NCBI GenBank assembly: GCA_029433525.1
Contig: JAQTIF010000002.1
Coordinates: forward strand, 186,001-250,000
DNA length: 64,000 bases
Direction of reading: 5' to 3'
Source of the DNA: Enterobacteriaceae bacterium ESL0689
GTDB lineage: Bacteria > Pseudomonadota > Gammaproteobacteria > Enterobacterales > Enterobacteriaceae
The position numbers were made by a program, and so were the translations under genes. Below are positions 1 through 64,000 of this stretch, one piece after another; the stretch's first letter is position 1; each line of letters begins with the position of its first letter. The notes under the pieces were generated by a model. It saw only the letters and a program-made list of their open reading frames with translations, was not told the DNA's origin and ran no database searches.

Positions 1-182
1 CTGGATAAAAAGCATGCAATCACCCGGCTATCGCTGTCTGACACAATAATAATCATACTGCCCCTCCTTGACTTTATCGCCCCAGGCTATTTTCAGCCAC
101 TGTAAAGCAGATGACCCCCAGTAAAACCCAGTGTAGAATCACCCCTTATTTATCGCGGACGCAACAAACCCGGAGGGTAAAA

Positions 183-1187
183 ATGAAGTTTTTAGTCACT
201 GGTGCCGCAGGGTTCATCGGTTTTCATATCAGCAAACGTCTTCTGGAAGCAGGCCATGATGTCGTTGGCATCGACAATATGAACGATTACTATGATGTCA
301 ATCTAAAACAATGCCGCCTCGATTTACTGCAATTCCCCCGATTCCGCTTTCATAAAATGGATATTGCTGATCGCCAGGGTATTGCGCAGCTTTTTGCTGA
401 TGAATTCTTTGATCGTGTGATCCACCTGGCTGCGCAGGCAGGCGTGCGCTACTCACTGGAAAATCCTTACGCTTATGCAGATGCTAACCTGGTCGGTTAT
501 CTGAATATTCTGGAAGGTTGTCGGTATCATCAGATAAAACATCTGGTATATGCCTCCTCCAGCTCTGTTTATGGATTAAGCCACAAGTTACCTTTTTCAA
601 CAAAAGACCCCGTCGATCACCCGGTCTCTCTCTATGCCGCCACGAAAAAAGCCAATGAACTCATGGCGCATTCGTACTCGCATCTTTATCACATTCCGGT
701 GACTGGATTACGTTTCTTCACTGTCTACGGCCCCTGGGGACGCCCGGACATGGCATTATTCAAATTCACGCAAGCCATGCTGGCGGGCAAAAGTATCGAT
801 GTGTATAACTATGGCAAAATGAAGCGCGATTTCACCTATATTGATGATATCGTAGAAGCGGTTATTCGCGTTCAGGATGTTATTCCACAGCCCAGGCCGC
901 AATGGCACGTCGAGGATGGCTCACCAGCAACCAGCTCTGCCCCTTATCAAATTTATAATATCGGTAACAGTACGCCCGTCGCGTTAATGGACTATATCCA
1001 GGCACTGGAAGAGGCGATGGGGATAGAAGCCAGGAAAAATATGATGCCACTCCAGCCGGGTGATGTGCTGGAAACCAGCGCAGATACACAGCCACTTTAT
1101 GATCTTATTGGTTTTAAGCCACAGACTCCCGTCAGAGAGGGGGTGAAACAATTCGTTGACTGGTATAAAACCTATTATAAAGTGTAA
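183..1187 (+). CDS. uge: UDP-glucuronate 4-epimerase
   Basis: Interconverts UDP-glucuronate and UDP-galacturonate, supplying galacturonate for capsule or LPS core. The 334-residue product is an extended short-chain dehydrogenase: the NAD-binding TGAAGFIG motif lies at residues 6-13 and the catalytic Tyr-x3-Lys (YAATK) at about 151-155. I start at the ATG at 183 because a GGAGG ribosome site lies just upstream and homologues begin MKFLVTGAAGFIG; an in-frame ATG at 111 would add 24 unrelated residues. The sequence agrees almost throughout with Klebsiella Uge as I remember it. It converges on ugd, which makes its substrate, with a terminator and a repeat between them. Confidence 0.93.
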   Translation: MKFLVTGAAGFIGFHISKRLLEAGHDVVGIDNMNDYYDVNLKQCRLDLLQFPRFRFHKMDIADRQGIAQLFADEFFDRVIHLAAQAGVRYSLENPYAYADANLVGYLNILEGCRYHQIKHLVYASSSSVYGLSHKLPFSTKDPVDHPVSLYAATKKANELMAHSYSHLYHIPVTGLRFFTVYGPWGRPDMALFKFTQAMLAGKSIDVYNYGKMKRDFTYIDDIVEAVIRVQDVIPQPRPQWHVEDGSPATSSAPYQIYNIGNSTPVALMDYIQALEEAMGIEARKNMMPLQPGDVLETSADTQPLYDLIGFKPQTPVREGVKQFVDWYKTYYKV

Positions 1188-1216
1188 AATCCTTTCCTGA
1201 GCAGCGTCTGGATACT

Positions 1217-1243
1217 AAAAAGCCTGCATTACGCAGGCTTTTT
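1217..1243. terminator. Bidirectional intrinsic terminator after uge
   Basis: A short perfect hairpin (AGCCTGC, 5-base loop, GCAGGCT) is flanked by an A-run and a T-run. It can end transcription of uge on the plus strand and may also block minus-strand read-through from ugd. Confidence 0.85.
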
Positions 1244-1280
1244 ATCACTCAACCGTATCCTGTTATAACGCCCCGGTTTA

Positions 1281-1424
1281 GAGCCTATCCCATTAGGCGT
1301 TATTGGCACAGCCAGCTTGGACACGGACAGCGCGCAGAAACCGCAGCGTACACGGAGTACGTGAGGATTTCGAGCACTGCCCAGGGACAAAATGGCAAGT
1401 AAAATAGCCTAATGGGATAGGCTC
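1281..1424. repeat. 144-bp intergenic repeat with 18-bp perfect inverted ends, copy R1
   Basis: The ends are perfect inverted repeats of 18 bp (GAGCCTATCCCATTAGGC and its complement). The interior carries a conserved core, CGCAGAAACCGCAGCGTACA and onward, ending in a short ATAGCC motif. Three more diverged or shortened copies occur in the window (near 40.1, 41.2 and 59.5 kb). R1 is the best preserved. It has no coding potential and lies between the convergent uge and ugd genes, typical of a non-autonomous intergenic repeat family. Confidence 0.85.
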
Positions 1425-1462
1425 TTAGTGAGGTTGTTTAAATAACCAGCACAAACAGTTAA

Positions 1463-2629
1463 TTAATCATTACCGAATAGATCGCGGGTATATACCTTAT
1501 CGGCAACATCAGCCAGTTCTTCCGCCATACGGTTAGATATGATGATATCCGATTGTTGCTTGAATGTAGTGAGATCACGAATCACCCGTGAATGAAAGAA
1601 CTCATCTTGCTGCATAACAGGCTCATAGATAATAACCGGGATGCCCTTCGCTTTGATCCGTTTCATGATCCCCTGGATAGATGAGGCACGGAAATTGTCC
1701 GAACCACTTTTCATGATCAGACGATATACCCCTACTGTTTTTGGCTTACGCGCAAGGATAGAATCGGCAATAAAATCTTTACGGGTACGATTAGCATCAA
1801 CAATCGCGCCAATAATATTATTGGGTACAGATTTGTAGTTTGCCAGCAACTGCTTAGTATCTTTCGGTAAACAGTAGCCACCATAGCCAAATGACGGATT
1901 GTTATAATGATTACCGATACGCGGGTCGAGGCACACGCCTTCAATGATTTGCTGGCTATTCAGTGCCTGATTTTCTGCATAGCTATCCAGTTCGTTAAAA
2001 TAGGCAACCCGTAGCGCGAGATAGGTATTGGCAAATAATTTTATCGCTTCCGCTTCTGTCGAATCGGTAAATAATGTCGGGATATCCTGCTTGATCGCCC
2101 CCTGTTTCAATAAATCAGCGAAACGCTCCGCGCGCGCAGAACGCTCACCAATAACGATACGGGAGGGATAAAGGTTATCATACAAGGCACGCCCTTCACG
2201 CAGAAACTCCGGTGAAAAGATAACATTATCAATACCCAGACGTGCCTTAATATCGCGGGTAAAACCAACCGGGATCGTTGATTTAATTATCATAATGGCA
2301 TCGGGATTAATTTCAGTCACATCACGGATAACCATTTCAACAGTCGAGGTGTTGAAATAATTCGTTTTCGGGTCATAATCCGTCGGCGTAGCAATAATGA
2401 CATAATCCGCATCGCGATAAGCCTCTTGCTTATCTGTCGTCGCACGAAAATTAAGCGACTTTTCTGCCAGATACTCCTGAATCTCTTTATCAACAATCGG
2501 CGAGATTTTCTGGTTAATCATATCGACTTTAGATTGAACAATATCCAGCGCCACCACTTCATGGTGCTGCGCAATCAAAATACCATTCGACAAGCCAACA
2601 TAGCCAATACCAGAGATAGTAATTTTCAT
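1463..2629 (-). CDS. ugd: UDP-glucose 6-dehydrogenase
   Basis: Oxidises UDP-glucose twice with NAD+ to UDP-glucuronate, precursor of capsule sugars, colanic acid and 4-amino-arabinose. At 388 residues it matches the enteric enzyme length. The N-terminal Rossmann motif GIGYVG is present, and the catalytic cysteine falls at residue 253 in [13 protein letters not shown] use the ATG at 2629 ([12 protein letters not shown]); the longer reading frame adds 15 residues not seen in homologues. It follows rfbB-rfbA on the same strand with a 174-bp gap. Confidence 0.95.
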
Positions 2630-2803
2630 TCGTTCACACTTTAATCCGTTGATAGAAATGCAGCCAATAGCCACAATAAACTAATGTTGTTGGCAGTTTT
2701 TTGCTGCCTGTAAGCGTATCTGCAATAAGAAGCTGGATTATTCCTGCCGCTTTTTACATATTCACGCACCAAAATTGGGCATTCACGCTGTTGGCAGCGG
2801 TCA

Positions 2804-3673
2804 TTAACGCTCCCCAGGCAGGCGTTTCAGATAAGCACCATATTCTGTTTTTTTCAGTCGTTCCGCTTGTTTCAGCACATCTTCCACCGAAAGCCACTGA
2901 TTACGCCAGGCGATCTCTTCCAGGCAAGCCACTTTTAATCCCTGCCGTTTCTCAATCGTATGGATGAACTGAGAAGCTTCAATCAAACTATCATGGGTGC
3001 CCGTATCCAGCCAGGCGAATCCGCGCCCCAGCAATTCAACCCGTAACTCTCCGCGATTGAGATACATCTGATTCAGTGTCGTAATTTCCAGCTCACCACG
3101 CAGAGAGGGTTTTACCTCTTTGGCCATTTCAATCACGTTATTATCATAAAAATAGAGGCCGGTGACGGCCCAGTCTGACTCCGGTTTCAGCGGTTTCTCT
3201 TCGATTGACAACGCATTGAAATTATTATCAAACTTGACTACCCCAAAGCGACCGGGATCAAGCACCTGATAAGCGAATACGGTGGCGCCTGTTGTTTTCG
3301 CTGCCGCCGCTTGCAGCTTTTTACTAAAACCCGGGCCGAAATAGATATTATCGCCCAGCACTAATGCACAGGTGTCGTTGCCAATGAATTTCTCGCCAAG
3401 AATAAAAGCATGAGCCAGACCATCGGGTGATGGCTGGATGGTATAAGAAAAATTGACGCCAAACTGTGAGCCATCCCCCAGCAAACGCTGGAATGCTGAT
3501 ATATCTGCCTGAGTGGTAATAACCAAAATATCCCGGATACCTGCCAGCATCAATACTGACAAGGGATAATAAATCATCGGTTTATCGTATACCGGCAATA
3601 ATTGTTTGGATACCCCCTGAGTAATGGGGTACAAACGCGTGCCGGCACCACCCGCCAGAACAATACCTTTCAT
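2804..3673 (-). CDS. rfbA: Glucose-1-phosphate thymidylyltransferase
   Basis: Couples dTTP and glucose 1-phosphate to dTDP-glucose, first step of the dTDP-deoxysugar pathway. The 289-residue product carries the nucleotidyltransferase signature [11 protein letters not shown] at the N-terminus and the conserved VLGDNIYFG and EEKP segments. Its start overlaps the end of rfbB by 4 bp (ATGA), so the two are translationally coupled. The usual partners rfbC and rfbD are not in the window, so the product may feed a deoxy-amino sugar, or rhamnose made with genes elsewhere. Confidence 0.95.
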
Positions 3674-4752
3674 TTTTCCGTATCCTTAGCCTGATTCCGA
3701 CCCGCGCGTTCGCGCATGTATGACCCATCTAGAATGGCCTGCCACCAGTACTGATTGTTCAGATACCAGTCAATGGTTTTCTCTATACCACTTTCGAAGG
3801 TTTCCTGCGGTGTCCAGCCAACATCACGCTGAATTTTAGTCGCATCAATCGCATAACGTCGATCATGGCCGGGACGGTCGGCAACAAAAGTGATCAGATC
3901 GGCAAAATGGTGGATATTATCTGGTTTCTGTATCACCTTTTTATCAAGAATGGCACAAATAGTACGCACCACCTCGATATTTTTACGCTCAGTATCACCG
4001 CCGATATTATAAGTTTCGCCATTTTTTCCTGCTGTCGCCACTGTGTACAATGCCCTGGCATGATCCTCAACATATAACCAGTCGCGTACTTGCTGCCCGT
4101 CACCATAGACCGGTAGAGGTTTACCAGCCAGCGCATTAAGAATAATGAGTGGGATAAGTTTTTCCGGGAAATGATAGGGCCCATAGTTATTTGAGCAGTG
4201 GGTGACGACAACGGGCAGACCATAAGTACGATGCCAGGCACGAACAAGATGGTCACTACCCGCTTTCGATGCCGAGTAGGGGCTACTTGGAGCATACGGC
4301 GTGTGTTCGCTAAAGCGCGCTTCTGTTTCCTTCAGATCACCATACACTTCATCAGTGGAAATATGATGAAAACGAAAGCGTTTTTTCTGTATCTCATCAC
4401 ATGTCGAATAGTAGTGACGGGCGGCTTCCAGTAAAGTGAATGTCCCTATCAGATTAGTCTGAATAAAAGCGGCCGGACCATCAATAGAGCGATCGACATG
4501 ACTTTCTGCCGCCAGATGCATCACAATATCAGGCTGAAAATCGCAGAATTGTTCCGTGATCGCCCGGGCATGGGTAATATCCGTTTGCGAAAAAGAGTAA
4601 CGCGGGTTATCTGCCACTGCAGTCAGTGACTGAAGGTTACCGGCATAAGTCAGGCTGTCAACCACGCGGACGTCATCTTGTGTATTGTCAATAATATAGC
4701 GGACAACGGCTGAGCCAATAAAACCCGCACCACCTGTAACAAGGATTTTCAT
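3670..4752 (-). CDS. rfbB: dTDP-glucose 4,6-dehydratase
   Basis: Converts dTDP-glucose to dTDP-4-keto-6-deoxyglucose with bound NAD+. The 360-residue extended SDR has GGAGFIGS at its N-terminus, the STDEVYGD catalytic segment (Asp-Glu acid/base pair) and YSASK with the catalytic Tyr and Lys. It is the first gene of the rfbB-rfbA pair and lies 212 bp downstream of gnd across a strong terminator, so it probably has its own promoter. Confidence 0.95.
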
Positions 4753-4919
4753 ATTTCACTTACCTTTGAGCCGCCCTCTTGCTGTACAACTTTGCGCCTG
4801 ATGGCAGAAAAGAACAAAATGCCAGGTGACCTCAACATGGATACAGGACGATTTAACCAACGACCGATAATAAAATTTATTCCAGAAAAAGAAGATAGTC
4901 TTTAACATCTTGCTATCTG

Positions 4920-4955
4920 GCTAAAAACCGACGAAAACATTTCGCCGGTTTTTAG
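4920..4955 (-). terminator. Intrinsic terminator after gnd
   Basis: Read on the minus strand, GCTAAAAACCGGCG pairs with CGTCGGTTTTTAGC around a 9-base loop (one G-T wobble). It lies 10 bases beyond the gnd stop codon. The descending arm contains the T-run. Confidence 0.8.
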
Positions 4956-4964
4956 CGACAGATA

Positions 4965-6371
4965 TTAATCTAACCACTCAGTATGAAACACACCCGCTTT
5001 ATCAGTGCGTTTGTATGTATGCGCGCCAAAATAATCACGTTGCGCCTGAATCAGATTGGCAGGAAGGACGGCTGCGCGGTAACTATCATAATAGGCAATC
5101 GCCGCCGAGAAAGTCGGCACCGGAATACCGTTTTGCACCGCATAGGCCACCACATCACGCAATGCCTGCTGATACTCATCGGCAATCTGCTTAAAGTAGG
5201 GTGCCAGCAACAAATTGGCAAGATCAGCATTTTGCGCATACGCATCGGTAATCTTTTGCAGGAATTGCGCTCTGATGATACAACCTGCCCGGAAAATGCG
5301 GGCAATCTCACCGTAGTTAAGATGCCAGTGATATTGATCCGAAGCGGCACGTAACTGTGAGAAACCCTGGGCATAAGAGACGATTTTCCCCAGATAGAGC
5401 GCACGACGAACTTTCTCGATAAATGCGCTTTTCTCTGCAACCGGTTGTGGCTGTGGGCCAGTCAGCACTTTTGCTGCCGCAACACGCTGCTCTTTCAGCG
5501 ACGAGATATAACGCGCAAAGACTGATTCAGTAATCAGGGATAACGGTTCCCCCAGATCGAGGGCGCTTTGGCTGGTCCATTTTCCGGTGCCTTTATTCGC
5601 CGCCTCATCAAGGATCACATCAATCAGATCATGGCCTTCTGCATCTTTTTTGGTGAAGATATCTTTAGTGATATCGATAAGATAGCTACTCAGTTCACCT
5701 TTATTCCATTCACTAAAGATCTGGGCAAGTTGCTCATTAGAGAGTGCAAGGCCCTGTTTCAGTAACGCATACGCTTCGGCAATCAGCTGCATATCGCCGT
5801 ATTCGATACCGTTATGTACCATTTTGACATAATGACCTGCGCCATCAGCGCCAATATACGTCACACAAGGCTCACCATCTTCAGCTACCGCCGCAATCTG
5901 TTTCAGGATCGGGGCGACCAGTTCATAAGCCTCTTTCTGACCACCAGGCATAATAGAAGGACCTTTCAGCGCTCCTTCTTCCCCCCCCGATACGCCCGTA
6001 CCAATGAAGTTAAATCCTTCCGCTGACAGTTCACGATTACGGCGGATAGTATCCTCGAAGAAGGTGTTACCACCATCAATAATGATGTCACCTTTATCGA
6101 GATAAGGTTTTAACATATCAATGGTGCTGTCGGTCCCCGCCCCGGCTTTGACCATCAACAAAATACGCCGTGGCGTTTCGAGCGATTCGACAAACTCTTT
6201 CACGCTATAGTAGGGAACCAGCTTCCTGCCAGGATTTTCCGCAATGACCTCTTCGGTTTTTTCACGGGAACGATTGAACACAGAGACGGTATAACCACGG
6301 CTCTCGATATTGAGCGCCAGATTACGCCCCATCACTGCCATACCGATAACCCCGATCTGTTGCCTGGACAT
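4965..6371 (-). CDS. gnd: 6-phosphogluconate dehydrogenase, decarboxylating
   Basis: Oxidative decarboxylation of 6-phosphogluconate to ribulose 5-phosphate with NADP+ in the pentose phosphate pathway. The 468 residues equal the E. coli length. The N-terminal [15 protein letters not shown] nucleotide motif and the VSGGEEGA substrate loop are intact, as is the C-terminal [13 protein letters not shown] tail. In enterics gnd marks the downstream edge of the capsule/O-antigen locus. Here it sits directly next to galF, which normally marks the other edge. Confidence 0.97.
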
Positions 6372-6447
6372 TACATACTCCTGTTTATTGTCGTCACTGC
6401 GATAGGTTCGCAGTCCTGATATACCGTCATGTTAACGGAAAAGAGAC

Positions 6448-6476
6448 CAGACGCCTGTCCGCTGTACAGGCGTCTG
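6448..6476 (-). terminator. Terminator-like hairpin after galF
   Basis: An 11-bp perfect stem (CAGACGCCTGT and its complement) with a 7-base loop lies 20 bases past the galF stop. On the minus strand it is followed by GTCTCTTTTCC, a weak T-tract. It separates galF from gnd. Confidence 0.65.
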
Positions 6477-6495
6477 AACCAGTGCTGATAAAGGG

Positions 6496-7386
6496 TTATG
6501 CCAGTAGCTTCTTAATGCTTTCACGGAATTTCGCGCCCTCTTTCCGGTTACGCAATCCATAATTCACAAAAGCCTGCATATACCCCATTTTCTTACCACA
6601 ATCATAGCTTTCGCCTGTCATCAGCATCGCGTCAACAGACTGTTTTTTAGCCAGCTCGGCAATTGCATCCGTTAGCTGAATGCGACCCCATGCGCCCGGT
6701 TTCGTTTGCGCCAGTTCAGGCCAGATATCGGCAGAAAGCACATAACGACCGACAGCCATCAGATCGGAATCCAGGCTTTGTGGTTGATCGGGTTTTTCAA
6801 TAAATTCAATAATACGGCTTATTTTGCCTTCTACCGTCAAGGGATCTTTAGTCTGAATAACCGAATATTCAGATAAGTCACCCGCCATTCTTTTTGCCAG
6901 TACCTGGCTGCGCCCCGTTTCATTGAAACGCGCAACCATCGCAGCAAGGTTGTAACGTAGCGGATCCGCGCTGGCATCGTCTAATACGATATCGGGCAGA
7001 ACCACAACAAAGGGATTATCGCCGATGATCGGATGAGCGCAGAGAATAGAGTGTCCCAGTCCCAGGGGTTGCGCCTGACGAACGTTCATTATTGTGACAC
7101 CCGGTGGACAAATAGACTGCACCTCCGCCAGCAACTGGCGTTTCACACGTTGCTCAAGCAGGGCTTCCAGTTCATAAGAGGTATCAAAGTGATTTTCTAC
7201 CGCATTCTTGGAAGAGTGCGTCACCAGGACAATTTCTTTGATGCCCGCCGCAACAACTTCATCAACAATATACTGAATCATCGGTTTATCGACGATCGGC
7301 AGCATCTCTTTTGGAATTGCTTTGGTGGCAGGTAACAGACACATCCCCAGCCCCGCCACCGGAATTACTGCTTTCAAATTGGTCAT
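6496..7386 (-). CDS. galF: GalF, inactive-type homologue of UTP-glucose-1-phosphate uridylyltransferase
   Basis: GalF resembles GalU and is reported to modulate UDP-glucose formation, having little activity itself. The active-site loop that reads G-T-R in active nucleotidyltransferases reads [17 protein letters not shown] here, the diagnostic GalF change. The 296 residues match E. coli GalF nearly throughout. I begin at the ATG at 7386 ([14 protein letters not shown]) by homology. An ATG four codons upstream is possible and neither start has a strong ribosome site. It is normally the first gene before the polysaccharide cluster; here only about 125 bp separate it from gnd. Confidence 0.93.
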
Positions 7387-7508
7387 TCTTTTGTCCATCG
7401 TATGTGATTACATGGTGTCTTTAATGTACGTTCTGATAAACGTAACGTCTTGATTATGCCCATTATACTTCAGGTTATGCGGGCATAAGGTTTACTGCAA
7501 TCCGGTGA

Positions 7509-9344
7509 CTAATGCACTTCGGTGCTCTGCTGGAGACGCTTATTGCGTGTCATCCAGTCATTAACCCGTTGCCGGACTTCGTTCTGTAATTGTTTACGCA
7601 GTAACTGATCAACCTGCAGATGATAACTGAGTTGATGCCATTTACCATAAATACGTAACGGGATAGTGGTCTGTTTCAGTGCGGCGATAAGTTTACTATC
7701 CCCTTTCCAGCCATCCAGGATCTGCAGATCAAAGTGCATATCACAGACTTGCTGCTGCAAATTCACATCGCCCTGCCCGCTCAGGGTCAGCAGCGCAGAG
7801 TGTCCCTGCAAATTATCCAGCGTGACTTTGCCAGCCGCGAGCTGTAACCGACCACTCAGCGCATTCAGTTGCGTCGCGTTGTCATCATTTTCCTCAGCCT
7901 GAAGGTGGTTATTGCTGCGCATCATCGCTTGCTGTACCAGTTGCTGGATATTCAGCCCTTCCACGCGCGTGTCCTGTAGCTGGATCTGCGCGTCTCCCTG
8001 CCAGTGACGACGGAATGTATCGGCATCGATGTTTTCACCCGAAAATTTTCCGCTTAATGAAAGTTTACCACTCACGCTCAGCGCATAATTAAATGCTTTC
8101 AACAAAGTCGCGATCTCAACACGCTTCAGCTCTGGCTGAAAAACAGCCTGTGGCGTATCGCCACGGAGATCCAGTATGCCAGGTAATGATAATTGTCCGC
8201 CCGACAACTCACCCTGCAACTGATTAACGGTGACTAATCCTTGCTGATTACTGAGATCACTTTTCACCTGGCTCAGTGTCATTCCACGCCACTGCAGTTG
8301 ATCAGCCGTCAATCTCATATGGCCGTTAAATTCACGCCATAGATTATCATTGTCATCATCACGATGGGCAATCACAGGGCGCGATTGTCCCGATAACAGA
8401 TTGCCTGGCGCTGATGGGGCAGATGAAGCGCCTGCCGGAATATCATTCTGGAGTAACAGATTGTCGAAATTGAGTTTTTCCGCGTGTAAATCAAGCTGCC
8501 AATCGGGATACGCCGCCAGCATTACCGTGAATTTTCCGGCCATCGCACTGTCGTTCGCGGTTAAATTAAAATCATCAACACGCAAACTTTTCTTATCGCC
8601 TTGCCAGCTCATCCGGGCATTCCCTTCGCCACGGATGCCTTTGTCGGGCAATCCCGCCGCGGTTAACTGCCAGCTTAAGCGGGAAATATCGGCCTTGAAT
8701 GAACGGGGATAATCCTCGCCCTCGATTTGCGCCGAGAACGCAAGGGTTAAATCACGCTGATCACGATTGATTTGTCCGGAAAAATCAACGCTGGCATGGT
8801 GTTTCTCATCCTGCTCCATCTGGAGATCAATATGACGAACGGTCAACTGTTTATCTTCCTGCAGCTGGACAAAAAGAATACTATCGACCAGTTGTAAACG
8901 CTGCACATCATAAGACCAGCGGCTGCCGTCAAATATCTGTGGTAACAGCCTATCATGCGGCACGACGGGCACTTTCTGCTGAACGCTGGCGCGACTCTCC
9001 GGCGTCAGCTGGATAACAGCACCTTTCAGCATGATCTGGCGGATTTGTAATTGATGAGAAATAAGCGGGATCAGGGCGACATCCAGACGCATATTATCAG
9101 CACGGATGATGGGTTTTGCTGCCCCTGGAGCAGTCAAAGTCATGCGACCAGAGAGAATGCTCAGTTGCGGCCAGACATGCCAGCGCAACGGGCCATCGAG
9201 TTCAAGCTGATAGCCGCTCCGCTCCGCCACCTTATGCACCATATAAGTGCGAAAATCATTGGGATCGACCAGCACGATTAATGCAGCCAGCCCGGCGACT
9301 ATCACGAGCAGTAAAATCATCAGTGTCGTCAGAATTCGTCTCAT
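7509..9344 (-). CDS. asmA: AsmA-family envelope protein
   Basis: A bridge-like inner-membrane-anchored periplasmic protein; the family is linked to phospholipid transport to, or assembly of, the outer membrane. The 611-residue product begins MRRILTTLMILLLVIV, a single N-terminal membrane anchor, followed by the conserved VDPNDFRTYMV and LDGPLRWHVWPQLSI segments. I choose the ATG at 9344 over an ATG 10 codons upstream because it matches E. coli AsmA and has a GAGGT ribosome site 5 bases away. It lies 26 bp after dcd on the same strand, giving the enteric order udk-dcd-asmA. Confidence 0.94.
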   Translation of the reverse strand: MRRILTTLMILLLVIVAGLAALIVLVDPNDFRTYMVHKVAERSGYQLELDGPLRWHVWPQLSILSGRMTLTAPGAAKPIIRADNMRLDVALIPLISHQLQIRQIMLKGAVIQLTPESRASVQQKVPVVPHDRLLPQIFDGSRWSYDVQRLQLVDSILFVQLQEDKQLTVRHIDLQMEQDEKHHASVDFSGQINRDQRDLTLAFSAQIEGEDYPRSFKADISRLSWQLTAAGLPDKGIRGEGNARMSWQGDKKSLRVDDFNLTANDSAMAGKFTVMLAAYPDWQLDLHAEKLNFDNLLLQNDIPAGASSAPSAPGNLLSGQSRPVIAHRDDDNDNLWREFNGHMRLTADQLQWRGMTLSQVKSDLSNQQGLVTVNQLQGELSGGQLSLPGILDLRGDTPQAVFQPELKRVEIATLLKAFNYALSVSGKLSLSGKFSGENIDADTFRRHWQGDAQIQLQDTRVEGLNIQQLVQQAMMRSNNHLQAEENDDNATQLNALSGRLQLAAGKVTLDNLQGHSALLTLSGQGDVNLQQQVCDMHFDLQILDGWKGDSKLIAALKQTTIPLRIYGKWHQLSYHLQVDQLLRKQLQNEVRQRVNDWMTRNKRLQQSTEVH

Positions 9345-9370
9345 GGCACCTCGGTACAACACCTGCGTTA

Positions 9371-9952
9371 TCAATCTTTATCAATACGACTTGCCACGAC
9401 ACCCTGCTGATCGCGATATTTCGCATCTTCACGGCGGTTGTAAGGCCGTATCGCAGGGGCGGAAAGTGGCTCAAAGCTCAACGCGCCAATCAACATGCCG
9501 GGACGCAGGGCTAACGGCAATTTACCGGAATTATAAAATTCAAGTACGATGCAACCAGACCAGCCAGGATCAATACGATGCGCGGTGACATGCACCATGA
9601 GCCCGAGGCGGGCCAGTGAGGAGCGCCCATCCAGCCAGCCGACGAGATCAGCGGGCAGCGTCACCGACTCAAGGGTCACCGCCAGGGCCAGCTCGCCGGG
9701 ATGCAGATAAAAAGCCTCATCAGACGACAGCACAATCTCTTCACTCATCACGCGCTCCAGCGCCGCGCTCACTTCCGCTTTTGGCCCACTGAGATCGATA
9801 AAAGGCGCGGTATGGCCGCAAAAGGTACGAAATTTATTTCCCAGCCGGACATCAACAGTCGCACCATTGATACGCTCCACCGGTGGACGCGGCGTGATGG
9901 ATAACCGCCCCTCATCCAGCCAGTTTTCTATATCCTGATCGCACAGACGCAT
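9371..9952 (-). CDS. dcd: dCTP deaminase
   Basis: Deaminates dCTP to dUTP, the main source of dUMP for thymidylate synthesis in enterics. The 193 residues equal the E. coli enzyme. The conserved catalytic region with [24 protein letters not shown], including the active-site glutamate in [10 protein letters not shown], is intact. It lies 90 bp downstream of udk and 26 bp upstream of asmA on the same strand, a conserved cluster. Confidence 0.97.
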
Positions 9953-10042
9953 AAGTTTTCTCCTTGTAAAACAGCATTTTTTGCACCTTTTATCACACGG
10001 GACAATGGACGTTGCTTATGCACGTTACACAATTCATTCACG

Positions 10043-10684
10043 TTATTCAAAGAACTGACTGATTTTTGCTTTCAGAATATCAATCGCAATACGATTTTTG
10101 CCCCCGCGTGGCACGATAATATCGGCATATTGTTTAGAAGGATCGATAAACTGTAAAAACATCGGGCGCACTGTTTGCTGATATTGCGCCATCACCGAAT
10201 CCATTGAGCGTCCGCGTTCATTAACATCACGCTTTATACGCCGCATCAGACAGATATCCAGCGGCGTATCGACAAAAATAGAGAAATTAAGCTCATTGCG
10301 CAGGCGAATATCGGTCAGCAAAAGAATGCCTTCGACAATAATCACTTTTTTCGGTGAAATATGAACCGTTTCCGGCATCCGGGTATGTTCAACATAACTG
10401 TAGACAGGTAACTCGATCGGCTGGCCGCTTTTCAGCATTTGCAAATGCTGGAGAAGTAAGCTGTGATCCATCGAACTCGGATGGTCATAGTTCGTTTTTA
10501 CCCGCTCGGCCATTGACAGATGACTTTGATCTTTATAGTAACTGTCTTCCGGGATCACCCCAATATGTTCATCGCCAACCTGTTCGCGCAACTCGCGATA
10601 CAAGGTGCTGGCAATAAGGCTTTTTCCGGAAGCTGATGCGCCAGCGATACCGATAATGACGCACTGACGAGACGTATCAGTCAT
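10043..10684 (-). CDS. udk: Uridine kinase
   Basis: Phosphorylates uridine and cytidine with GTP in pyrimidine salvage. The Walker A motif [11 protein letters not shown] lies at about residues 12-22, and [13 protein letters not shown] and the PRGG region are conserved. The start is taken at the ATG at 10684 ([12 protein letters not shown]), giving the standard 213 residues. An ATG 15 codons upstream would add an extension absent from homologues. Confidence 0.96.
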
Positions 10685-11066
10685 AACTTTTGCGACCTGA
10701 TTAATCTGGATAGGTAGGATGAGTGACATTTAACCGTCAAACGCTGCAATTATAGGGGCTTAAGTACGACGATACCAGTAATATACGCATCATCACGCTA
10801 TTTCATCACCCTCCATTGAACCAGGGAATAATAAATGCACAATCTGAAAAACCGACGGTCACAGTAAGCGGTTATTTTGCTGCCTCACGGTTAACCAGCA
10901 ACACAGATTCAGATGACAAAAAATATGCGCAGGCCAGCCGGAATGTTAACCAACGATTTCTGCTCTGTGCGGGTTTTGCTGACCACAAAATAATTCACTT
11001 TCTTCTCACCTGTTTAAGCACGGTTCGGTTAGAGTATCTGTTTGGTTTTCATGGAACCCGATCACT
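10685..11066. other. 382-bp intergenic region between divergent udk and the Lrp-type regulator
   Basis: This stretch must hold the promoters of both divergent genes. An 84-codon open frame (10816-11070, plus) covers most of it but has no recognisable family or good ribosome site, and I regard it as chance. I see no repeat, RNA gene or clear operator. In E. coli different genes (yegE, alkA) follow udk, so this is also where the conserved backbone ends. Confidence 0.5.
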
Positions 11067-11522
11067 GTGAAAAAAAAAGCGCATCTTGACCGCATTGACC
11101 GTAAGATCCTTGAGATTTTGCACCATGATGGACGCATCTCTTATCAAAAGCTGTCAGAACAGGTTAACCTTACCGCCCGTCCCTGTCTGGAACGGGTACG
11201 CAGACTGGAACAGGCTGGCGTTATCCGTGGTTACCGCGCTGTGATCGCACTTCCCGATACAGAACATGCATTTGTGATTCAGGCACAAGTTACCCTCGCG
11301 GATCACGGCCAGTCACAATTGATGTTTGAACAGGAAATACAGCAAACACCGGAAGTGCTCAACGGCTGGCTGGTCAGCGGCAGTTTTGATTTTTTACTGC
11401 GCATTGGCTGCCACACGATGACGCAATACTGTCAACTGGCTGATCGCTGGCTAAACAGCAAAAAATTTCATATCGATAAGATAGTCACCCTGACAGAATT
11501 GCGATCACTCAAGCAACCCTGA
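11067..11522 (+). CDS. Lrp/AsnC-family transcriptional regulator
   Basis: The 151-residue product has the Lrp layout: an N-terminal AsnC-type winged helix-turn-helix (LDRIDRKILEILHHDGRIS, then KLSEQVNLTARPCLERVRRL, about residues 7-50) and a C-terminal RAM/ligand-binding half. The start is GTG at 11067, inside a run of nine A's (GTGAAAAAAAAAGCG). The upstream ATG at 11051 is in a different frame. It converges on the amino-acid ABC/DDAH cluster 66 bp away, so it plausibly regulates that cluster in response to an amino acid. The specific effector is unknown. Confidence 0.85.
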   Translation: MKKKAHLDRIDRKILEILHHDGRISYQKLSEQVNLTARPCLERVRRLEQAGVIRGYRAVIALPDTEHAFVIQAQVTLADHGQSQLMFEQEIQQTPEVLNGWLVSGSFDFLLRIGCHTMTQYCQLADRWLNSKKFHIDKIVTLTELRSLKQP

Positions 11523-11588
11523 TGACACTGTTTGGCCACAAACCCAGTGAAAACACACCCTATCGATGAAGCCCTGGCCGACCAGGCG

Positions 11589-12314
11589 CTAAGCACGACG
11601 AATAAATCCCAGCCAGTGTCTCTCGGCACGGTGAAAGATAAAAATCAGTAAAAAAGTACAGAATAAATAAAGCGCGGCAGCGATCAGAAACGGGATAAAG
11701 GGGGAATAGGTCATCGCGTAAAACATTCGCGCAACCCCGGTGATATCGAATAATGTTACCGTACTGGCCAGCGACGTGGCATGAAGTAAAAACACCATTT
11801 CATTATTCAGCGCCGGTATTCCACGCCGCAAGGTCGCCGGCAGAACCAGTCGACCTATGATTTGCCCTTTGCTCATGCCATAAGCCTCTCCCGCCAGCCA
11901 CTCCTGATGTGGAAAGGTTATCATCATGCCCGCCAGCAATTCAGCCACATAGGCGGAGGTATTGAGGACAAACGCTAAGATTGCACAAAAGGTGGCATCA
12001 CGAAATAACAACCAGAATGGCCGTTCGTGTTGCCAGCCTGACTGCACTATTTCAAACTGTGAAAGTCCATAGTAAATCAACATCAGTTGCAAATAGAGCG
12101 GCGTACTGCGAAAAAACCAGCTCACGCTACGGATTGGCCACGCCAGATAACGCGGGCCATAGACCTGTACGATGGCCATCACTATCGCCAGGATCATACC
12201 CGGAATAAGCGAGAGCAAAAAAAGCTCTGCCGTGACGGCCAGCCCACTGATATTGTCATTACCATCACGCCATAAATAGTCGGGTATGACATCGATCACC
12301 GTCTGTAAATTCAT
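11589..12314 (-). CDS. Polar amino-acid ABC transporter, inner-membrane permease (HisM/ArtM type)
   Basis: A 241-residue permease with several hydrophobic helices and the conserved cytoplasmic coupling loop GEAYGMSKGQIIGRLVLPAT (EAA motif). It belongs to the His/Glu/Gln/Arg permease subfamily. Its start overlaps the preceding permease by 4 bp, so the two are expected to form a heterodimeric channel. It is the last gene of a minus-strand unit running from the DDAH-type enzyme. No ATP-binding subunit gene follows, so the ATPase must come from elsewhere. Confidence 0.9.
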   Translation of the reverse strand: MNLQTVIDVIPDYLWRDGNDNISGLAVTAELFLLSLIPGMILAIVMAIVQVYGPRYLAWPIRSVSWFFRSTPLYLQLMLIYYGLSQFEIVQSGWQHERPFWLLFRDATFCAILAFVLNTSAYVAELLAGMMITFPHQEWLAGEAYGMSKGQIIGRLVLPATLRRGIPALNNEMVFLLHATSLASTVTLFDITGVARMFYAMTYSPFIPFLIAAALYLFCTFLLIFIFHRAERHWLGFIRRA

Positions 12315-13003
12315 AATACGGCCCTGGCGGTAGAGGAGTGCAGCGCGTAACGCTGCGCAAGATGGCTAAAAAACCAGCCAGATAACGCTGTAATCAGCAT
12401 ATAAATCAAGGCAATCAGCGAATAGAATAAAAAAGGTTTTTGCGTAGCACGACCCGCCTGCTCCGCCAGCCACACCATATCTTCGAGCCCCAGAATCGAA
12501 ACCAGCGCCGAAGATTTCATTAATCCCAGCCAGTTATTATTGACACCAGGAATCGCAAAACTCAGCATTTGCGGTAGCATAATCCGCCGGAAAACCTGCC
12601 ATGATGACATCCCGTAAGCCACAGCGGCTTCCGTCTGCCCTGACGGGACGGTCAAAAAAGCACCGCGAAAAGTTTCACAATAATAGGCACCAAACACGAA
12701 ACCAATCGCCAGCACGCCAGAAATAAAGGTATTAAAATGAACCGGCTTCAGTCCCACCAAAAGCAACAACGTATTAACCAGCATTTCACCACCAAAAAAT
12801 AGCAGCAGCATAATGACCAGCTCCGGAATACCACGTACCAGGGTGGTATAGGTGCCAGACAGCCAGCATAACCAGCGTGGGCCAAATAGCTTAATCAGCG
12901 CATTGATCAATCCCAGCACAAGCGCCACCAGTAATGAAAACAGCATGACGCATAACGATAGCCCGGCACCACGTAACAATAACGGCAAATAATCGGTAAC
13001 CAT
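12311..13003 (-). CDS. Polar amino-acid ABC transporter, inner-membrane permease (HisQ/ArtQ type)
   Basis: A 230-residue permease with several predicted membrane helices and the EAA coupling loop TEAAVAYGMSSWQVFRRIML. The N-terminal LLLRGAGLSLCVMLFSLLVA helix is typical of the HisQ/GlnP group. It partners the overlapping downstream permease. A 130-bp gap separates it from the binding-protein gene upstream, where a promoter or processing site could sit, though I see no clear one. Confidence 0.9.
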   Translation of the reverse strand: MVTDYLPLLLRGAGLSLCVMLFSLLVALVLGLINALIKLFGPRWLCWLSGTYTTLVRGIPELVIMLLLFFGGEMLVNTLLLLVGLKPVHFNTFISGVLAIGFVFGAYYCETFRGAFLTVPSGQTEAAVAYGMSSWQVFRRIMLPQMLSFAIPGVNNNWLGLMKSSALVSILGLEDMVWLAEQAGRATQKPFLFYSLIALIYMLITALSGWFFSHLAQRYALHSSTARAVL

Positions 13004-13133
13004 ATTCTGTTTCCCATCTGAACTGAAAAGAAAAATCGTTTAATGCCTCTGTTCGACTTGATCACGGATCAATAAGAACGCTATTACTCTCCCTTTTTGC
13101 TATGCGGATAATGACTGTGGCCAGACAACGTTA

Positions 13134-13907
13134 TTAATTACCGTAAATATCGAAATGGAAATACTTTTCATTAATCTGGGTGTAGGTGCCATCAGCGCGG
13201 ATCGCTTGAATCGCACTATTCAGCGCATCACGCAATGCGGGATTGTCCTTATTAACAGCAATACCAACATCAGAAGAGATCGTGTTATCGCTGATAACCG
13301 GGCCGGCAAAAGCAAAATTCTGCCCCCTGGGGGTATTGAGAAAACCGATAGTGGCCTGAATATTGTCCTGCAAAGAGGCGTCAATACGCCCGGAGAGCAA
13401 ATCGAGATAGACGTTATCCTGATTGGCATAACTGACCACTTTCACCCCCTGATTAGCCCAGTGGCTCCGTGCGTAAGCTTCATGGGTAGAGCCGGTTTGC
13501 ACCCCAACCTTTTTACCTTTGAGGCTAGCCGCATCAGGTAACAGCGGACTTCCTTTACGGGCCACTAGCTGTGCCGCGCTACGATAATAACGCTCGGTAA
13601 AATCGACCTCTTTTTTGCGCTCATCGGTCATATTGAGTGAGGCGATAATCGCGTCGAATTTATCGGCGTTCAGCGCGGCAATCATGCTTTCAAATGGCTG
13701 TTTGACGAAGACGCAGCGTGCATTTAACTGACGACATAACGCACTGGCGATATCGATATCAAAGCCGGTGATCTCGCCCCCCGGTGCAAGGACATCAAAA
13801 GGGGGATAGCCCCCATCCACCCCAAAACGGATGGTATCAAACGACTGAGCGGCCAGTGATACACTGAGCATCATACTGGTCAGAAAAACAATCATACGGT
13901 TTTTCAT
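13134..13907 (-). CDS. Periplasmic amino-acid-binding protein of the ABC transporter (family 3)
   Basis: A 257-residue protein with a signal peptide (hydrophobic IVFLTSMMLSVSLAAQS, cleavage near residues 20-22). Solute-binding family 3 features follow: the GFDIDIASALC segment, FDAIIASLNMTDERKKEVDFT and GVQTGSTHEAY. These are most like the Lys/Arg/Orn and His binders, so a cationic amino acid such as arginine or a methylarginine is a reasonable guess for the ligand. It lies 19 bp after the DDAH-type gene, implying co-transcription. Confidence 0.9.
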   Translation of the reverse strand: MKNRMIVFLTSMMLSVSLAAQSFDTIRFGVDGGYPPFDVLAPGGEITGFDIDIASALCRQLNARCVFVKQPFESMIAALNADKFDAIIASLNMTDERKKEVDFTERYYRSAAQLVARKGSPLLPDAASLKGKKVGVQTGSTHEAYARSHWANQGVKVVSYANQDNVYLDLLSGRIDASLQDNIQATIGFLNTPRGQNFAFAGPVISDNTISSDVGIAVNKDNPALRDALNSAIQAIRADGTYTQINEKYFHFDIYGN

Positions 13908-13926
13908 ACGGCTTATCCCTGATGGA

Positions 13927-14688
13927 TTAAAAACGCAATGAAAGGCAGGTCAGACCGCCATCCATCTTCTTAAATTCGCTGGTATCAAGCTGAATCACTG
14001 GCATTCCCAGGCGACTGATGGCCGCCAGCACGCGGGGATATCCCTGGGGAGTGATTAACGTATCATTGATCCATAATGTATTTCCGGCATAGGACTCTTC
14101 CTCCGGGATCACCAGGGTATTAAAATCACGAAAAGCCGGATGGCTGATATAGTTTTCTGTCAACAACAGGGTATGACGCCCGACATAATTGACGATCGAT
14201 TTCAAATGCAGCCCGGCGTTGACCTCGATAGCCGTGACCTGATAGCCATATTTTTCAACCGCAGCGGCAAATTCACTGATTCCCCGTTCATCCGTGCGCG
14301 CCGTCTGTCCGACAAAAAACTGTTTACCTATCCGCAGAACATCGCCCCCATCCATATGACCGTTTGCGCTCATCGTGACCAGCGGGCGGAAACGCGCCAG
14401 CACCGGCGCAATCGTCGCCTCTTCTCCCTGACGGCTCGCGGCTCCTGGATGGGTGATCACCGCCAGTTCAGGCATCACAATGGCGGTGTCTTCCACAAAG
14501 TGGGCATCCGGATAATCCGTTATTGCAGGCAGTGCGGTGACTTGCAGTCCGAGATGTAACAATGTTTCCAGATAAGCATAAAATTGCCGGGTCGTCCCTG
14601 CTATATCCGGTGCGCCGAGCTGCGCAGTGGTCTGGCCCGCGCCACAGGTAGCCGCTGGCAGACGAACAATCGCTTGAGTAAAAAACAT
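13927..14688 (-). CDS. Dimethylarginine dimethylaminohydrolase-type enzyme
   Basis: Predicted to hydrolyse the guanidino group of arginine or N-omega-methylated arginine, giving citrulline plus an amine. The 253-residue protein has the pentein-fold motifs of the DDAH branch: FVEDTA (residues 64-69), HMDGGDVL (111-118), and a catalytic triad that I place at Asp113, His161 (GLHLKSIV) and Cys248 (GGLTCLSL). I start at the ATG at 14688, preceded by AGAGAG. A start 19 codons upstream is possible but does not look conserved. First gene of the unit with the binding protein and two permeases. Which arginine derivative it uses cannot be read from sequence. Confidence 0.88.
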   Translation of the reverse strand: MFFTQAIVRLPAATCGAGQTTAQLGAPDIAGTTRQFYAYLETLLHLGLQVTALPAITDYPDAHFVEDTAIVMPELAVITHPGAASRQGEEATIAPVLARFRPLVTMSANGHMDGGDVLRIGKQFFVGQTARTDERGISEFAAAVEKYGYQVTAIEVNAGLHLKSIVNYVGRHTLLLTENYISHPAFRDFNTLVIPEEESYAGNTLWINDTLITPQGYPRVLAAISRLGMPVIQLDTSEFKKMDGGLTCLSLRF

Positions 14689-14848
14689 ATATATCTCTCT
14701 CTGGTGATAATAAGCGCTACTGGCACCAAAGGCCGGTAAGCGCAATGGATTTTTCTGATTATCAAACAGACGCTGGCACCAGTCCGGCTGAATCGCTGTT
14801 TGAATACCGCCGGTTCACGCTGAATTTTTTATCAAAACGACATATTTG

Positions 14849-15133
14849 GTCAGTACACGATAAGTGGCCTGGCAGGCCGGAGGCGTCGTTGTGATACCAG
14901 TATATCCGTGCCTCTTTTTTGTCCTCGCCTGTCCGGTGGGTGACCTGGGCCAGCGGGGCGAAGCCGTGCTCGTCTTCATAAATCCACAGATGGCTGCGCT
15001 GGTCGCTGATTTCGTTCAGCAGCCGGTCACCGTCCCAGATGAAAATGGTTACCCCGCTGGCGTCCTGTTTCCACGTCCGGCGGCCAAAGACGTCATAGGC
15101 ATCGTGCGGTGTTGCTTTGCAGTGATGTTGACC
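14849..15133 (-). pseudogene. Internal fragment of an Rhs-family protein
   Basis: The minus strand encodes about 95 residues of Rhs repeat sequence without start or stop: DAYDVFGRRTWKQDASG, then FIWDGDRLLNEI, HLWIYEDEHGFAPLAQV and IYWYHNDASGLPGHL. These correspond to the conserved core just before the Rhs hypervariable tip. The upstream side is cut at the IS scar near 15.14 kb and the downstream side fades into unrelated sequence. It is a relic of a contact-dependent or type VI toxin locus. Confidence 0.85.
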
Positions 15134-15146
15134 TGGAGACGATTAT

Positions 15147-15168
15147 AGTTACACAGAATGATTTACAA
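15147..15168 (+). mobile_element. Isolated right-end tip of an IS256-family element
   Basis: AGTTACACAGAATGATTTAC is the right terminal repeat seen at the intact ends of copies B and C, but here it points opposite to copy A, which it abuts. It is therefore the leftover of another plus-oriented element, or an inverted end produced by rearrangement. Confidence 0.75.
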
Positions 15169-15172
15169 GATC

Positions 15173-16330
15173 CGACTCATTGCCAGTCGCCAGTTCTGGA
15201 TCGGCATACTCCATTTTTTTGAGGCTGACTGGATTGCCAGATAAATCACTTTCCGTACCGAGTCGTCTGTCGGGAACATCTTTCGTTTCTTTATCGCCTG
15301 ACGGATCACACTGTTCAGCGATTCAATGGCATTGGTGGTGTAGATGACTTTGCGGATATCGGGCGGATAACCGAAGAACGTATTGAGATTTTCCCAGTGC
15401 GCACGCCAGCTCTTACTGATTTGTGGGTATTTCTCATCCCATTCGCTGGCAAACTTATCCAGTGCCATCAGTGCCGCTTCCTCTGTGGCGGCCTGATACA
15501 CCGCTTTCAGCCCGCCAGTAACGGCTTTGTAGTCCTTCCACGATACGTATTTCAGACTATTGCGTACCATGTGAATGATGCACAACTGGACATGGGTCTG
15601 CGGGTAAACACTGTTGATGGCATCCGGAAAGCCCTTCAGGCCGTCCACACAGGCAATCAGGACCCCGGTTTTTCAGCTCTGTCAGGACACTGAGCCAGAA
15701 TTTTGCCCCTTCGTTTTCGGCCAGCCACATACCCGGCAGTTCCTTATGACCTGAGGTATTAATACCCAGCGCGAGGAACACGGCTTTGTTAATCACGCTG
15801 CCATTATGACGGACTTTTATGAAAATACAGTCAAGGTAAACAATGGGATACAGGGCATCCAGCGGGCGGTTTTGCCATTCGATAACCTGTTCTTTCACCG
15901 CATCAGTGACTTTAGATATCAGAGTGGGTGATACATCCGCATCATACATTTCCTTAAATGTATCAACGATTTCACGTATGGTCATGCCTCTGGCATACAG
16001 GGACAAAATCTGGCTGTCCATCTGTGTGATACGGGTCTGGTTCTTCTTAATAAGCTGAGGTTCAAAGGTATTTTCGCGGTCACGTGGCGTACTGATTTCA
16101 ATCTGGCCATCGTCGCAAAGCAGGGTTTTAGACGAGTAGCCATTGCGGGTATTTGTGCCTGATTTTCTGGTGTTTTTATCATACCCGAGGTGCTCAGTTA
16201 ACTCCGCATTGCATTGAGCGCTGTTTCGACGGTCAGCTTCGTTAGCATCCGGGTAAACTGACTGAGGTCAGCTTCAGTTTTCAGGTTTTTGGCCAGTTCA
16301 GTTGCCAGTGTTCTGAGTTTTTTCGTCCAT
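15173..16330 (-). pseudogene. IS256/mutator-family transposase, copy A (multiply frameshifted)
   Basis: The conceptual protein is a mutator-type transposase of about 400 residues: N-terminal MDEKKLRTLATELAK, then QTRITQMDSQILSLYARGM, VYLDCIF with the first catalytic Asp, and CVDGLKGFPDAI with the second. Lesions: two A's missing in the A-run after codon 3; the 5-bp AATGC duplication near 16.21 kb that leads to a stop after NAMRS; an 11-bp deletion at about 15.67 kb after ELKNRG; and loss of the C-terminal RFIIEFGDRLSGHL. It cannot make active transposase. Confidence 0.9.
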
Positions 16331-16402
16331 AATTTACCTGCCTCTGTTGTTGCAGTGAAGATATCAAAAACAGGCAGATACACAATTTAAATTACAGGCT
16401 CC
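15173..16402 (-). mobile_element. IS256-family element copy A, 3'-truncated
   Basis: The left terminal repeat on the minus strand (GAGCCTGTAATTTAAATTG) is at the high-coordinate end. The right end is missing: homology with copies B and C stops at CGACTCATTGCC, about 75 bp short. It is nearly identical to copy B, including a shared 11-bp deletion, and lies in the opposite orientation. Together they bracket the sdhE-to-lysS block. Confidence 0.9.
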
Positions 16403-16673
16403 AATTTTTTTATGGAATCCAGCACGTAATTTACGATATTGCAGTGAGGCTGTAGCTAAAAAACAGGTTAAACTAATCTAATCACACTATCTTTCAGGTG
16501 ATGTGTCGGTTATGGGCCAATGGCTCAGGCTAACGGGAAATGACAGCTGAACAAATTCCAGGCGGGCGGATAACGCGATGACCGGCGTTTTTACGCATCC
16601 TGACGCAGAGCCAGTAAAAAAACAGCCTGAACCTGAAGGATAACAGACACTCTTTTTATGCAACAGGAACAAC

Positions 16674-16940
16674 ATGGAAATATCTGACAAAGCCCATATT
16701 CACTGGGCCTGCCGACGGGGAATGCGTGAACTGGATGTTTTGCTCATGCCATTTTTTGAGCAGCAATACGATACCTTAAGCGATGAAGACCAGCAGTTAT
16801 TTATCTGTCTGTTGAAAAATGACGATCCCGATCTGTTCAGCTGGCTGATGAATCGTAGTGAGCCCGCTGATGCACGACTGCAACGGATAATCAATTTAAT
16901 TCAGCGATGGAATCAGCAACGTGGTTCTGTGGCAATCTGA
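16674..16940 (+). CDS. sdhE: FAD assembly factor for succinate dehydrogenase
   Basis: SdhE helps attach FAD covalently to SdhA and FrdA. The 88-residue protein carries the RRGMRELD signature near residues 14-21 that is needed for flavinylation, and [10 protein letters not shown]. The start has AGGA 7 bases upstream. It overlaps ygfX by 20 bp. In E. coli this pair is divergent from ygfZ; here ygfZ is about 10 kb away beyond IS copy B, and the region upstream of sdhE (16403-16673) ends directly at IS copy A. Confidence 0.93.
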
Positions 16941-17337
16941 TTTACGCATATCCTGGCGTGCGCAGTGGATCTCGCTGTTACTGCATGGTGTTGTGGCGGC
17001 GATGATATTACTGATGCCCTGGCCGCTGCGTTACACCCCATTATGGTTGCTATTATTAACACTGGTAGTATTTGATTGTGTGCGTAGCCAGCGGCGGATC
17101 CGCGCCTGTCAGGGCGCCATCAAATTGCTGGCTAACTCATGCCTGTACTGGAAGACCATGGAGTGGCAAATTATCGGCACGCCGTGGATGATAAAGAGTG
17201 GCATATTATTTCATCTTCGGGACCCGCAAACCCAAACCCGAAGGCGGCTATGGATTGCCGCAGATAGCATGAGTATCAAAGAGTGGCGTGATCTCCGACG
17301 CTTGATAGGCCAGGCAACAAGCCCTCCACTTAGCTGA
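16921..17337 (+). CDS. ygfX: YgfX (CptA) inner-membrane protein
   Basis: A 138-residue membrane protein encoded with sdhE. It was proposed as the toxin of the CptAB pair acting on FtsZ/MreB, but its role is unsettled. Two adjacent hydrophobic helices (about residues 18-50) with the conserved [14 protein letters not shown] stretch and [10 protein letters not shown] are visible. The start is GTG at 16921 inside the sdhE end; the resulting [16 protein letters not shown] matches the E. coli N-terminus. It ends 1 bp from the convergent fldB stop codon. Confidence 0.9.
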
Positions 17338-17338
17338 A

Positions 17339-17860
17339 TCAGGCCGAGAGCGCAGCGATTTCGCTGAGGATCTGTTGACACCAGGCATCAATGCGTTTAT
17401 CGCTCAAATCATATTGATTGGTTTCATCCAGTGCCAGGCCAGCAAACCGTTGGCCATCCGCAATAACCGCTTTCTGGCTGATGAACTCATAGCCTGTCGT
17501 CGGCCAGTAGCCTACAAATTTAACCTCTTTGCTCAGTAGCTTTGCGTGCAACAGGCCCAGCGCGTCGAGAAACCATTCACCGTAACCTAACTGATCCCCC
17601 AGGCCGTATAGGGCGACAATTTTGCCCGCGAGATCCAGGGTATCCAGCTGTTGCCAGATAGCTTCCCAGTCTTCCTGAATTTCACCAAAATCCCATGTGG
17701 GAATGCCGAGGATCAGCACATCATAATCCTCCATCCGCTGGGGAGCGTCCTCTTTCAGATTATGTAATGTGACATATTGCGAGCCGATAGCATCGCGGAT
17801 TTTTTCCGCCGCCATTTCGGTATAACAGGTACTGGAGCCGTAGAAAAGACCAATATTCAT
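17339..17860 (-). CDS. fldB: Flavodoxin 2
   Basis: A small FMN electron carrier of the long-chain flavodoxin class. The 173 residues equal E. coli FldB. The phosphate-binding loop [10 protein letters not shown] lies at about residues 6-15, and the flavin-stacking segments [13 protein letters not shown] and [12 protein letters not shown] are intact. In E. coli FldB is part of the oxidative-stress (SoxRS) response; I see no clear SoxS site. It is convergent with ygfX and divergent from xerD. Confidence 0.95.
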
Positions 17861-18011
17861 GAGGTTAAAACTCCAGCAGATATTTATCAGAAGTGGGTAA
17901 GCAACAGCAAAGCAGATTATTGATCCCCATTCTGTATTGTGGCATTAGAGGTAAATGAACAACATTTCATTTAGAGTATACTGGCGCAGTTCTAACAAAA
18001 AAGAGAAAGAT

Positions 18012-18908
18012 GTGGAAGAGGATATCGCACGAATTGAACAGTTTCTTGATGCCTTGTGGCTGGAGCGTAACCTGGCAGAAAATACCCTGACTGCCTATCG
18101 TCAGGATCTCATGATGGTGGTGGCCTGGCTGCATCATCGGGGATTGACACTGCTCAGTATGGGGGAAGAAGATCTCCAGTCGCTGTTAGCCGAACGGCAG
18201 GAGGGGGGCTACAAAGCGGCCAGTAATGCCCGGTTGCTAAGTGCGGTGCATCGTTTCTGTCAGTATCTGTATCGGGAAAAAATACGTTCTGATGATCCCT
18301 GCGCACGGCTGGCCGCGCCAAAACTACCACAACGGCTGCCCAAAGATTTGAGTGAAGAGCAGGTATTTCGCCTGTTACAGGCACCTTCAGCAGAACAGCC
18401 GCTGGAGTTGCGCGATAAGGCGATGTTAGAGGTGCTCTACGCGACCGGCTTGCGCGTATCAGAACTGGTTGGCTTGCTGATAAGTGATATCAACCTGCGC
18501 CAGGGGGTGGTACGGGTAACAGGAAAAGGCAACAAAGAGCGACTGGTGCCACTGGGGGAAGAGGCGGTGCTGTGGGTGGAAAACTATCTCCAGCATGGTC
18601 GTCCCTGGCTACTCAATGGGGTGGCGTCAGATGTGCTCTTTCCCAGCCTGCGCGCGCAGCAAATGACCCGTCAGACATTCTGGCACCGCATTAAGCACTA
18701 TGCGACACTGGCGGGTATCGACAGTGCGAAGCTATCTCCGCATGTCTTACGTCATGCGTTTGCCACCCATTTGCTGAACCACGGCGCCGACTTACGTGTG
18801 GTACAAATGCTTTTAGGGCATAGTGATCTTTCAACGACGCAGATTTACACCCATGTGGCGACAGAGCGTCTGAGACAGCTTCATCAACAGCATCATCCGC
18901 GCGCCTGA
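18012..18908 (+). CDS. xerD: Site-specific tyrosine recombinase XerD
   Basis: Acts with XerC at dif to resolve chromosome dimers under FtsK control. The catalytic residues are visible: Arg in ATGLRVSELVG, HVLRHAFATHLLNHG (His-x2-Arg), the GHSDLSTTQIYTH His, and Tyr as nucleophile. I choose the GTG at 18012, which gives exactly 298 residues as in E. coli and has AGAGAAAG just upstream. The longer frame from the ATG at 17955 adds 19 unlike residues. It starts the xerD-dsbC-recJ-prfB-lysS run. Confidence 0.94.
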   Translation: MEEDIARIEQFLDALWLERNLAENTLTAYRQDLMMVVAWLHHRGLTLLSMGEEDLQSLLAERQEGGYKAASNARLLSAVHRFCQYLYREKIRSDDPCARLAAPKLPQRLPKDLSEEQVFRLLQAPSAEQPLELRDKAMLEVLYATGLRVSELVGLLISDINLRQGVVRVTGKGNKERLVPLGEEAVLWVENYLQHGRPWLLNGVASDVLFPSLRAQQMTRQTFWHRIKHYATLAGIDSAKLSPHVLRHAFATHLLNHGADLRVVQMLLGHSDLSTTQIYTHVATERLRQLHQQHHPRA

Positions 18909-18930
18909 GTGCGGAATACAAGGAATAAGA

Positions 18931-19644
18931 ATGAAAAAAATTTTATTGATCTCCATGTTACTGACCACGACGTTATCGGGCGTAGTGTCTGCTGACGATG
19001 CCGCAATCCAGCAGTCACTCTCCCGACTTGACTTAAAAAGTACCGATATTGCCCCTTCGCCGATCGCTGGCGTCAAGACGGTATTCACCGATGATGGTGT
19101 GATGTATGTCACCGATGATGGCCAGTATATTATTCATGGGCCGCTGTATGATGTCAGTGGTAAACAGCCGATCAATATTACCAACGCATTATTAATGACT
19201 AAGCTCAATGCGCTGGAAACCGAGATGATTATCTATAAAGCGCCACAAGAGCGCTATGTCGTCACGGTATTTACCGATATCACCTGTGGGTATTGTCGCA
19301 AGCTGCATGAAGAGATGAATGACTACAACGCCCTTGGTATCACGGTGCGCTATCTGGCTTTTCCGCGCCAGGGACTGCAAAGTCAGGCTAAACAGGAGAT
19401 GAACGCTATCTGGTGTGCCAGTGATCGTCATAAAGCCTTCAATGACGCGATGGCCGGTAAAAGTGTTCCGGCGGCCAGCTGCGATATTGATATCGGTAAA
19501 CATTATGCCTTTGGCGTCCAGTTTGGTATCAATGGTACGCCAGCGATAGTGCTCAGTAATGGTACGATGCTGCCTGGCTATCAGCCACCGAAAGCACTGA
19601 AAGCGATGCTTGATGCGTATCAGAAACAGACAACAGGCCAGTAA
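18931..19644 (+). CDS. dsbC: Periplasmic thiol:disulfide isomerase
   Basis: Rearranges incorrect disulfides in secreted proteins and is kept reduced by DsbD. A signal peptide (MKKILLISMLLTTTLSGVVSA, cleavage before DDAA) is followed by the dimerisation domain, a linker and a thioredoxin fold with active site CGYC at about 119-122. The second disulfide pair (C in IWCASD and AASCDID) is also present. 237 residues, one more than E. coli. It lies 22 bp after xerD and 5 bp before recJ. Confidence 0.96.
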   Translation: MKKILLISMLLTTTLSGVVSADDAAIQQSLSRLDLKSTDIAPSPIAGVKTVFTDDGVMYVTDDGQYIIHGPLYDVSGKQPINITNALLMTKLNALETEMIIYKAPQERYVVTVFTDITCGYCRKLHEEMNDYNALGITVRYLAFPRQGLQSQAKQEMNAIWCASDRHKAFNDAMAGKSVPAASCDIDIGKHYAFGVQFGINGTPAIVLSNGTMLPGYQPPKALKAMLDAYQKQTTGQ

Positions 19645-19649
19645 AGCGC

Positions 19650-21383
19650 GTGAAATCACAGAGAAAACTACGCCGCCGTGAGGTGATGGCAGAGGTGTCT
19701 CTGCCCGACAGCCTGCCACCGTTATTGCGACGTCTGTATGCCAGTCGTGGGGTGAAGAGTGCACAAGAACTGGAACGTAGTGTTAAGGGCATGTTGTCGT
19801 GGACACAGCTGACGGGCATCGAAAAAGCACTGGCATTACTGTATGACGCTTTTCAGCAACAATGGCATATTGTTATCGTCGGTGATTTTGATGCCGATGG
19901 TGCCACCAGCACCGCCCTGAGCGTACTGGCATTGCAGGCGCTGGGCTACAAAAATGTCTCTTATCTGGTACCGAACCGTTTTGACGATGGTTATGGTTTG
20001 AGCCCTGAAGTGGTCGACCAGGCCCATAACCGTGGCGCACAGATGATTATGACCGTCGATAATGGCATCTCATCACATGCCGGTGTTGAGCGGGCCAGTG
20101 AGCTATCGATTCCGGTACTGATTACCGATCATCATTTACCGGGCGAAACAGTGCCCGCGGCAGCGGCAATCATCAATCCGAATCTGCGTGATTGTGATTT
20201 TCCGTCAAAATCGCTCGCCGGTGTCGGCGTGGCATTCTATCTGATGCTGGCGCTGCGTGCTTTCCTGCGTGATAAAAACTGGTTTGCCAGCCAGGGGATC
20301 ACGGAACCTAATCTGGCTGAATTTCTCGATCTGGTCGCACTGGGAACCGTTGCCGATGTAGTGCCGCTGGATACCAATAACCGGATCCTCACCTGGCAGG
20401 GATTAAGTCGGATCAGAGCGGAAAAGTGCCGCCCGGGGATTAAGGCGTTGCTGGAAGTCGCCAGACGAGATCCGCATAGACTGGTAGCCAGCGATCTGGG
20501 CTTCGCGCTGGGGCCCCGGCTGAATGCGGCGGGCAGGCTGGATGATATGTCTGTCGGTGTGGCGTTGCTGCTGTGCGATAACATTGGTGAAGCGCGCATG
20601 CTGGCGAACGAACTGGATGCCCTCAATCAGACCCGCAAAGAGATAGAACAGGGCATGCAGGCTGAGGCGTTATCACTATGTCAGCAGCTTGAACGCCGCG
20701 AAAACACCCTGCCAGCAGGGTTGGCTATCTATCATGCTCAGTGGCATCAGGGGGTGGTCGGTATTCTGGCCTCGCGGATCAAAGAGCGTTTTCATCGCCC
20801 GGTGATTGCCTTTGCCCCTTCTGGCGACGGGCTGTTAAAAGGATCCGGGCGCTCTGTTCCTGGGCTGCATATGCGCGATCTCCTCGAACGCCTTGATACG
20901 CTCAATCCGGGGTTAATAATAAAATTTGGCGGCCATGCGATGGCGGCGGGATTATCGCTGGAAGAGGCGCGCTTTGATCAATTTCAGCACTGTTTTGCCG
21001 CGCTGGTCAGCGAGTGGCTGGACCCGGCGTTGCTGAAAGGGGAAGTGGTGTCTGATGGCTCACTGCAAGCGGCGGATCTGAACATCGAAGTGGCTCATAT
21101 GCTACGGGAAGCGGGGCCGTGGGGACAAATGTTCCCGGAGCCGCTGTTTGATGGCCGTTTTCGCCTGTTGCAGCAACGCCTGGTGGGGGAACGTCATCTC
21201 AAGGTGCTGGTCGAACCGGTGGAGGGCGGGCCGTTACTGGATGGCATCGCGTTTAATGTCGATACCACGCTCTGGCCTGATCAGAGCGTGCGCGAAGTCA
21301 CGCTGGTGTATAAACTCGATATCAATGAGTTTCGTGGACAATGTGCGCTGCAATTGATCATCGACCATCTGTGGCCAGATTAA
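19650..21383 (+). CDS. recJ: Single-stranded-DNA-specific 5'-3' exonuclease RecJ
   Basis: Degrades 5' ends in RecF-pathway recombination, mismatch repair and base-excision repair. The DHH phosphoesterase motifs are intact: VGDFDADGATSTALS, TVDNGISSH, TDHHLPG and the C-terminal DHHA1 motif KFGGHAMAAGLSL. 577 residues, as in E. coli. The start is GTG at 19650, only 5 bp after the dsbC stop, matching the known arrangement in which recJ has a weak start and is poorly expressed. Confidence 0.96.
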   Translation: MKSQRKLRRREVMAEVSLPDSLPPLLRRLYASRGVKSAQELERSVKGMLSWTQLTGIEKALALLYDAFQQQWHIVIVGDFDADGATSTALSVLALQALGYKNVSYLVPNRFDDGYGLSPEVVDQAHNRGAQMIMTVDNGISSHAGVERASELSIPVLITDHHLPGETVPAAAAIINPNLRDCDFPSKSLAGVGVAFYLMLALRAFLRDKNWFASQGITEPNLAEFLDLVALGTVADVVPLDTNNRILTWQGLSRIRAEKCRPGIKALLEVARRDPHRLVASDLGFALGPRLNAAGRLDDMSVGVALLLCDNIGEARMLANELDALNQTRKEIEQGMQAEALSLCQQLERRENTLPAGLAIYHAQWHQGVVGILASRIKERFHRPVIAFAPSGDGLLKGSGRSVPGLHMRDLLERLDTLNPGLIIKFGGHAMAAGLSLEEARFDQFQHCFAALVSEWLDPALLKGEVVSDGSLQAADLNIEVAHMLREAGPWGQMFPEPLFDGRFRLLQQRLVGERHLKVLVEPVEGGPLLDGIAFNVDTTLWPDQSVREVTLVYKLDINEFRGQCALQLIIDHLWPD

Positions 21384-21468
21384 CAACTTTGTATAAATAA
21401 GGGTGCAGATCCGGTAGAATTTCACTCTTATTTCCGTTTTTTGACTAATCCATTAAAAGAAACCGATC

Positions 21469-22567
21469 ATGTTTGAAATAAATCCGGTAAAAAACCGTAT
21501 TGAGGATCTCACTGAACGCGCTGCTGTTCTCAGGGGGTATCTTTGACTACGATGCGAAGAAAGAACGTTTAGAAGAGGTCAGCGCCGAACTGGAGCAGCC
21601 CGATGTCTGGAACAGCCCTGAGCGGGCACAAGCGCTCGGCAAAGAGCGCGCTTCCCTGGAGACTATCGTCACTACTTTTGATCATCTTGCTCAGGGGCTG
21701 GAAGATGTTTCCGGATTACTGGAGCTGGCTATCGAAGCCGACGACGAAGAAACTTTCAACGAAGCTATTGCTGAACTGGATAGCCTGGAAGAGAAACTGG
21801 CGCAACTTGAATTTCGCCGCATGTTCTCCGGTGAATATGACAGTGCCGATTGTTATCTCGATATTCAGGCCGGTTCGGGGGGAACTGAAGCGCAGGACTG
21901 GGCCAGTATGCTGGAGCGCATGTATCTTCGCTGGGCAGAGGGTCGCGGTTTCAAAACTGAAATTATCGAAGAATCCGAAGGTGAAGTGGCAGGCATTAAA
22001 TCGGTGACCATTAAAATCACCGGAGATTACGCCTATGGCTGGTTACGTACCGAAACTGGCGTTCATCGCCTGGTACGCAAGAGCCCCTTTGACTCCGGTG
22101 GTCGCCGTCACACATCCTTTAGTTCTGCATTTGTCTATCCCGAAGTGGACGACGACATTGATATTGAGATCAACCCAGCGGATTTGCGGATTGACGTTTA
22201 CCGTGCCTCGGGTGCCGGGGGACAGCACGTTAACCGTACCGAGTCTGCGGTACGTATTACCCACGTTCCCACCGGGATAGTGACTCAGTGTCAGAATGAT
22301 CGCTCGCAGCACAAAAATAAAGACCAGGCCATGAAGCAGTTGAAAGCGAAACTGTATGAACTGGAAATGCAGAAAAAAAATGCCGAAAAGCAAGCGGTAG
22401 AAGAGAATAAATCTGATATTGGCTGGGGCAGTCAGATCCGTTCTTATGTCCTGGATGATTCCCGTATCAAAGATCTGCGTACCGGGGTGGAAACCCGCAA
22501 CACTCAGGCAGTGCTGGACGGCAGTCTGGATCAATTTATCGAAGCAAGTTTAAAAGCAGGGTTATGA
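21469..22567 (+). CDS. prfB: Peptide chain release factor 2 (programmed +1 frameshift)
   Basis: RF2 reads UAA and UGA stop codons. Translation starts at the ATG at 21469 ([14 protein letters not shown]), reaches an in-frame TGA at 21544 after 25 codons, and must shift +1 to continue as [12 protein letters not shown]. The complete protein has the SPF stop-recognition tripeptide (in RKSPFDSGG) and the GGQ hydrolysis motif ([12 protein letters not shown]). A naive frame call starting at 21500 would miss the true N-terminus. It lies 9 bp upstream of lysS, forming the prfB-lysS operon. Confidence 0.96.
21532..21547 (+). promoter_or_regulatory. RF2 autoregulatory frameshift site
   Basis: The internal Shine-Dalgarno-like AGGGGG, a 3-base spacer (TAT), then slippery CTT followed by TGA C, is the classical prfB site. 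Low RF2 slows termination at UGA and favours the +1 shift, giving autogenous control. Confidence 0.95.
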
Positions 22568-22576
22568 GGAGCAAAC

Positions 22577-24094
22577 ATGTCTGAACAACACCGGCAGGGC
22601 GATGACACAGCAATTGACCTGAATAATGAACTACAAAACCGGCGTGAAAAGCTGGCACAGTTACGTGAACAAGGTATTCCGTTTCCGAACGATTTTCGCC
22701 GTGATCATACCTCTGACCAGCTGCACACCGATTTTGACGACAAAGACAGTGCGCAACTTGAGGCGCTGAATATTGAGGTTTCCGTGGCCGGTCGCATGAT
22801 GACGCGCCGTATTATGGGAAAAGCCTCATTCGTAACACTACAGGATGTTGGCGGACGTATTCAGCTATATGTTGCCCGTGACGATTTAGCGCAAGGTGTT
22901 TATCAGGATCAGTTTAAAAAGTGGGATCTTGGCGACATCATTGGCGCCAAAGGGAAACTCTTCAAAACCAAAACTGGCGAACTGACTATTCACTGCAGCG
23001 AACTGCGCCTGCTGACCAAAGCACTGCGTCCCCTGCCGGATAAATTTCATGGTTTGCAGGATCAGGAAGCGCGCTATCGTCAGCGTTACCTCGATCTGAT
23101 TGCCAATGACGAGTCGCGCCACACTTTTAAAGTACGCTCGCGCATTCTGGCCGCTATCCGTAAATTCATGGTGGATCGTGATTTTATGGAAGTGGAAACC
23201 CCGATGATGCAGGTTATCCCAGGAGGGGCCTCTGCGCGTCCGTTTATCACCCATCATAATGCGCTGGATCTGGATATGTATCTGCGTATCGCGCCGGAGC
23301 TTTATCTCAAGCGGCTGGTGGTCGGGGGATTTGAACGGGTGTTTGAGATCAATCGTAACTTCCGTAATGAAGGGATCTCTGTCCGCCATAATCCTGAATT
23401 TACCATGATGGAACTGTATATGGCATATGCAGACTATAAGGATTTAATCGAACTGACAGAATCATTATTCCGGACAATTGCACAGGAAGTTCTGGGCAAA
23501 ACAGAAGTGCCTTATGGTGATGCGGTCTTTGATTTTGGTCAGCCATTTGAAAAGCTGACGATGCGCGAGGCGATCAAAAAATATCGTCCGCAAACCAATA
23601 TGGTTGATCTGGATAACTTTAATGCCGCAAAAGCGATTGCTGACGAGATCGGCATTAAAGTAGAAAAAAGCTGGGGATTGGGCCGTATCGTAACTGAAAT
23701 ATTTGAGGAAGTGGCAGAAGCGCATCTGATTCAGCCGACGTTTATCACCGAATATCCTGCGGAAGTCTCGCCACTGGCGCGTCGTAATGATCAAAACCCG
23801 GAAATTACGGATCGCTTTGAATTCTTTATCGGTGGCCGTGAAATTGGTAATGGTTTCAGCGAACTGAATGATGCGGAAGATCAGGCTCAGCGTTTCCAGC
23901 AACAGGTGAACGCGAAAGCGGCCGGTGATGATGAAGCGATGTTCTATGACGAAGACTACGTGACGGCACTGGAACACGGCCTGCCACCCACCGCAGGTTT
24001 AGGTGTTGGTATTGACCGGATGGTGATGTTGTTTACTAACAGCCATACTATTCGTGATGTTATCCTGTTCCCGGTGATGCGTCCGGTAAAATAA
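22577..24094 (+). CDS. lysS: Lysyl-tRNA synthetase
   Basis: Class II aminoacyl-tRNA synthetase charging tRNA-Lys. 505 residues, as in E. coli. It has an N-terminal OB-fold anticodon-binding domain, then class II motif 2 ([20 protein letters not shown]) and motif 3 ([14 protein letters not shown]). It is co-transcribed with prfB across 9 bp and is followed by tRNA-Gly rather than the genes found after lysS in E. coli. Confidence 0.97.
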
Positions 24095-24162
24095 TTACCG
24101 TCACAACGGAGGATGACGATCAGCTAACGGTTTATTTTATCAGCAATTAGCATCCTCCCCCC

Positions 24163-24190
24163 TTGTAAGACGATGCGCAAGGTTTATAAT
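24163..24190 (+). promoter_or_regulatory. Promoter of the tRNA-Gly gene
   Basis: TTGTAA (24163-24168) and a perfect TATAAT (24185-24190) are spaced 16 bp apart. The -10 element ends 16 bp before the first tRNA base. The GC-rich CTGCGCAT after the -10 looks like a stringent discriminator. Confidence 0.8.
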
Positions 24191-24206
24191 CTCTGCGCAT
24201 CTTAAA

Positions 24207-24280
24207 GCGGGCGTAGTTCAATGGTAGAACGAGAGCTTCCCAAGCTCTATACGAGGGTTCGATTCCCTTCGCCCGCTCCA
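24207..24280 (+). tRNA. glyU: tRNA-Gly (anticodon CCC)
   Basis: A 74-base cloverleaf with encoded CCA. The acceptor stem GCGGGCG pairs with CGCCCGC, the D-arm begins GTTCAATGGTAGAAC, the anticodon stem AGAGC/GCTCT encloses TTCCCAA (anticodon CCC), and the T-arm is GAGGGTTCGATTCCCTT. It reads GGG codons. It appears identical or nearly so to E. coli glyU. An IS3 remnant begins about 190 bp downstream, but no duplicate of the tRNA 3' end is visible, so it is not obviously an island attachment site. Confidence 0.97.
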
Positions 24281-24466
24281 TTTTCAACTCTCCAGAACTC
24301 CACATAATTCAACTATCTCATGATTTAACGGTTTTTTTTGCATTTATTTGTCAACTGAACTCAACCCGGATTACCCCAAATCAATCTATGATGTTGTATA
24401 GAAATGTGTAAAGAATTTCTTATACACTCTAAAGCTATACACACAAGGAAATTTCAGAGCCCTCAG

Positions 24467-24997
24467 TGTCAGGATAGTTGTCACCCCCTCTGAAAAATCA
24501 GTCTGAGGGCATGGAGTGACAAATGAAACGTATTTCCCCTGAACGTAAAGCAGCGATACTGGCTAAATTATTGCCCCCCTACAACATGTCGGTTTCCACT
24601 GTTGCACAAATGGAAGGAATATCCGAAGCTACCCTCTGTAACTGGCGTAATCAGGCCAAATCAGAGGGGAAGCCCGTGCCCGGCGCAGAGAAAACAACCG
24701 ACCAGTGGTCAGCAGAAGCACGCTTTGCCGTGATAGTCGAAACCGCCACACTCAGTGAGGCTGAAGTGGCAGAATACTGCCGTAAAAAAGGCCTTTATCC
24801 GGAACAGATTATTCAGTGGAAGCAGGCTTTTTTACAGACTTCCGCACCGGAAGATAAAGCAGCCCTGAAGCAGAGCCAGAAAGAGATTAAACAACTGAAG
24901 AGAGAGCTGGTGCGTAAGGAGAAAGCTCTGGCGGAGGCGGCAGCGATACTGGTACTGCGAAAAAAGCTCAGGGATTACTACGGGGAAACGGACGGGG
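24467..24997 (+). mobile_element. IS3-family insertion sequence remnant (left part only)
   Basis: Contains the orfA gene and a leader of about 55 bp. The probable left end is near TGTCAGGATAGTTGTCACCC at 24467, by analogy with elements carrying this orfA; the exact base is uncertain. The right part with orfB is absent, cut at IS256 copy B at 24998, and no orfB relic is found beyond copy B. IS256 insertion and later deletion or inversion explain the loss. Confidence 0.7.
24523..24997 (+). pseudogene. IS3-family transposase OrfA, truncated
   Basis: About 158 residues survive: N-terminal helix-turn-helix (KAAILAKLLPPYNMSVSTVA, then MEGISEATLCNWRNQAKSEG), a second HTH-like segment (LSEAEVAEYCRKKGLYPEQI) and a C-terminal coiled-coil leucine zipper (KQSQKEIKQLKRELVRKEKA). 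The frame runs into IS256 copy B and stops at 25035 after foreign residues. Without orfB no functional OrfAB transposase can form. Confidence 0.88.
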
Positions 24998-26306
24998 GAG
25001 CCTGTAATTTAAATTGTGTATCTGCCTGTTTTTGATATCTTCACTGCAACAACAGAGGCAGGTAAATTATGGACGAAAAAAAACTCAGAACACTGGCAAC
25101 TGAACTGGCCAAAAACCTGAAAACTGAAGCTGACCTCAGTCAGTTTACCCGGATGCTAACGAAGCTGACCGTCGAAACAGCGCTCAATGCAATGCGGAGT
25201 TAACTGAGCACCTCGGGTATGATAAAAACACCAGAAAATCAGGCACAAATACCCGCAATGGCTACTCGTCTAAAACCCTGCTTTGCGACGATGGCCAGAT
25301 TGAAATCAGTACGCCACGTGACCGCGAAAATACCTTTGAACCTCAGCTTATTAAGAAGAACCAGACCCGTATCACACAGATGGACAGCCAGATTTTGTCC
25401 CTGTATGCCAGAGGCATGACCATACGTGAAATCGTTGATACATTTAAGGAAATGTATGATGCGGATGTATCACCCACTCTGATATCTAAAGTCACTGATG
25501 CGGTAAAAGAACAGGTTATCGAATGGCAAAATCGCCCGCTGGATGCCCTGTATCCCATTGTTTACCTTGACTGTATTTTCATAAAAGTCCGTCATAATGG
25601 CAGCGTGATTAACAAAGCCGTGTTCCTCGCGCTGGGTATTAATACCTCAGGTCATAAGGAACTGCCGGGTATGTGGCTGGCCGAAAACGAAGGGGCAAAA
25701 TTCTGGCTCAGTGTCCTGACAGAGCTGAAAAACCGGGGTCCTGATTGCCTGTGTGGACGGCCTGAAGGGCTTTCCGGATGCCATCAACAGTGTTTACCCG
25801 CAGACCCATGTCCAGTTGTGCATCATTCACATGGTACGCAACAGTCTGAAATACGTATCGTGGAAGGACTACAAAGCCGTTACTGGCGGGCTGAAAGCGG
25901 TGTATCAGGCCGCCACAGAGGAAGCGGCACTGATGGCACTGGATAAGTTTGCCAGCGAATGGGATGAGAAATACCCACAAATCAGTAAGAGCTGGCGTGC
26001 GCACTGGGAAAATCTCAATACGTTCTTCGGTTATCCGCCCGATATCCGCAAAGTCATCTACACCACCAATGCCATTGAATCGCTGAACAGTGTGATCCGT
26101 CAGGCGATAAAGAAACGAAAGATGTTCCCGACAGACGACTCGGTACGGAAAGTGATTTATCTGGCAATCCAGTCAGCCTCAAAAAAATGGAGTATGCCGA
26201 TCCAGAACTGGCGACTGGCAATGAGTCGTTTTATTATTGAGTTTGGTGATCGCCTGAGCGGGCACCTTTAATACGGTGGCAGTTACACAGAATGATTTAC
26301 AGAGTC
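24998..26306 (+). mobile_element. IS256-family element copy B, full length
   Basis: About 1.31 kb. The left end GAGCCTGTAATTTAAATTG and right end GAATGATTTACAGAGTC form imperfect terminal inverted repeats (about 19 of 25 positions match over CTGTAA to CTGCC). The left flank (GGACGGGG, within the IS3 remnant) and right flank (AAAAATGT, the ygfZ side) differ, so no target duplication surrounds this copy. That fits recombination with copy A rather than simple insertion. Confidence 0.9.
25069..26271 (+). pseudogene. IS256/mutator-family transposase, copy B (two frameshifts)
   Basis: Starts at ATG 25069 (MDEKKLRTLATELAK) with GGCAGGT upstream. The AATGC duplication at 25186-25195 shifts the frame, giving a stop after NAMRS. 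An 11-bp deletion after ELKNRG at about 25738 breaks the frame again. The C-terminus through RFIIEFGDRLSGHL is intact. Conserved transposase segments VYLDCIF, CVDGLKGFPDAINSVYP and NAIESLNSVIRQAIKKRK are otherwise unchanged. Confidence 0.92.
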
Positions 26307-26434
26307 AAAAATGTGTTGTATGCCGTTGATGTACTTTCTGCTATTGCTTGTCGCATTAATGAAAAGCACTTGCATTACCTTCAGGCTCTTTTACCATTAG
26401 GCACACTTTGCGCTCAACGCTTCAGGATATGATT

Positions 26435-27418
26435 ATGGCTTTTACCTCTTTTTCCTCGTCTCAGCCCTCGCCTTCGGCCCATCTGCCTCTCACCTTAATG
26501 CGCCTGGATGACTGGGCACTGGCGACCATAAGCGGCCCGGATGATGAAAAATATTTACAGGGACAAGTGACTGCCGATATTCCTGCCCTGAGCGAGGATC
26601 AGCACCTGCTCGCCGCGCACTGTGACGCCAAAGGAAAAATGTGGAGCAATCTGCGGCTGTTCCGTCGTCAGGGAGGATTCGCCTGGCTGGAGCGCCGCAA
26701 TCTGCGGGAAATACAGTTAGCCGAACTCAAAAAATATGCTGTCTTTTCTAAGGTCACGATTGCCGCTGATGATGAACATATCCTGCTCGGCGTAGCGGGT
26801 CTGCAGGCGCGGAATGCCCTCGCGCCGTTGTTTCGCCAGCTTCCAGACTCTGATAAACCGCTGGTCACTGACGGAGCCACCAGTTTGTTATGGTTCGACG
26901 CACCGCAGGAGCGTTTTCTGCTGGTCACCGATGCGCCAACCGCTGAGCGGGTACACAGCGCGTTACATGGCCAGGCGCAGATAAAAACCAGTGCCCAGTG
27001 GCTGGCGTTAGATATCGAAGCGGGGTTGCCGATCATCGATGATGTCAATAGTGGGCAATTTCTCCCACAAGCTACTAATTTGCAGGCACTGGGTGGGATC
27101 AGTTTTAAAAAGGGCTGCTATACCGGACAAGAGATGGTTGCCCGCGCGAAATTTCGCGGTGCCAATAAGCGGGCGTTATGGTCGCTGATCGGTCATGCTG
27201 ATCGTCTTCCCGCCCCCGGAGAAGCGCTGGAGTTAAAAACCGGAGAGAACTGGCGTCGTACCGGCACCGTACTGGCAGCGGTACAACGGGATGACGGACA
27301 TCTGATTCTGCAGGCTGTTATGAGCCGTGATATCGCACCGGAGAGCCAGTTTCGTGTCTGTGATGATGCCGGTGAATTGCGTATCACCCCGCTGTCCTAC
27401 TCCCTGCCGACAGATTAA
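26435..27418 (+). CDS. ygfZ: tRNA-modifying/Fe-S cluster maintenance protein YgfZ
   Basis: Folate-binding GcvT-like protein that supports certain Fe-S enzymes such as MiaB. The signature [17 protein letters not shown] with its essential cysteine is intact. I start at the ATG at 26435 ([10 protein letters not shown]), 327 residues, with AGGAT upstream; the frame could begin at 26408 but that adds unlike residues. Only 128 bp separate it from the right end of IS copy B. In E. coli the neighbour on that side is sdhE, now about 10 kb away. Confidence 0.94.
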
Positions 27419-27449
27419 GAGTCTGGCCTCAGTGTACACGGCAAAACGC

Positions 27450-28109
27450 TTAAAGCGGCCCGACATACAGATAGATTGCCAGAAAATGGCAGATGCTTCC
27501 CCCCAGCACAAAACCATGCCAGATGGCATGGTTGTAAGGGATCCGCTTGCAGACATAAAAAATAACCCCCAGTGAATAAATCACCCCACCTGCCGCCAGT
27601 AAGATCACCCCACCGCTTGCCAGCTTTATCGTCAGCTGATAGATAACAATCAACGACAGCCAGCCCATCAGAAGATAGGTCGCCAGAGAGAGGGTTTTAA
27701 AACGATGGCCAATGGTCAGCTTAAATAAAATACCGGCCAGCGCCAGACTCCAGATGATAATCAGCAGCACCCGCGCCAGGGTTGAATTGAGTCCCACCAG
27801 CAAAAAAGGGGTATAGGTGCCAGCAATCAACAGATAGATAGCACAATGGTCACATTTCTTCAGCCACTGTTTGGCTTTTGGGGAGGGAATTGCATGGTAG
27901 AGCGTGGAAGCCAGAAACAGCGCAATCATGCTGCTACCATACAGGGCATAACTTGTGATGGCCGCCACACTGGCGTGATGATTCGTCGCCTGTGTCAGCA
28001 GGAGAACCAGGCCGACAATGCTCAATAACAGGCCAATGCCATGAGTGACGCTGTTCGCGATCTCTTCTGCCAGCGAATAGCTGTGGCTGATTAACGGCTG
28101 GTGAACCAT
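27450..28109 (-). CDS. trhA: Hemolysin III-family membrane protein (YqfA)
   Basis: Seven-transmembrane PAQR-like protein linked in E. coli to membrane energetics. Of its 219 residues most are hydrophobic helices; the metal-site residues are visible in [11 protein letters not shown] (His) and in the C-terminal [20 protein letters not shown] (His-x3-His). It converges on ygfZ, ending 31 bp from it, as in E. coli. Confidence 0.9.
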
Positions 28110-28226
28110 ATTTATCTCCGCAAATAAATCATGCTGCCCATGCGCTTATTGAACGTAACGGAGGATCGTGTCAGTACCGCGTTATTCTCCTGAATACCCC
28201 CCGTCCGCCCGTCAATCACCACATCA

Positions 28227-28257
28227 GGGCCTGGGTTAAGATTTTAACCTCAGGCCC
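28227..28257 (-). terminator. Hairpin downstream of gcvP
   Basis: GGGCCTG and CAGGCCC form an outer stem, and GGTTAA/TTAACC an inner stem with a bulged T and a 4-base loop. It lies 10 bases past the gcvP stop. No T-run follows, so it may protect the 3' end or aid termination rather than being a textbook terminator. Confidence 0.5.
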
Positions 28258-28266
28258 GACCTGCCG

Positions 28267-31140
28267 TCAGGAATCTTCACTCTCTGGTACACAGCGGCAA
28301 AACAGATGGCGATCGCCATAAACATCATCCACCCGTTTCACCGTCGACCAGTATTTATTGACGCTTCCTGCCGGGAATGCCGCCTGTTCACGGGAGTAGG
28401 GATGATGCCATGCTGCCGCCAGTTCCCATTGAGTATGTGGCGCATTCACCAGCGGATTATCATCCTGCGGCCACTCCCCTGCTTCCACACGCGAAATTTC
28501 ATCACGGATCATCAACATGGCGTTGATAAAACGATCCAGTTCGGTTTTATCTTCTGATTCAGTGGGCTCCACCATCAGGGTTCCGGCCACCGGGAAGGAC
28601 ATGGTGGGGGCATGAAAACCAAAGTCAATCAGCCGTTTGGCAATATCCAGCTCACTGATGCCACTCTGCGCTTTTAACGGACGGATATCAAGAATACATT
28701 CGTGCGCCACACGCCCCCCGCGCCCGCTGTAGAGCACCGGATAAGCCGCCTGTAAGCGTGTGGCGATATAATTGGCATTCAGGATAGCCACCTGACTGGC
28801 GCGTTTCAGCCCCTGTGCGCCCATCATCCGGATATACATCCAGCTAATCGGCAAAATCGAAGCGCTGCCGAAAGGGGCGGCTGAAACGGCACCCTGGCGG
28901 GTGAGCATGTTGTCGATTTGTACCACGCTATGGCCTGGCAGGAATGGAGCCAGATGCGCTTTGACCGCCACCGGCCCGACCCCTGGGCCACCACCGCCAT
29001 GTGGGATGCTGAAGGTTTTATGCAGATTAAAATGCGAGACATCAGCGCCAATAAATCCTGGTGAGGTCATACCGACCTGGGCATTCATATTGGCACCATC
29101 AAGATAGACCTGCCCTCCCGCCTGATGTATCACCGCGCAGACATCGCGGATAGCCTCTTCATATACCCCATGGGTTGACGGATAGGTCACTATAATACAG
29201 GCGAGGCGCTCTGCGGCCTGTTCCGCTTTCAGCTGCAGATCGGCGAGATCAATATTGCCATTTTTATCACACGCTACCACCACTACCTGCATTCCCGCCA
29301 TATATGCCGAGGCCGGATTCGTGCCGTGCGCCGAGGCCGGGATCAGACAGATATCGCGTTGTGCCTGCTGGCGGCTCTCATGGTAACGACGGATCGCCAG
29401 CAGACCAGCATACTCCCCCTGGGCGCCGGAATTTGGCTGCATACTCACGGCATCATAGCCGGTTAATCTGCTCAGCCACGTTGCCAGCTGGCTGAGCATC
29501 TGCTGATAACCCTCCGCCTGCTCCGGCGGACAGAACGGGTGCAGATCGGCAAATTCAGGCCAGGTGATGGGGATCATTTCTGCCGCCGCATTGAGCTTCA
29601 TGGTGCAGGAGCCCAGCGGGATCATCGCCTGATTGAGTGCCAGATCTTTACGCTCCAGGGTGTGCATATAGCGCATCATGGCGGTTTCACTATGATAGCG
29701 ATGGAATACCGGATGTTCGAGGATCGGCGAGTCGCGCCACATGGCGGGCGGGATCGATGCGCTATCCTCCATCACCGCTTTATCCAGTGTATCGATCGCC
29801 AGCGACTGATCGTCACCGGTGATGACATACCACAGGGTCTGAATATCGTCACGGGTCGTGGTTTCATCCAGTGTGATACCGACCGCGTTATCGATATCAC
29901 TGCGCAGATTGATCTTTCGCGCCGCGGCCCGCGCCAGCACAGCGGGTTTATCGGCGACTTCGACACACAGGGTGTCGAAATAGTGTGTATAGCGTAACTT
30001 CAGCCCTTTTTGCTGCACAGAGGCGGCGAGGATATCGCACAGTCGATGGATGCGACTGGCGATATCTCTCAGGCCATCAGGCCCGTGATATACCGCATAA
30101 AAACTGGCGATCATGGCCAGTAATACCTGTGAGGTACAGATATTGGAATTTGCTTTTTCGCGGCGGATATGCTGTTCGCGCGTCTGCATCGCCATGCGCA
30201 ACGCGCTGTTTCCTGCCGCATCCCGCGACACACCGATAATACGCCCCGGCATGGCACGTTTAAATTCATCTTTGGTGGCAAAGAACGCGGCATGTGGCCC
30301 ACCGTAACCCATCGGGACACCGAAACGCTGTGCCGAGCCGAAGACAATATCCGCGCCCTGCTTGCCTGGGGCGGTTAATAACACCAGCGCCATGATATCG
30401 GCGGCGACCGTGACAATAATCTGCCGTGCCTTGAGTGCGCCGATAAGATCGGTGTCATCACGGAGTTCACCGGTCGTCCCCACCTGTTGTAGCAGCACCC
30501 CGAAGATATCCTCATGATCCAGCGCTTTATGCGCTTCATCAACGATCAGCCCGAAACCATAGGTGCGTGCACGGGTACGTACCACATCCAGTACCTGCGG
30601 ATGCACATCCGCCGCCACAAAGAAATGGCTGGCGTTTTTCAGTTTGCTGATCCGTTTCGCCATCGCCATCGCTTCCGCGGCGGCCGTCGCCTCATCCAGC
30701 AAGGAGGCGGAGGCAATATCCTGTCCTGTCAGATCGATAGTCAGCTGCTGGAAATTGAGCAGCGCTTCCAGGCGCCCCTGGGAAACTTCTGCCTGATAAG
30801 GGGTATAGGCGGTATACCAGCCCGGATTTTCCAGCAAATTACGCTGGATCACCGGCGGTAGCTGTACCGCGCTGTAGCCCATGCCGATGTATGATTTAAA
30901 ACACTGATTACGCTTCGCGATAGCGCGTAACTCAGCCAGAGCGGCAAATTCACTTATCGCTTGCGGTATATTCGGCAGTGCCGGCAGTTGAATATCCTGC
31001 GGCACAATCTGCTGCGTCAGTGTATCCAGTGAATCCGCCCCCACCACATCCAGCATCGTCTGTTGCTGCCGGGGCGTCGGGCCAATATGACGGTCAATAA
31101 AAGCGTCATGGTTTTCCAGCTGGCCTAATGTTGATGTCAT
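28267..31140 (-). CDS. gcvP: Glycine dehydrogenase (decarboxylating), P-protein
   Basis: PLP-dependent decarboxylation of glycine with transfer of the aminomethyl group to lipoyl-GcvH. 957 residues, as in E. coli. The PLP lysine sits in [16 protein letters not shown] in the C-terminal half, and the glycine-rich active-site segment follows directly. Third gene of the gcvT-gcvH-gcvP operon, 84 bp after gcvH. The bglA and yqfB genes that lie between yqfA and gcvP in E. coli are absent here. Confidence 0.97.
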
Positions 31141-31224
31141 ACGCGAGTACTCCTGAATATCGTCAACGTACTGACTGCCATTCAGCGGATAACCGACTGG
31201 CAGCGGAGGGATGGCAAGTCACGC

Positions 31225-31614
31225 CTACTCTTCTTCCACCAGGCTTGCATAGGCATGCGCATCCAGCAATGTGGCCACCTGCGCTTCATCACTGGCTTTG
31301 ATTTTAAAAATCCATCCTTCGCTGTAAGGGTTGTCGTTGACCTGCTCCGGTGCATCATTTAACGCTTCATTAATGGCGATAATCTCGCCACTGATCGGCG
31401 CATAAATATCAGAAGCCGCTTTGACCGATTCGGCCACCGCGCAGTCATCACCGATGGCCACCACGGTTCCAACCGCCGGTAATTCGACGAAAACCATATC
31501 CCCAAGCAACGCCTGAGCATGATCGGTGATCCCAACGGTGTAGGTCCCGTCCGCCTCTTTACGTAGCCATTCATGTTCTTTGCTGTATTTCAGTTCCGCA
31601 GGGATGTTGTTCAT
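31225..31614 (-). CDS. gcvH: Glycine cleavage system H protein
   Basis: Lipoyl carrier shuttling the aminomethyl group between P, T and L proteins. 129 residues, as in E. coli. The lipoylated lysine is Lys65 counting Met ([15 protein letters not shown]). It starts 3 bp after gcvT and precedes gcvP. Confidence 0.97.
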
Positions 31615-31617
31615 CGA

Positions 31618-32736
31618 TTAATCTCCAGTCAGAGGGGAAAATGACACAACGGCTTTACCGTTGCGTACAAAAACAGGTTTTGTCACTTTTACCGGCACTT
31701 CGCGGTTACGTATCTGTACAACCGCGTGGTCACCGATATCGTCAGGCACCCGTGCAAGGGCAATACCGTAACCGAGCGTGGGAGAGAATGTACCACTGGT
31801 AATGACGCCAGTTTTTTGCTCACCGGCGGCGGTGGTAAAACGTACCACCTGCCCGCTGCGTAATACACCCTTTGCGGTCATGATCAGTCCGACCAGTTTT
31901 TCAGTGCCTTTTTCACGCTCTAACTCCAGTGCGTTACGACCGATAAACGAGCGGTCTTCCGGTTGCCAGGCGATTGTCCAGCCCATATTGGCGGCCAGCG
32001 GCGAGATGCTTTCGTCCATCTCCTGGCCATACAGATTCATCCCGGCTTCCAGCCGCAGGGTATCGCGGGCAGCCAGGCCACACGGTTTGACCCCTGCGGC
32101 CTGCAAACCCTGCCACAAAGCGACCGCCTGATCGTTCGGCAGGGCAATTTCATATCCGCTTTCACCGGTATAGCCAGTGGTGGCAATAAAGAGATCACCA
32201 CACTGCTGGCCAAAAAACGGTTTCATTTCCGCGACCGCCTGGCGCTGTGCGGCGCTCAGCAGAGTGGCGGTTTTTTCTTTTGCCTGCGGCCCCTGTACGG
32301 CGATAAGAGCAAGATCATCACGAACCGTTATCTCAAGGCCATAAGGCTGCGCCTGCTGACGGATCCAGCTCAGATCTTTTTCTCGTGTCGCCGAGTTCAC
32401 CACCATCCGGAAATCGTCTTCCGTCAGGTAGTAGACAATGAGATCATCAATGACGTTGGCAGAAGCGTTCAGCATCGCGCTATAGAGTGCTTTGCCGGGC
32501 ACCGTCAGTTTCGCAGCATCATTCGCCAGCAAATAGCGCAGGAAATCACGGCTACGACAGCCATGAAAATCAATGATCGTCATGTGCGAAACATCAAACA
32601 TGCCAGCATCGCGCCGCACGGCATGGTGCTCATCTATCTGGGAACCATAATGGAGGGGCATCATCCAGCCATGAAAATCGACCATGCGAGCCCCGCATAG
32701 CTGGTGTTGTTGATAAAGCGGAGTCTGTTGAGCCAT
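31618..32736 (-). CDS. gcvT: Aminomethyltransferase, T protein
   Basis: Releases ammonia from the H-protein adduct and passes the one-carbon unit to tetrahydrofolate. The 372 residues are slightly longer than in E. coli. The folate-site aspartate region ([13 protein letters not shown]) and [13 protein letters not shown] are conserved. First gene of the gcvTHP operon. The 430-bp region upstream should carry the GcvA and Lrp sites known for this operon. Confidence 0.95.
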
Positions 32737-33166
32737 CTTTACCTCATCAAATCACGAATGAAATAGATATCTACCGTGGCGAACGATGCGACAGGCGCTT
32801 TCTGGCATGACCAGACGCACTGTATACCCTCATCGTCTTCCTGCTGAACTTACCATTGAATCGGTGACCAGACCATCAACAGGACCAGGGTATTATCCTG
32901 CGCAATCATTAAAACAAACAATACTTATTCAGATAAATATGCTATTAAATTAACGTGTTACTTTATAAAAAAACAATATACATTAAATAAATAGTTTATT
33001 ATTTCGTTAGCCCACAAAAAAGCCGTTCCGGTCACTAAAATAAGAAAAAGATAAATAAAACTAATATGAGAAAATAATAGCAATCAATTTATTGCCAGTG
33101 AAAGAATAACTACCTGGCTCATCAGACGTTAAGCCCGGCAAAAAGCCGGGTAAGATGACGCTATAT
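32737..33166. other. 430-bp gcvT upstream region, very AT-rich in its distal half
   Basis: From about 32.90 to 33.11 kb the sequence is strikingly AT-rich, with many A- and T-tracts (for example TTTATAAAAAAACAATATAC), unlike the surrounding coding DNA. In E. coli gcvT is controlled by GcvA, Lrp and PurR over several hundred bp, and AT-rich bendable DNA is expected for Lrp. I cannot place individual sites. No ORF of note is present. The ubiI terminator-like hairpin lies at its far end. Confidence 0.5.
33133..33151 (-). terminator. Hairpin after ubiI
   Basis: CCCGGC/GCCGGG with a 5-base T loop lies 16 bases after the ubiI stop on the minus strand. The T-run is in the loop rather than downstream, so it is a weak terminator candidate. 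Confidence 0.5.
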
Positions 33167-34369
33167 TTAGCGCAACCAGTCAGGAAGCGTGTTGAGTCCC
33201 ATCGCCTGGCGAATGAGTTGTGATTTAGCAGCCGGAATTTTGTCCGTCAGCGCCAGTCCGACATCACGGATTAATTTCTTCACTGGATGCACACCAGAAA
33301 ACAGATCCTGAAAACCCTGCATCCCGGCCAGCATCAAGGCAGCACTGTGTTTGCGACGCCGTTCATAACGACGCAGATACAAATACTGACCAATATCTTT
33401 CCCCTGGCGATGCAGACGTTTTAATTCGGCAATCAGTTCTGCGGCATCCATAAAACCGAGATTAACTCCCTGACCAGCCAGTGGGTGGATGGTGTGCGCC
33501 GCATCACCTGCCAGTGCCAGACGATGAGCCGCAAACTGGCGGGCATAGCGGCCAATCAACGGGAAGGCCTGGCGTTCACTGATCACCTGACAGGCACCAT
33601 AGCGGTTATCGAACGCCAGGCTCAATGCGCGGTTAAAGTCACTTTCCGTCACCTGTTGCAGCCGCTGCGCCTGCTGGGGGGGTAATGACCAGACCACAGA
33701 ACACAGATGGGGATCACTCAACGGCAGCAACGCCAGAATGCCATCACCGTGGAACACCTGACGGGCAATCGCCTGATGGGCTTCTTCACTACGCACCGTA
33801 GCGACCAGGGCATGATGGCGATAATTCCAGAATATCAGCGGAATATCGGCTTTATCACGTAACCAGGAGTGAGCGCCGTCAGTACCAATCACCAGCCTCG
33901 CTGTCAGCATGGTGCCATCCTCCAGGGTGAGAAAAACGTCGTTTTCTCCCCAGATCACCTGTTTCAGTTGTGCCGGTGCCAGTAAAGTGATATCGCGACA
34001 GTGTTGTGCTTTTTGCCATAACGCCGCAGTAATAATATTATTTTCAATAATATAGCCGAGGTGACTAAGGCCGATACTCTGGGCATCAAAACTTATCCGG
34101 CCAAAACTGTCTTTATCCCATACTTCGATGCCGTGATAGCAGCTCGCTCGCTGGGTGATAATGTCGTGCCAGACCTCCAGTTTAGCCAGTAATTTCTCGC
34201 TGGCGGCATTGATCGCCGAGACACGCAATGCCGGGGGCGACGCCATATCGCAAGGCGGTGGGGGCGTCTGTTCGATAAGCGCAACGTTTAAGCCACTCCC
34301 CTGCAGTCCACAGGCAATGGCCAGCCCGGTCATACCGCCGCCGACAATCGCGACATCAACACTTTGCAT
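33167..34369 (-). CDS. ubiI: 2-octaprenylphenol hydroxylase (formerly VisC)
   Basis: FAD monooxygenase for C5 hydroxylation in ubiquinone synthesis. 400 residues, as in E. coli. The N-terminal GGGMTGLAIACGLQGSGL dinucleotide fold, the DG motif GTDGAHSWLRD and the FAD-ribityl motif GDAAHTIHPLAGQGVNLG are present. It follows ubiH by 12 bp in the pepP-ubiH-ubiI operon. Confidence 0.96.
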   Translation of the reverse strand: MQSVDVAIVGGGMTGLAIACGLQGSGLNVALIEQTPPPPCDMASPPALRVSAINAASEKLLAKLEVWHDIITQRASCYHGIEVWDKDSFGRISFDAQSIGLSHLGYIIENNIITAALWQKAQHCRDITLLAPAQLKQVIWGENDVFLTLEDGTMLTARLVIGTDGAHSWLRDKADIPLIFWNYRHHALVATVRSEEAHQAIARQVFHGDGILALLPLSDPHLCSVVWSLPPQQAQRLQQVTESDFNRALSLAFDNRYGACQVISERQAFPLIGRYARQFAAHRLALAGDAAHTIHPLAGQGVNLGFMDAAELIAELKRLHRQGKDIGQYLYLRRYERRRKHSAALMLAGMQGFQDLFSGVHPVKKLIRDVGLALTDKIPAAKSQLIRQAMGLNTLPDWLR

Positions 34370-34381
34370 CCTGAATACTCC

Positions 34382-35560
34382 TTAACGTGATACCCAGCCG
34401 AGCGCACGCCGGGCCAGCGCATGGCGCGCCGGGGGAAACAAGCTCATCGCCATCATCGCAAGATTACGTCCCGCGACCAGCGGCAGCCAGTAATTGGCAA
34501 AGAGATGCACCAGACCATCGGTCATCGCTATCGTGGCGGTTTTATCCGCCGCCCGTCGTGCCTGATAGCGACAAAGCAGCGCATGATCACCGGGATCATG
34601 GCCTTCGACATGTGCGGCCGCCAGGGTTTCCGCCAGGCTCATCACATCCCGCAAGCCAAGATTAAAACCCTGACCGGCGACAGGATGCAGGGTCTGTGCC
34701 GCATTGCCCACCAGCACCAGACGATGTGAGATGATCCGTTCAGCGCGGGTGAGCGCAAGAGGATATACGCTGCGTTTTCCAGCATGTGTGATACGCCCCA
34801 GCCGCCAGCCGAAGGCGCGTTGCAGTTGATGGCAGAACTGGTTATCCGACCAGCTCTGTACCTCATCATAGTGTGAGCGGGAGTGACACCATACCAGTGA
34901 ACAACGGCCTTGTGACATCGGCAACATCGCCAGGGGCCCCTGTTCAGTAAAACGCTCAAACGCCGCGCCCTGGTGCGGCAAGGCGGTGCTGATATTGGCA
35001 ATGATCGCCAGTTGCTCATATTCCTGCTGTTGCCAGTTGATACCACAGCGCGCACCCAGTGCTGACTGTGATCCATCCGCCGCGACCAGCAACTGCCCGC
35101 TCAGGGTTTCGCCGTTATCCAGTGTCAGCCCGACATCCTGGGGACGGCGGTTGACGTGCGTGACCGTCGCCGGGCAGTGCAACGTGACACCCGGTGCCCC
35201 ATCCAGTTGCGCAAACAGACGTCGCCCTACTTCATGGAGCTCAACCACCTGCCCGAGCGCGGGCAGGGCGTAATCCTGCGCCCGCAGGGTCACAAAACCG
35301 GGATATCCGCGATCACTGACCCGGACGGTGTCGATCGGCGTCGCACAGTCGGCTAGCTCCTGCCACAGGCCAATCCGTGCCAGCTGCTGACAGGTGCCGC
35401 TGGCGAGAGCGATGGCTCTGGCGTCAAACCCAGGATGCCGCGCAGCACCTGGGGAGACGGTTTCAATCAGATGAACCGGCAACTGACCTGCGGTCAGGCG
35501 AGAAATCGCCAGCGCCAGCGTCGCCCCCGTCATGCCTCCCCCGACAATCAGCACGCTCAT
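34382..35560 (-). CDS. ubiH: 2-octaprenyl-6-methoxyphenol hydroxylase
   Basis: FAD monooxygenase for C1 hydroxylation in ubiquinone synthesis. 392 residues. GGGMTGATLALAISRL at the N-terminus, AADGSQSALGARCG, and GNAAQTLHPVAGQGFNLG, whose Asn-Ala-Ala-Gln variant is typical of UbiH, are seen. Its start overlaps the end of pepP by 4 bp, so translation is coupled. Confidence 0.96.
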   Translation of the reverse strand: MSVLIVGGGMTGATLALAISRLTAGQLPVHLIETVSPGAARHPGFDARAIALASGTCQQLARIGLWQELADCATPIDTVRVSDRGYPGFVTLRAQDYALPALGQVVELHEVGRRLFAQLDGAPGVTLHCPATVTHVNRRPQDVGLTLDNGETLSGQLLVAADGSQSALGARCGINWQQQEYEQLAIIANISTALPHQGAAFERFTEQGPLAMLPMSQGRCSLVWCHSRSHYDEVQSWSDNQFCHQLQRAFGWRLGRITHAGKRSVYPLALTRAERIISHRLVLVGNAAQTLHPVAGQGFNLGLRDVMSLAETLAAAHVEGHDPGDHALLCRYQARRAADKTATIAMTDGLVHLFANYWLPLVAGRNLAMMAMSLFPPARHALARRALGWVSR

Positions 35561-36873
35561 GGACGCTGTGCCGCTGCCATTAATGCTTCGATCTCATCCG
35601 CCGTCTTGACGACACCGGCGGTCAGATTTTCGTTGCCATCGGCGGTGATGACAATATCATCTTCGATCCGAATACCAATACCCCGGTATTGTGGCGGCAC
35701 ATCGGCATCGGCGGCGATGTATAATCCCGGTTCGACCGTCAGCACCATGCCCGGCGCGAGCAGGCGCGAGCGCTCGCGCTCATAGTGACCGACATCATGA
35801 ACATCGAGCCCCAGCCAGTGGCTCAGGCCATGCATAAAATAGGGGCGATGGGCATTGTTCTGGATCAGCGCATCAACTTCGCCCTGTAAAATCCCCAGAC
35901 GCACCAGACCACTTACCATAACACGCACCACCTGCTGATTAACCTGTTGAATCGAGGTACCGGGACGATAAAGCGCCAGCGCCGTTTCCAGCGACGCCAG
36001 CACAATATCGTAAATCTCGCGCTGTGCCGGGGTGAATTTACCGTTCACCGGAAAAGTGCGGGTAATATCACCCGCGTAGCCATCATATTCACAGCCTGCG
36101 TCAATCAGCACCAGATCGCCATCACGCAATGCGGCCTCATTTTCAGTGTAATGCAGGATACAGCCGTTTTCGCCACCACCGACGATAGTATTATAGGAGG
36201 GGAATCGGGCACCGTGGCGGTTAAATTCATGGAGGATCTCGCCCTCCAGTTGATATTCAAACATCCCTGGACGGCATTTTTGCATGGCGCGGGTGTGAGC
36301 CAGCGCAGAGATTTCACCGGCGCGACGCATTGCTTTTAACTCTTCCTGCGATTTAAACAGCCGCATTTCATGGACGATGGGTCGCCAGTCAATCACCGCC
36401 CCAGGGGGCTGCATATTCTGGCGTTCGCCTTTACGTAAACGCTCCAGCGCCTGAAAAACAATCTCATCCGCCCAGGCGTATTGCCCCTGGGCAAAATAAA
36501 TCGCATCAAGACCATTCAATAGCTGGAACAGTTGCTGATTAATTTCACTGAATGCCAGCGCGCGATCGACGGCCAGCTTTGCCGGAGCCGCCTCCTGTCC
36601 AAGACGACGACCAAACCAGATTTCTGATGACAGGTCACGAACACGATTAAACAGGACACTATGATGATGGCTGTCATCACTTTTAATCAACACCAGTACG
36701 GCTTCCGGTTCATTAAACCCGGTGAAGTACCAGAAATCACTATTTTGCCGGTAAGGGTATTCGGTATCAGCACTCCGAACCACTTCCGGCGCGGCAAAAA
36801 TCAGCGCGGCACTGGCAGGCTGCATTTGCGCTAACAGTGCCTGGCGACGAGAAAGAAACTCCTGTTGTATCAT
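35557..36873 (-). CDS. pepP: Xaa-Pro aminopeptidase P
   Basis: Removes N-terminal residues before proline using two Mn ions. 438 residues. The pita-bread metal ligands are visible: two Asp in LIDAGCEYDGYAGDITRTF, His in LDVHDVGHYE, Glu in TVEPGLYIA and Glu in GIRIEDDIVI. It lies 17 bp after ygfB, same strand, as in the E. coli ygfB-pepP-ubiH-ubiI operon. Confidence 0.96.
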   Translation of the reverse strand: MIQQEFLSRRQALLAQMQPASAALIFAAPEVVRSADTEYPYRQNSDFWYFTGFNEPEAVLVLIKSDDSHHHSVLFNRVRDLSSEIWFGRRLGQEAAPAKLAVDRALAFSEINQQLFQLLNGLDAIYFAQGQYAWADEIVFQALERLRKGERQNMQPPGAVIDWRPIVHEMRLFKSQEELKAMRRAGEISALAHTRAMQKCRPGMFEYQLEGEILHEFNRHGARFPSYNTIVGGGENGCILHYTENEAALRDGDLVLIDAGCEYDGYAGDITRTFPVNGKFTPAQREIYDIVLASLETALALYRPGTSIQQVNQQVVRVMVSGLVRLGILQGEVDALIQNNAHRPYFMHGLSHWLGLDVHDVGHYERERSRLLAPGMVLTVEPGLYIAADADVPPQYRGIGIRIEDDIVITADGNENLTAGVVKTADEIEALMAAAQRP

Positions 36874-36890
36874 GACGCCCCCGGTTATCC

Positions 36891-37469
36891 TTAATGTAAT
36901 GTTGGTTTGTGAACTTCCGTTACCGCTGGCGGCTGGTGTGAAAAGGTATCATGGCATAACAGTGCAGCGACACGCACATATTCGATAATCTCTTCCAGTG
37001 ACATTTCCAGCTCTTCCTGATCTTCATCTTCGTCATAACCTAAGCGTGCGATATTGCGCAGGTCGGCGATAGCTTCTCCGGCTTCACCTCTGACTTTATC
37101 GAGGGTTGGCTGAACGACACCCAGTCCGAGCAGGAAATGATTCACCCAGCCTGACAGGGCATCAGCACGGTCAAATACACTGACGTTATCCCCCTGCGGC
37201 AGATAAAGCTGAAATAAAAAACCATCATCTTCCAGCTCGTTGCTGATGACGGCATGCATCTGACGCAGCGCTTCGGCCAGATCATGACCAAAAGCGAGGC
37301 CCTCGTTGGTCAGATCATAGACCAGCGATTGCCAGCCAGGGCCTGTATTACCACCGCACAAAATTCCGCTTATCAGTCCGTGCATTTCGGCAGGGGTTAA
37401 TCCGACGTTCTGTTGGTTGAGTAACTGTTCTACAGCATGGTAATCCGGCATTTCATTCTGTATAGACAT
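36891..37469 (-). CDS. ygfB: UPF0149 family protein YgfB
   Basis: Function not well defined in enterics; related to SecC/YecA-like proteins without the zinc tail. The 192-residue acidic helical protein has the conserved [17 protein letters not shown] start and the [20 protein letters not shown] tract. I take the ATG at 37469 ([10 protein letters not shown]) because it gives the E. coli length. An ATG two codons upstream is equally placed. First gene of the pepP-ubi operon and divergent from zapA. Confidence 0.92.
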
Positions 37470-37624
37470 GCGCATTCATCATCATAAGGAGGAATATTCA
37501 TGGTATGCTATCACTTTGGGCTCTGGTGAACCAGAACAGCACACCAGGGAAGCACTATTGTGTGGCATAATTCAGCCCTTCTGGCTGGTGTAAAGGCCGC
37601 GCAGTCAATCAGCAGGAAGGTGTC

Positions 37625-37954
37625 ATGTCTGCACAACCCGTCGATCTCCAGATTTTTGGTCGTTCATTGCGTGTGAATTGTCCACCGGAACAAAGAGAGG
37701 CCCTGAATCAGGCCGCCGCTGACCTGAATCAACGGTTACAGGATTTAAAGGAACGTACCCGCGTCAGCAATACAGAGCAGTTGATCTTTATTGCTGCCCT
37801 CAATATCAGCTACGAGCTGGCTCAGGAAAAGGCCAGAACCGATGATTACGCTTCCAATATGGAACAGCGGATCCGGATACTTCAGCAAACCATCGAACAA
37901 GCGTTACTGGAACAAGGCCGGATCAGTGAAAGACCCGAGCCGAAGTTTGAATAA
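37625..37954 (+). CDS. zapA: Cell division protein ZapA
   Basis: Bundles FtsZ filaments in the Z-ring. 109 residues, as in E. coli: an N-terminal globular part ([15 protein letters not shown], then [17 protein letters not shown]) and a C-terminal coiled coil (about 70-100). It starts with AGGAAGG upstream and is followed within 41 bp by 6S RNA, the standard zapA-ssrS-fau order. Confidence 0.96.
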
Positions 37955-37995
37955 CATTTTTTACTTAATTGTGTTAAAGTTGTTTTAATAACAGT

Positions 37996-38179
37996 ATTTC
38001 TCTGAGATGTTCGTTTGCGGGCGAGTCCCCTGAGCCGATATTTCATACCACCAGAATGGGGCGTTACACAGTTGGTGAGCATACCCGGTTTATCCGGGAA
38101 GCCTTAAAACTGTGACGACTCATTCACCTTGAACCAAGGGTTCAAGGGTTACAGCCTGCGACGGCATCCCGGAGATCCC
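37996..38179 (+). ncRNA. ssrS: 6S RNA
   Basis: RNA that mimics an open promoter and sequesters sigma-70 RNA polymerase in stationary phase. The roughly 184-base sequence follows E. coli ssrS from ATTTCTCTGAGATGTTCG through AGTCCCCTGAGCCGATATTT and ACCTTGAACCAAGGGTTCAA to the complementary 3' end CGGAGATCCC. The long closing stem and the central bulge region are preserved with compensatory-looking changes (for example ACACAGTTGG and AACTGTGACG). Co-transcribed with fau. Confidence 0.95.
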
Positions 38180-38221
38180 TGCTGTTTATTCTTATCGCTG
38201 ACCAGCCAGATAGCGAAACAG

Positions 38222-38818
38222 ATGATCATCGATATCTCTCACGCCTCTTTACGCCAGCAACTTCGTCGGCTGATTCGCCAGCGTCGGCGCGCTTTAACAG
38301 CAGAACAGCAGAGACAATTTTCCCGCCAGGCGGCAGATCGTATGATGACCTATCCGCCGGTGGTTGCCGCGCAAACGGTCGCGCTGTTTCTCTCCTTTGA
38401 TGGTGAGCTGGATACCAGCCCGTTAATCGATCGACTCTGGCAAGCGGGCAAGCAGGTGTGTCTTCCGCGGTTACATCCCTGCAGCCGGGGACAGCTGTTG
38501 TTTTTACGCTACCATCCCGGCAGCACACTGATCAGAAACCGGTTCGCCATTGCCGAACCACGACTGGACGTGCGTGATGTGGTGCCGCTCAGTCACATTG
38601 ATGTGCTCGTCGTGCCACTGGTCGCTTTTGATGCCGCTGGGCAACGTCTCGGGATGGGGGGCGGTTATTATGATCGCACATTGCAAAACTGGCAGCAGCA
38701 TCGTCTGCAACCTGTCGGCTATGCTCATGATTGTCAGCATGTAGCGACACTGCCTGCCGCACAATGGGATGTTCCGCTACCGGCAGTGATCACGCCGACA
38801 AAACGATGGCAGTGGTGA
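38222..38818 (+). CDS. fau: 5-formyltetrahydrofolate cyclo-ligase
   Basis: Converts 5-formyl-THF to 5,10-methenyl-THF with ATP; also called YgfA. 198 residues from the ATG at 38222. The longer reading frame would begin inside 6S RNA and is unlikely. The conserved IRQRRRALTAEQQ start, the LFLSFDGELDT region and the GMGGGYYDRTLQNW nucleotide/folate loop are present. Encoded on the ssrS transcript. Confidence 0.93.
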   Translation: MIIDISHASLRQQLRRLIRQRRRALTAEQQRQFSRQAADRMMTYPPVVAAQTVALFLSFDGELDTSPLIDRLWQAGKQVCLPRLHPCSRGQLLFLRYHPGSTLIRNRFAIAEPRLDVRDVVPLSHIDVLVVPLVAFDAAGQRLGMGGGYYDRTLQNWQQHRLQPVGYAHDCQHVATLPAAQWDVPLPAVITPTKRWQW

Positions 38819-38881
38819 TAATCCATCTGTTTTTTCAGACGCCAGACGGACAGATATTTTCCCAACGCCTGGCGTGCTGTT

Positions 38882-40114
38882 TCAGAACAGCAATCGCGCA
38901 CGGATCGTGCCGGGGATCGCTTTCATCGCCTGAAGTGCCTGGTGTGCCACATCATCCTGCGCTTCAATATCGACCACCACATAACCTATCTGAGGTGAGG
39001 TTTGCAAATATTGCGCCGTAATGTTAATCCCCTGAGTGGCAAAAATCTGGTTAATGGCGGTGAGTATCCCAGGGCGATTCTCATGAATATGCAGTAAACG
39101 ACGCCCACCCAGTACCGGCAGGGAGACTTCCGGGAAGTTCACTGCCGAGAGTGTCGAACCATTATCAGAATACTTTACCAGTTTCCCGGCTACTTCCAGA
39201 CCAATATTCTGCTGTGCTTCCTGGGTAGAACCGCCAATATGTGGCGTCAGCAATACATTGTCGAATTCACATAATGGGGAATCAAACGGGTCGCTGTTAC
39301 TTGCCGGTTCAGCAGGAAATACATCAATGGCGGCCCCGGCCAGGTGTTGACGCTTCAGCGCATCACATAACGCCGGAATATCGACCACGGTGCCACGGGA
39401 CGCATTAATCAGTAGTGCTCCGGGTTTCATCTGCGCCAGCTCTGCTGCGCCGATCATATTTTTCGTCGAGGCATTTTCGGGTACATGCAGGCTGACCACA
39501 TCACTCATTTGCAGGAGATCGGAGAGCTGCGCTACCTGGGTCGCATTACCGAGGGTTAACTTGCTTTCAATATCATAAAAACAGACCCGCATCCCCAGCG
39601 ATTCCGCCAGAATGCTGAGTTGTGTTCCGATGTGACCATAACCAATAATACCCAGTATTTTTCCACGCGCTTCGAAACTGCCCGCCGCCAGTTTGTTCCA
39701 TACCCCACGATGCGCTTTGGCGTTGGCCGCTGGAACGCCACGTAACATCAGCAACAGTTCACCAATAACCAATTCCGCTACCGAGCGTGTATTGGAGAAA
39801 GGGGCGTTAAACACCGGAATACCGCGCTTCATTGCGGCATCTAAATCGACCTGGTTGGTGCCAATACAGAAGCAGCCGACGGCGACCAGTTTTTCTGCGG
39901 CCGCAAAGATCTCTTCTGTCAGATGGGTGCGCGAACGCAGGCCAATAAAATGCGCATCACGGATCGATGCTTTCAGCGCTTCGCTGTCCAGCGCGCCCTT
40001 ATGGTACTCAATATTGGTATAGCCAGCAGCACGGAGACTCTCCAGCGCTTTCTGATGTACACCTTCAACCAGCAGAAATTTAATCTTATCTTTTTCCAGT
40101 GATACTTTAGCCAT
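38882..40114 (-). CDS. serA: D-3-phosphoglycerate dehydrogenase
   Basis: First step of serine synthesis, inhibited by serine. 410 residues, as in E. coli: NAD motif GYGHIGTQLSILAESLG, catalytic Arg, Glu and His (LRSRTHLTEE, DVFPAEP, LTPHIGGST), and a C-terminal ACT serine-binding domain beginning about residue 335 (RLLHIHENRPGIL). It converges on fau. A member of the 144-bp repeat family lies directly upstream. Confidence 0.97.
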   Translation of the reverse strand: MAKVSLEKDKIKFLLVEGVHQKALESLRAAGYTNIEYHKGALDSEALKASIRDAHFIGLRSRTHLTEEIFAAAEKLVAVGCFCIGTNQVDLDAAMKRGIPVFNAPFSNTRSVAELVIGELLLMLRGVPAANAKAHRGVWNKLAAGSFEARGKILGIIGYGHIGTQLSILAESLGMRVCFYDIESKLTLGNATQVAQLSDLLQMSDVVSLHVPENASTKNMIGAAELAQMKPGALLINASRGTVVDIPALCDALKRQHLAGAAIDVFPAEPASNSDPFDSPLCEFDNVLLTPHIGGSTQEAQQNIGLEVAGKLVKYSDNGSTLSAVNFPEVSLPVLGGRRLLHIHENRPGILTAINQIFATQGINITAQYLQTSPQIGYVVVDIEAQDDVAHQALQAMKAIPGTIRARLLF

Positions 40115-40136
40115 TTCCCCGTCCTGTTTTTGATTG

Positions 40137-40262
40137 AGCGTCTATCTCACCAGGCGTTATTGACCCGGACAGTGCGCAGAAACCACAACGTACACGAATA
40201 CTTAACGAGTTCAGACCCTGCCTGAAAGCAAAATAGCCCGTCAATGAACCCTGGTGAGTCAG
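40137..40262. repeat. Intergenic palindromic-ended repeat, copy R2 (diverged)
   Basis: Shares with R1 the phrases GGCGTTATTG, GACAGTGCGCAGAAACC, AACGTACACG and AAAATAGCC, bounded by inverted ends CTCACCAGG and CCTGGTGAG. It is shortened by about 18 bp. It lies only 22 bp upstream of the serA start codon, so serA transcription probably passes through it or starts within it. Confidence 0.75.
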
Positions 40263-40504
40263 ACTTTCTGTGTCTGTGAAATGTCAGCCCTGCCTGCAAC
40301 ATATCAAAAAAATGCGCACAGCAATATGAGCGTTTATCCTGACCAAAGGAATAATTTTCACACAACAGGGAATAACAGAATAAAACATCAGGAAATAGAA
40401 ATTTTTAATATCATATTTATATGAATTATAAAAATACAGTAGAAAAAACCGACATTGTGCAGGAAAAATTTTTTATCGGGGAGTCTCCCTCTCCCTGATA
40501 GCGG
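40263..40504. other. Non-coding stretch between R2 and rpiA
   Basis: AT-rich sequence (TTTTTAATATCATATTTATA region) that probably contains the serA promoter, known in E. coli to be Lrp-regulated. At 40475-40499 a hairpin (ATCAGGGAG, 7-base loop, CTCCCCGAT, one mismatch) follows the rpiA stop and may terminate rpiA. No gene seen. Confidence 0.5.
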
Positions 40505-41164
40505 CTATTTGATAACCGTCTTCACCCCTTCCCTGGTACCAATCAGTGCCACGTCCGCCCCACGATTAGCAAATAAGCCAACGGTGACAACCCCAGGAAT
40601 ATCGTTAATGGCGTTTTCCAGCGCGATAGCATCAAGAATTTCGAGGCCATAAACATCGAGGATCACGTTGCCATTATCGGTAATCACTCCCTGGCGATAT
40701 TCCGGGCGTCCGCCCAATTTTACCAGGCTACGCGCTACCGCACTCCGTGCCATCGGGATCACTTCGACCGGCAGAGGAAACGTCCCCAGAATGGGCACCT
40801 GTTTAGAGGCATCAACGATACAGATAAATTTATCTGCCACTGAAGCAATCACTTTTTCACGTGTTAATGCCGCCCCGCCGCCTTTAATCATTTGCATCTG
40901 ATCATTAATTTCGTCAGCTCCGTCGACATAAACACTTAGGGAATCGATATTGTTGAGATCAAAAACCGGTATTCCCAGACTTTTTAGCTTTTCGGTAGAG
41001 GCATCTGAGCTGGAAACCGCACCTTCAATCTGCATTTTCATCGTACCCAGCGCATCAATAAAATGGCTGGCAGTGGAGCCCGTCCCCACTCCCACAATAG
41101 TCCCTGGTTGTACATACCGTAATGCTGCCCAACCGACTGTTTTTTTTAGCTCATCTTGTGTCAT
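40505..41164 (-). CDS. rpiA: Ribose-5-phosphate isomerase A
   Basis: Interconverts ribose 5-phosphate and ribulose 5-phosphate. 219 residues from the ATG at 41164 ([18 protein letters not shown]), the E. coli length. A start 19 codons upstream would run into the region near repeat R3. Active-site segments [40 protein letters not shown] and [11 protein letters not shown] are intact. Confidence 0.96.
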
Positions 41165-41196
41165 GGCCCTGATCCAGAATGTGATTATTGATAACT

Positions 41197-41323
41197 GAGA
41201 GCCCATCCTACCAGGCGACACCGAGAGCGCGCCGAAACCGCAGCGTACCGGGAGTACGTGCGGTTTTCGGGCACTGCCGGAAGCCAGAGTGGCGAGTCAA
41301 ATAGCCTGATGGGTCAGGCGCTT
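41197..41323. repeat. Intergenic palindromic-ended repeat, copy R3
   Basis: Contains the core GCCGAAACCGCAGCGTACCG, GGAGTACGTGCGGTTTTCGG and ATAGCCTGATGGG in the same order as R1, with imperfect inverted ends (GAGCCCATCCTACCAGGC and GCCTGATGGGTCAGGCGC). It lies 32 bp upstream of rpiA and between divergent rpiA and argP, so it overlaps the likely rpiA promoter region. Confidence 0.8.
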
Positions 41324-41458
41324 ATTATAGTGTATGGCAATGAGAATTGTCCGCTGTAGCAGAATTATCATCACTCAACAAATCATTTTTAACTTTATCA
41401 AAAGCAAATTTATGTCATAGTGAAAATTATTACAACGTTATGGAGATATCGCAGAATA

Positions 41459-42352
41459 ATGAAACGGCCGGACTATAAAACACTGCAAGCACTGGACGCC
41501 GTAGTCAGAGAGCGTGGCTTTGAGCGCGCGGCACAAAAACTCTGTATTACTCAGTCCGCCGTCTCACAGCGTATTAAACAACTGGAAAATATGTTCGGGC
41601 AGCCCCTGCTGGTTCGTACCGTCCCACCACGCCCGACAGAGCAGGGACAAAAACTGTTAGCTCTGTTACGCCAGGTGGAGTTGCTGGAGGAGGAGTGGCT
41701 GAGCGATGGACAGACCGGCTCTACACCGTTATTGCTCTCGCTGGCCGTCAATGCCGACAGTCTCGCCACCTGGCTGCTCCCGGCACTCTCTCCGGTGCTG
41801 TCCAGTGCTTCTGTCCGTCTGAAGTTACAGGTAGAAGATGAAACCCGCACTCAGGAGCGTTTACGGCGGGGCGAAGTGGTCGGCGCAGTCAGTATCCAGC
41901 CTCAGGCGTTACCCAGTTGCCTGGTGGATCAGCTGGGCGCACTCGACTATCTGTTTGTCGCGTCAAAAGCGTTTGCACAACGCTATTTCCCTGCTGGGGT
42001 AACCCGTTCGGCACTGCTTAAAGCCCCGGTTGTTGCTTTCGATCATCTTGATGATATGCATCAGGCGTTTTTGCAGCAAAATTTCTCTTTGCCCCCCGGC
42101 AGTGTCCCTTGTCATATCGTTAATTCATCCGAGGCGTTTGTCCAGCTCGCGCGTCAGGGAACTACTTGCTGCATGATCCCCCATCTGCAGATAGAAAAAG
42201 AGCTTAACAGCGGTGAACTTATCGATTTAACCCCCGGATTGTTTCAGCGCCGGATGCTTTACTGGCACCGTTTTGCCCCTGAAAGCCGAATGATGCGTCA
42301 GGTCACCGATGCGTTAATCAACTATGGGCATAAAGTCCTGCGCCAGCAATAA
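41459..42352 (+). CDS. argP: LysR-type regulator ArgP (IciA)
   Basis: Responds to lysine and arginine; in E. coli it activates argO, dapB, lysC and gdhA. 297 residues from the ATG at 41459 ([16 protein letters not shown]). The upstream frame to 41420 is not conserved. The LysR helix-turn-helix ([20 protein letters not shown]) is almost unchanged from E. coli. Its classical target argO, found between yggE and mscS in E. coli, is not at that place here. Confidence 0.96.
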
Positions 42353-42420
42353 AAGTCACTGGCGCCAAAAACAGCGTTCATCATTATCCATGCCTGTATG
42401 TGACGACAGAAACACAGATA

Positions 42421-43137
42421 TTATTGACTGACTGGCGCTGGCTGTAATTCAAAGACCACATCCACCTGGTCATTAAACGGAATGGTTTCCTGCTGGTAAG
42501 TTTGCTGTGCGGAAACGGCCTCATCGCTGATTGCCCCCGACGCACGCATCATCCGGGGTTTCGGAACAGCGGAGGCCTGATATTGTATGCGATAAACCGT
42601 GCCCAGATTGCTGTGAAAGCCAGATGCCAGCGCCTGTGCTTTATGCAGTGCATCATCAATCGCCGCCTGGCGTGCTTTATCTTTATATATTTCGGGCTGC
42701 GCGACATCCAACCTGACCGAACTAATTTCATTTAGCCCCGATTTTAACGCCCCATCCAGCAAACTATTCAGTTTATCTAACTGACGCAAGGTCACTTCAA
42801 CAACGCGCGAGGCACGATAGCCTTTAAAGATGCTTTTCCCGTTCTGATAACTATACTCCGGCTGGGTACGCAGATTCGCTGAACGAATATCTTTTCGGGT
42901 GATACCACTCTTTTCCAGAAAAGCCAGATACTGCGCCACCCGATCATCAACCTGTTTCTTGGCGGTCGTGGCTTCTTTGGCGATGATATTTACCTCAATA
43001 GTCAGTTCTGCGATATCCGGCACCGCCTCAATCCTGGCGCTACCGGAAGTGATAATATGTGGACCATCGGGAATTTCACTGGCCTGAGCCAGACCCAATG
43101 TGGTCATTACGGCTAACGCTATTAATATTAATTTCAC
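42421..43137 (-). CDS. yggE: SIMPL-domain periplasmic protein YggE
   Basis: Periplasmic protein of the DUF541/SIMPL family that lowers oxidative stress in E. coli by an unknown mechanism. Signal peptide MKLILIALAVMTTLGLAQA with cleavage before SEIP; the SIMPL domain covers about residues 28-235 (ITSGSARIEAVPDIAELTI start). 238 residues. It follows mscS directly by 21 bp on the same strand, with argO missing between them. Confidence 0.92.
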   Translation of the reverse strand: MKLILIALAVMTTLGLAQASEIPDGPHIITSGSARIEAVPDIAELTIEVNIIAKEATTAKKQVDDRVAQYLAFLEKSGITRKDIRSANLRTQPEYSYQNGKSIFKGYRASRVVEVTLRQLDKLNSLLDGALKSGLNEISSVRLDVAQPEIYKDKARQAAIDDALHKAQALASGFHSNLGTVYRIQYQASAVPKPRMMRASGAISDEAVSAQQTYQQETIPFNDQVDVVFELQPAPVSQ

Positions 43138-43158
43138 GGCTATCTCTCCGGGTTCTGA

Positions 43159-44016
43159 TCACTGAGTGTCATTGGATGGTCGAGTGACATGCACATCCAG
43201 CTGCGGATACGGGAAACTGATACCATTGGCATCAAAATCACGCTTAATGCGCTCCAGTACATCCCAGTAAACGTCCTGCAGATCACGGTGCAGGCTCCAG
43301 ACCTGAATAATATAATTCACCGATGAAGGTGCCAGTTCATTAAGACGTACAATTCTCTCACGATCTTTAAGAATACGGTTATCGCTATCGATAATATTTG
43401 TCAGCAACTTTTTCACTTTATCGATATCCGCATCATAGGAAACCGCGATAATAAACTGATTGCGACGTATCGGTTCACGAGAATGATTAATGATATTGCC
43501 AGCAATAATTTTGCCATTCGGCACCACGGCAATTTTACCGTCCTCGGTATACAAGGTAGTAGAAAAAATTTGCACACTTAATACCATACCGGAAACACCC
43601 CCAAGATCAACATATTCCCCCGAACGCAGCGGACGAAACATCACCAGTAACACGCCTGCAGCCAGATTAGACAACGAGCCCTGTAATGCCAGACCGACCG
43701 CTAATCCCGCCGCACCCAGCACTGCGATGACCGATGCTGTCTGTACCCCGATACAACTCAGAGCCGCAATCACCGCAAAAGCAATCACCGCATAGCGCAC
43801 CAGCGCAGAGATAAAGTCAGCGATGGTTTCATCGATCTCACGGGTGAGCATCAGGCGATTAATCATATGAGAGACGACGCGAGCAATAATGATGCCGACA
43901 ATAACGATGGCGATCGCCGCAGCCAGATTAACCATATAATTCAACAGCCACTCCTGATGATGCACCAGCCATGAGCCGAAGTGGGTGATATTCTCAGCGA
44001 CCTTCAAATCTTCCAT
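43159..44016 (-). CDS. mscS: Small-conductance mechanosensitive channel
   Basis: Heptameric inner-membrane channel that opens on hypo-osmotic shock. 285 residues: three transmembrane helices in the N-terminal 130 residues, the pore helix TM3 with [20 protein letters not shown] and [20 protein letters not shown], and a cytoplasmic beta/alpha vestibule. Conserved gating Gly/Ala packing in TM3 is intact. Confidence 0.95.
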
Positions 44017-44151
44017 TTCACTTTCCTTAGGTATAGCGACAGAGGACAGAGCGATCAGGCTGGCTCATCACTCGATACCATAAAGGTAAGCAATAGCTTG
44101 CTGTTTTAGCAAATCGCGCACCAGAACAAGAGCGAAAATATTTGAGCGCAT

Positions 44152-44180
44152 AAAAAAGCCTGCTAATGATTTAGCAGGCT
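44152..44180 (-). terminator. Intrinsic terminator after fbaA
   Basis: On the minus strand AGCCTGCTAAATCATTAGCAGGCT folds with a 9-bp or longer stem, followed by TTTTTT. It lies about 20 bases after the fbaA stop and ends the epd-pgk-fbaA operon. Confidence 0.9.
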
Positions 44181-44198
44181 GACAGGTGATGATTTGGC

Positions 44199-45278
44199 TT
44201 ACAGAACATCGATCGCGTTCAATTCCTTAAACGCCTGTTCCAGACGAGCGATCATCGATACCTGCCCGGCACGCAGCCAGACACGTGGATCGTAGAATTT
44301 TTTATTCGGCTGGTCAGCACCCTTCGGATTACCAAGCTGGCTCTGCAGATACGCCTCATGGGCTTTATAGTAATCCAGCACCCCTTCCCAGGTAGCCCAC
44401 TGGGTGTCGGTATCAATATTCATTTTGACCACCCCGTAGCTGACGGAGTCTTTAATCTCCTGGGCAGAAGAGCCGGAGCCACCATGAAACACAAAATTCA
44501 GGCTATTGTGTGGCAGGTTATGTTTCTTAGAAACATACTCCTGGGAGTCGCGCAAGATAGTCGGCGTCAGAACCACATTGCCGGGTTTATAAACCCCATG
44601 AACATTGCCAAAAGAGGCGGCAATGGTAAAGCGTGGGCTGATTTTACTCAGTTCGGTGTAGGCGTAATCAACATCTTCTGGCTGAGTATACAAGGCGGAG
44701 GAGTCCATATGGCTGTTATCGACCCCATCTTCTTCTCCCCCGGTGCAACCCAGTTCGATTTCCAGCGTCATGCCCATTTTCGCCATTCGTGCCAGGTATT
44801 TAGAACAAATAGCGATATTATCGTGCAGCGACTCTTCTGAAAGATCGATCATATGTGAAGAGAACAACGGCTTTCCGGTGGCCGCATAATATTTTTCACC
44901 GGCATCCAGCAGACCATCAATCCACGGCAGCAGTTTTTTCGCACAGTGGTCAGTATGCAGGATCACCGGAACACCGTAGTGTTCGGCCATCTGGTGAACG
45001 TGGTGTGCGCCAGAGATGGCACCGAGGATAGCGGCCTGCTGAGGAACATCCGTTTTCAGCCCTTTACCTGCGATAAAGGCAGCACCACCATTAGAAAACT
45101 GGACAATGACCGGTGCTTTCGCTTTTGCGGCCGCTTCCAGAACGGCATTAATAGAGTCAGTACCCACACAGTTAACCGCAGGCAGCGCAAAGTGATTCTC
45201 TTTTGCTACCTGGAAAACTTTCTGTACGTCATCGCCAGTAATAACGCCTGGTTTTACAAAATCAAAAATTTTAGACAT
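44199..45278 (-). CDS. fbaA: Class II fructose-bisphosphate aldolase
   Basis: Zn-dependent cleavage of fructose 1,6-bisphosphate in glycolysis. 359 residues, as in E. coli. Zinc histidines and catalytic Asp lie in ILHTDHCAKK and in NVHGVYKPGN and FVFHGGSGSS; ELGCTGGEEDGVDN is conserved. Third gene of epd-pgk-fbaA, 97 bp after pgk across a terminator, so partly independent expression is likely. Confidence 0.97.
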   Translation of the reverse strand: MSKIFDFVKPGVITGDDVQKVFQVAKENHFALPAVNCVGTDSINAVLEAAAKAKAPVIVQFSNGGAAFIAGKGLKTDVPQQAAILGAISGAHHVHQMAEHYGVPVILHTDHCAKKLLPWIDGLLDAGEKYYAATGKPLFSSHMIDLSEESLHDNIAICSKYLARMAKMGMTLEIELGCTGGEEDGVDNSHMDSSALYTQPEDVDYAYTELSKISPRFTIAASFGNVHGVYKPGNVVLTPTILRDSQEYVSKKHNLPHNSLNFVFHGGSGSSAQEIKDSVSYGVVKMNIDTDTQWATWEGVLDYYKAHEAYLQSQLGNPKGADQPNKKFYDPRVWLRAGQVSMIARLEQAFKELNAIDVL

Positions 45279-45334
45279 GTTTGCGAAATCCTGTATCTGT
45301 ATCGTCGGGACTCAATGAAGAAAGGAGCGAACAT

Positions 45335-45368
45335 AAAAAATCAGGCGGGCTTATCGCGCCGCCTGATT
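45335..45368 (-). terminator. Intrinsic terminator between pgk and fbaA
   Basis: AATCAGGCGG pairs with CCGCCTGATT around a 10-base loop on the minus strand, followed by TTTTTTATG. It lies 8 bases after the pgk stop and would attenuate read-through from pgk into fbaA. Confidence 0.8.
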
Positions 45369-45375
45369 GACCGGT

Positions 45376-46542
45376 TTACTGCTTACCACGCTCTTCCAGT
45401 ATGGCAACCGCAGGCAGTTCTTTACCCTCGACGAACTCGAGGAAAGCGCCGCCCCCGGTGGAAATATAAGAAATTTTGTCAGCAATACCGAACAAATCAA
45501 TCGCTGCCAGCGTATCGCCGCCCCCGGCAATCGAGAAAGCATCGCTATCGGCGATCGCTTTCGCCACAATCTCAGTGCCTTTGCGGAAGTTCGGGAATTC
45601 AAATACCCCTACCGGCCCATTCCAGAGGATCGTTTTGGCGTTTTTGAGAATATCAGCCAGTTTCTGTGCTGAAACGTCACCCAAATCGAGGATCTGTTCA
45701 TCATCTTTGATATCGTTGACTGATTTTTGCGTCGCTGGCGCGGTTTCAGAGAACTCTGTCGCAACACGCACATCTGTCGGCACCGGAATATCACAGGTCG
45801 TCAGCAGACGTTTCGCTTCATCGATCAGATCAGCCTCATACAGCGATTTGCCAACATTGTGCCCCTGGGCGGCCACGAAAGTATTGGCGATCCCGCCGCC
45901 AACAATCAGCTGATCGGCAATTTTAGAGAGTGAGTCAAGCACGGTCAGTTTAGTAGAAACTTTCGACCCGCCGACGATCGCCACCATCGGGCGTGCAGGC
46001 TCTTTCAGCGCTTTACCCAATGCATCCAGTTCTGCCGCCAGAAGTGGGCCTGCACAGGCTACTTTCGCGTACTTAGCAACACCGTGAGTCGATGCCTGCG
46101 CACGGTGAGCAGTTCCGAAAGCATCCATCACATACACATCACAGAGTGCCGCGTATTTTTTCGACAGTGCTTCATCGTCTTTCTTCTCGCCTTTATTAAA
46201 GCGGACATTTTCCAGCACTACCAGCTCACCGGGGGCAACATCAACCCCATCAAGATAATCTTTCACTAAACAAACCTGATGCCCAGGCAGTTTCTCTTTC
46301 AGATAATTGACCACCGGCAGCAGGGAAAATTCTTCGTTGTATTCACCTTCTGTCGGGCGGCCGAGGTGAGAAGTTACCATGACTTTAGCGCCCTGCTTTA
46401 ACGCCAGTTCGATGGTTGGCAGGGAGGCACGGATACGGGCATCGCTGGTAACTTTACCGTCTTTCACCGGGACGTTGAGATCGGCGCGGATAAAAACACG
46501 TTTTCCGGCCAGATCCAGATCGGTCATATTAATTATTGACAT
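45376..46542 (-). CDS. pgk: Phosphoglycerate kinase
   Basis: Transfers phosphate from 1,3-bisphosphoglycerate to ADP. 388 residues. The N-terminal substrate basic patch ([16 protein letters not shown]) and C-terminal nucleotide loop ([23 protein letters not shown]) are conserved. It follows epd by 76 bp. Confidence 0.97.
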
Positions 46543-46618
46543 AGTGAACCCTCTTGATAATCCTTAAAATTTTTCAGATGTTATACGTATATATTTCATG
46601 CTATTACACAGGGATATT

Positions 46619-47638
46619 TCACCCGAAACCGCAGCTAGCCATCGCTAACGTGGTATCGAGCATCCGGTTAGCAAAGCCCCATTCATTATCACACCAGACC
46701 AGCGTCTTGATCAGCTGCGCACCGCTGACCCGGGTTTGCGTGCCATCGACAATCGCACTGTGCGGGTCGTGATTAAAATCGGTCGAAACTAACGCTAGTT
46801 CCGTATAGTCAACTATACCATGAAACGTATCTTGTGCTGCTTTTCGCAAAAGATGGTTCACTTCATCGACAGTGACCGGTTTTTTTACGCTGACACTCAG
46901 ATCAATCGCGGTAACGTTGAGTGTCGGCACACGAACGGCAATCGCCTCAAAACGATCCTTAAACTGAGGGAAAAAGCGCGTAATACCCGCCGCAAGCCGG
47001 GTATCAACCGGGATGATTGACTGACCGGCCGCACGGGCTCGACGCAGATCCGGATGATAGGCGTCGATAACCTGCTGATCATGCATCGCCGAGTGGATGG
47101 TGGTCACCGTTCCTGATTGTATTTCATAAGCATCATTTATCAGCTTAATCACCGGAATAATGCAGTTGGTGGTACAGGAAGCATTCGAGACCAGACGATG
47201 CGCTTTACGTAACTGGTGATGATTGACGCCAAAAACCACGGTGGTATCGAGATCAGGATCGCCGGGGTGAGAAAAGAGCACTTTTTTTGCCCCCGCCTGC
47301 CGATGGGCTTCGCCATCGGCACGACTACCGAAAACACCGGTACAATCGAGCACAATATCGACCCCCAGCGCCTGCCAGGGCAGCTTCTCTGGTGAAGGCT
47401 CATGCAGCACACAGATAGCATCATTGCCGACATACAGCCGCTCTCCCGCCTGACGCACATCCCAGGCAAAATGGCCGTGACTGGTATCATATTTCAGCAA
47501 ATGCGCCATACTGACGGCATCTGCCAGTTCGTTGATCGCCACGACGGTTATTTGCGCACAGCGCCCGGATTCATACAACGCACGAACCACATTACGGCCT
47601 ATGCGACCAAACCCATTAATCGCAATGCGTATAGTCAT
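46619..47638 (-). CDS. epd: D-erythrose-4-phosphate dehydrogenase
   Basis: GAPDH-like enzyme oxidising erythrose 4-phosphate to 4-phosphoerythronate for pyridoxal phosphate synthesis. 339 residues, as in E. coli. NAD motif [15 protein letters not shown]; the catalytic Cys in SNASCTTNC; the [15 protein letters not shown] stretch distinguishes it from GAPDH. First gene of epd-pgk-fbaA; the upstream region carries a Cra-like site. Confidence 0.96.
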
Positions 47639-47753
47639 AGAACTCCTGCAAGGTTATCCCGATATCAACCGACTGACAGCCTAACCTGGTCACGGCGGGA
47701 GAAAAACCTTACCTGTCACAACTGTGACCGATTAATTATTACCTGTTTCATCG

Positions 47754-47769
47754 ACTGAAACGCTTCAGC
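47754..47769. promoter_or_regulatory. Putative Cra (FruR) operator upstream of epd
   Basis: ACTGAAACGCTTCAGC is close to the palindromic Cra consensus (GCTGAAACGTTTCAGC-like). It is centred about 125 bp upstream of the epd start. In E. coli the epd-pgk-fbaA operon is a known Cra and CRP target, so the position fits. Binding is inferred. Confidence 0.7.
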
Positions 47770-47815
47770 GAGCATAATGCAATTAGCGAGGAAAAGGAAT
47801 CGCTGGCCACTGAAA

Positions 47816-47844
47816 GATGTGATTTATCTGATATAAATCACATC
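47816..47844. promoter_or_regulatory. 29-bp near-perfect palindrome between tktA and epd
   Basis: The arms GATGTGATTTAT and ATAAATCACATC are exact complements separated by 5 bases. Each arm contains a CRP half-site (TGTGA) but the halves are 15 bp apart rather than 6, so one CRP dimer would not fit normally. It could serve another dimeric regulator or two half-sites. It lies 177 bp upstream of epd and 110 bp downstream of the end of tktA, in the non-coding 315-bp gap. Confidence 0.6.
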
Positions 47845-47885
47845 ACTAGCGATGAAAAATCAGGCTGGCACAAGCACTGGCGGAT

Positions 47886-47911
47886 AAAAAAGCCGGGGAT
47901 TTTCCCCGGCT
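47886..47911 (-). terminator. Intrinsic terminator after tktA
   Basis: GCCGGGGA/TCCCCGGC stem followed on the minus strand by TTTTTT, about 40 bases past the tktA stop. A textbook terminator. Confidence 0.92.
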
Positions 47912-47953
47912 GAGTGCAAGGCTGGGGCGTTTAACCTTGACAACAATTAATCG

Positions 47954-49945
47954 TTACAACAACGCTTTCGCTTTGGCGATGATGTTATCAACGGTAAAAC
48001 CAAATTCGTTGTATAACAGATCGGCCGGTGCGGACTCACCAAAAGAGGTCATCGCGATAATCGCGCCGTTCAGCCCGACATATTTATACCAGTAATCGGC
48101 AATTCCGGCCTCAATCGCCACACGCGCAGTGACCGCTGCCGGCAACACTGATTCGCGGTAAGCCGCATCCTGTTTATCAAACTGGTCCGTCGAAGGCATC
48201 GAAACCACACGCGCTTTTACGCCATCTGCGGTCAGTTTTTCGTATGCCGCCACCGCCAGTTCCACTTCCGAACCGGTGGCAATCAGGATCAGTTCGGGCT
48301 GATCCGACTCACCTTTCAGCACATAACCACCACGGGCAATACTAGCCAGTTGTTGCGGGCTACGTTCCTGTTGTGCCAGATTTTGCCGTGACAAAATCAG
48401 TGCTGTCGGGCCATCCTGACGCTCAACCCCGTGCTTCCAGGCGACAGCGGATTCCACCTGGTCGCAGGGACGCCATACGCTCATATTGGGCGTCAGGCGC
48501 AGGGAGGCCACCTGCTCCACCGGCTGGTGTGTCGGGCCATCTTCGCCAAGGCCAATCGAGTCGTGGGTATAGACCATGATCTGGCGCTGTTTCATCAGCG
48601 CCGCCATACGCACCGCGTTACGCGCATATTCGACAAATATCAGGAAGGTGGAGGTGTATGGCAGGAAACCACCATGCAGCGAGAGACCATTGGCGATCGC
48701 AGTCATGCCAAACTCCCGCACCCCGTAGTGGATATAATTGCCTGCCGCATCTTTATTAAGCGGTTTCGATCCTGACCACAAGGTCAGATTGCTGGGGGCG
48801 AGATCGGCCGAACCACCGAGAAACTCCGGCAATAATGGCCCAAAGGCTTCGATGGCATTCTGTGATGCTTTACGGCTGGCGATCTTCGCCGGATTAGCCT
48901 GCAATTTAGCGATAAATTGAGTGGCTTTGGCGTCAAAATCCGCTGGTAGTTCGCCACGCAGACGACGGGTAAACTCTGCCGCCTCCTGGGGGAAAGCGTT
49001 AGCATAAGCGGCAAACTTCTCGTTCCAGGCTGACTCTTTGGTCCGCCCGGCTTCTCTGGCATCCCACTGGCTGTAAATATCAGACGGGATCTCAAACGGC
49101 GGGTAATCCCAGCCCAGCCGCTGGCGGGTCAGAGCGATTTCAGCGTCGCCTAATGGTGCACCGTGGGCATCATGTGTACCGGCTTTATTGGGGGCACCGA
49201 AACCAATAATCGTTTTGCACATCAGCAAAGAAGGCTTATCTGTCACCGCCCGCGCCGCTTCGATAGCGCGTTTAATCGCAGCGGCATCATGACCATCAAT
49301 GCCACGCACCACATGCCAGCCATAAGCCTCGAAACGCTCTACGGTATTATCGGTAAACCAGCCCTCGACATGACCATCGATAGAGATACCATTATCATCA
49401 TAGAACGCCACCAGCTTGCCCAGCTTCAGCGTACCCGCCAGCGAACAGGCTTCATGGGAGATCCCTTCCATCATGCAACCATCCCCCATAAAGGTATAGG
49501 TATAATGATTAACGATCTGATGACCGGGACGGTTAAACTGGGCGGCGAGGGTTTTTTCAGCGATCGCCATCCCCACGGCATTTGCAATGCCCTGCCCCAG
49601 TGGCCCGGTGGTGGTTTCCACCCCTGGGGTATAGCCCACTTCCGGGTGGCCGGGTGTTTTTGAATGCAACTGGCGAAAGGCTTTCAGATCATCGATCGAC
49701 AGTTCATAACCGGTCAGGTGCAGCAGGCTATAGATCAGCATCGAACCGTGACCATTGGACAGCACAAAACGATCACGATCTGCCCATAGCGGATTGGCCG
49801 GATTATGATTGAGGAAATCACGCCACAGGACTTCAGCAATGTCAGCCATACCCATCGGGGCGCCAGGGTGGCCCGAATTGGCTTTCTGTACAGCGTCCAT
49901 ACTCAGCGCACGAATCGCATTAGCAAGCTCTTTACGTGAGGACAT
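47954..49945 (-). CDS. tktA: Transketolase
   Basis: Thiamine-diphosphate enzyme of the non-oxidative pentose phosphate pathway. 663 residues, as in E. coli TktA. ThDP motif [18 protein letters not shown], sugar-phosphate His and Arg residues in [11 protein letters not shown] and [13 protein letters not shown], and the C-terminal domain are intact. The epd neighbour uses erythrose 4-phosphate, which this enzyme produces. Confidence 0.97.
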
Positions 49946-50117
49946 TTTGACTCCAGTTCAGATTGTAGAAGGCCATACCCGTAACGCCTTGACGAATGCA
50001 CGTTTTGGGCTACGCCAGAAAAAGTGTCAACAATGTACCCCAAGAGACAAAGCATGTACATGGAGCATGAGCGGAGAAAGCGCCGTAAAATGTTATGCCG
50101 TCAGCATTTCTGAATGA

Positions 50118-51035
50118 TTATCCCTTTTTCACCGCCTGGAGGTATAACATCTCCAGCGCGATAGTCGCCGCAGCCAGCGCGGTGATCCCGGCGTGATCGT
50201 AAGGGGGGCAGACCTCCACGACATCCATACCGACAATATTCAGATCCTGTAAACCGCGCAATATTTTCAGGGCACGATCGGAGCTCAGCCCACCCAGTAC
50301 CGGTGTCCCGGTTCCGGGGGCAAAAGCGGGATCTAAAACATCAATATCAAACGTCAGGTAAACCGGCATATCCCCCACCACCTGCTTCACCTGGGCGATG
50401 ATCTGCTCCAGCGGGCGATCATTCACCTCGCAGGCATCCAGCACCGTAAAACCATTATCTTTCTCGTACTCAGTGCGAATACCGATCTGAACCGAGTGAC
50501 AGGGATCGATCAACCCCTCTTTGGGCGCGGTATAGAACATCGTCCCGTGATCAAACTCACAGCCGTTAGAGTAGGTATCGGTATGGGCGTCAAAGTGTAC
50601 CAGCGCCATTTTGCCAAAATGCTTCGCATGTGCGCGCAGTAATGGCAGGGTAATGAAATGATCGCCGCCAAAGCACAACATCTTCTTTCCACCAGCCAGT
50701 AACTTTTCACCGTGGGCCTGCAGTTTTTCACTCATTTCACGCGCATCGCCGAAAGCGTAAACCAGATCGCCACAGTCAACCACATTCAGACGTTCACGCA
50801 TGTCGAAATGCCACGGAAAGCGGTGATGTTCCCATGCCAGATGGGTCGATATCTGACGGATGGCGCCGGGTCCATGACGGCTGCCCGCACGCCCGGAGGT
50901 CGCCATATCAAAAGGCACCCCGGTAATCACCCATTCCGCTTCGCTGTCATAGGGCTGAAAGTTGAGTGGCAGGCGCAGAAAACCAAATGCGTTAGATACC
51001 AGAGAATTATCATATTGATAGCCTAAACTGCTCAT
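50118..51035 (-). CDS. speB: Agmatinase
   Basis: Hydrolyses agmatine to putrescine and urea with two Mn ions. 305 residues. Metal ligands are in [18 protein letters not shown] and [18 protein letters not shown]. It lies 141 bp downstream of speA with a terminator in between; the two together make putrescine from arginine. Confidence 0.96.
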
Positions 51036-51060
51036 GGCAAAACCTCTTGTTAATCACGAT

Positions 51061-51100
51061 AAAAAACCCTTCCGCGTCGGCAAATCCGGCACGGAAGGGT
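51061..51100 (-). terminator. Intrinsic terminator between speA and speB
   Basis: ACCCTTCCG and CGGAAGGGT form the stem and TTTTTT follows on the minus strand. It lies about 77 bases after the speA stop, just upstream of speB, so speB probably also has its own promoter. Confidence 0.8.
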
Positions 51101-51176
51101 CAGGCGGGCACAGCGTGATAACCGTGTCTTGATTATCAATACGCTGATTGCGGCTTCTGTGCATCAGATAATACAG

Positions 51177-53075
51177 TCACTCATCTTCAAGATAAGTATA
51201 ACCGTACAGTCCGGCGGCAAACTCGTCGATAAACTGCCGCTGTAATGTCGGATCAAGGGGGGAATTTTTCACCTGATCACGGAACTGGGTCAGTAAAGTA
51301 TCAGGGTCCAGCTGCACATAGCGCAGCATATCGGCAACCGTATCCCCTTCATCAGAGACTTCTACGGTGACACAACCATCAGCAGCGACAAAGACATCAA
51401 CCGCTTCGGTATCGCCAAACAGGTTATGCATATTGCCGAGAATTTCCTGATAAGCGCCGACCATAAAGAAACCCAGCACTGGCGGATTTTCAGGATTATA
51501 TTCCGGCATTGGCATCGTGGTGGCGATACCGTCACCATCGATATAGTGATCGATAGCGCCATCGGAATCACAGGTAATATCCAGCAATACCGCACGACGC
51601 TCAGGCTGCCGGTTCAGTCCTTCCAGCGGCATCACCGGAAAGAGCTGATCGATCCCCCACGCATCCGGCATCGACTGGAACAGGGAGAAGTTGACATATA
51701 TTTTATCTGCCATGCGCTCCTGCAGTTCGTCGATGATCGGCCGATGGGCACGGTTACTGGGATCGAGCTGTTTCTGTACTTCATGACAGATATTGAGGTA
51801 GAGCTGCTCGGCCCAGGCGCGCTCCTGTAAGGTAAACACACCCGACGAGTAGCCAACATGAATATCATGCAGATCCATCTGGCTATCATGCAACCATTCC
51901 CGTAGTGAGCGATGGTTATTCACCTCGTGCATCGCCTGCCAGGTTCCCCACATACTTTGCAACGGCCGTGCGGCGTCGGGCGCGGGGGGCGTCACCTCGC
52001 TGTATTCACTCCGCTCAACACCGATAATATTGGAAACCAGTACCGTATGATGGGCGGTCACCGCCCGCCCCGATTCGGTGATCACCGTAGGATGCGGCAG
52101 GCCATACTCTTTACAGGCGTCGCCAATCGCCCAGATGATATTATTGGCATATTCATTGAGGCCATAATTCACCGAACAGTCGGACTGCGAACGGGTGCCT
52201 TCATAGTCAACGCCCAGCCCACCGCCGACATCAAAGCACTGAATATTCACCCCCAGCTTATGTAATTCGACGTAAAAACGGGCTGATTCACGGACACCGG
52301 TGGCAATATCGCGGATATTGGCCATCTGTGATCCTAAATGGAAGTGCAGCAGTTGCAGGCTATCGAGATATCCGGCTGTTCGCAGCGTCTCCACCAGTTG
52401 CAGAACCTGAGTGGCCGCGAGACCAAACTTCGATTTTTCACCGCCAGAAGATTGCCATTTCCCTGACCCCTGGGAAGCCAGTCGGGCACGCACACCAAGA
52501 CGCGGCACCACATTCAGCCGCCGGGCTTCTTCCAGCACCAGCGCAATTTCTGACATTTTTTCGATCACCAGATAGACCTTATGGCCCATCTTTTCGCCAA
52601 TCAGCGCCAGACGAATATATTCACGATCTTTATAGCCGTTGCAGACAATCACACTATGGGTCATTCCGGCATGAGCCAGCACCGCCATCAGTTCGGCTTT
52701 CGATCCCGCTTCCAGTCCGAGGGGCTCACCCGAATGAATTAAGGTCTCAATCACACGGCGATGCTGGTTAACTTTGATCGGATAGACCAGAAAATAGTCG
52801 CCATGATAACCATAAGAGTCACGCGCTCGTTTAAACGCGGCATTAATTGAACGCAGGCGATGTTGCAGGATTTGCGGAAAACAGAACAGCGAAGGCAGGC
52901 GCTGCCCCTGAGCTTCCCGTTTTTTTACCAGTTCAGCCAGATCAACCCGTGCCTGGGGAACATCCGGGTCCGGGCAAACACTGATATGTCCCAGTGCGTT
53001 AACGTCATAGTAATTATTTCCCCACCAGGCAATATTATAAGTACGTAGCATTTTACTGACTTGCCAGGAACTCAT
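51177..53075 (-). CDS. speA: Biosynthetic arginine decarboxylase
   Basis: PLP enzyme converting arginine to agmatine. 632 residues. The PLP lysine is in [16 protein letters not shown] near residue 100; the glycine-rich PLP phosphate site [13 protein letters not shown] and the catalytic Cys region [13 protein letters not shown] are present. It starts at [19 protein letters not shown], the point equivalent to an internal Met of the 658-residue E. coli form, so the short N-terminal extension is lacking or differs. Confidence 0.95.
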
Positions 53076-53242
53076 CAGCCACCTCCTGCATAAAACGAAA
53101 AATAACGTATACGCTTTCTGACAAAAAAGTGAAATAAAAAACCGTTATCCGACATCACAGCGCTCCCCTTTTAGCCACCCTGGCGGCACAGTGAGTCACT
53201 TTTGCCCTCAGACGGGGGGCCATGACGCACGCTGACGTTTTT

Positions 53243-53554
53243 TTAATAAACGACTGTCATCGCATAATATCTGCCGATATATGGCGGTATATCTGATATT
53301 TTGTAACGCATTCCGCGACGGAAAACAGAGAAAATTCCGCCACCTGACAGACTGCCAGGGTAACAGATAACAAAAAAGAGTAGCACCAGGGTTAAGATTT
53401 GACCTAGAATAGCCATCCAGAAGTTAATCCATCTATACTGATTAACACACCGCCTACTCGTATCGCTACCGGTAAGATGGGATAGCATCATCGCTCCACA
53501 CCAGTCTATCCCGCAGTTTGAACGATACAAATATTCACAGGTAAATAAAAACAT
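53243..53554 (-). CDS. Possible small membrane protein antisense to the metK leader
   Basis: A 103-codon frame with one strong hydrophobic helix ([20 protein letters not shown], about residues 48-67). It sits where E. coli carries the poorly characterised yqgD between speA and metK, also on the strand opposite metK. It covers the whole metK leader, including the putative MetJ site, so codon-like conservation could reflect regulatory DNA. An internal start at one of the Met residues is possible. I cannot confirm it is expressed. Confidence 0.35.
53411..53434. promoter_or_regulatory. Putative MetJ operator (three tandem met boxes)
   Basis: AGCCATCC, AGAAGTTA and ATCCATCT are three adjacent 8-bp units, each matching about 5 of 8 positions of the met box AGACGTCT. 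metK is a known MetJ target, and the site lies about 120 bp before its start. Individual matches are weak; the tandem spacing is the argument. Confidence 0.5.
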
Positions 53555-54707
53555 GGCAAAACATCTCTTTACGTCAGAATCCGTATCAGAAGGACATCCG
53601 GATAAAATTGCTGATCAAATCTCCGATGCCGTGCTGGACGCCATCCTGCAACAAGATCCTAAAGCGCGTGTCGCATGTGAAACCTATGTCAAAACCGGCA
53701 TGGTATTAGTCGGTGGCGAAATCACCACCAGCGCATGGGTCGATATCGAAGAGATTGCCCGTAATACCGTTCGTGATATTGGTTATGTCAATTCTGATAT
53801 GGGATTTGATGCTAACTCCTGTGCTGTTCTCAGTGCGATTGGTAAACAGTCACCGGATATCAATCAAGGGGTTGACCGCGCGGACCCGCTTGAACAAGGT
53901 GCCGGTGACCAGGGGCTGATGTTTGGTTACGCCACCAATGAAACCGATGTGCTGATGCCCGCTCCGGTTACCTATGCTCACCGTTTGGTGCAGCGCCAAT
54001 CCGAAGTCCGTAAAAGCGGCACCCTGCCGTGGCTGCGTCCGGACGCCAAAAGCCAGGTCACCTTCCAGTATGAAGACGATAAAATTGTCGGCATCGACAC
54101 CGTTGTGCTGTCAACCCAGCATGCGGAAGATATCGATCAGCCATCACTGCACGAAGCGGTGATGGAGGAGATTATCAAACCTGTTCTGCCCGCTGAGTGG
54201 CTCAGTTCGGCGACGAAGTTCTTCATCAACCCGACAGGACGCTTTGTGATTGGTGGCCCGATGGGCGACTGTGGTCTGACGGGGCGTAAAATCATCGTTG
54301 ATACCTACGGCGGGATGGCGCGTCATGGTGGTGGGGCGTTCTCCGGGAAAGATCCCTCTAAAGTTGACCGTTCTGCCGCTTATGCAGCACGTTACGTCGC
54401 CAAGAATATTGTCGCCGCAGGTCTCGCGGATCGTTGTGAAATTCAGGTTTCCTACGCTATTGGCGTGGCTAAACCGACTTCGGTCATGGTCGAAACGTTC
54501 GGCACGGGAAAAATTGCCAACGAGAAACTGACCCAATTGATTGGCGAATTTTTCGATTTACGGCCATATGGTCTTATCCAGATGCTGGATCTGCTCCACC
54601 CCATCTATAAAGAGACGGCGGTATACGGGCACTTTGGGCGCGAATCTTTTCCCTGGGAGAAGACCGACAAAGCCGCGCAGCTACGTGAAGCCGCCGGACT
54701 GAAATAA
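53553..54707 (+). CDS. metK: S-adenosylmethionine synthase
   Basis: Makes S-adenosylmethionine from methionine and ATP. 384 residues, as in E. coli. Signatures [28 protein letters not shown] and the phosphate loop [16 protein letters not shown] are intact. galP, which follows metK in E. coli, is absent; sprT comes next. Confidence 0.98.
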
Positions 54708-54812
54708 ACCCTCGCGGATCAGCGAAGATCAAAAAGGCCAGTCCTGCGCTGGCCTGCCATAAAACATCATTTCCAGCTTGCCCTTCCTTATCGACCTCTC
54801 TATCCTTAGCGC

Positions 54813-55316
54813 ATGAAAACACTGATCATTCCTGCCGACCTGCAACAAGCTATGGGCGACTGCCTGCAACAGAAGCTTGACCAGGCCAATCACGCTCTCG
54901 GACGACACTACCCACTACCCCCCCTGGTTTACCGACAGCGCGGCACCACTGCCGGTACCGCATGGCTGCAAAAAAACGAAATTCGCCTCAATCCGGTGCT
55001 GTTAATGGAAAACCAGCAGGCCTTTATTGAGCACGTCATTCCGCACGAACTGGCGCATTTGCTGGTATGGCAACACTTTGGCCGTGTCCCACCGCACGGT
55101 AAAGAGTGGAAGTGGATGATGGAAAGCGTACTGACGGTCACCGCTCGCCGGACTCACTCTTTTGCGCTTGATTCGGTTCGTACTAACACCTTTCCCTACC
55201 ACTGTCGGTGCCAGCAACATCAGCTCACTGTTCGTCGCCATTACCGTGTGATGCGCGGCAAAGCAACCTATCGCTGCCTCCGCTGTGGTGATTTGCTGGT
55301 CGCGGATGAGCCATAA
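54813..55316 (+). CDS. sprT: SprT family zinc metalloprotease-like protein
   Basis: 167 residues. The zinc motif HELAH is in [17 protein letters not shown], and a C-terminal zinc-ribbon-like set of cysteines (CRCQQH and CLRCGD) is present. Bacterial SprT function is little known; the eukaryotic relative SPRTN degrades DNA-protein crosslinks. It starts about 105 bp after metK and precedes endA, the usual enteric order. Confidence 0.92.
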
Positions 55317-55408
55317 CTGACAATAACTGACAATTTTTGGAATTAACTGGTTGCATCTGAAAACCCTGTTCGCTACGTTGTGAACTGCGTTTTAATACGG
55401 AGTTCACC

Positions 55409-56107
55409 ATGTCATACGGGCAAATTTTCATCATGGCGCTCTTAAGTATCGCCATCAGCCGTCCGCTAGCCGCCGAAGGGATCAACAGCTTTTCTCAGGC
55501 AAAAATCGCAGGAATAAAAATCAACCACGATATTGCGGGTGATTTTTACTGCGGTTGTAAGATTCACTGGCAGGGCAAGAAAGGCATTATCGATCTGCAA
55601 TCCTGCGGTTATAAAGTGCGCAAAAATCAAAACCGTGCCAGTCGGGTGGAGTGGGAGCATGTGGTGCCAGCATGGCAATTTGGCCATCAGCGACAATGCT
55701 GGCAGCAAGGGGGACGTAAAAACTGCGTCGGCGATCCAATCTATCGGAAGATGGAAAATGATTTACACAATCTGCAACCTGCAGTTGGCGAAGTGAATGG
55801 CGATCGTGGCAACTTTATGTACAGCCAGTGGCTGGGAGGTGAGGGTCAGTATGGTCAGTGTGCCATGAAGGTCGATTTCAAAGCTAAGGTTGCTGAACCG
55901 CCAGCACGCGCACGCGGTGAAATTGCCCGTATCTACTTCTATATGCGTGATACTTATCAGCTCACCCTCTCCCGCCAGCAAACACAGCTTTTTACTGCCT
56001 GGGATAAAATGTATCCTGTCAGCGCATGGGAGTGTGAACGTGATGGACGCATCGCTAAAATCCAGGGCAATCATAATCCCTATGTTCAGCGTGCTTGCCA
56101 GGCCTGA
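55409..56107 (+). CDS. endA: Periplasmic endonuclease I
   Basis: Non-specific DNA endonuclease of the periplasm. Signal peptide [22 protein letters not shown], then the beta-beta-alpha metal active site [13 protein letters not shown] with the catalytic His, and [19 protein letters not shown]. 232 residues. Four or more cysteines suggest structural disulfides. Confidence 0.95.
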
Positions 56108-56210
56108 CAGCGCTAACCTACACTAGCAGCCACAATAACTTTTAACTGGCAGAGGCTGTTTCCATTAACCGTCACGATGGAGGCTTCTGCAAAAAAATGG
56201 AATATCGCCT

Positions 56211-56942
56211 ATGCGTATCCCGCGAATCTATCACCCGGATGCCCTTACCCCCGGTTGCCAAATCGCGCTTTCTGACGACGCCGCCAGCCATGTTGGCCGC
56301 GTGCTGCGCATGAACCCAGGACAGCTGATTCAGCTGTTCAATGGCACGAATCAGGTCTTTAGTGCCGTTATCCGCGCTGTCAGCAAAAAGCATGTCACCG
56401 TGGAGGTGATAAGCGGCGAAACAGAGAACCGTGAATCGCCGCTGCATATTCATCTCGGGCAGGTCATCCCGCGCGGCGAAAAAATGGAATTTACCATCCA
56501 GAAATCGATAGAGCTCGGTGTCAGTCTGATTACGCCACTGTTTTCCGGGCGCTGTGGCGTCAGACTGGAAGGTGAGCGATTACAGAAGAAGATCCAGCAA
56601 TGGCAAAAAATCGCCATTGCTGCCTGCGAGCAATGTGGCCGTAATGTGGTGCCGGAGATCCGCCCTGCCATGTCACTCGCCGCGTGGTGTGCTGAGCCGG
56701 ATGATTGTCTGAAACTCAATCTGCATCCCCGCGCCAGCGCGAGCATTAATAGCCTGCCGCAACCGGTTACCCGCGTGCGCCTGCTGACCGGGCCTGAGGG
56801 TGGATTATCGGAGGAGGAGATTGCGATGACCGCGCGTTATCAGTTTACCGATATTCTGTTAGGGCCACGGGTGCTACGGACAGAGACAACGGCGCTTACC
56901 GCCATAACTGCCTTACAGGTGCGTTTTGGCGACTTAGGCTGA
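56211..56942 (+). CDS. rsmE: 16S rRNA (uridine-1498 N3) methyltransferase
   Basis: SPOUT methyltransferase acting on the assembled 30S subunit. 243 residues, as in E. coli: an N-terminal PUA-like domain and the C-terminal knot with [14 protein letters not shown] and [15 protein letters not shown] binding S-adenosylmethionine. It is 19 bp upstream of gshB. Confidence 0.95.
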
Positions 56943-56961
56943 AGCATTAACGGAGAAAATA

Positions 56962-57909
56962 ATGATTAAACTTGGCATCGTGATGGACCCTATCGCTACC
57001 ATCAATATCAAAAAAGACACCAGTTTTGCGATGTTACTGGAAGCGCAACGTCGTGGTTATCAACTCCATTATATGGAAATGGGCGACTTATATTTAAGTC
57101 ATGGCGAGGCGCGCGCCCGCACACGCACACTGCATGTCGAGAACAATGCGGCCGGATGGTATACCTTCACTGGCGAACAGGATCAGCCGCTGGCCGATCT
57201 CGATGTGATCCTGATGCGTAAAGATCCGCCCTTTGATACTGAATTTATCTACGCCACCTACATTCTGGAACGGGCGGAAGATAAAGGCACCCTGATTGTC
57301 AACAAGCCACAAAGTCTGCGTGATTGTAACGAAAAACTGTTCACTGCCTGGTTTGCTGATCTGACGCCGGATACGCTGGTGACCCGTAGTAAAGCCTTAT
57401 TAAAATCCTTCCGCGAAAAACATGGCGATATTATCCTCAAGCCGCTGGATGGCATGGGCGGTGCCTCTGTTTTCCGGGTAAAAGCGGATGACCCTAACTT
57501 TTCAGTGATCGCCGAAACACTCACCATGATGGGAAATCGCTATTGCATGGCACAAAACTACCTGCCAGCCATTAAAGACGGTGATAAGCGAGTCCTGGTG
57601 ATTGACGGTGAACCGGTGCCCTATTGCCTTGCCCGTATTCCACAAGGGGGCGAAACCCGTGGTAATCTTGCTGCCGGAGGCCGTGGTGAGGCACGTCCGC
57701 TGAGCGACAGCGACTGGGCCATCGCCCGCCGTATCGGGCCGGTATTAAAAAGCAAAGGGCTCATTTTCGTTGGCCTGGATATTATTGGTGATCGTCTGAC
57801 TGAAATTAACGTCACCAGCCCGACCTGCGCACGCGAAATCGAAGCGGCTTTTCCGGTGTCGATCACCGGTATGCTAATGAATGCCATTGAGCAACGTCTC
57901 AAGCGCTGA
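56962..57909 (+). CDS. gshB: Glutathione synthetase
   Basis: ATP-grasp ligase adding glycine to gamma-glutamylcysteine. 315 residues. IVMDPIATINIKKDTSFAML is the substrate-domain start; DIILKPLDGMGGASVFR and the metal-binding EINVTSPTC are conserved. It follows rsmE by 19 bp. Confidence 0.97.
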   Translation: MIKLGIVMDPIATINIKKDTSFAMLLEAQRRGYQLHYMEMGDLYLSHGEARARTRTLHVENNAAGWYTFTGEQDQPLADLDVILMRKDPPFDTEFIYATYILERAEDKGTLIVNKPQSLRDCNEKLFTAWFADLTPDTLVTRSKALLKSFREKHGDIILKPLDGMGGASVFRVKADDPNFSVIAETLTMMGNRYCMAQNYLPAIKDGDKRVLVIDGEPVPYCLARIPQGGETRGNLAAGGRGEARPLSDSDWAIARRIGPVLKSKGLIFVGLDIIGDRLTEINVTSPTCAREIEAAFPVSITGMLMNAIEQRLKR

Positions 57910-57943
57910 CAGGGCTCAGTCAACAGCAAAAACTGATGGCACG

Positions 57944-57970
57944 ACCTGTTTCCCGCTGCGGGTAACAGGT
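57944..57970. terminator. 27-bp near-perfect palindrome after gshB
   Basis: ACCTGTTTCCCGC faces GCGGGTAACAGGT; only one internal pair and the centre are mismatched. It lies 34 bases after the gshB stop and is followed by CTGTTGCC with no T-run, so it may stop RNA polymerase weakly or stabilise the 3' end. Confidence 0.45.
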
Positions 57971-58064
57971 CTGTTGCCTGCCATCTCAGGATAAAGTCAG
58001 ATAAACTGATCCATTATCTGTACACTAGGCGCCAATTTTTTAACCAGGAATTAAACCTCTGCTC

Positions 58065-58628
58065 ATGAATTTACAGCATCATTTTCTGATTGCCATGCCT
58101 GCGATGCGGGACCCGTTATTTCGTCGTTCGGTCATCTATATCTGTGAGTATAACGATGATGGAGTCATGGGAATTATTATCAACAAACCGATTGAAAATC
58201 TGAATGTTACCGATATCTTGCAGAAACTGGACATCACGATAGATAGCCACAATTCAGATAGCCTGCGCAATATCCCCGTTATGCTTGGCGGGCCACTGGC
58301 TGATGATCGGGGTTTTATTCTGCACTCTCCGCCCGGTGGTTTTTCCTCCAGTATTCGTATTTCCGATAATACGCTTATTACGACATCGCGCGATATCCTC
58401 GAAACACTGGGAACCGACCGACAACCGCAAAACGTACTTGTTGCGCTGGGTTATGCCGCCTGGGAACAGGGACAGCTGGAACAGGAAATTCTGGATAACG
58501 ACTGGCTGATTATGCCAGCCGATCAAAATATTTTATTTAAAACTCCGGTTGCCGATCGCTGGCGTGATGCGGCAAAACTGATTGGCATCGATATTATGAC
58601 GATGCCAGATATCGCGGGACATGCATAA
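58065..58628 (+). CDS. yqgE: UPF0301 protein YqgE
   Basis: 187-residue DUF179 protein with the typical [25 protein letters not shown] start and the conserved [15 protein letters not shown] turn. Biochemical role not established. Its stop overlaps the ruvX start by 1 bp (TAATG), so the two are coupled as in E. coli. Confidence 0.93.
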
Positions 58629-59047
58629 TGAACGGCACACTGCTCGGTTTTGATTTCGGCACCCACAGTATCGGGGTGGCGGTTGGCCAACGGATCACTG
58701 GCACAGCGCATCCCCTGTCAGCGTTGAAAGCGCAGGATGGTAAACCTGACTGGCTGATTATCGACAAACTCCTGGCCGAGTGGCAGCCAGAAGCCGTTAT
58801 TGTCGGTTTACCGCTTAATATGGATGGCACAGAGCAGCCACTGACTGCGCGTGCCCGCAAGTTTGCTAACAGAATTCATGGTCGCTTTGGCGTAAAAATT
58901 ATCCTTCATGATGAGCGCCTGAGCACGGTTGAAGCCAGAAGCGGATTATTCGAATCCGGTGGCTTCCGCGCACTGAATAAAGGCCGTATTGACTCCACCT
59001 CGGCGGTGATCATACTGGAAAGCTACTTCGCCCAGGGGGAGCACTGA
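58628..59047 (+). CDS. ruvX: YqgF/RuvX nuclease-like protein
   Basis: RNase H-fold protein reported as a Holliday-junction resolvase-like enzyme and implicated in 16S rRNA 5' maturation. 139 residues: [17 protein letters not shown] with the first catalytic Asp, [27 protein letters not shown] with Glu, and the C-terminal [17 protein letters not shown] with Asp. It ends the conserved backbone; the next gene in E. coli (yggR) is not present. Confidence 0.95.
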
Positions 59048-59116
59048 TAGCTGTTACTGGTTGCTGACGGGTTTACGTTCCTCCCGATTCGGGATCTTCC
59101 CGTATCAGGAAGGTGA

Positions 59117-59449
59117 TCACATATACTTGATAAAGATATTTTTCGGGGCAGCTAACAAATATAACAAACTGTAAAACAAAGCGCCCCAATGTATTGAGTC
59201 ATAAAGATCAACATTTAAATTGAGATGTAAAAATCCCTGAGCAAAGCTTGTTCCATTAGTGAATAAACCAAACTGAAGTGAGGTACAAAAAATTACCCAT
59301 AAAGAGTAGAGAATAAAAATGAAATAATTCTTCTTTCGCGTTACTTTTATTTTTCCGTAATATAATACAGCGAAAATAAACATGGATATTGCATAATAAA
59401 GCACCACAGGCAGTCTGGATTCCTGAATAACTATGGTGTTTGCGTCCAT
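59117..59449 (-). CDS. Small membrane protein of unknown function
   Basis: 110 residues with three probable membrane helices: about 14-30 (VVLYYAISMFIFAVLYY), 42-63 (FIFILYSLWVIFCTSLQFGL) and 88-103 (WGALFYSLLYLLAAP). The gene is AT-rich and lies in the accessory island after ruvX. I recognise no family. Expression is plausible: an ATG follows GGGAAATAAAAA, a weak ribosome site. It is the last minus-strand gene of the island and may be unrelated to the toxin-antitoxin pair upstream. Confidence 0.6.
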   Translation of the reverse strand: MDANTIVIQESRLPVVLYYAISMFIFAVLYYGKIKVTRKKNYFIFILYSLWVIFCTSLQFGLFTNGTSFAQGFLHLNLNVDLYDSIHWGALFYSLLYLLAAPKNIFIKYM

Positions 59450-59491
59450 TTTTTATTTCCCATTTTATTCATATAATTGAACGACTACGTA

Positions 59492-59542
59492 GAGTCTGGC
59501 CCACCAGACGTTATTAACGCAGCCAGTCTGGGCGCGAACAGC
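59492..59542. repeat. Intergenic repeat, partial copy R4
   Basis: About 50 bp match the left part of R1: GAGTCTGGCCCACCAGACGT, TATTAACGCAGCCAGTCTGG and GAACAGC. The rest is missing. It lies between the small membrane protein and the antitoxin gene, so the repeat family also reaches accessory DNA. Confidence 0.65.
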
Positions 59543-59574
59543 CTATCCTGTCGAATCCTTCTGTCACAGTAGAT

Positions 59575-59859
59575 TTAGTGTATAGCCAGCTCCTGGAAGA
59601 ATTTTGGGTTTGCCTGAATGGTTGCCAGCACTTTTGCCGCCAGGCCAGTCGGGTTACGGCGCCCGGTCTCCCAGCTCTTGATGGTGTCGAGGCTGGTTCC
59701 CAGTGCTTTCGCCATTTCGCTCTGTGAAACGTTCAGCTGCGTTCTGATAGCCTTCACGTCTGTCAGCTCGTAACGGGTAACGCGAGCTGGCGCTCTGACA
59801 CCATTTTTGATTTCTACGGCTTCTTCCAGCGATGCTTTCAGCTCATCAAAAAAACTCAT
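59575..59859 (-). CDS. HigA2-like antitoxin (XRE-type helix-turn-helix)
   Basis: 94 residues. The C-terminal half is a Cro/CI-type HTH (IRTQLNVSQSEMAKALGTS, then DTIKSWETGRRNPTG). The N-terminal half should wrap the toxin. It follows the toxin gene by 1 bp in the toxin-first order typical of HigBA. It probably represses its own promoter upstream of the toxin. Confidence 0.85.
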   Translation of the reverse strand: MSFFDELKASLEEAVEIKNGVRAPARVTRYELTDVKAIRTQLNVSQSEMAKALGTSLDTIKSWETGRRNPTGLAAKVLATIQANPKFFQELAIH

Positions 59860-59860
59860 G

Positions 59861-60193
59861 TTATACCTCGTCTTTCAGTTTTTGGGTCAGCGTCTTTAGT
59901 GCGGCTTTCTCCGCGTCCGTCAGGCTGTCTTTCGTGCTTTTCTGGTACGCCATTACCAGATAAATCACCTCGGCGGTAGCCTGGAAGTAAATCACCCTCA
60001 CGCTGCTACTTTTTCCCTGGTTGCCCGTCGCCATTCTGACTTTTCGCAGCCCGCCGGTTTTCTGGATGAGATCGCCTTTGTCCGGCGACTCAATCAGCGT
60101 CTTTTGTAGCTCCCTGAGCTCTTCATCCGTAGCGATCTGTTTTATCTGACGGCTAAACATCGGGGTCTTGATAAACTCAATCGAGTGACTCAC
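59861..60193 (-). CDS. HigB2/RelE-like mRNA interferase toxin
   Basis: 110 residues of the RelE/ParE superfamily, HigB2 branch: ELRELQKTLIESPDKGDLIQ, then KTGGLRKVRMATGNQGKSSS and VRVIYFQATAEVIYLVMAY, closely patterned on V. cholerae HigB2. It should cleave mRNA on the ribosome until bound by the antitoxin. The pair looks intact. A promoter is expected just upstream (60.2 kb). Confidence 0.85.
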   Translation of the reverse strand: MSHSIEFIKTPMFSRQIKQIATDEELRELQKTLIESPDKGDLIQKTGGLRKVRMATGNQGKSSSVRVIYFQATAEVIYLVMAYQKSTKDSLTDAEKAALKTLTQKLKDEV

Positions 60194-60298
60194 GGTTGTC
60201 TCCGGTTTTTAATGAGGTACATAGTACACCATCATCTGATTTCGGAAAAGTGGTTACATCAAAGATCCATAGTAACGGGTCGGCTTTTTCTGCTGCTT

Positions 60299-60720
60299 TC
60301 ACAGCTTCTCCACATGGGCACGGTCATGCTGCGCAATCAACGCATCAACCGGTTGATGTTCCTGCTCAAACTCTCGACCTACGCGCACAAGCTGTCCACC
60401 TGACTGCTCAAGTGCTGACACACCCTGCCGCTGCGTATCAGCGCCTGTCAGTGTCAGCACGCCCGATGTCCGGGTTTTCCGGCTGCCCGCAGCCATTCCC
60501 TGCTCGCCCTTTTCATACAGCGGCGCTTCTCTTTGCCAGGTCAGGTATACCGGCGTATTCACGCCCACCCCGCCGGGGTTAGTGAGGAACTTTTCCATAT
60601 CATCCATGCTCAGGCACTCTTATGCACCTGGTAGCGCGAAAGTTTGCCGTTTTCTTCCGGAAGCTGATAAAAATCCATATGCCCGGAACTCTCTACGGCT
60701 CTGACGAGTACGGATTCAGT
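60299..60720 (-). pseudogene. Broken gene fragment, family not recognised
   Basis: On the minus strand an open stretch without its own start ends with GHMDFYQLPEENGKLSRYQV and a TGA at 60610. A second frame begins at the ATG at 60607 (MDDMEKFLTNPGGVG) and runs 102 codons through YLTWQREAPLYEKGEQG to AQHDRAHVEKL. The near-contiguity, similar hydrophilic composition and 2-base gap suggest one former gene with a frameshift and a lost N-terminus. From memory the first segment resembles the C-terminal part of type VI lipase effectors (Tle3/DUF3274-like), but I cannot confirm this. Confidence 0.5.
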
Positions 60721-60722
60721 TA

Positions 60723-61583
60723 TCAGGAATTAAATTTTTTATGCAAATATTCTTTTATAGAGCTCGCATCTTTATATTTAAATGGATGTTCTTTTGTATT
60801 ATAACCTGATAAATTAACATCTTTATCAAAAGATTTATCGGAATATATACGCCCTTTTTTATCATATGTATATCCATATACTTTATGATACCCTTCATCA
60901 CCTGCCCCCCATGAGACCAGACTAATGATTTTCATTTCCGAATTAATATTCATAAAGAAGACAGTACGAACTAAAGGCGCCTTGTTATCATGATTTTTTA
61001 TCGTATCGATAACAACCTCACCATTCGCATCCTCATAAACAAGATCAAGGTTTAAAGATTCATTTCTAACGTACTTAATAGCTTTATCTTTAAATCCTTT
61101 TAAAAAAAATGGCCCTTGGTGTATAAACTCAAAATCTATAATAAAGTCTTTATTAGTTATTGTATCAATTTTCACACCGCCACCTGAACGTTTACAAACA
61201 GCATTAGTCAGGCTGAGGGGTTCAATCCATTTATTATTCATGCGAGCATAGGATTTTGCAAAAACTATATCCAGTTTGTTATCCAGTACATAGATATTAT
61301 CAAATACCAATGGCCCATCGTTAGAAGATGAATCCATGCTTAATCTGACCCCAGAAGCATCCCCCCATTGGCAGGAAAAAGTATAATGATGCCGGATTAG
61401 AGGAGCACGTAAATTACCCTCAAGCATCACATCAATATCCCTGACTCGATTGTCATCTTTTACTTTTAATAAAAAATACCTGATACCATCAACCTCATCA
61501 GGAGGTGATATCTCAAAATCCATTGACGATAATGGCATTGAAAAAAAGACAGATGCCAGTGTTATTATTTTAAAATATCTCAT
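60723..61583 (-). CDS. Probable periplasmic immunity protein
   Basis: 286 residues with a signal peptide (MRYFKIITLASVFFSMPLSS) and no recognised domain. Mature part rich in Lys, Asp and aromatic residues, mostly beta-like. Its start overlaps the end of the GH19-like gene by 14 bp, the usual arrangement for effector then immunity. Export to the periplasm fits neutralising a peptidoglycan hydrolase. The gene is clearly AT-richer than the backbone. The immunity role is inferred from position, export and lack of homology. Confidence 0.6.
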   Translation of the reverse strand: MRYFKIITLASVFFSMPLSSMDFEISPPDEVDGIRYFLLKVKDDNRVRDIDVMLEGNLRAPLIRHHYTFSCQWGDASGVRLSMDSSSNDGPLVFDNIYVLDNKLDIVFAKSYARMNNKWIEPLSLTNAVCKRSGGGVKIDTITNKDFIIDFEFIHQGPFFLKGFKDKAIKYVRNESLNLDLVYEDANGEVVIDTIKNHDNKAPLVRTVFFMNINSEMKIISLVSWGAGDEGYHKVYGYTYDKKGRIYSDKSFDKDVNLSGYNTKEHPFKYKDASSIKEYLHKKFNS

Positions 61584-62844
61584 CGAAAATTCCTCCTTGC
61601 AGGAATCTTATTAAATTATTATGTCTTTCTGTATAGTGATCGTCATGAAGATTAATAATGCGTGTAATCGAGTCTGATACATCCCTGCTGATTCCATTAT
61701 CAGCTTTTATGTAGAGGTTATTTTGATCCCAAAAATACAAAGCAGATCTTGCTGCATAAACCGTATCAAGTAAAAGGTCTGGATTCGATTCAAAATCAAT
61801 ACGTTCTCCCCAAACCCTTTCATGATAGTCTGTAAAAGATCTGTAGTTATTTCTGAATGTCAACTGTTTCATTCCTCTACCACGATATCTCCATCCATCT
61901 CCACTTGCAATATCATTATTTCCCTCTCGTCCACCATAGGCCTTGTTAGCAATATTTTGTTTATTCGCAGTTTGCCTTTCCGGGATATAACCATCCGTTT
62001 GCGCTTCCTGAGGATGAATAGTATAGTATGAAAATTTATCTACAAGCACACTTGGTCTATAGCTAAGATTTTCATTTAAATTAAACTCAGCCCCCACCTC
62101 TTGAAATATTTGCGCAAAAAAATGATAAAGTCTATTTTTTGTATTAATATTACATATTTCAAACTTATTCGAAAATTCTTCAGCAACAATATCAAGAACA
62201 GAGTCAGAAACCTTACCTGGATTATTCCAAATCTTTCTGAGCATTTCTCGCGTAATTTTTGATTTCCCTTTCCTTATGGCATTTAAAAACACCACCGGAT
62301 GCATATGCCAGACTTCCGGCCCCAGGCTCACTCCCTTGCCAGACAAAGCCTTCATCCACATCATCCTGTCCAGAAACGTTTCCAGATATTTTTTCCACAA
62401 CGGGGCGTCCCGGGTTAACGTATCCAGATAATTTTTCCGCAGCGCGTCACCCTTGTCGTAATACCATTCACTGGCATGCCTGACGATGATACGGTACAGA
62501 TGGTCGCGGTAGGAAATATTATGTATCGCCTGAAGGTACTCCTGCTCCGAATAATAGCCATCCCGGTTACTGTCAGTCATCTCCAGCAGCCGCCGGTAGT
62601 TGTACTTGTTCAGGATGTGTGTGATGCGGGTTTCCTCCTGTGCTGCCTGATATAAATGCTCCAGTATCCTCCTTACCATATTATCCGGCCGCCTGAAGCC
62701 ATCAATCAGGTCAAAGTTCTCCGGCGCCTGATCCAGCGTCACAAATCCCAGTTCTCCCGGCGCATACTGCGCCACTTTCTGTACACTGGCCGCCGAAGAG
62801 ATGAATTTGCGACCCTGTAAATCATTCTGTGTAACTGCCACCAT
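61570..62844 (-). CDS. GH19 lysozyme/chitinase-like protein with EF-hand, N-terminally truncated by IS copy C
   Basis: 424 codons in the present frame. Codons 1-10 (MVAVTQNDLQ) are the end of IS copy C, so the native N-terminus is gone. Residues 91-102 form a canonical EF-hand Ca loop (DSNRDGYYSEQE). Residues about 235-424 resemble GH19 phage-type lysozymes: FFAQIFQEVGAEF with probable catalytic Glu249, AYGGREGN, and GDGWRYRGRGMKQLTFRNNY at 315-334. Peptidoglycan cleavage in the target periplasm is the likely activity. Overlap with a secreted partner suggests a type VI or similar antibacterial effector. Whether the truncated protein is made or delivered is unknown. Confidence 0.7.
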   Translation of the reverse strand: MVAVTQNDLQGRKFISSAASVQKVAQYAPGELGFVTLDQAPENFDLIDGFRRPDNMVRRILEHLYQAAQEETRITHILNKYNYRRLLEMTDSNRDGYYSEQEYLQAIHNISYRDHLYRIIVRHASEWYYDKGDALRKNYLDTLTRDAPLWKKYLETFLDRMMWMKALSGKGVSLGPEVWHMHPVVFLNAIRKGKSKITREMLRKIWNNPGKVSDSVLDIVAEEFSNKFEICNINTKNRLYHFFAQIFQEVGAEFNLNENLSYRPSVLVDKFSYYTIHPQEAQTDGYIPERQTANKQNIANKAYGGREGNNDIASGDGWRYRGRGMKQLTFRNNYRSFTDYHERVWGERIDFESNPDLLLDTVYAARSALYFWDQNNLYIKADNGISRDVSDSITRIINLHDDHYTERHNNLIRFLQGGIFDEIF

Positions 62845-64000
62845 ATTACCGTATTAAAGGTGCCCGCTCAGGCGATCACCAAACTCAATAATAAAACGAC
62901 TCATTGCCAGTCGCCAGTTCTGGATCGGCATACTCCATTTTTTTGAGGCTGACTGGATTGCCAGGTAAATCACTTTCCGTACCGAGTCGTCTGTCGGGAA
63001 CATCTTTCGTTTCTTTATCGCCTGACGGATCACACTGTTCAGCGATTCAATGGCATTGGTCGTGTAGATGACTTTGCGGATATCGGGCGGATAACCGAAG
63101 AACGTATTGAGATTTTCCCAGTGCGCACGCCAGCTCTTACTGATTTGTGGGTATTTCTCATCCCATTCGCTGGCAAACTTATCCAGTGCCATCAGTGCCG
63201 CTTCCTCTGTGCGGCCTGATACACCGCTTTCAGGCCACCGGTAACGGCTTTGTAGTCCTTCCACGATACGTATTTCAGACTGTTGCGTACCATGTGAATG
63301 ATGCACAACTGGACATGGGTCTGCGGGTAAACACTGTTGATGGCATCCGGAAAGCCCTTCAGGCCGTCCACACAGGCAATCAGGATATCCTGAAGTCCCC
63401 GGTTTTTCAACTCTGTCAGGACACTGAGCCAGAATTTTGCCCTTTCGTTTTCGGCCAGCCACATACCCGGCAGTTCCTTATGACCTGAGGTATTAATATC
63501 CAGCGCGAGGAACACGGCTTTGTTAATCACGCAGCCATTATGACGGACTTTTATGAAAATACAGTCAAGGTAAACAATGGGATACAGGGCATCCAGCGGG
63601 CGGTTTTGCCATTCGATAACCTGTTCTTTCACCGCATCAGTGACTTTAGATATCAGAGTGGGTGACACATCCGCATCATACATTTCCTTAAATGTATCAA
63701 CGATTTCACGTGTGGTCATGCCTCTGGCATACAGGGACAAAATCTGGCTGTCCATCTGTGTGATACGGGTCTGGTTCTTCTTAATAAGCTGAGGTTCAAA
63801 GGTATTTTCGCGGTCACGTGGCGTACTGATTTCAATCTGGCCATCGTCGCAAAGCAGGGTTTTAGACGAGTAGCCATTGCGGGTATTTGTGCCTGATTTT
63901 CTGGTGTTTTTATCATACCCGGGGTGCTCAGTTAACTCCGCATTGCATTGAGCGCTGTTTCGACGGTCAGCTTCGTTAGCATCCGGGTAAACTGACTGAA
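62811..64000 (-). mobile_element. IS256-family element copy C, cut by the window edge
   Basis: The right end (GACCCTGTAAATCATTCTG on the plus strand) is at 62811. The element continues past 64000 and its left end is not in the window. Unlike A and B it retains the 11 bp after ELKNRG (reads ELKNRGLQDILIACVDG), so it represents a less decayed lineage. It carries 8 extra bases (TAATATGG) near the right end compared with copy B. Confidence 0.9.
62854..64000 (-). pseudogene. IS256/mutator-family transposase, copy C (two frameshifts, partial)
   Basis: Same protein as in copies A and B. Lesions: the shared AATGC duplication at 63940-63949 and a single-base deletion at about 63212 (CTGTGCGGCC where copies A and B read CTGTGGCGGCC). 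The 3' part through RFIIEFGDRLSGHL is complete. Small substitutions (TTREIV for TIREIV, DINTSG for GINTSG) mark it as a separate lineage from A and B. Confidence 0.9.

What the first reader, a model, noticed from the sequence alone, without database searches (positions are those of the whole stretch)
1281..1424. 144-bp repeat family with long palindromic ends and four copies in the window
R1 has 18-bp perfect inverted ends and a conserved core; R2 (40137-40262), R3 (41197-41323) and R4 (59492-59542) keep core phrases in the same order while end sequences drift in compensating pairs (for example CTCACCAGG/CCTGGTGAG in R2). Paired drift of the ends implies selection for a folded RNA or DNA structure. 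It is not ERIC, REP or BOX by the sequences I know.
Basis: partly seen in the sequence, partly recalled or inferred. Interest (0 to 1): 0.6.

Follow-up and report, generated by a model that had tools for sequence, protein, structure and literature searches.

The report
Jumping hairpin repeat with swapped ends
The repeat is a short jumping DNA element that folds into a long hairpin; in this genome an ordinary insertion sequence probably moved it recently, relatives with quite different ends but a shared core occur in many gammaproteobacteria, and a few old copies have been kept between genes of the same operons in about 15 to 26 genera with their two halves changing in step.

Summary
Observation confirmed. 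R1 is a complete 144-bp element with perfect 18-bp inverted ends and a 3-bp target duplication (TTA). R3 and R2 are decayed copies; R4 is a 51-bp left-end fragment. The genome holds about 130 copies; 62 of 94 examined have an exact TAA, TTA or ATA duplication. A resident 869-bp IS5-family insertion sequence has nearly the same ends and the same target, so these are MITEs very probably mobilised in trans by it (inferred). Elsewhere structural constraint is clear: orthologous copies between nuoL and nuoM (about 15 genera) and between dnaN and recF (about 26 genera) show strong covariation at fixed sites. Across Gammaproteobacteria a core related to Rfam sX9 recurs with quite different inverted ends in each lineage. 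It is not ERIC, YPAL or RU-3. The enterobacterial branch occurs in nearly every E. coli genome and is probably the RSA/BEE95 repeat, an identity I could not verify. New here, as far as I could search: the IS driver, the link to sX9 and differing ends, and conserved intercistronic copies. Function of those (mRNA hairpin or DNA-level site) is open.

The parts
1281..1424 (+). R1: complete 144-bp element (MITE)
   Evidence: 97-99% identical copies elsewhere in the genome; model score 156.5 bits
1278..1280 (.). left target duplication TTA of R1
   Evidence: sequence; 62 of 94 copies have an exact 3-bp TAA/TTA/ATA duplication
1425..1427 (.). right target duplication TTA of R1
   Evidence: sequence
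1281..1298 (+). left terminal inverted repeat GAGCCTATCCCATTAGGC
   Evidence: 15 of first 16 bases identical to the right end of the 869-bp IS5-family element
1407..1424 (-). right terminal inverted repeat
1305..1400 (+). conserved core (element positions 25-120)
   Evidence: profile of these columns alone matches 45 of 49 class-level loci at E <= 0.022; best shuffle E 2.1
1343..1365 (+). hairpin tip GCAGCGTAC-n5-GTACGTGAG (G.T-closed stem; tandem G.A beside it in most relatives)
   Evidence: pattern match; retained in orthologous copies
40137..40262 (+). R2: decayed copy, starting 22 bp upstream of the serA start codon (serA 38882-40114, - strand)
   Evidence: no copy found in the same region of other genera
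41197..41323 (+). R3: decayed copy with left-side deletion, between rpiA (- strand) and the + strand ORF from 41420
   Evidence: 49.2 bits, E 2.8e-9; rpiA identified
59492..59542 (+). R4: 51-bp left-end fragment
   Evidence: 88% to genome consensus, E 1e-13

Best explanation
R1-R4 belong to an old family of hairpin-forming MITEs. (1) Mobility: in this genome the element is moved in trans by an IS5-family transposase that recognises its ends and inserts at TWA with a 3-bp duplication (shared ends and target shown; mobilisation inferred). (2) Modular build: a conserved core is carried between inverted ends that differ by lineage (shown by sequence; exchange of ends between elements inferred). 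(3) Fate: most insertions, including R2-R4, decay, but some old copies in intercistronic gaps (nuoL-nuoM, dnaN-recF) have been retained across genera and evolve with compensatory changes (shown). They most likely serve as intercistronic hairpins acting on the operon mRNA, as reported for ERIC in Yersinia (inferred; a DNA-level role is not excluded).
For: Copy number and near-identity; 62 of 94 copies with exact TAA/TTA/ATA duplication; resident IS5-family element G000:C2:606765-607633, ends GAACCTATCCCAAAAGGA / GAGCCTATCCCAATAGGA, TTA duplication, DUF4096 + DDE domains and IS5 equivalog; matches to the same unit in 39 plasmid records and 305 E. coli genomes, the full 869 bp at about 89% in the best, with TTA/TAA duplications at five sampled sites. 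Class-wide core with unrelated inverted ends (core-only profile); near-identical copies in G227 with different ends and mostly TWA duplications; sX9 above its gathering score at class-level copies. Orthologous resident copies: nuoL-nuoM, dnaN-recF, gene names; covariation 0.265 and 0.269 against at most 0.082 and 0.066 when slid; double changes that still pair 24 of 27 and 115 of 125, expected double changes in all 7.7 and 36.2; internal-loop mismatches retained.
Against: No transposition experiment; no RNA data were available here. The tip sequence is conserved whichever strand is transcribed, and G.T over A.C is 36:16 at nuoL-nuoM but 23:20 at dnaN-recF, not the flip that a purely RNA-level constraint predicts. 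No driver with matching ends was found among PF01609 genes of G227, G080, G232 or G084. No precise empty site was shown for a young copy; at the two sites tested the listed matches still carried the insertion. Class-level loci were picked with a model that rewards pairing, which inflates.
Confidence: 0.72

Rival explanations
1. The hairpin acts at the DNA level: a strand-symmetric binding or cruciform site (as REP/BIME bind host DNA proteins), so orientation to transcription does not matter.
For: Tip and tandem G.A mismatches retained in both orientations to transcription; no orientation preference in this genome, 22 same and 17 opposite; little G.T against A.C asymmetry across lineages once the tip pair is left out (36:26 and 40:46).
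Against: G.T exceeds A.C at nuoL-nuoM; the retained sites lie inside operons; other hairpins stand at the same gaps in genera without the element.
Confidence: 0.2
2. Plain selfish MITE with no host role; covariation reflects paired evolution of transposase-binding ends in active source copies only.
For: Young copies decay without compensation; 3-bp duplications and IS driver.
Against: Covariation extends through inner helices and occurs at fixed orthologous sites, after insertion.
Confidence: 0.15
3. Mutational template switching in the quasi-palindrome copies one arm onto the other, giving paired changes without selection.
For: Long imperfect palindromes are prone to it (established knowledge, not tested here).
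Against: Opposed internal-loop mismatches (tandem G.A, C.A, C.C) persist in 15 to 27 orthologs; little excess of paired changes in the many copies of this genome.
Confidence: 0.1
4. The core inserts into pre-existing short palindromes, so that each copy has its own paired arms.
For: Unique complementary arms per copy in G023/G024; some genera without the core keep a short hairpin at the nuoL-nuoM gap.
Against: Full-length copies have shared ends and 3-bp duplications; the short hairpins can equally be internal deletions (L339-L341).
Confidence: 0.1

Closest known systems
RSA / BEE95 dispersed repeat of enterobacteria (Bachellier and Hofnung 1996, cited as reference B6 in PMC3751351)
   Same: Dispersed intergenic repeat of enterobacteria; E. 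coli genomes that have it carry 1 to 8 copies of the present element, median 5. From memory RSA is about 152 bp with about six copies in K-12.
   Different: Identity not verified: no held paper that I found prints the RSA sequence.
Rfam RF02228 sX9 (Xanthomonas sRNA)
   Same: Its 76-nt model matches one half of class-level copies above gathering score (L145 56.9, L144 51.6, L264 46.7 bits) and 90 places in this genome below it.
   Different: Rfam describes half of the hairpin as an sRNA gene; here it is half of a mobile palindrome. Enterobacterial copies stay below the cut-off.
ERIC / IRU / RU-1
   Same: Palindromic enterobacterial MITE; similar tip (GA, G.T-closed stem) by inspection.
   Different: No profile match; 3-bp TWA duplication instead of TA (PMC2759123 for ERIC).
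YPAL / RU-2 and RU-3
   Same: Enterobacterial mobile repeats of 100-170 bp.
   Different: Published sequences (PMC2759123) give no profile match and no alignment better than E 0.12.
IS5-family insertion sequence, 869 bp, NF033580 type
   Same: Ends and TWA target match the MITE.
   Different: Autonomous; nothing of the MITE core was seen in its interior.

Membership tests
MITE (non-autonomous, IS-mobilised) | short, no transposase gene, terminal inverted repeats | tested here: met
   144 bp, 18-bp inverted ends
MITE (non-autonomous, IS-mobilised) | target-site duplication | tested here: met
   62 of 94 copies exact TAA/TTA/ATA
MITE (non-autonomous, IS-mobilised) | autonomous element with matching ends and target | tested here: met
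   869-bp IS5-family element, 13-15 of first 16 bases identical, TWA duplications
MITE (non-autonomous, IS-mobilised) | mobilisation in trans demonstrated | not testable with these tools
   needs a transposition assay
RSA/BEE95 | sequence identity with the published RSA consensus | not tested
   sequence not found in the held papers
RSA/BEE95 | dispersed copies in E. coli | tested here: met
   5375 of 5426 E. coli genomes carry the present element; consistent with but not proof of identity
sX9 (RF02228) | score above Rfam gathering cut-off | tested here: not met
   not for this genome's copies (best 34.6 of 44 bits); met for relatives L144, L145, L264
ERIC | ERIC sequence | tested here: not met
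   no profile match
ERIC | TA target duplication | tested here: not met
   3-bp TWA duplication
YPAL and RU-3 | published sequence | tested here: not met

The most novel reading that the evidence does not exclude
A folded core spread through much of the Gammaproteobacteria travels by taking on the inverted ends of unrelated local insertion sequences, and its copies are repeatedly captured as working hairpins inside core operons (nuo, dnaN-recF), where the fold, with a strand-independent tip, is under selection; RSA and sX9 would be branches of it.
Probability: 0.4. Interest if true: 0.8.

Novelty: new variant of a known kind. Interest (0 to 1): 0.6.

Why it matters
It ties a neglected enterobacterial repeat to a transposase and to a catalogued 'sRNA', offers orthologous operon sites where the role of a domesticated MITE hairpin can be tested directly, and shows that covariation among repeat copies must be separated from transposition effects before calling an RNA.

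Tried and rejected
ERIC, YPAL and RU-3 kinship. Rfam: no family above cut-off at R1 or at the nuoL-nuoM and dnaN-recF copies; TwoAYGGAY only 23.6 bits. RNA-strand bias: little across lineages without the tip pair. Empty sites by joined flanks on plasmids and E. coli: the listed matches still carried the insertion. Drivers with matching ends in G227, G080, G232, G084: none among PF01609 genes. Text search for core strings in the literature: none. A fuzzy search for ERIC timed out.

Full report
Observation. R2, R3 and R4 are real relatives of decreasing completeness; R4 is only the left 51 bp. The genome (G000, 3.18 Mb, Enterobacteriaceae) holds 133 model matches at E <= 0.01; the first search alone lists 40 copies at 90% identity or more, counting R1 itself. 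R1 lies between convergent genes, R2 starts 22 bp upstream of the serA start codon, R3 lies between rpiA and the next gene. No copy was found in the serA-rpiA region of the other genera fetched.

How it moves. In 94 copies, 62 have an exact TAA (35), TTA (26) or ATA (1) duplication. The inverted-end pattern also marks two IS5-family elements in the same genome. One is complete, 869 bp, G000:C2:606765-607633, ends GAACCTATCCCAAAAGGA and GAGCCTATCCCAATAGGA, flanked by TTA, with a DUF4096 and a DDE domain in two overlapping frames (IS5 equivalog). Matches to this unit are in 39 plasmid records and 305 E. coli genomes, end to end in the best; five sampled copies have TTA or TAA duplications and one E. 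coli annotation names a programmed frameshift. Nearly the same ends and the same target make mobilisation in trans by this element the best inference.

Does the fold matter in this genome? Against the genome's consensus, double changes are little more frequent than expected from single changes (arms 17 against 15.4, core 15 against 9.0), arm mismatches rise with divergence of the core (Spearman 0.64, p 6e-12) and single changes show no preference for G.T over A.C. Copies are mostly intergenic (72 of 79 that could be placed) with no orientation preference (22 same, 17 opposite).

Relatives. The element is in 19 of 60 related genomes by sequence, in 5375 of 5426 E. coli genomes and on plasmids. 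Outside this genome most enterobacterial copies share the core but not the ends, and the ends stay complementary: among 14 copies chosen by sequence alone, 68% of arm positions pair against 43% when 3' arms are swapped (maximum 51% in 2000 trials). With the covariance model, 38 of 185 genomes sampled over Gammaproteobacteria match at E <= 1e-4 (the count includes this genome), many with several copies. Their ends are unrelated to those of R1 and differ between lineages, while copies within a genome such as G227 share ends and mostly TWA duplications. A profile of the core alone, without ends or pairing, finds 45 of 49 of these loci at E <= 0.022; shuffled sequence gives at best 2.1. At three of them Rfam's sX9 model scores above its cut-off. 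Hence a shared core with different ends; exchange of ends is inferred.

Selection on old copies. Several enterobacterial copies proved orthologous between genera. Flanking genes are nuoL/nuoM, dnaN/recF, nrdD/nrdG and cysG/cysD, and qseG/glrK in E. coli. The nuoL-nuoM copy is present in about 15 genera and the dnaN-recF copy in about 26. At these single sites covariation is strong: 24 and 33 of 52 pairs changed on both sides, scores 0.265 and 0.269 against at most 0.082 and 0.066 with slid partners, which keep relatedness. Of 27 and 125 double changes in the inner helices, 24 and 115 still pair, against 7.7 and 36.2 double changes expected in all. Opposed mismatches (tandem G.A at the tip, C.A, C.C) are kept, which speaks against mere template-switch correction. 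Genera without the element often have another hairpin in the same gap (by inspection).

RNA or DNA. At nuoL-nuoM, where the element lies in the sense of the genes, G.T exceeds A.C 36 to 16 (p 0.008, tip pair left out; sequences are related, so this p is only a guide), as for an RNA. At dnaN-recF, where it lies antisense, the ratio is 23 to 20 (from the pair table, tip pair left out), not reversed, and the tip is conserved in both orientations. I therefore rank an intercistronic mRNA hairpin first but keep a DNA-level role open.

Known or new. ERIC, YPAL and RU-3 are excluded by sequence. The enterobacterial branch is probably the RSA/BEE95 repeat (cited in PMC3751351), but I could not compare sequences. 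No paper in the held library contains the core strings searched, and Rfam has no family above cut-off at the conserved operon copies. The IS5 driver, the sX9 link, the class-wide core with different ends and the covarying orthologous copies appear not to have been described, within the limits of that search.

Noticed in passing
L118:1501-1809; L361 and L375 (dnaN-recF): Tandem arrangements of the core: 98-bp-spaced partial copies in L118, and an enlarged dnaN-recF gap (436 and 428 bp) in L361 and L375, with two model matches in L375.
   Followed up: no
L285:1501-1706 (Salmonella plasmid): A copy with about 62 bp of extra hairpin-like sequence inserted near the tip; other Salmonella plasmid records match in the same two pieces.
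   Followed up: no
G227 and G080, e.g. G227:C3:20101-20270: A second size class (about 170 bp) of paired ends identical to those of the 146-bp element; its interior was not read.
   Followed up: no
L239:946 onwards (G000:C1:36442): A second copy of the 869-bp IS5 element whose right part is replaced by another transposase gene.
   Followed up: partly
L326, L328, L329, L335, L349 (nuoL-nuoM gaps): REP/BIME-like hairpins, by inspection, stand in the same intercistronic gap, with or without the present element.
   Followed up: partly
window 37996-38179 and 24207-24280: 6S RNA (RF00013) and tRNA-Gly(CCC), ordinary.
   Followed up: no
hairpin tip, element positions 61-87: By inspection the tip (tandem G.A, G.T-closed 6-bp stem) resembles that of ERIC, but profiles find no link.
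   Followed up: partly
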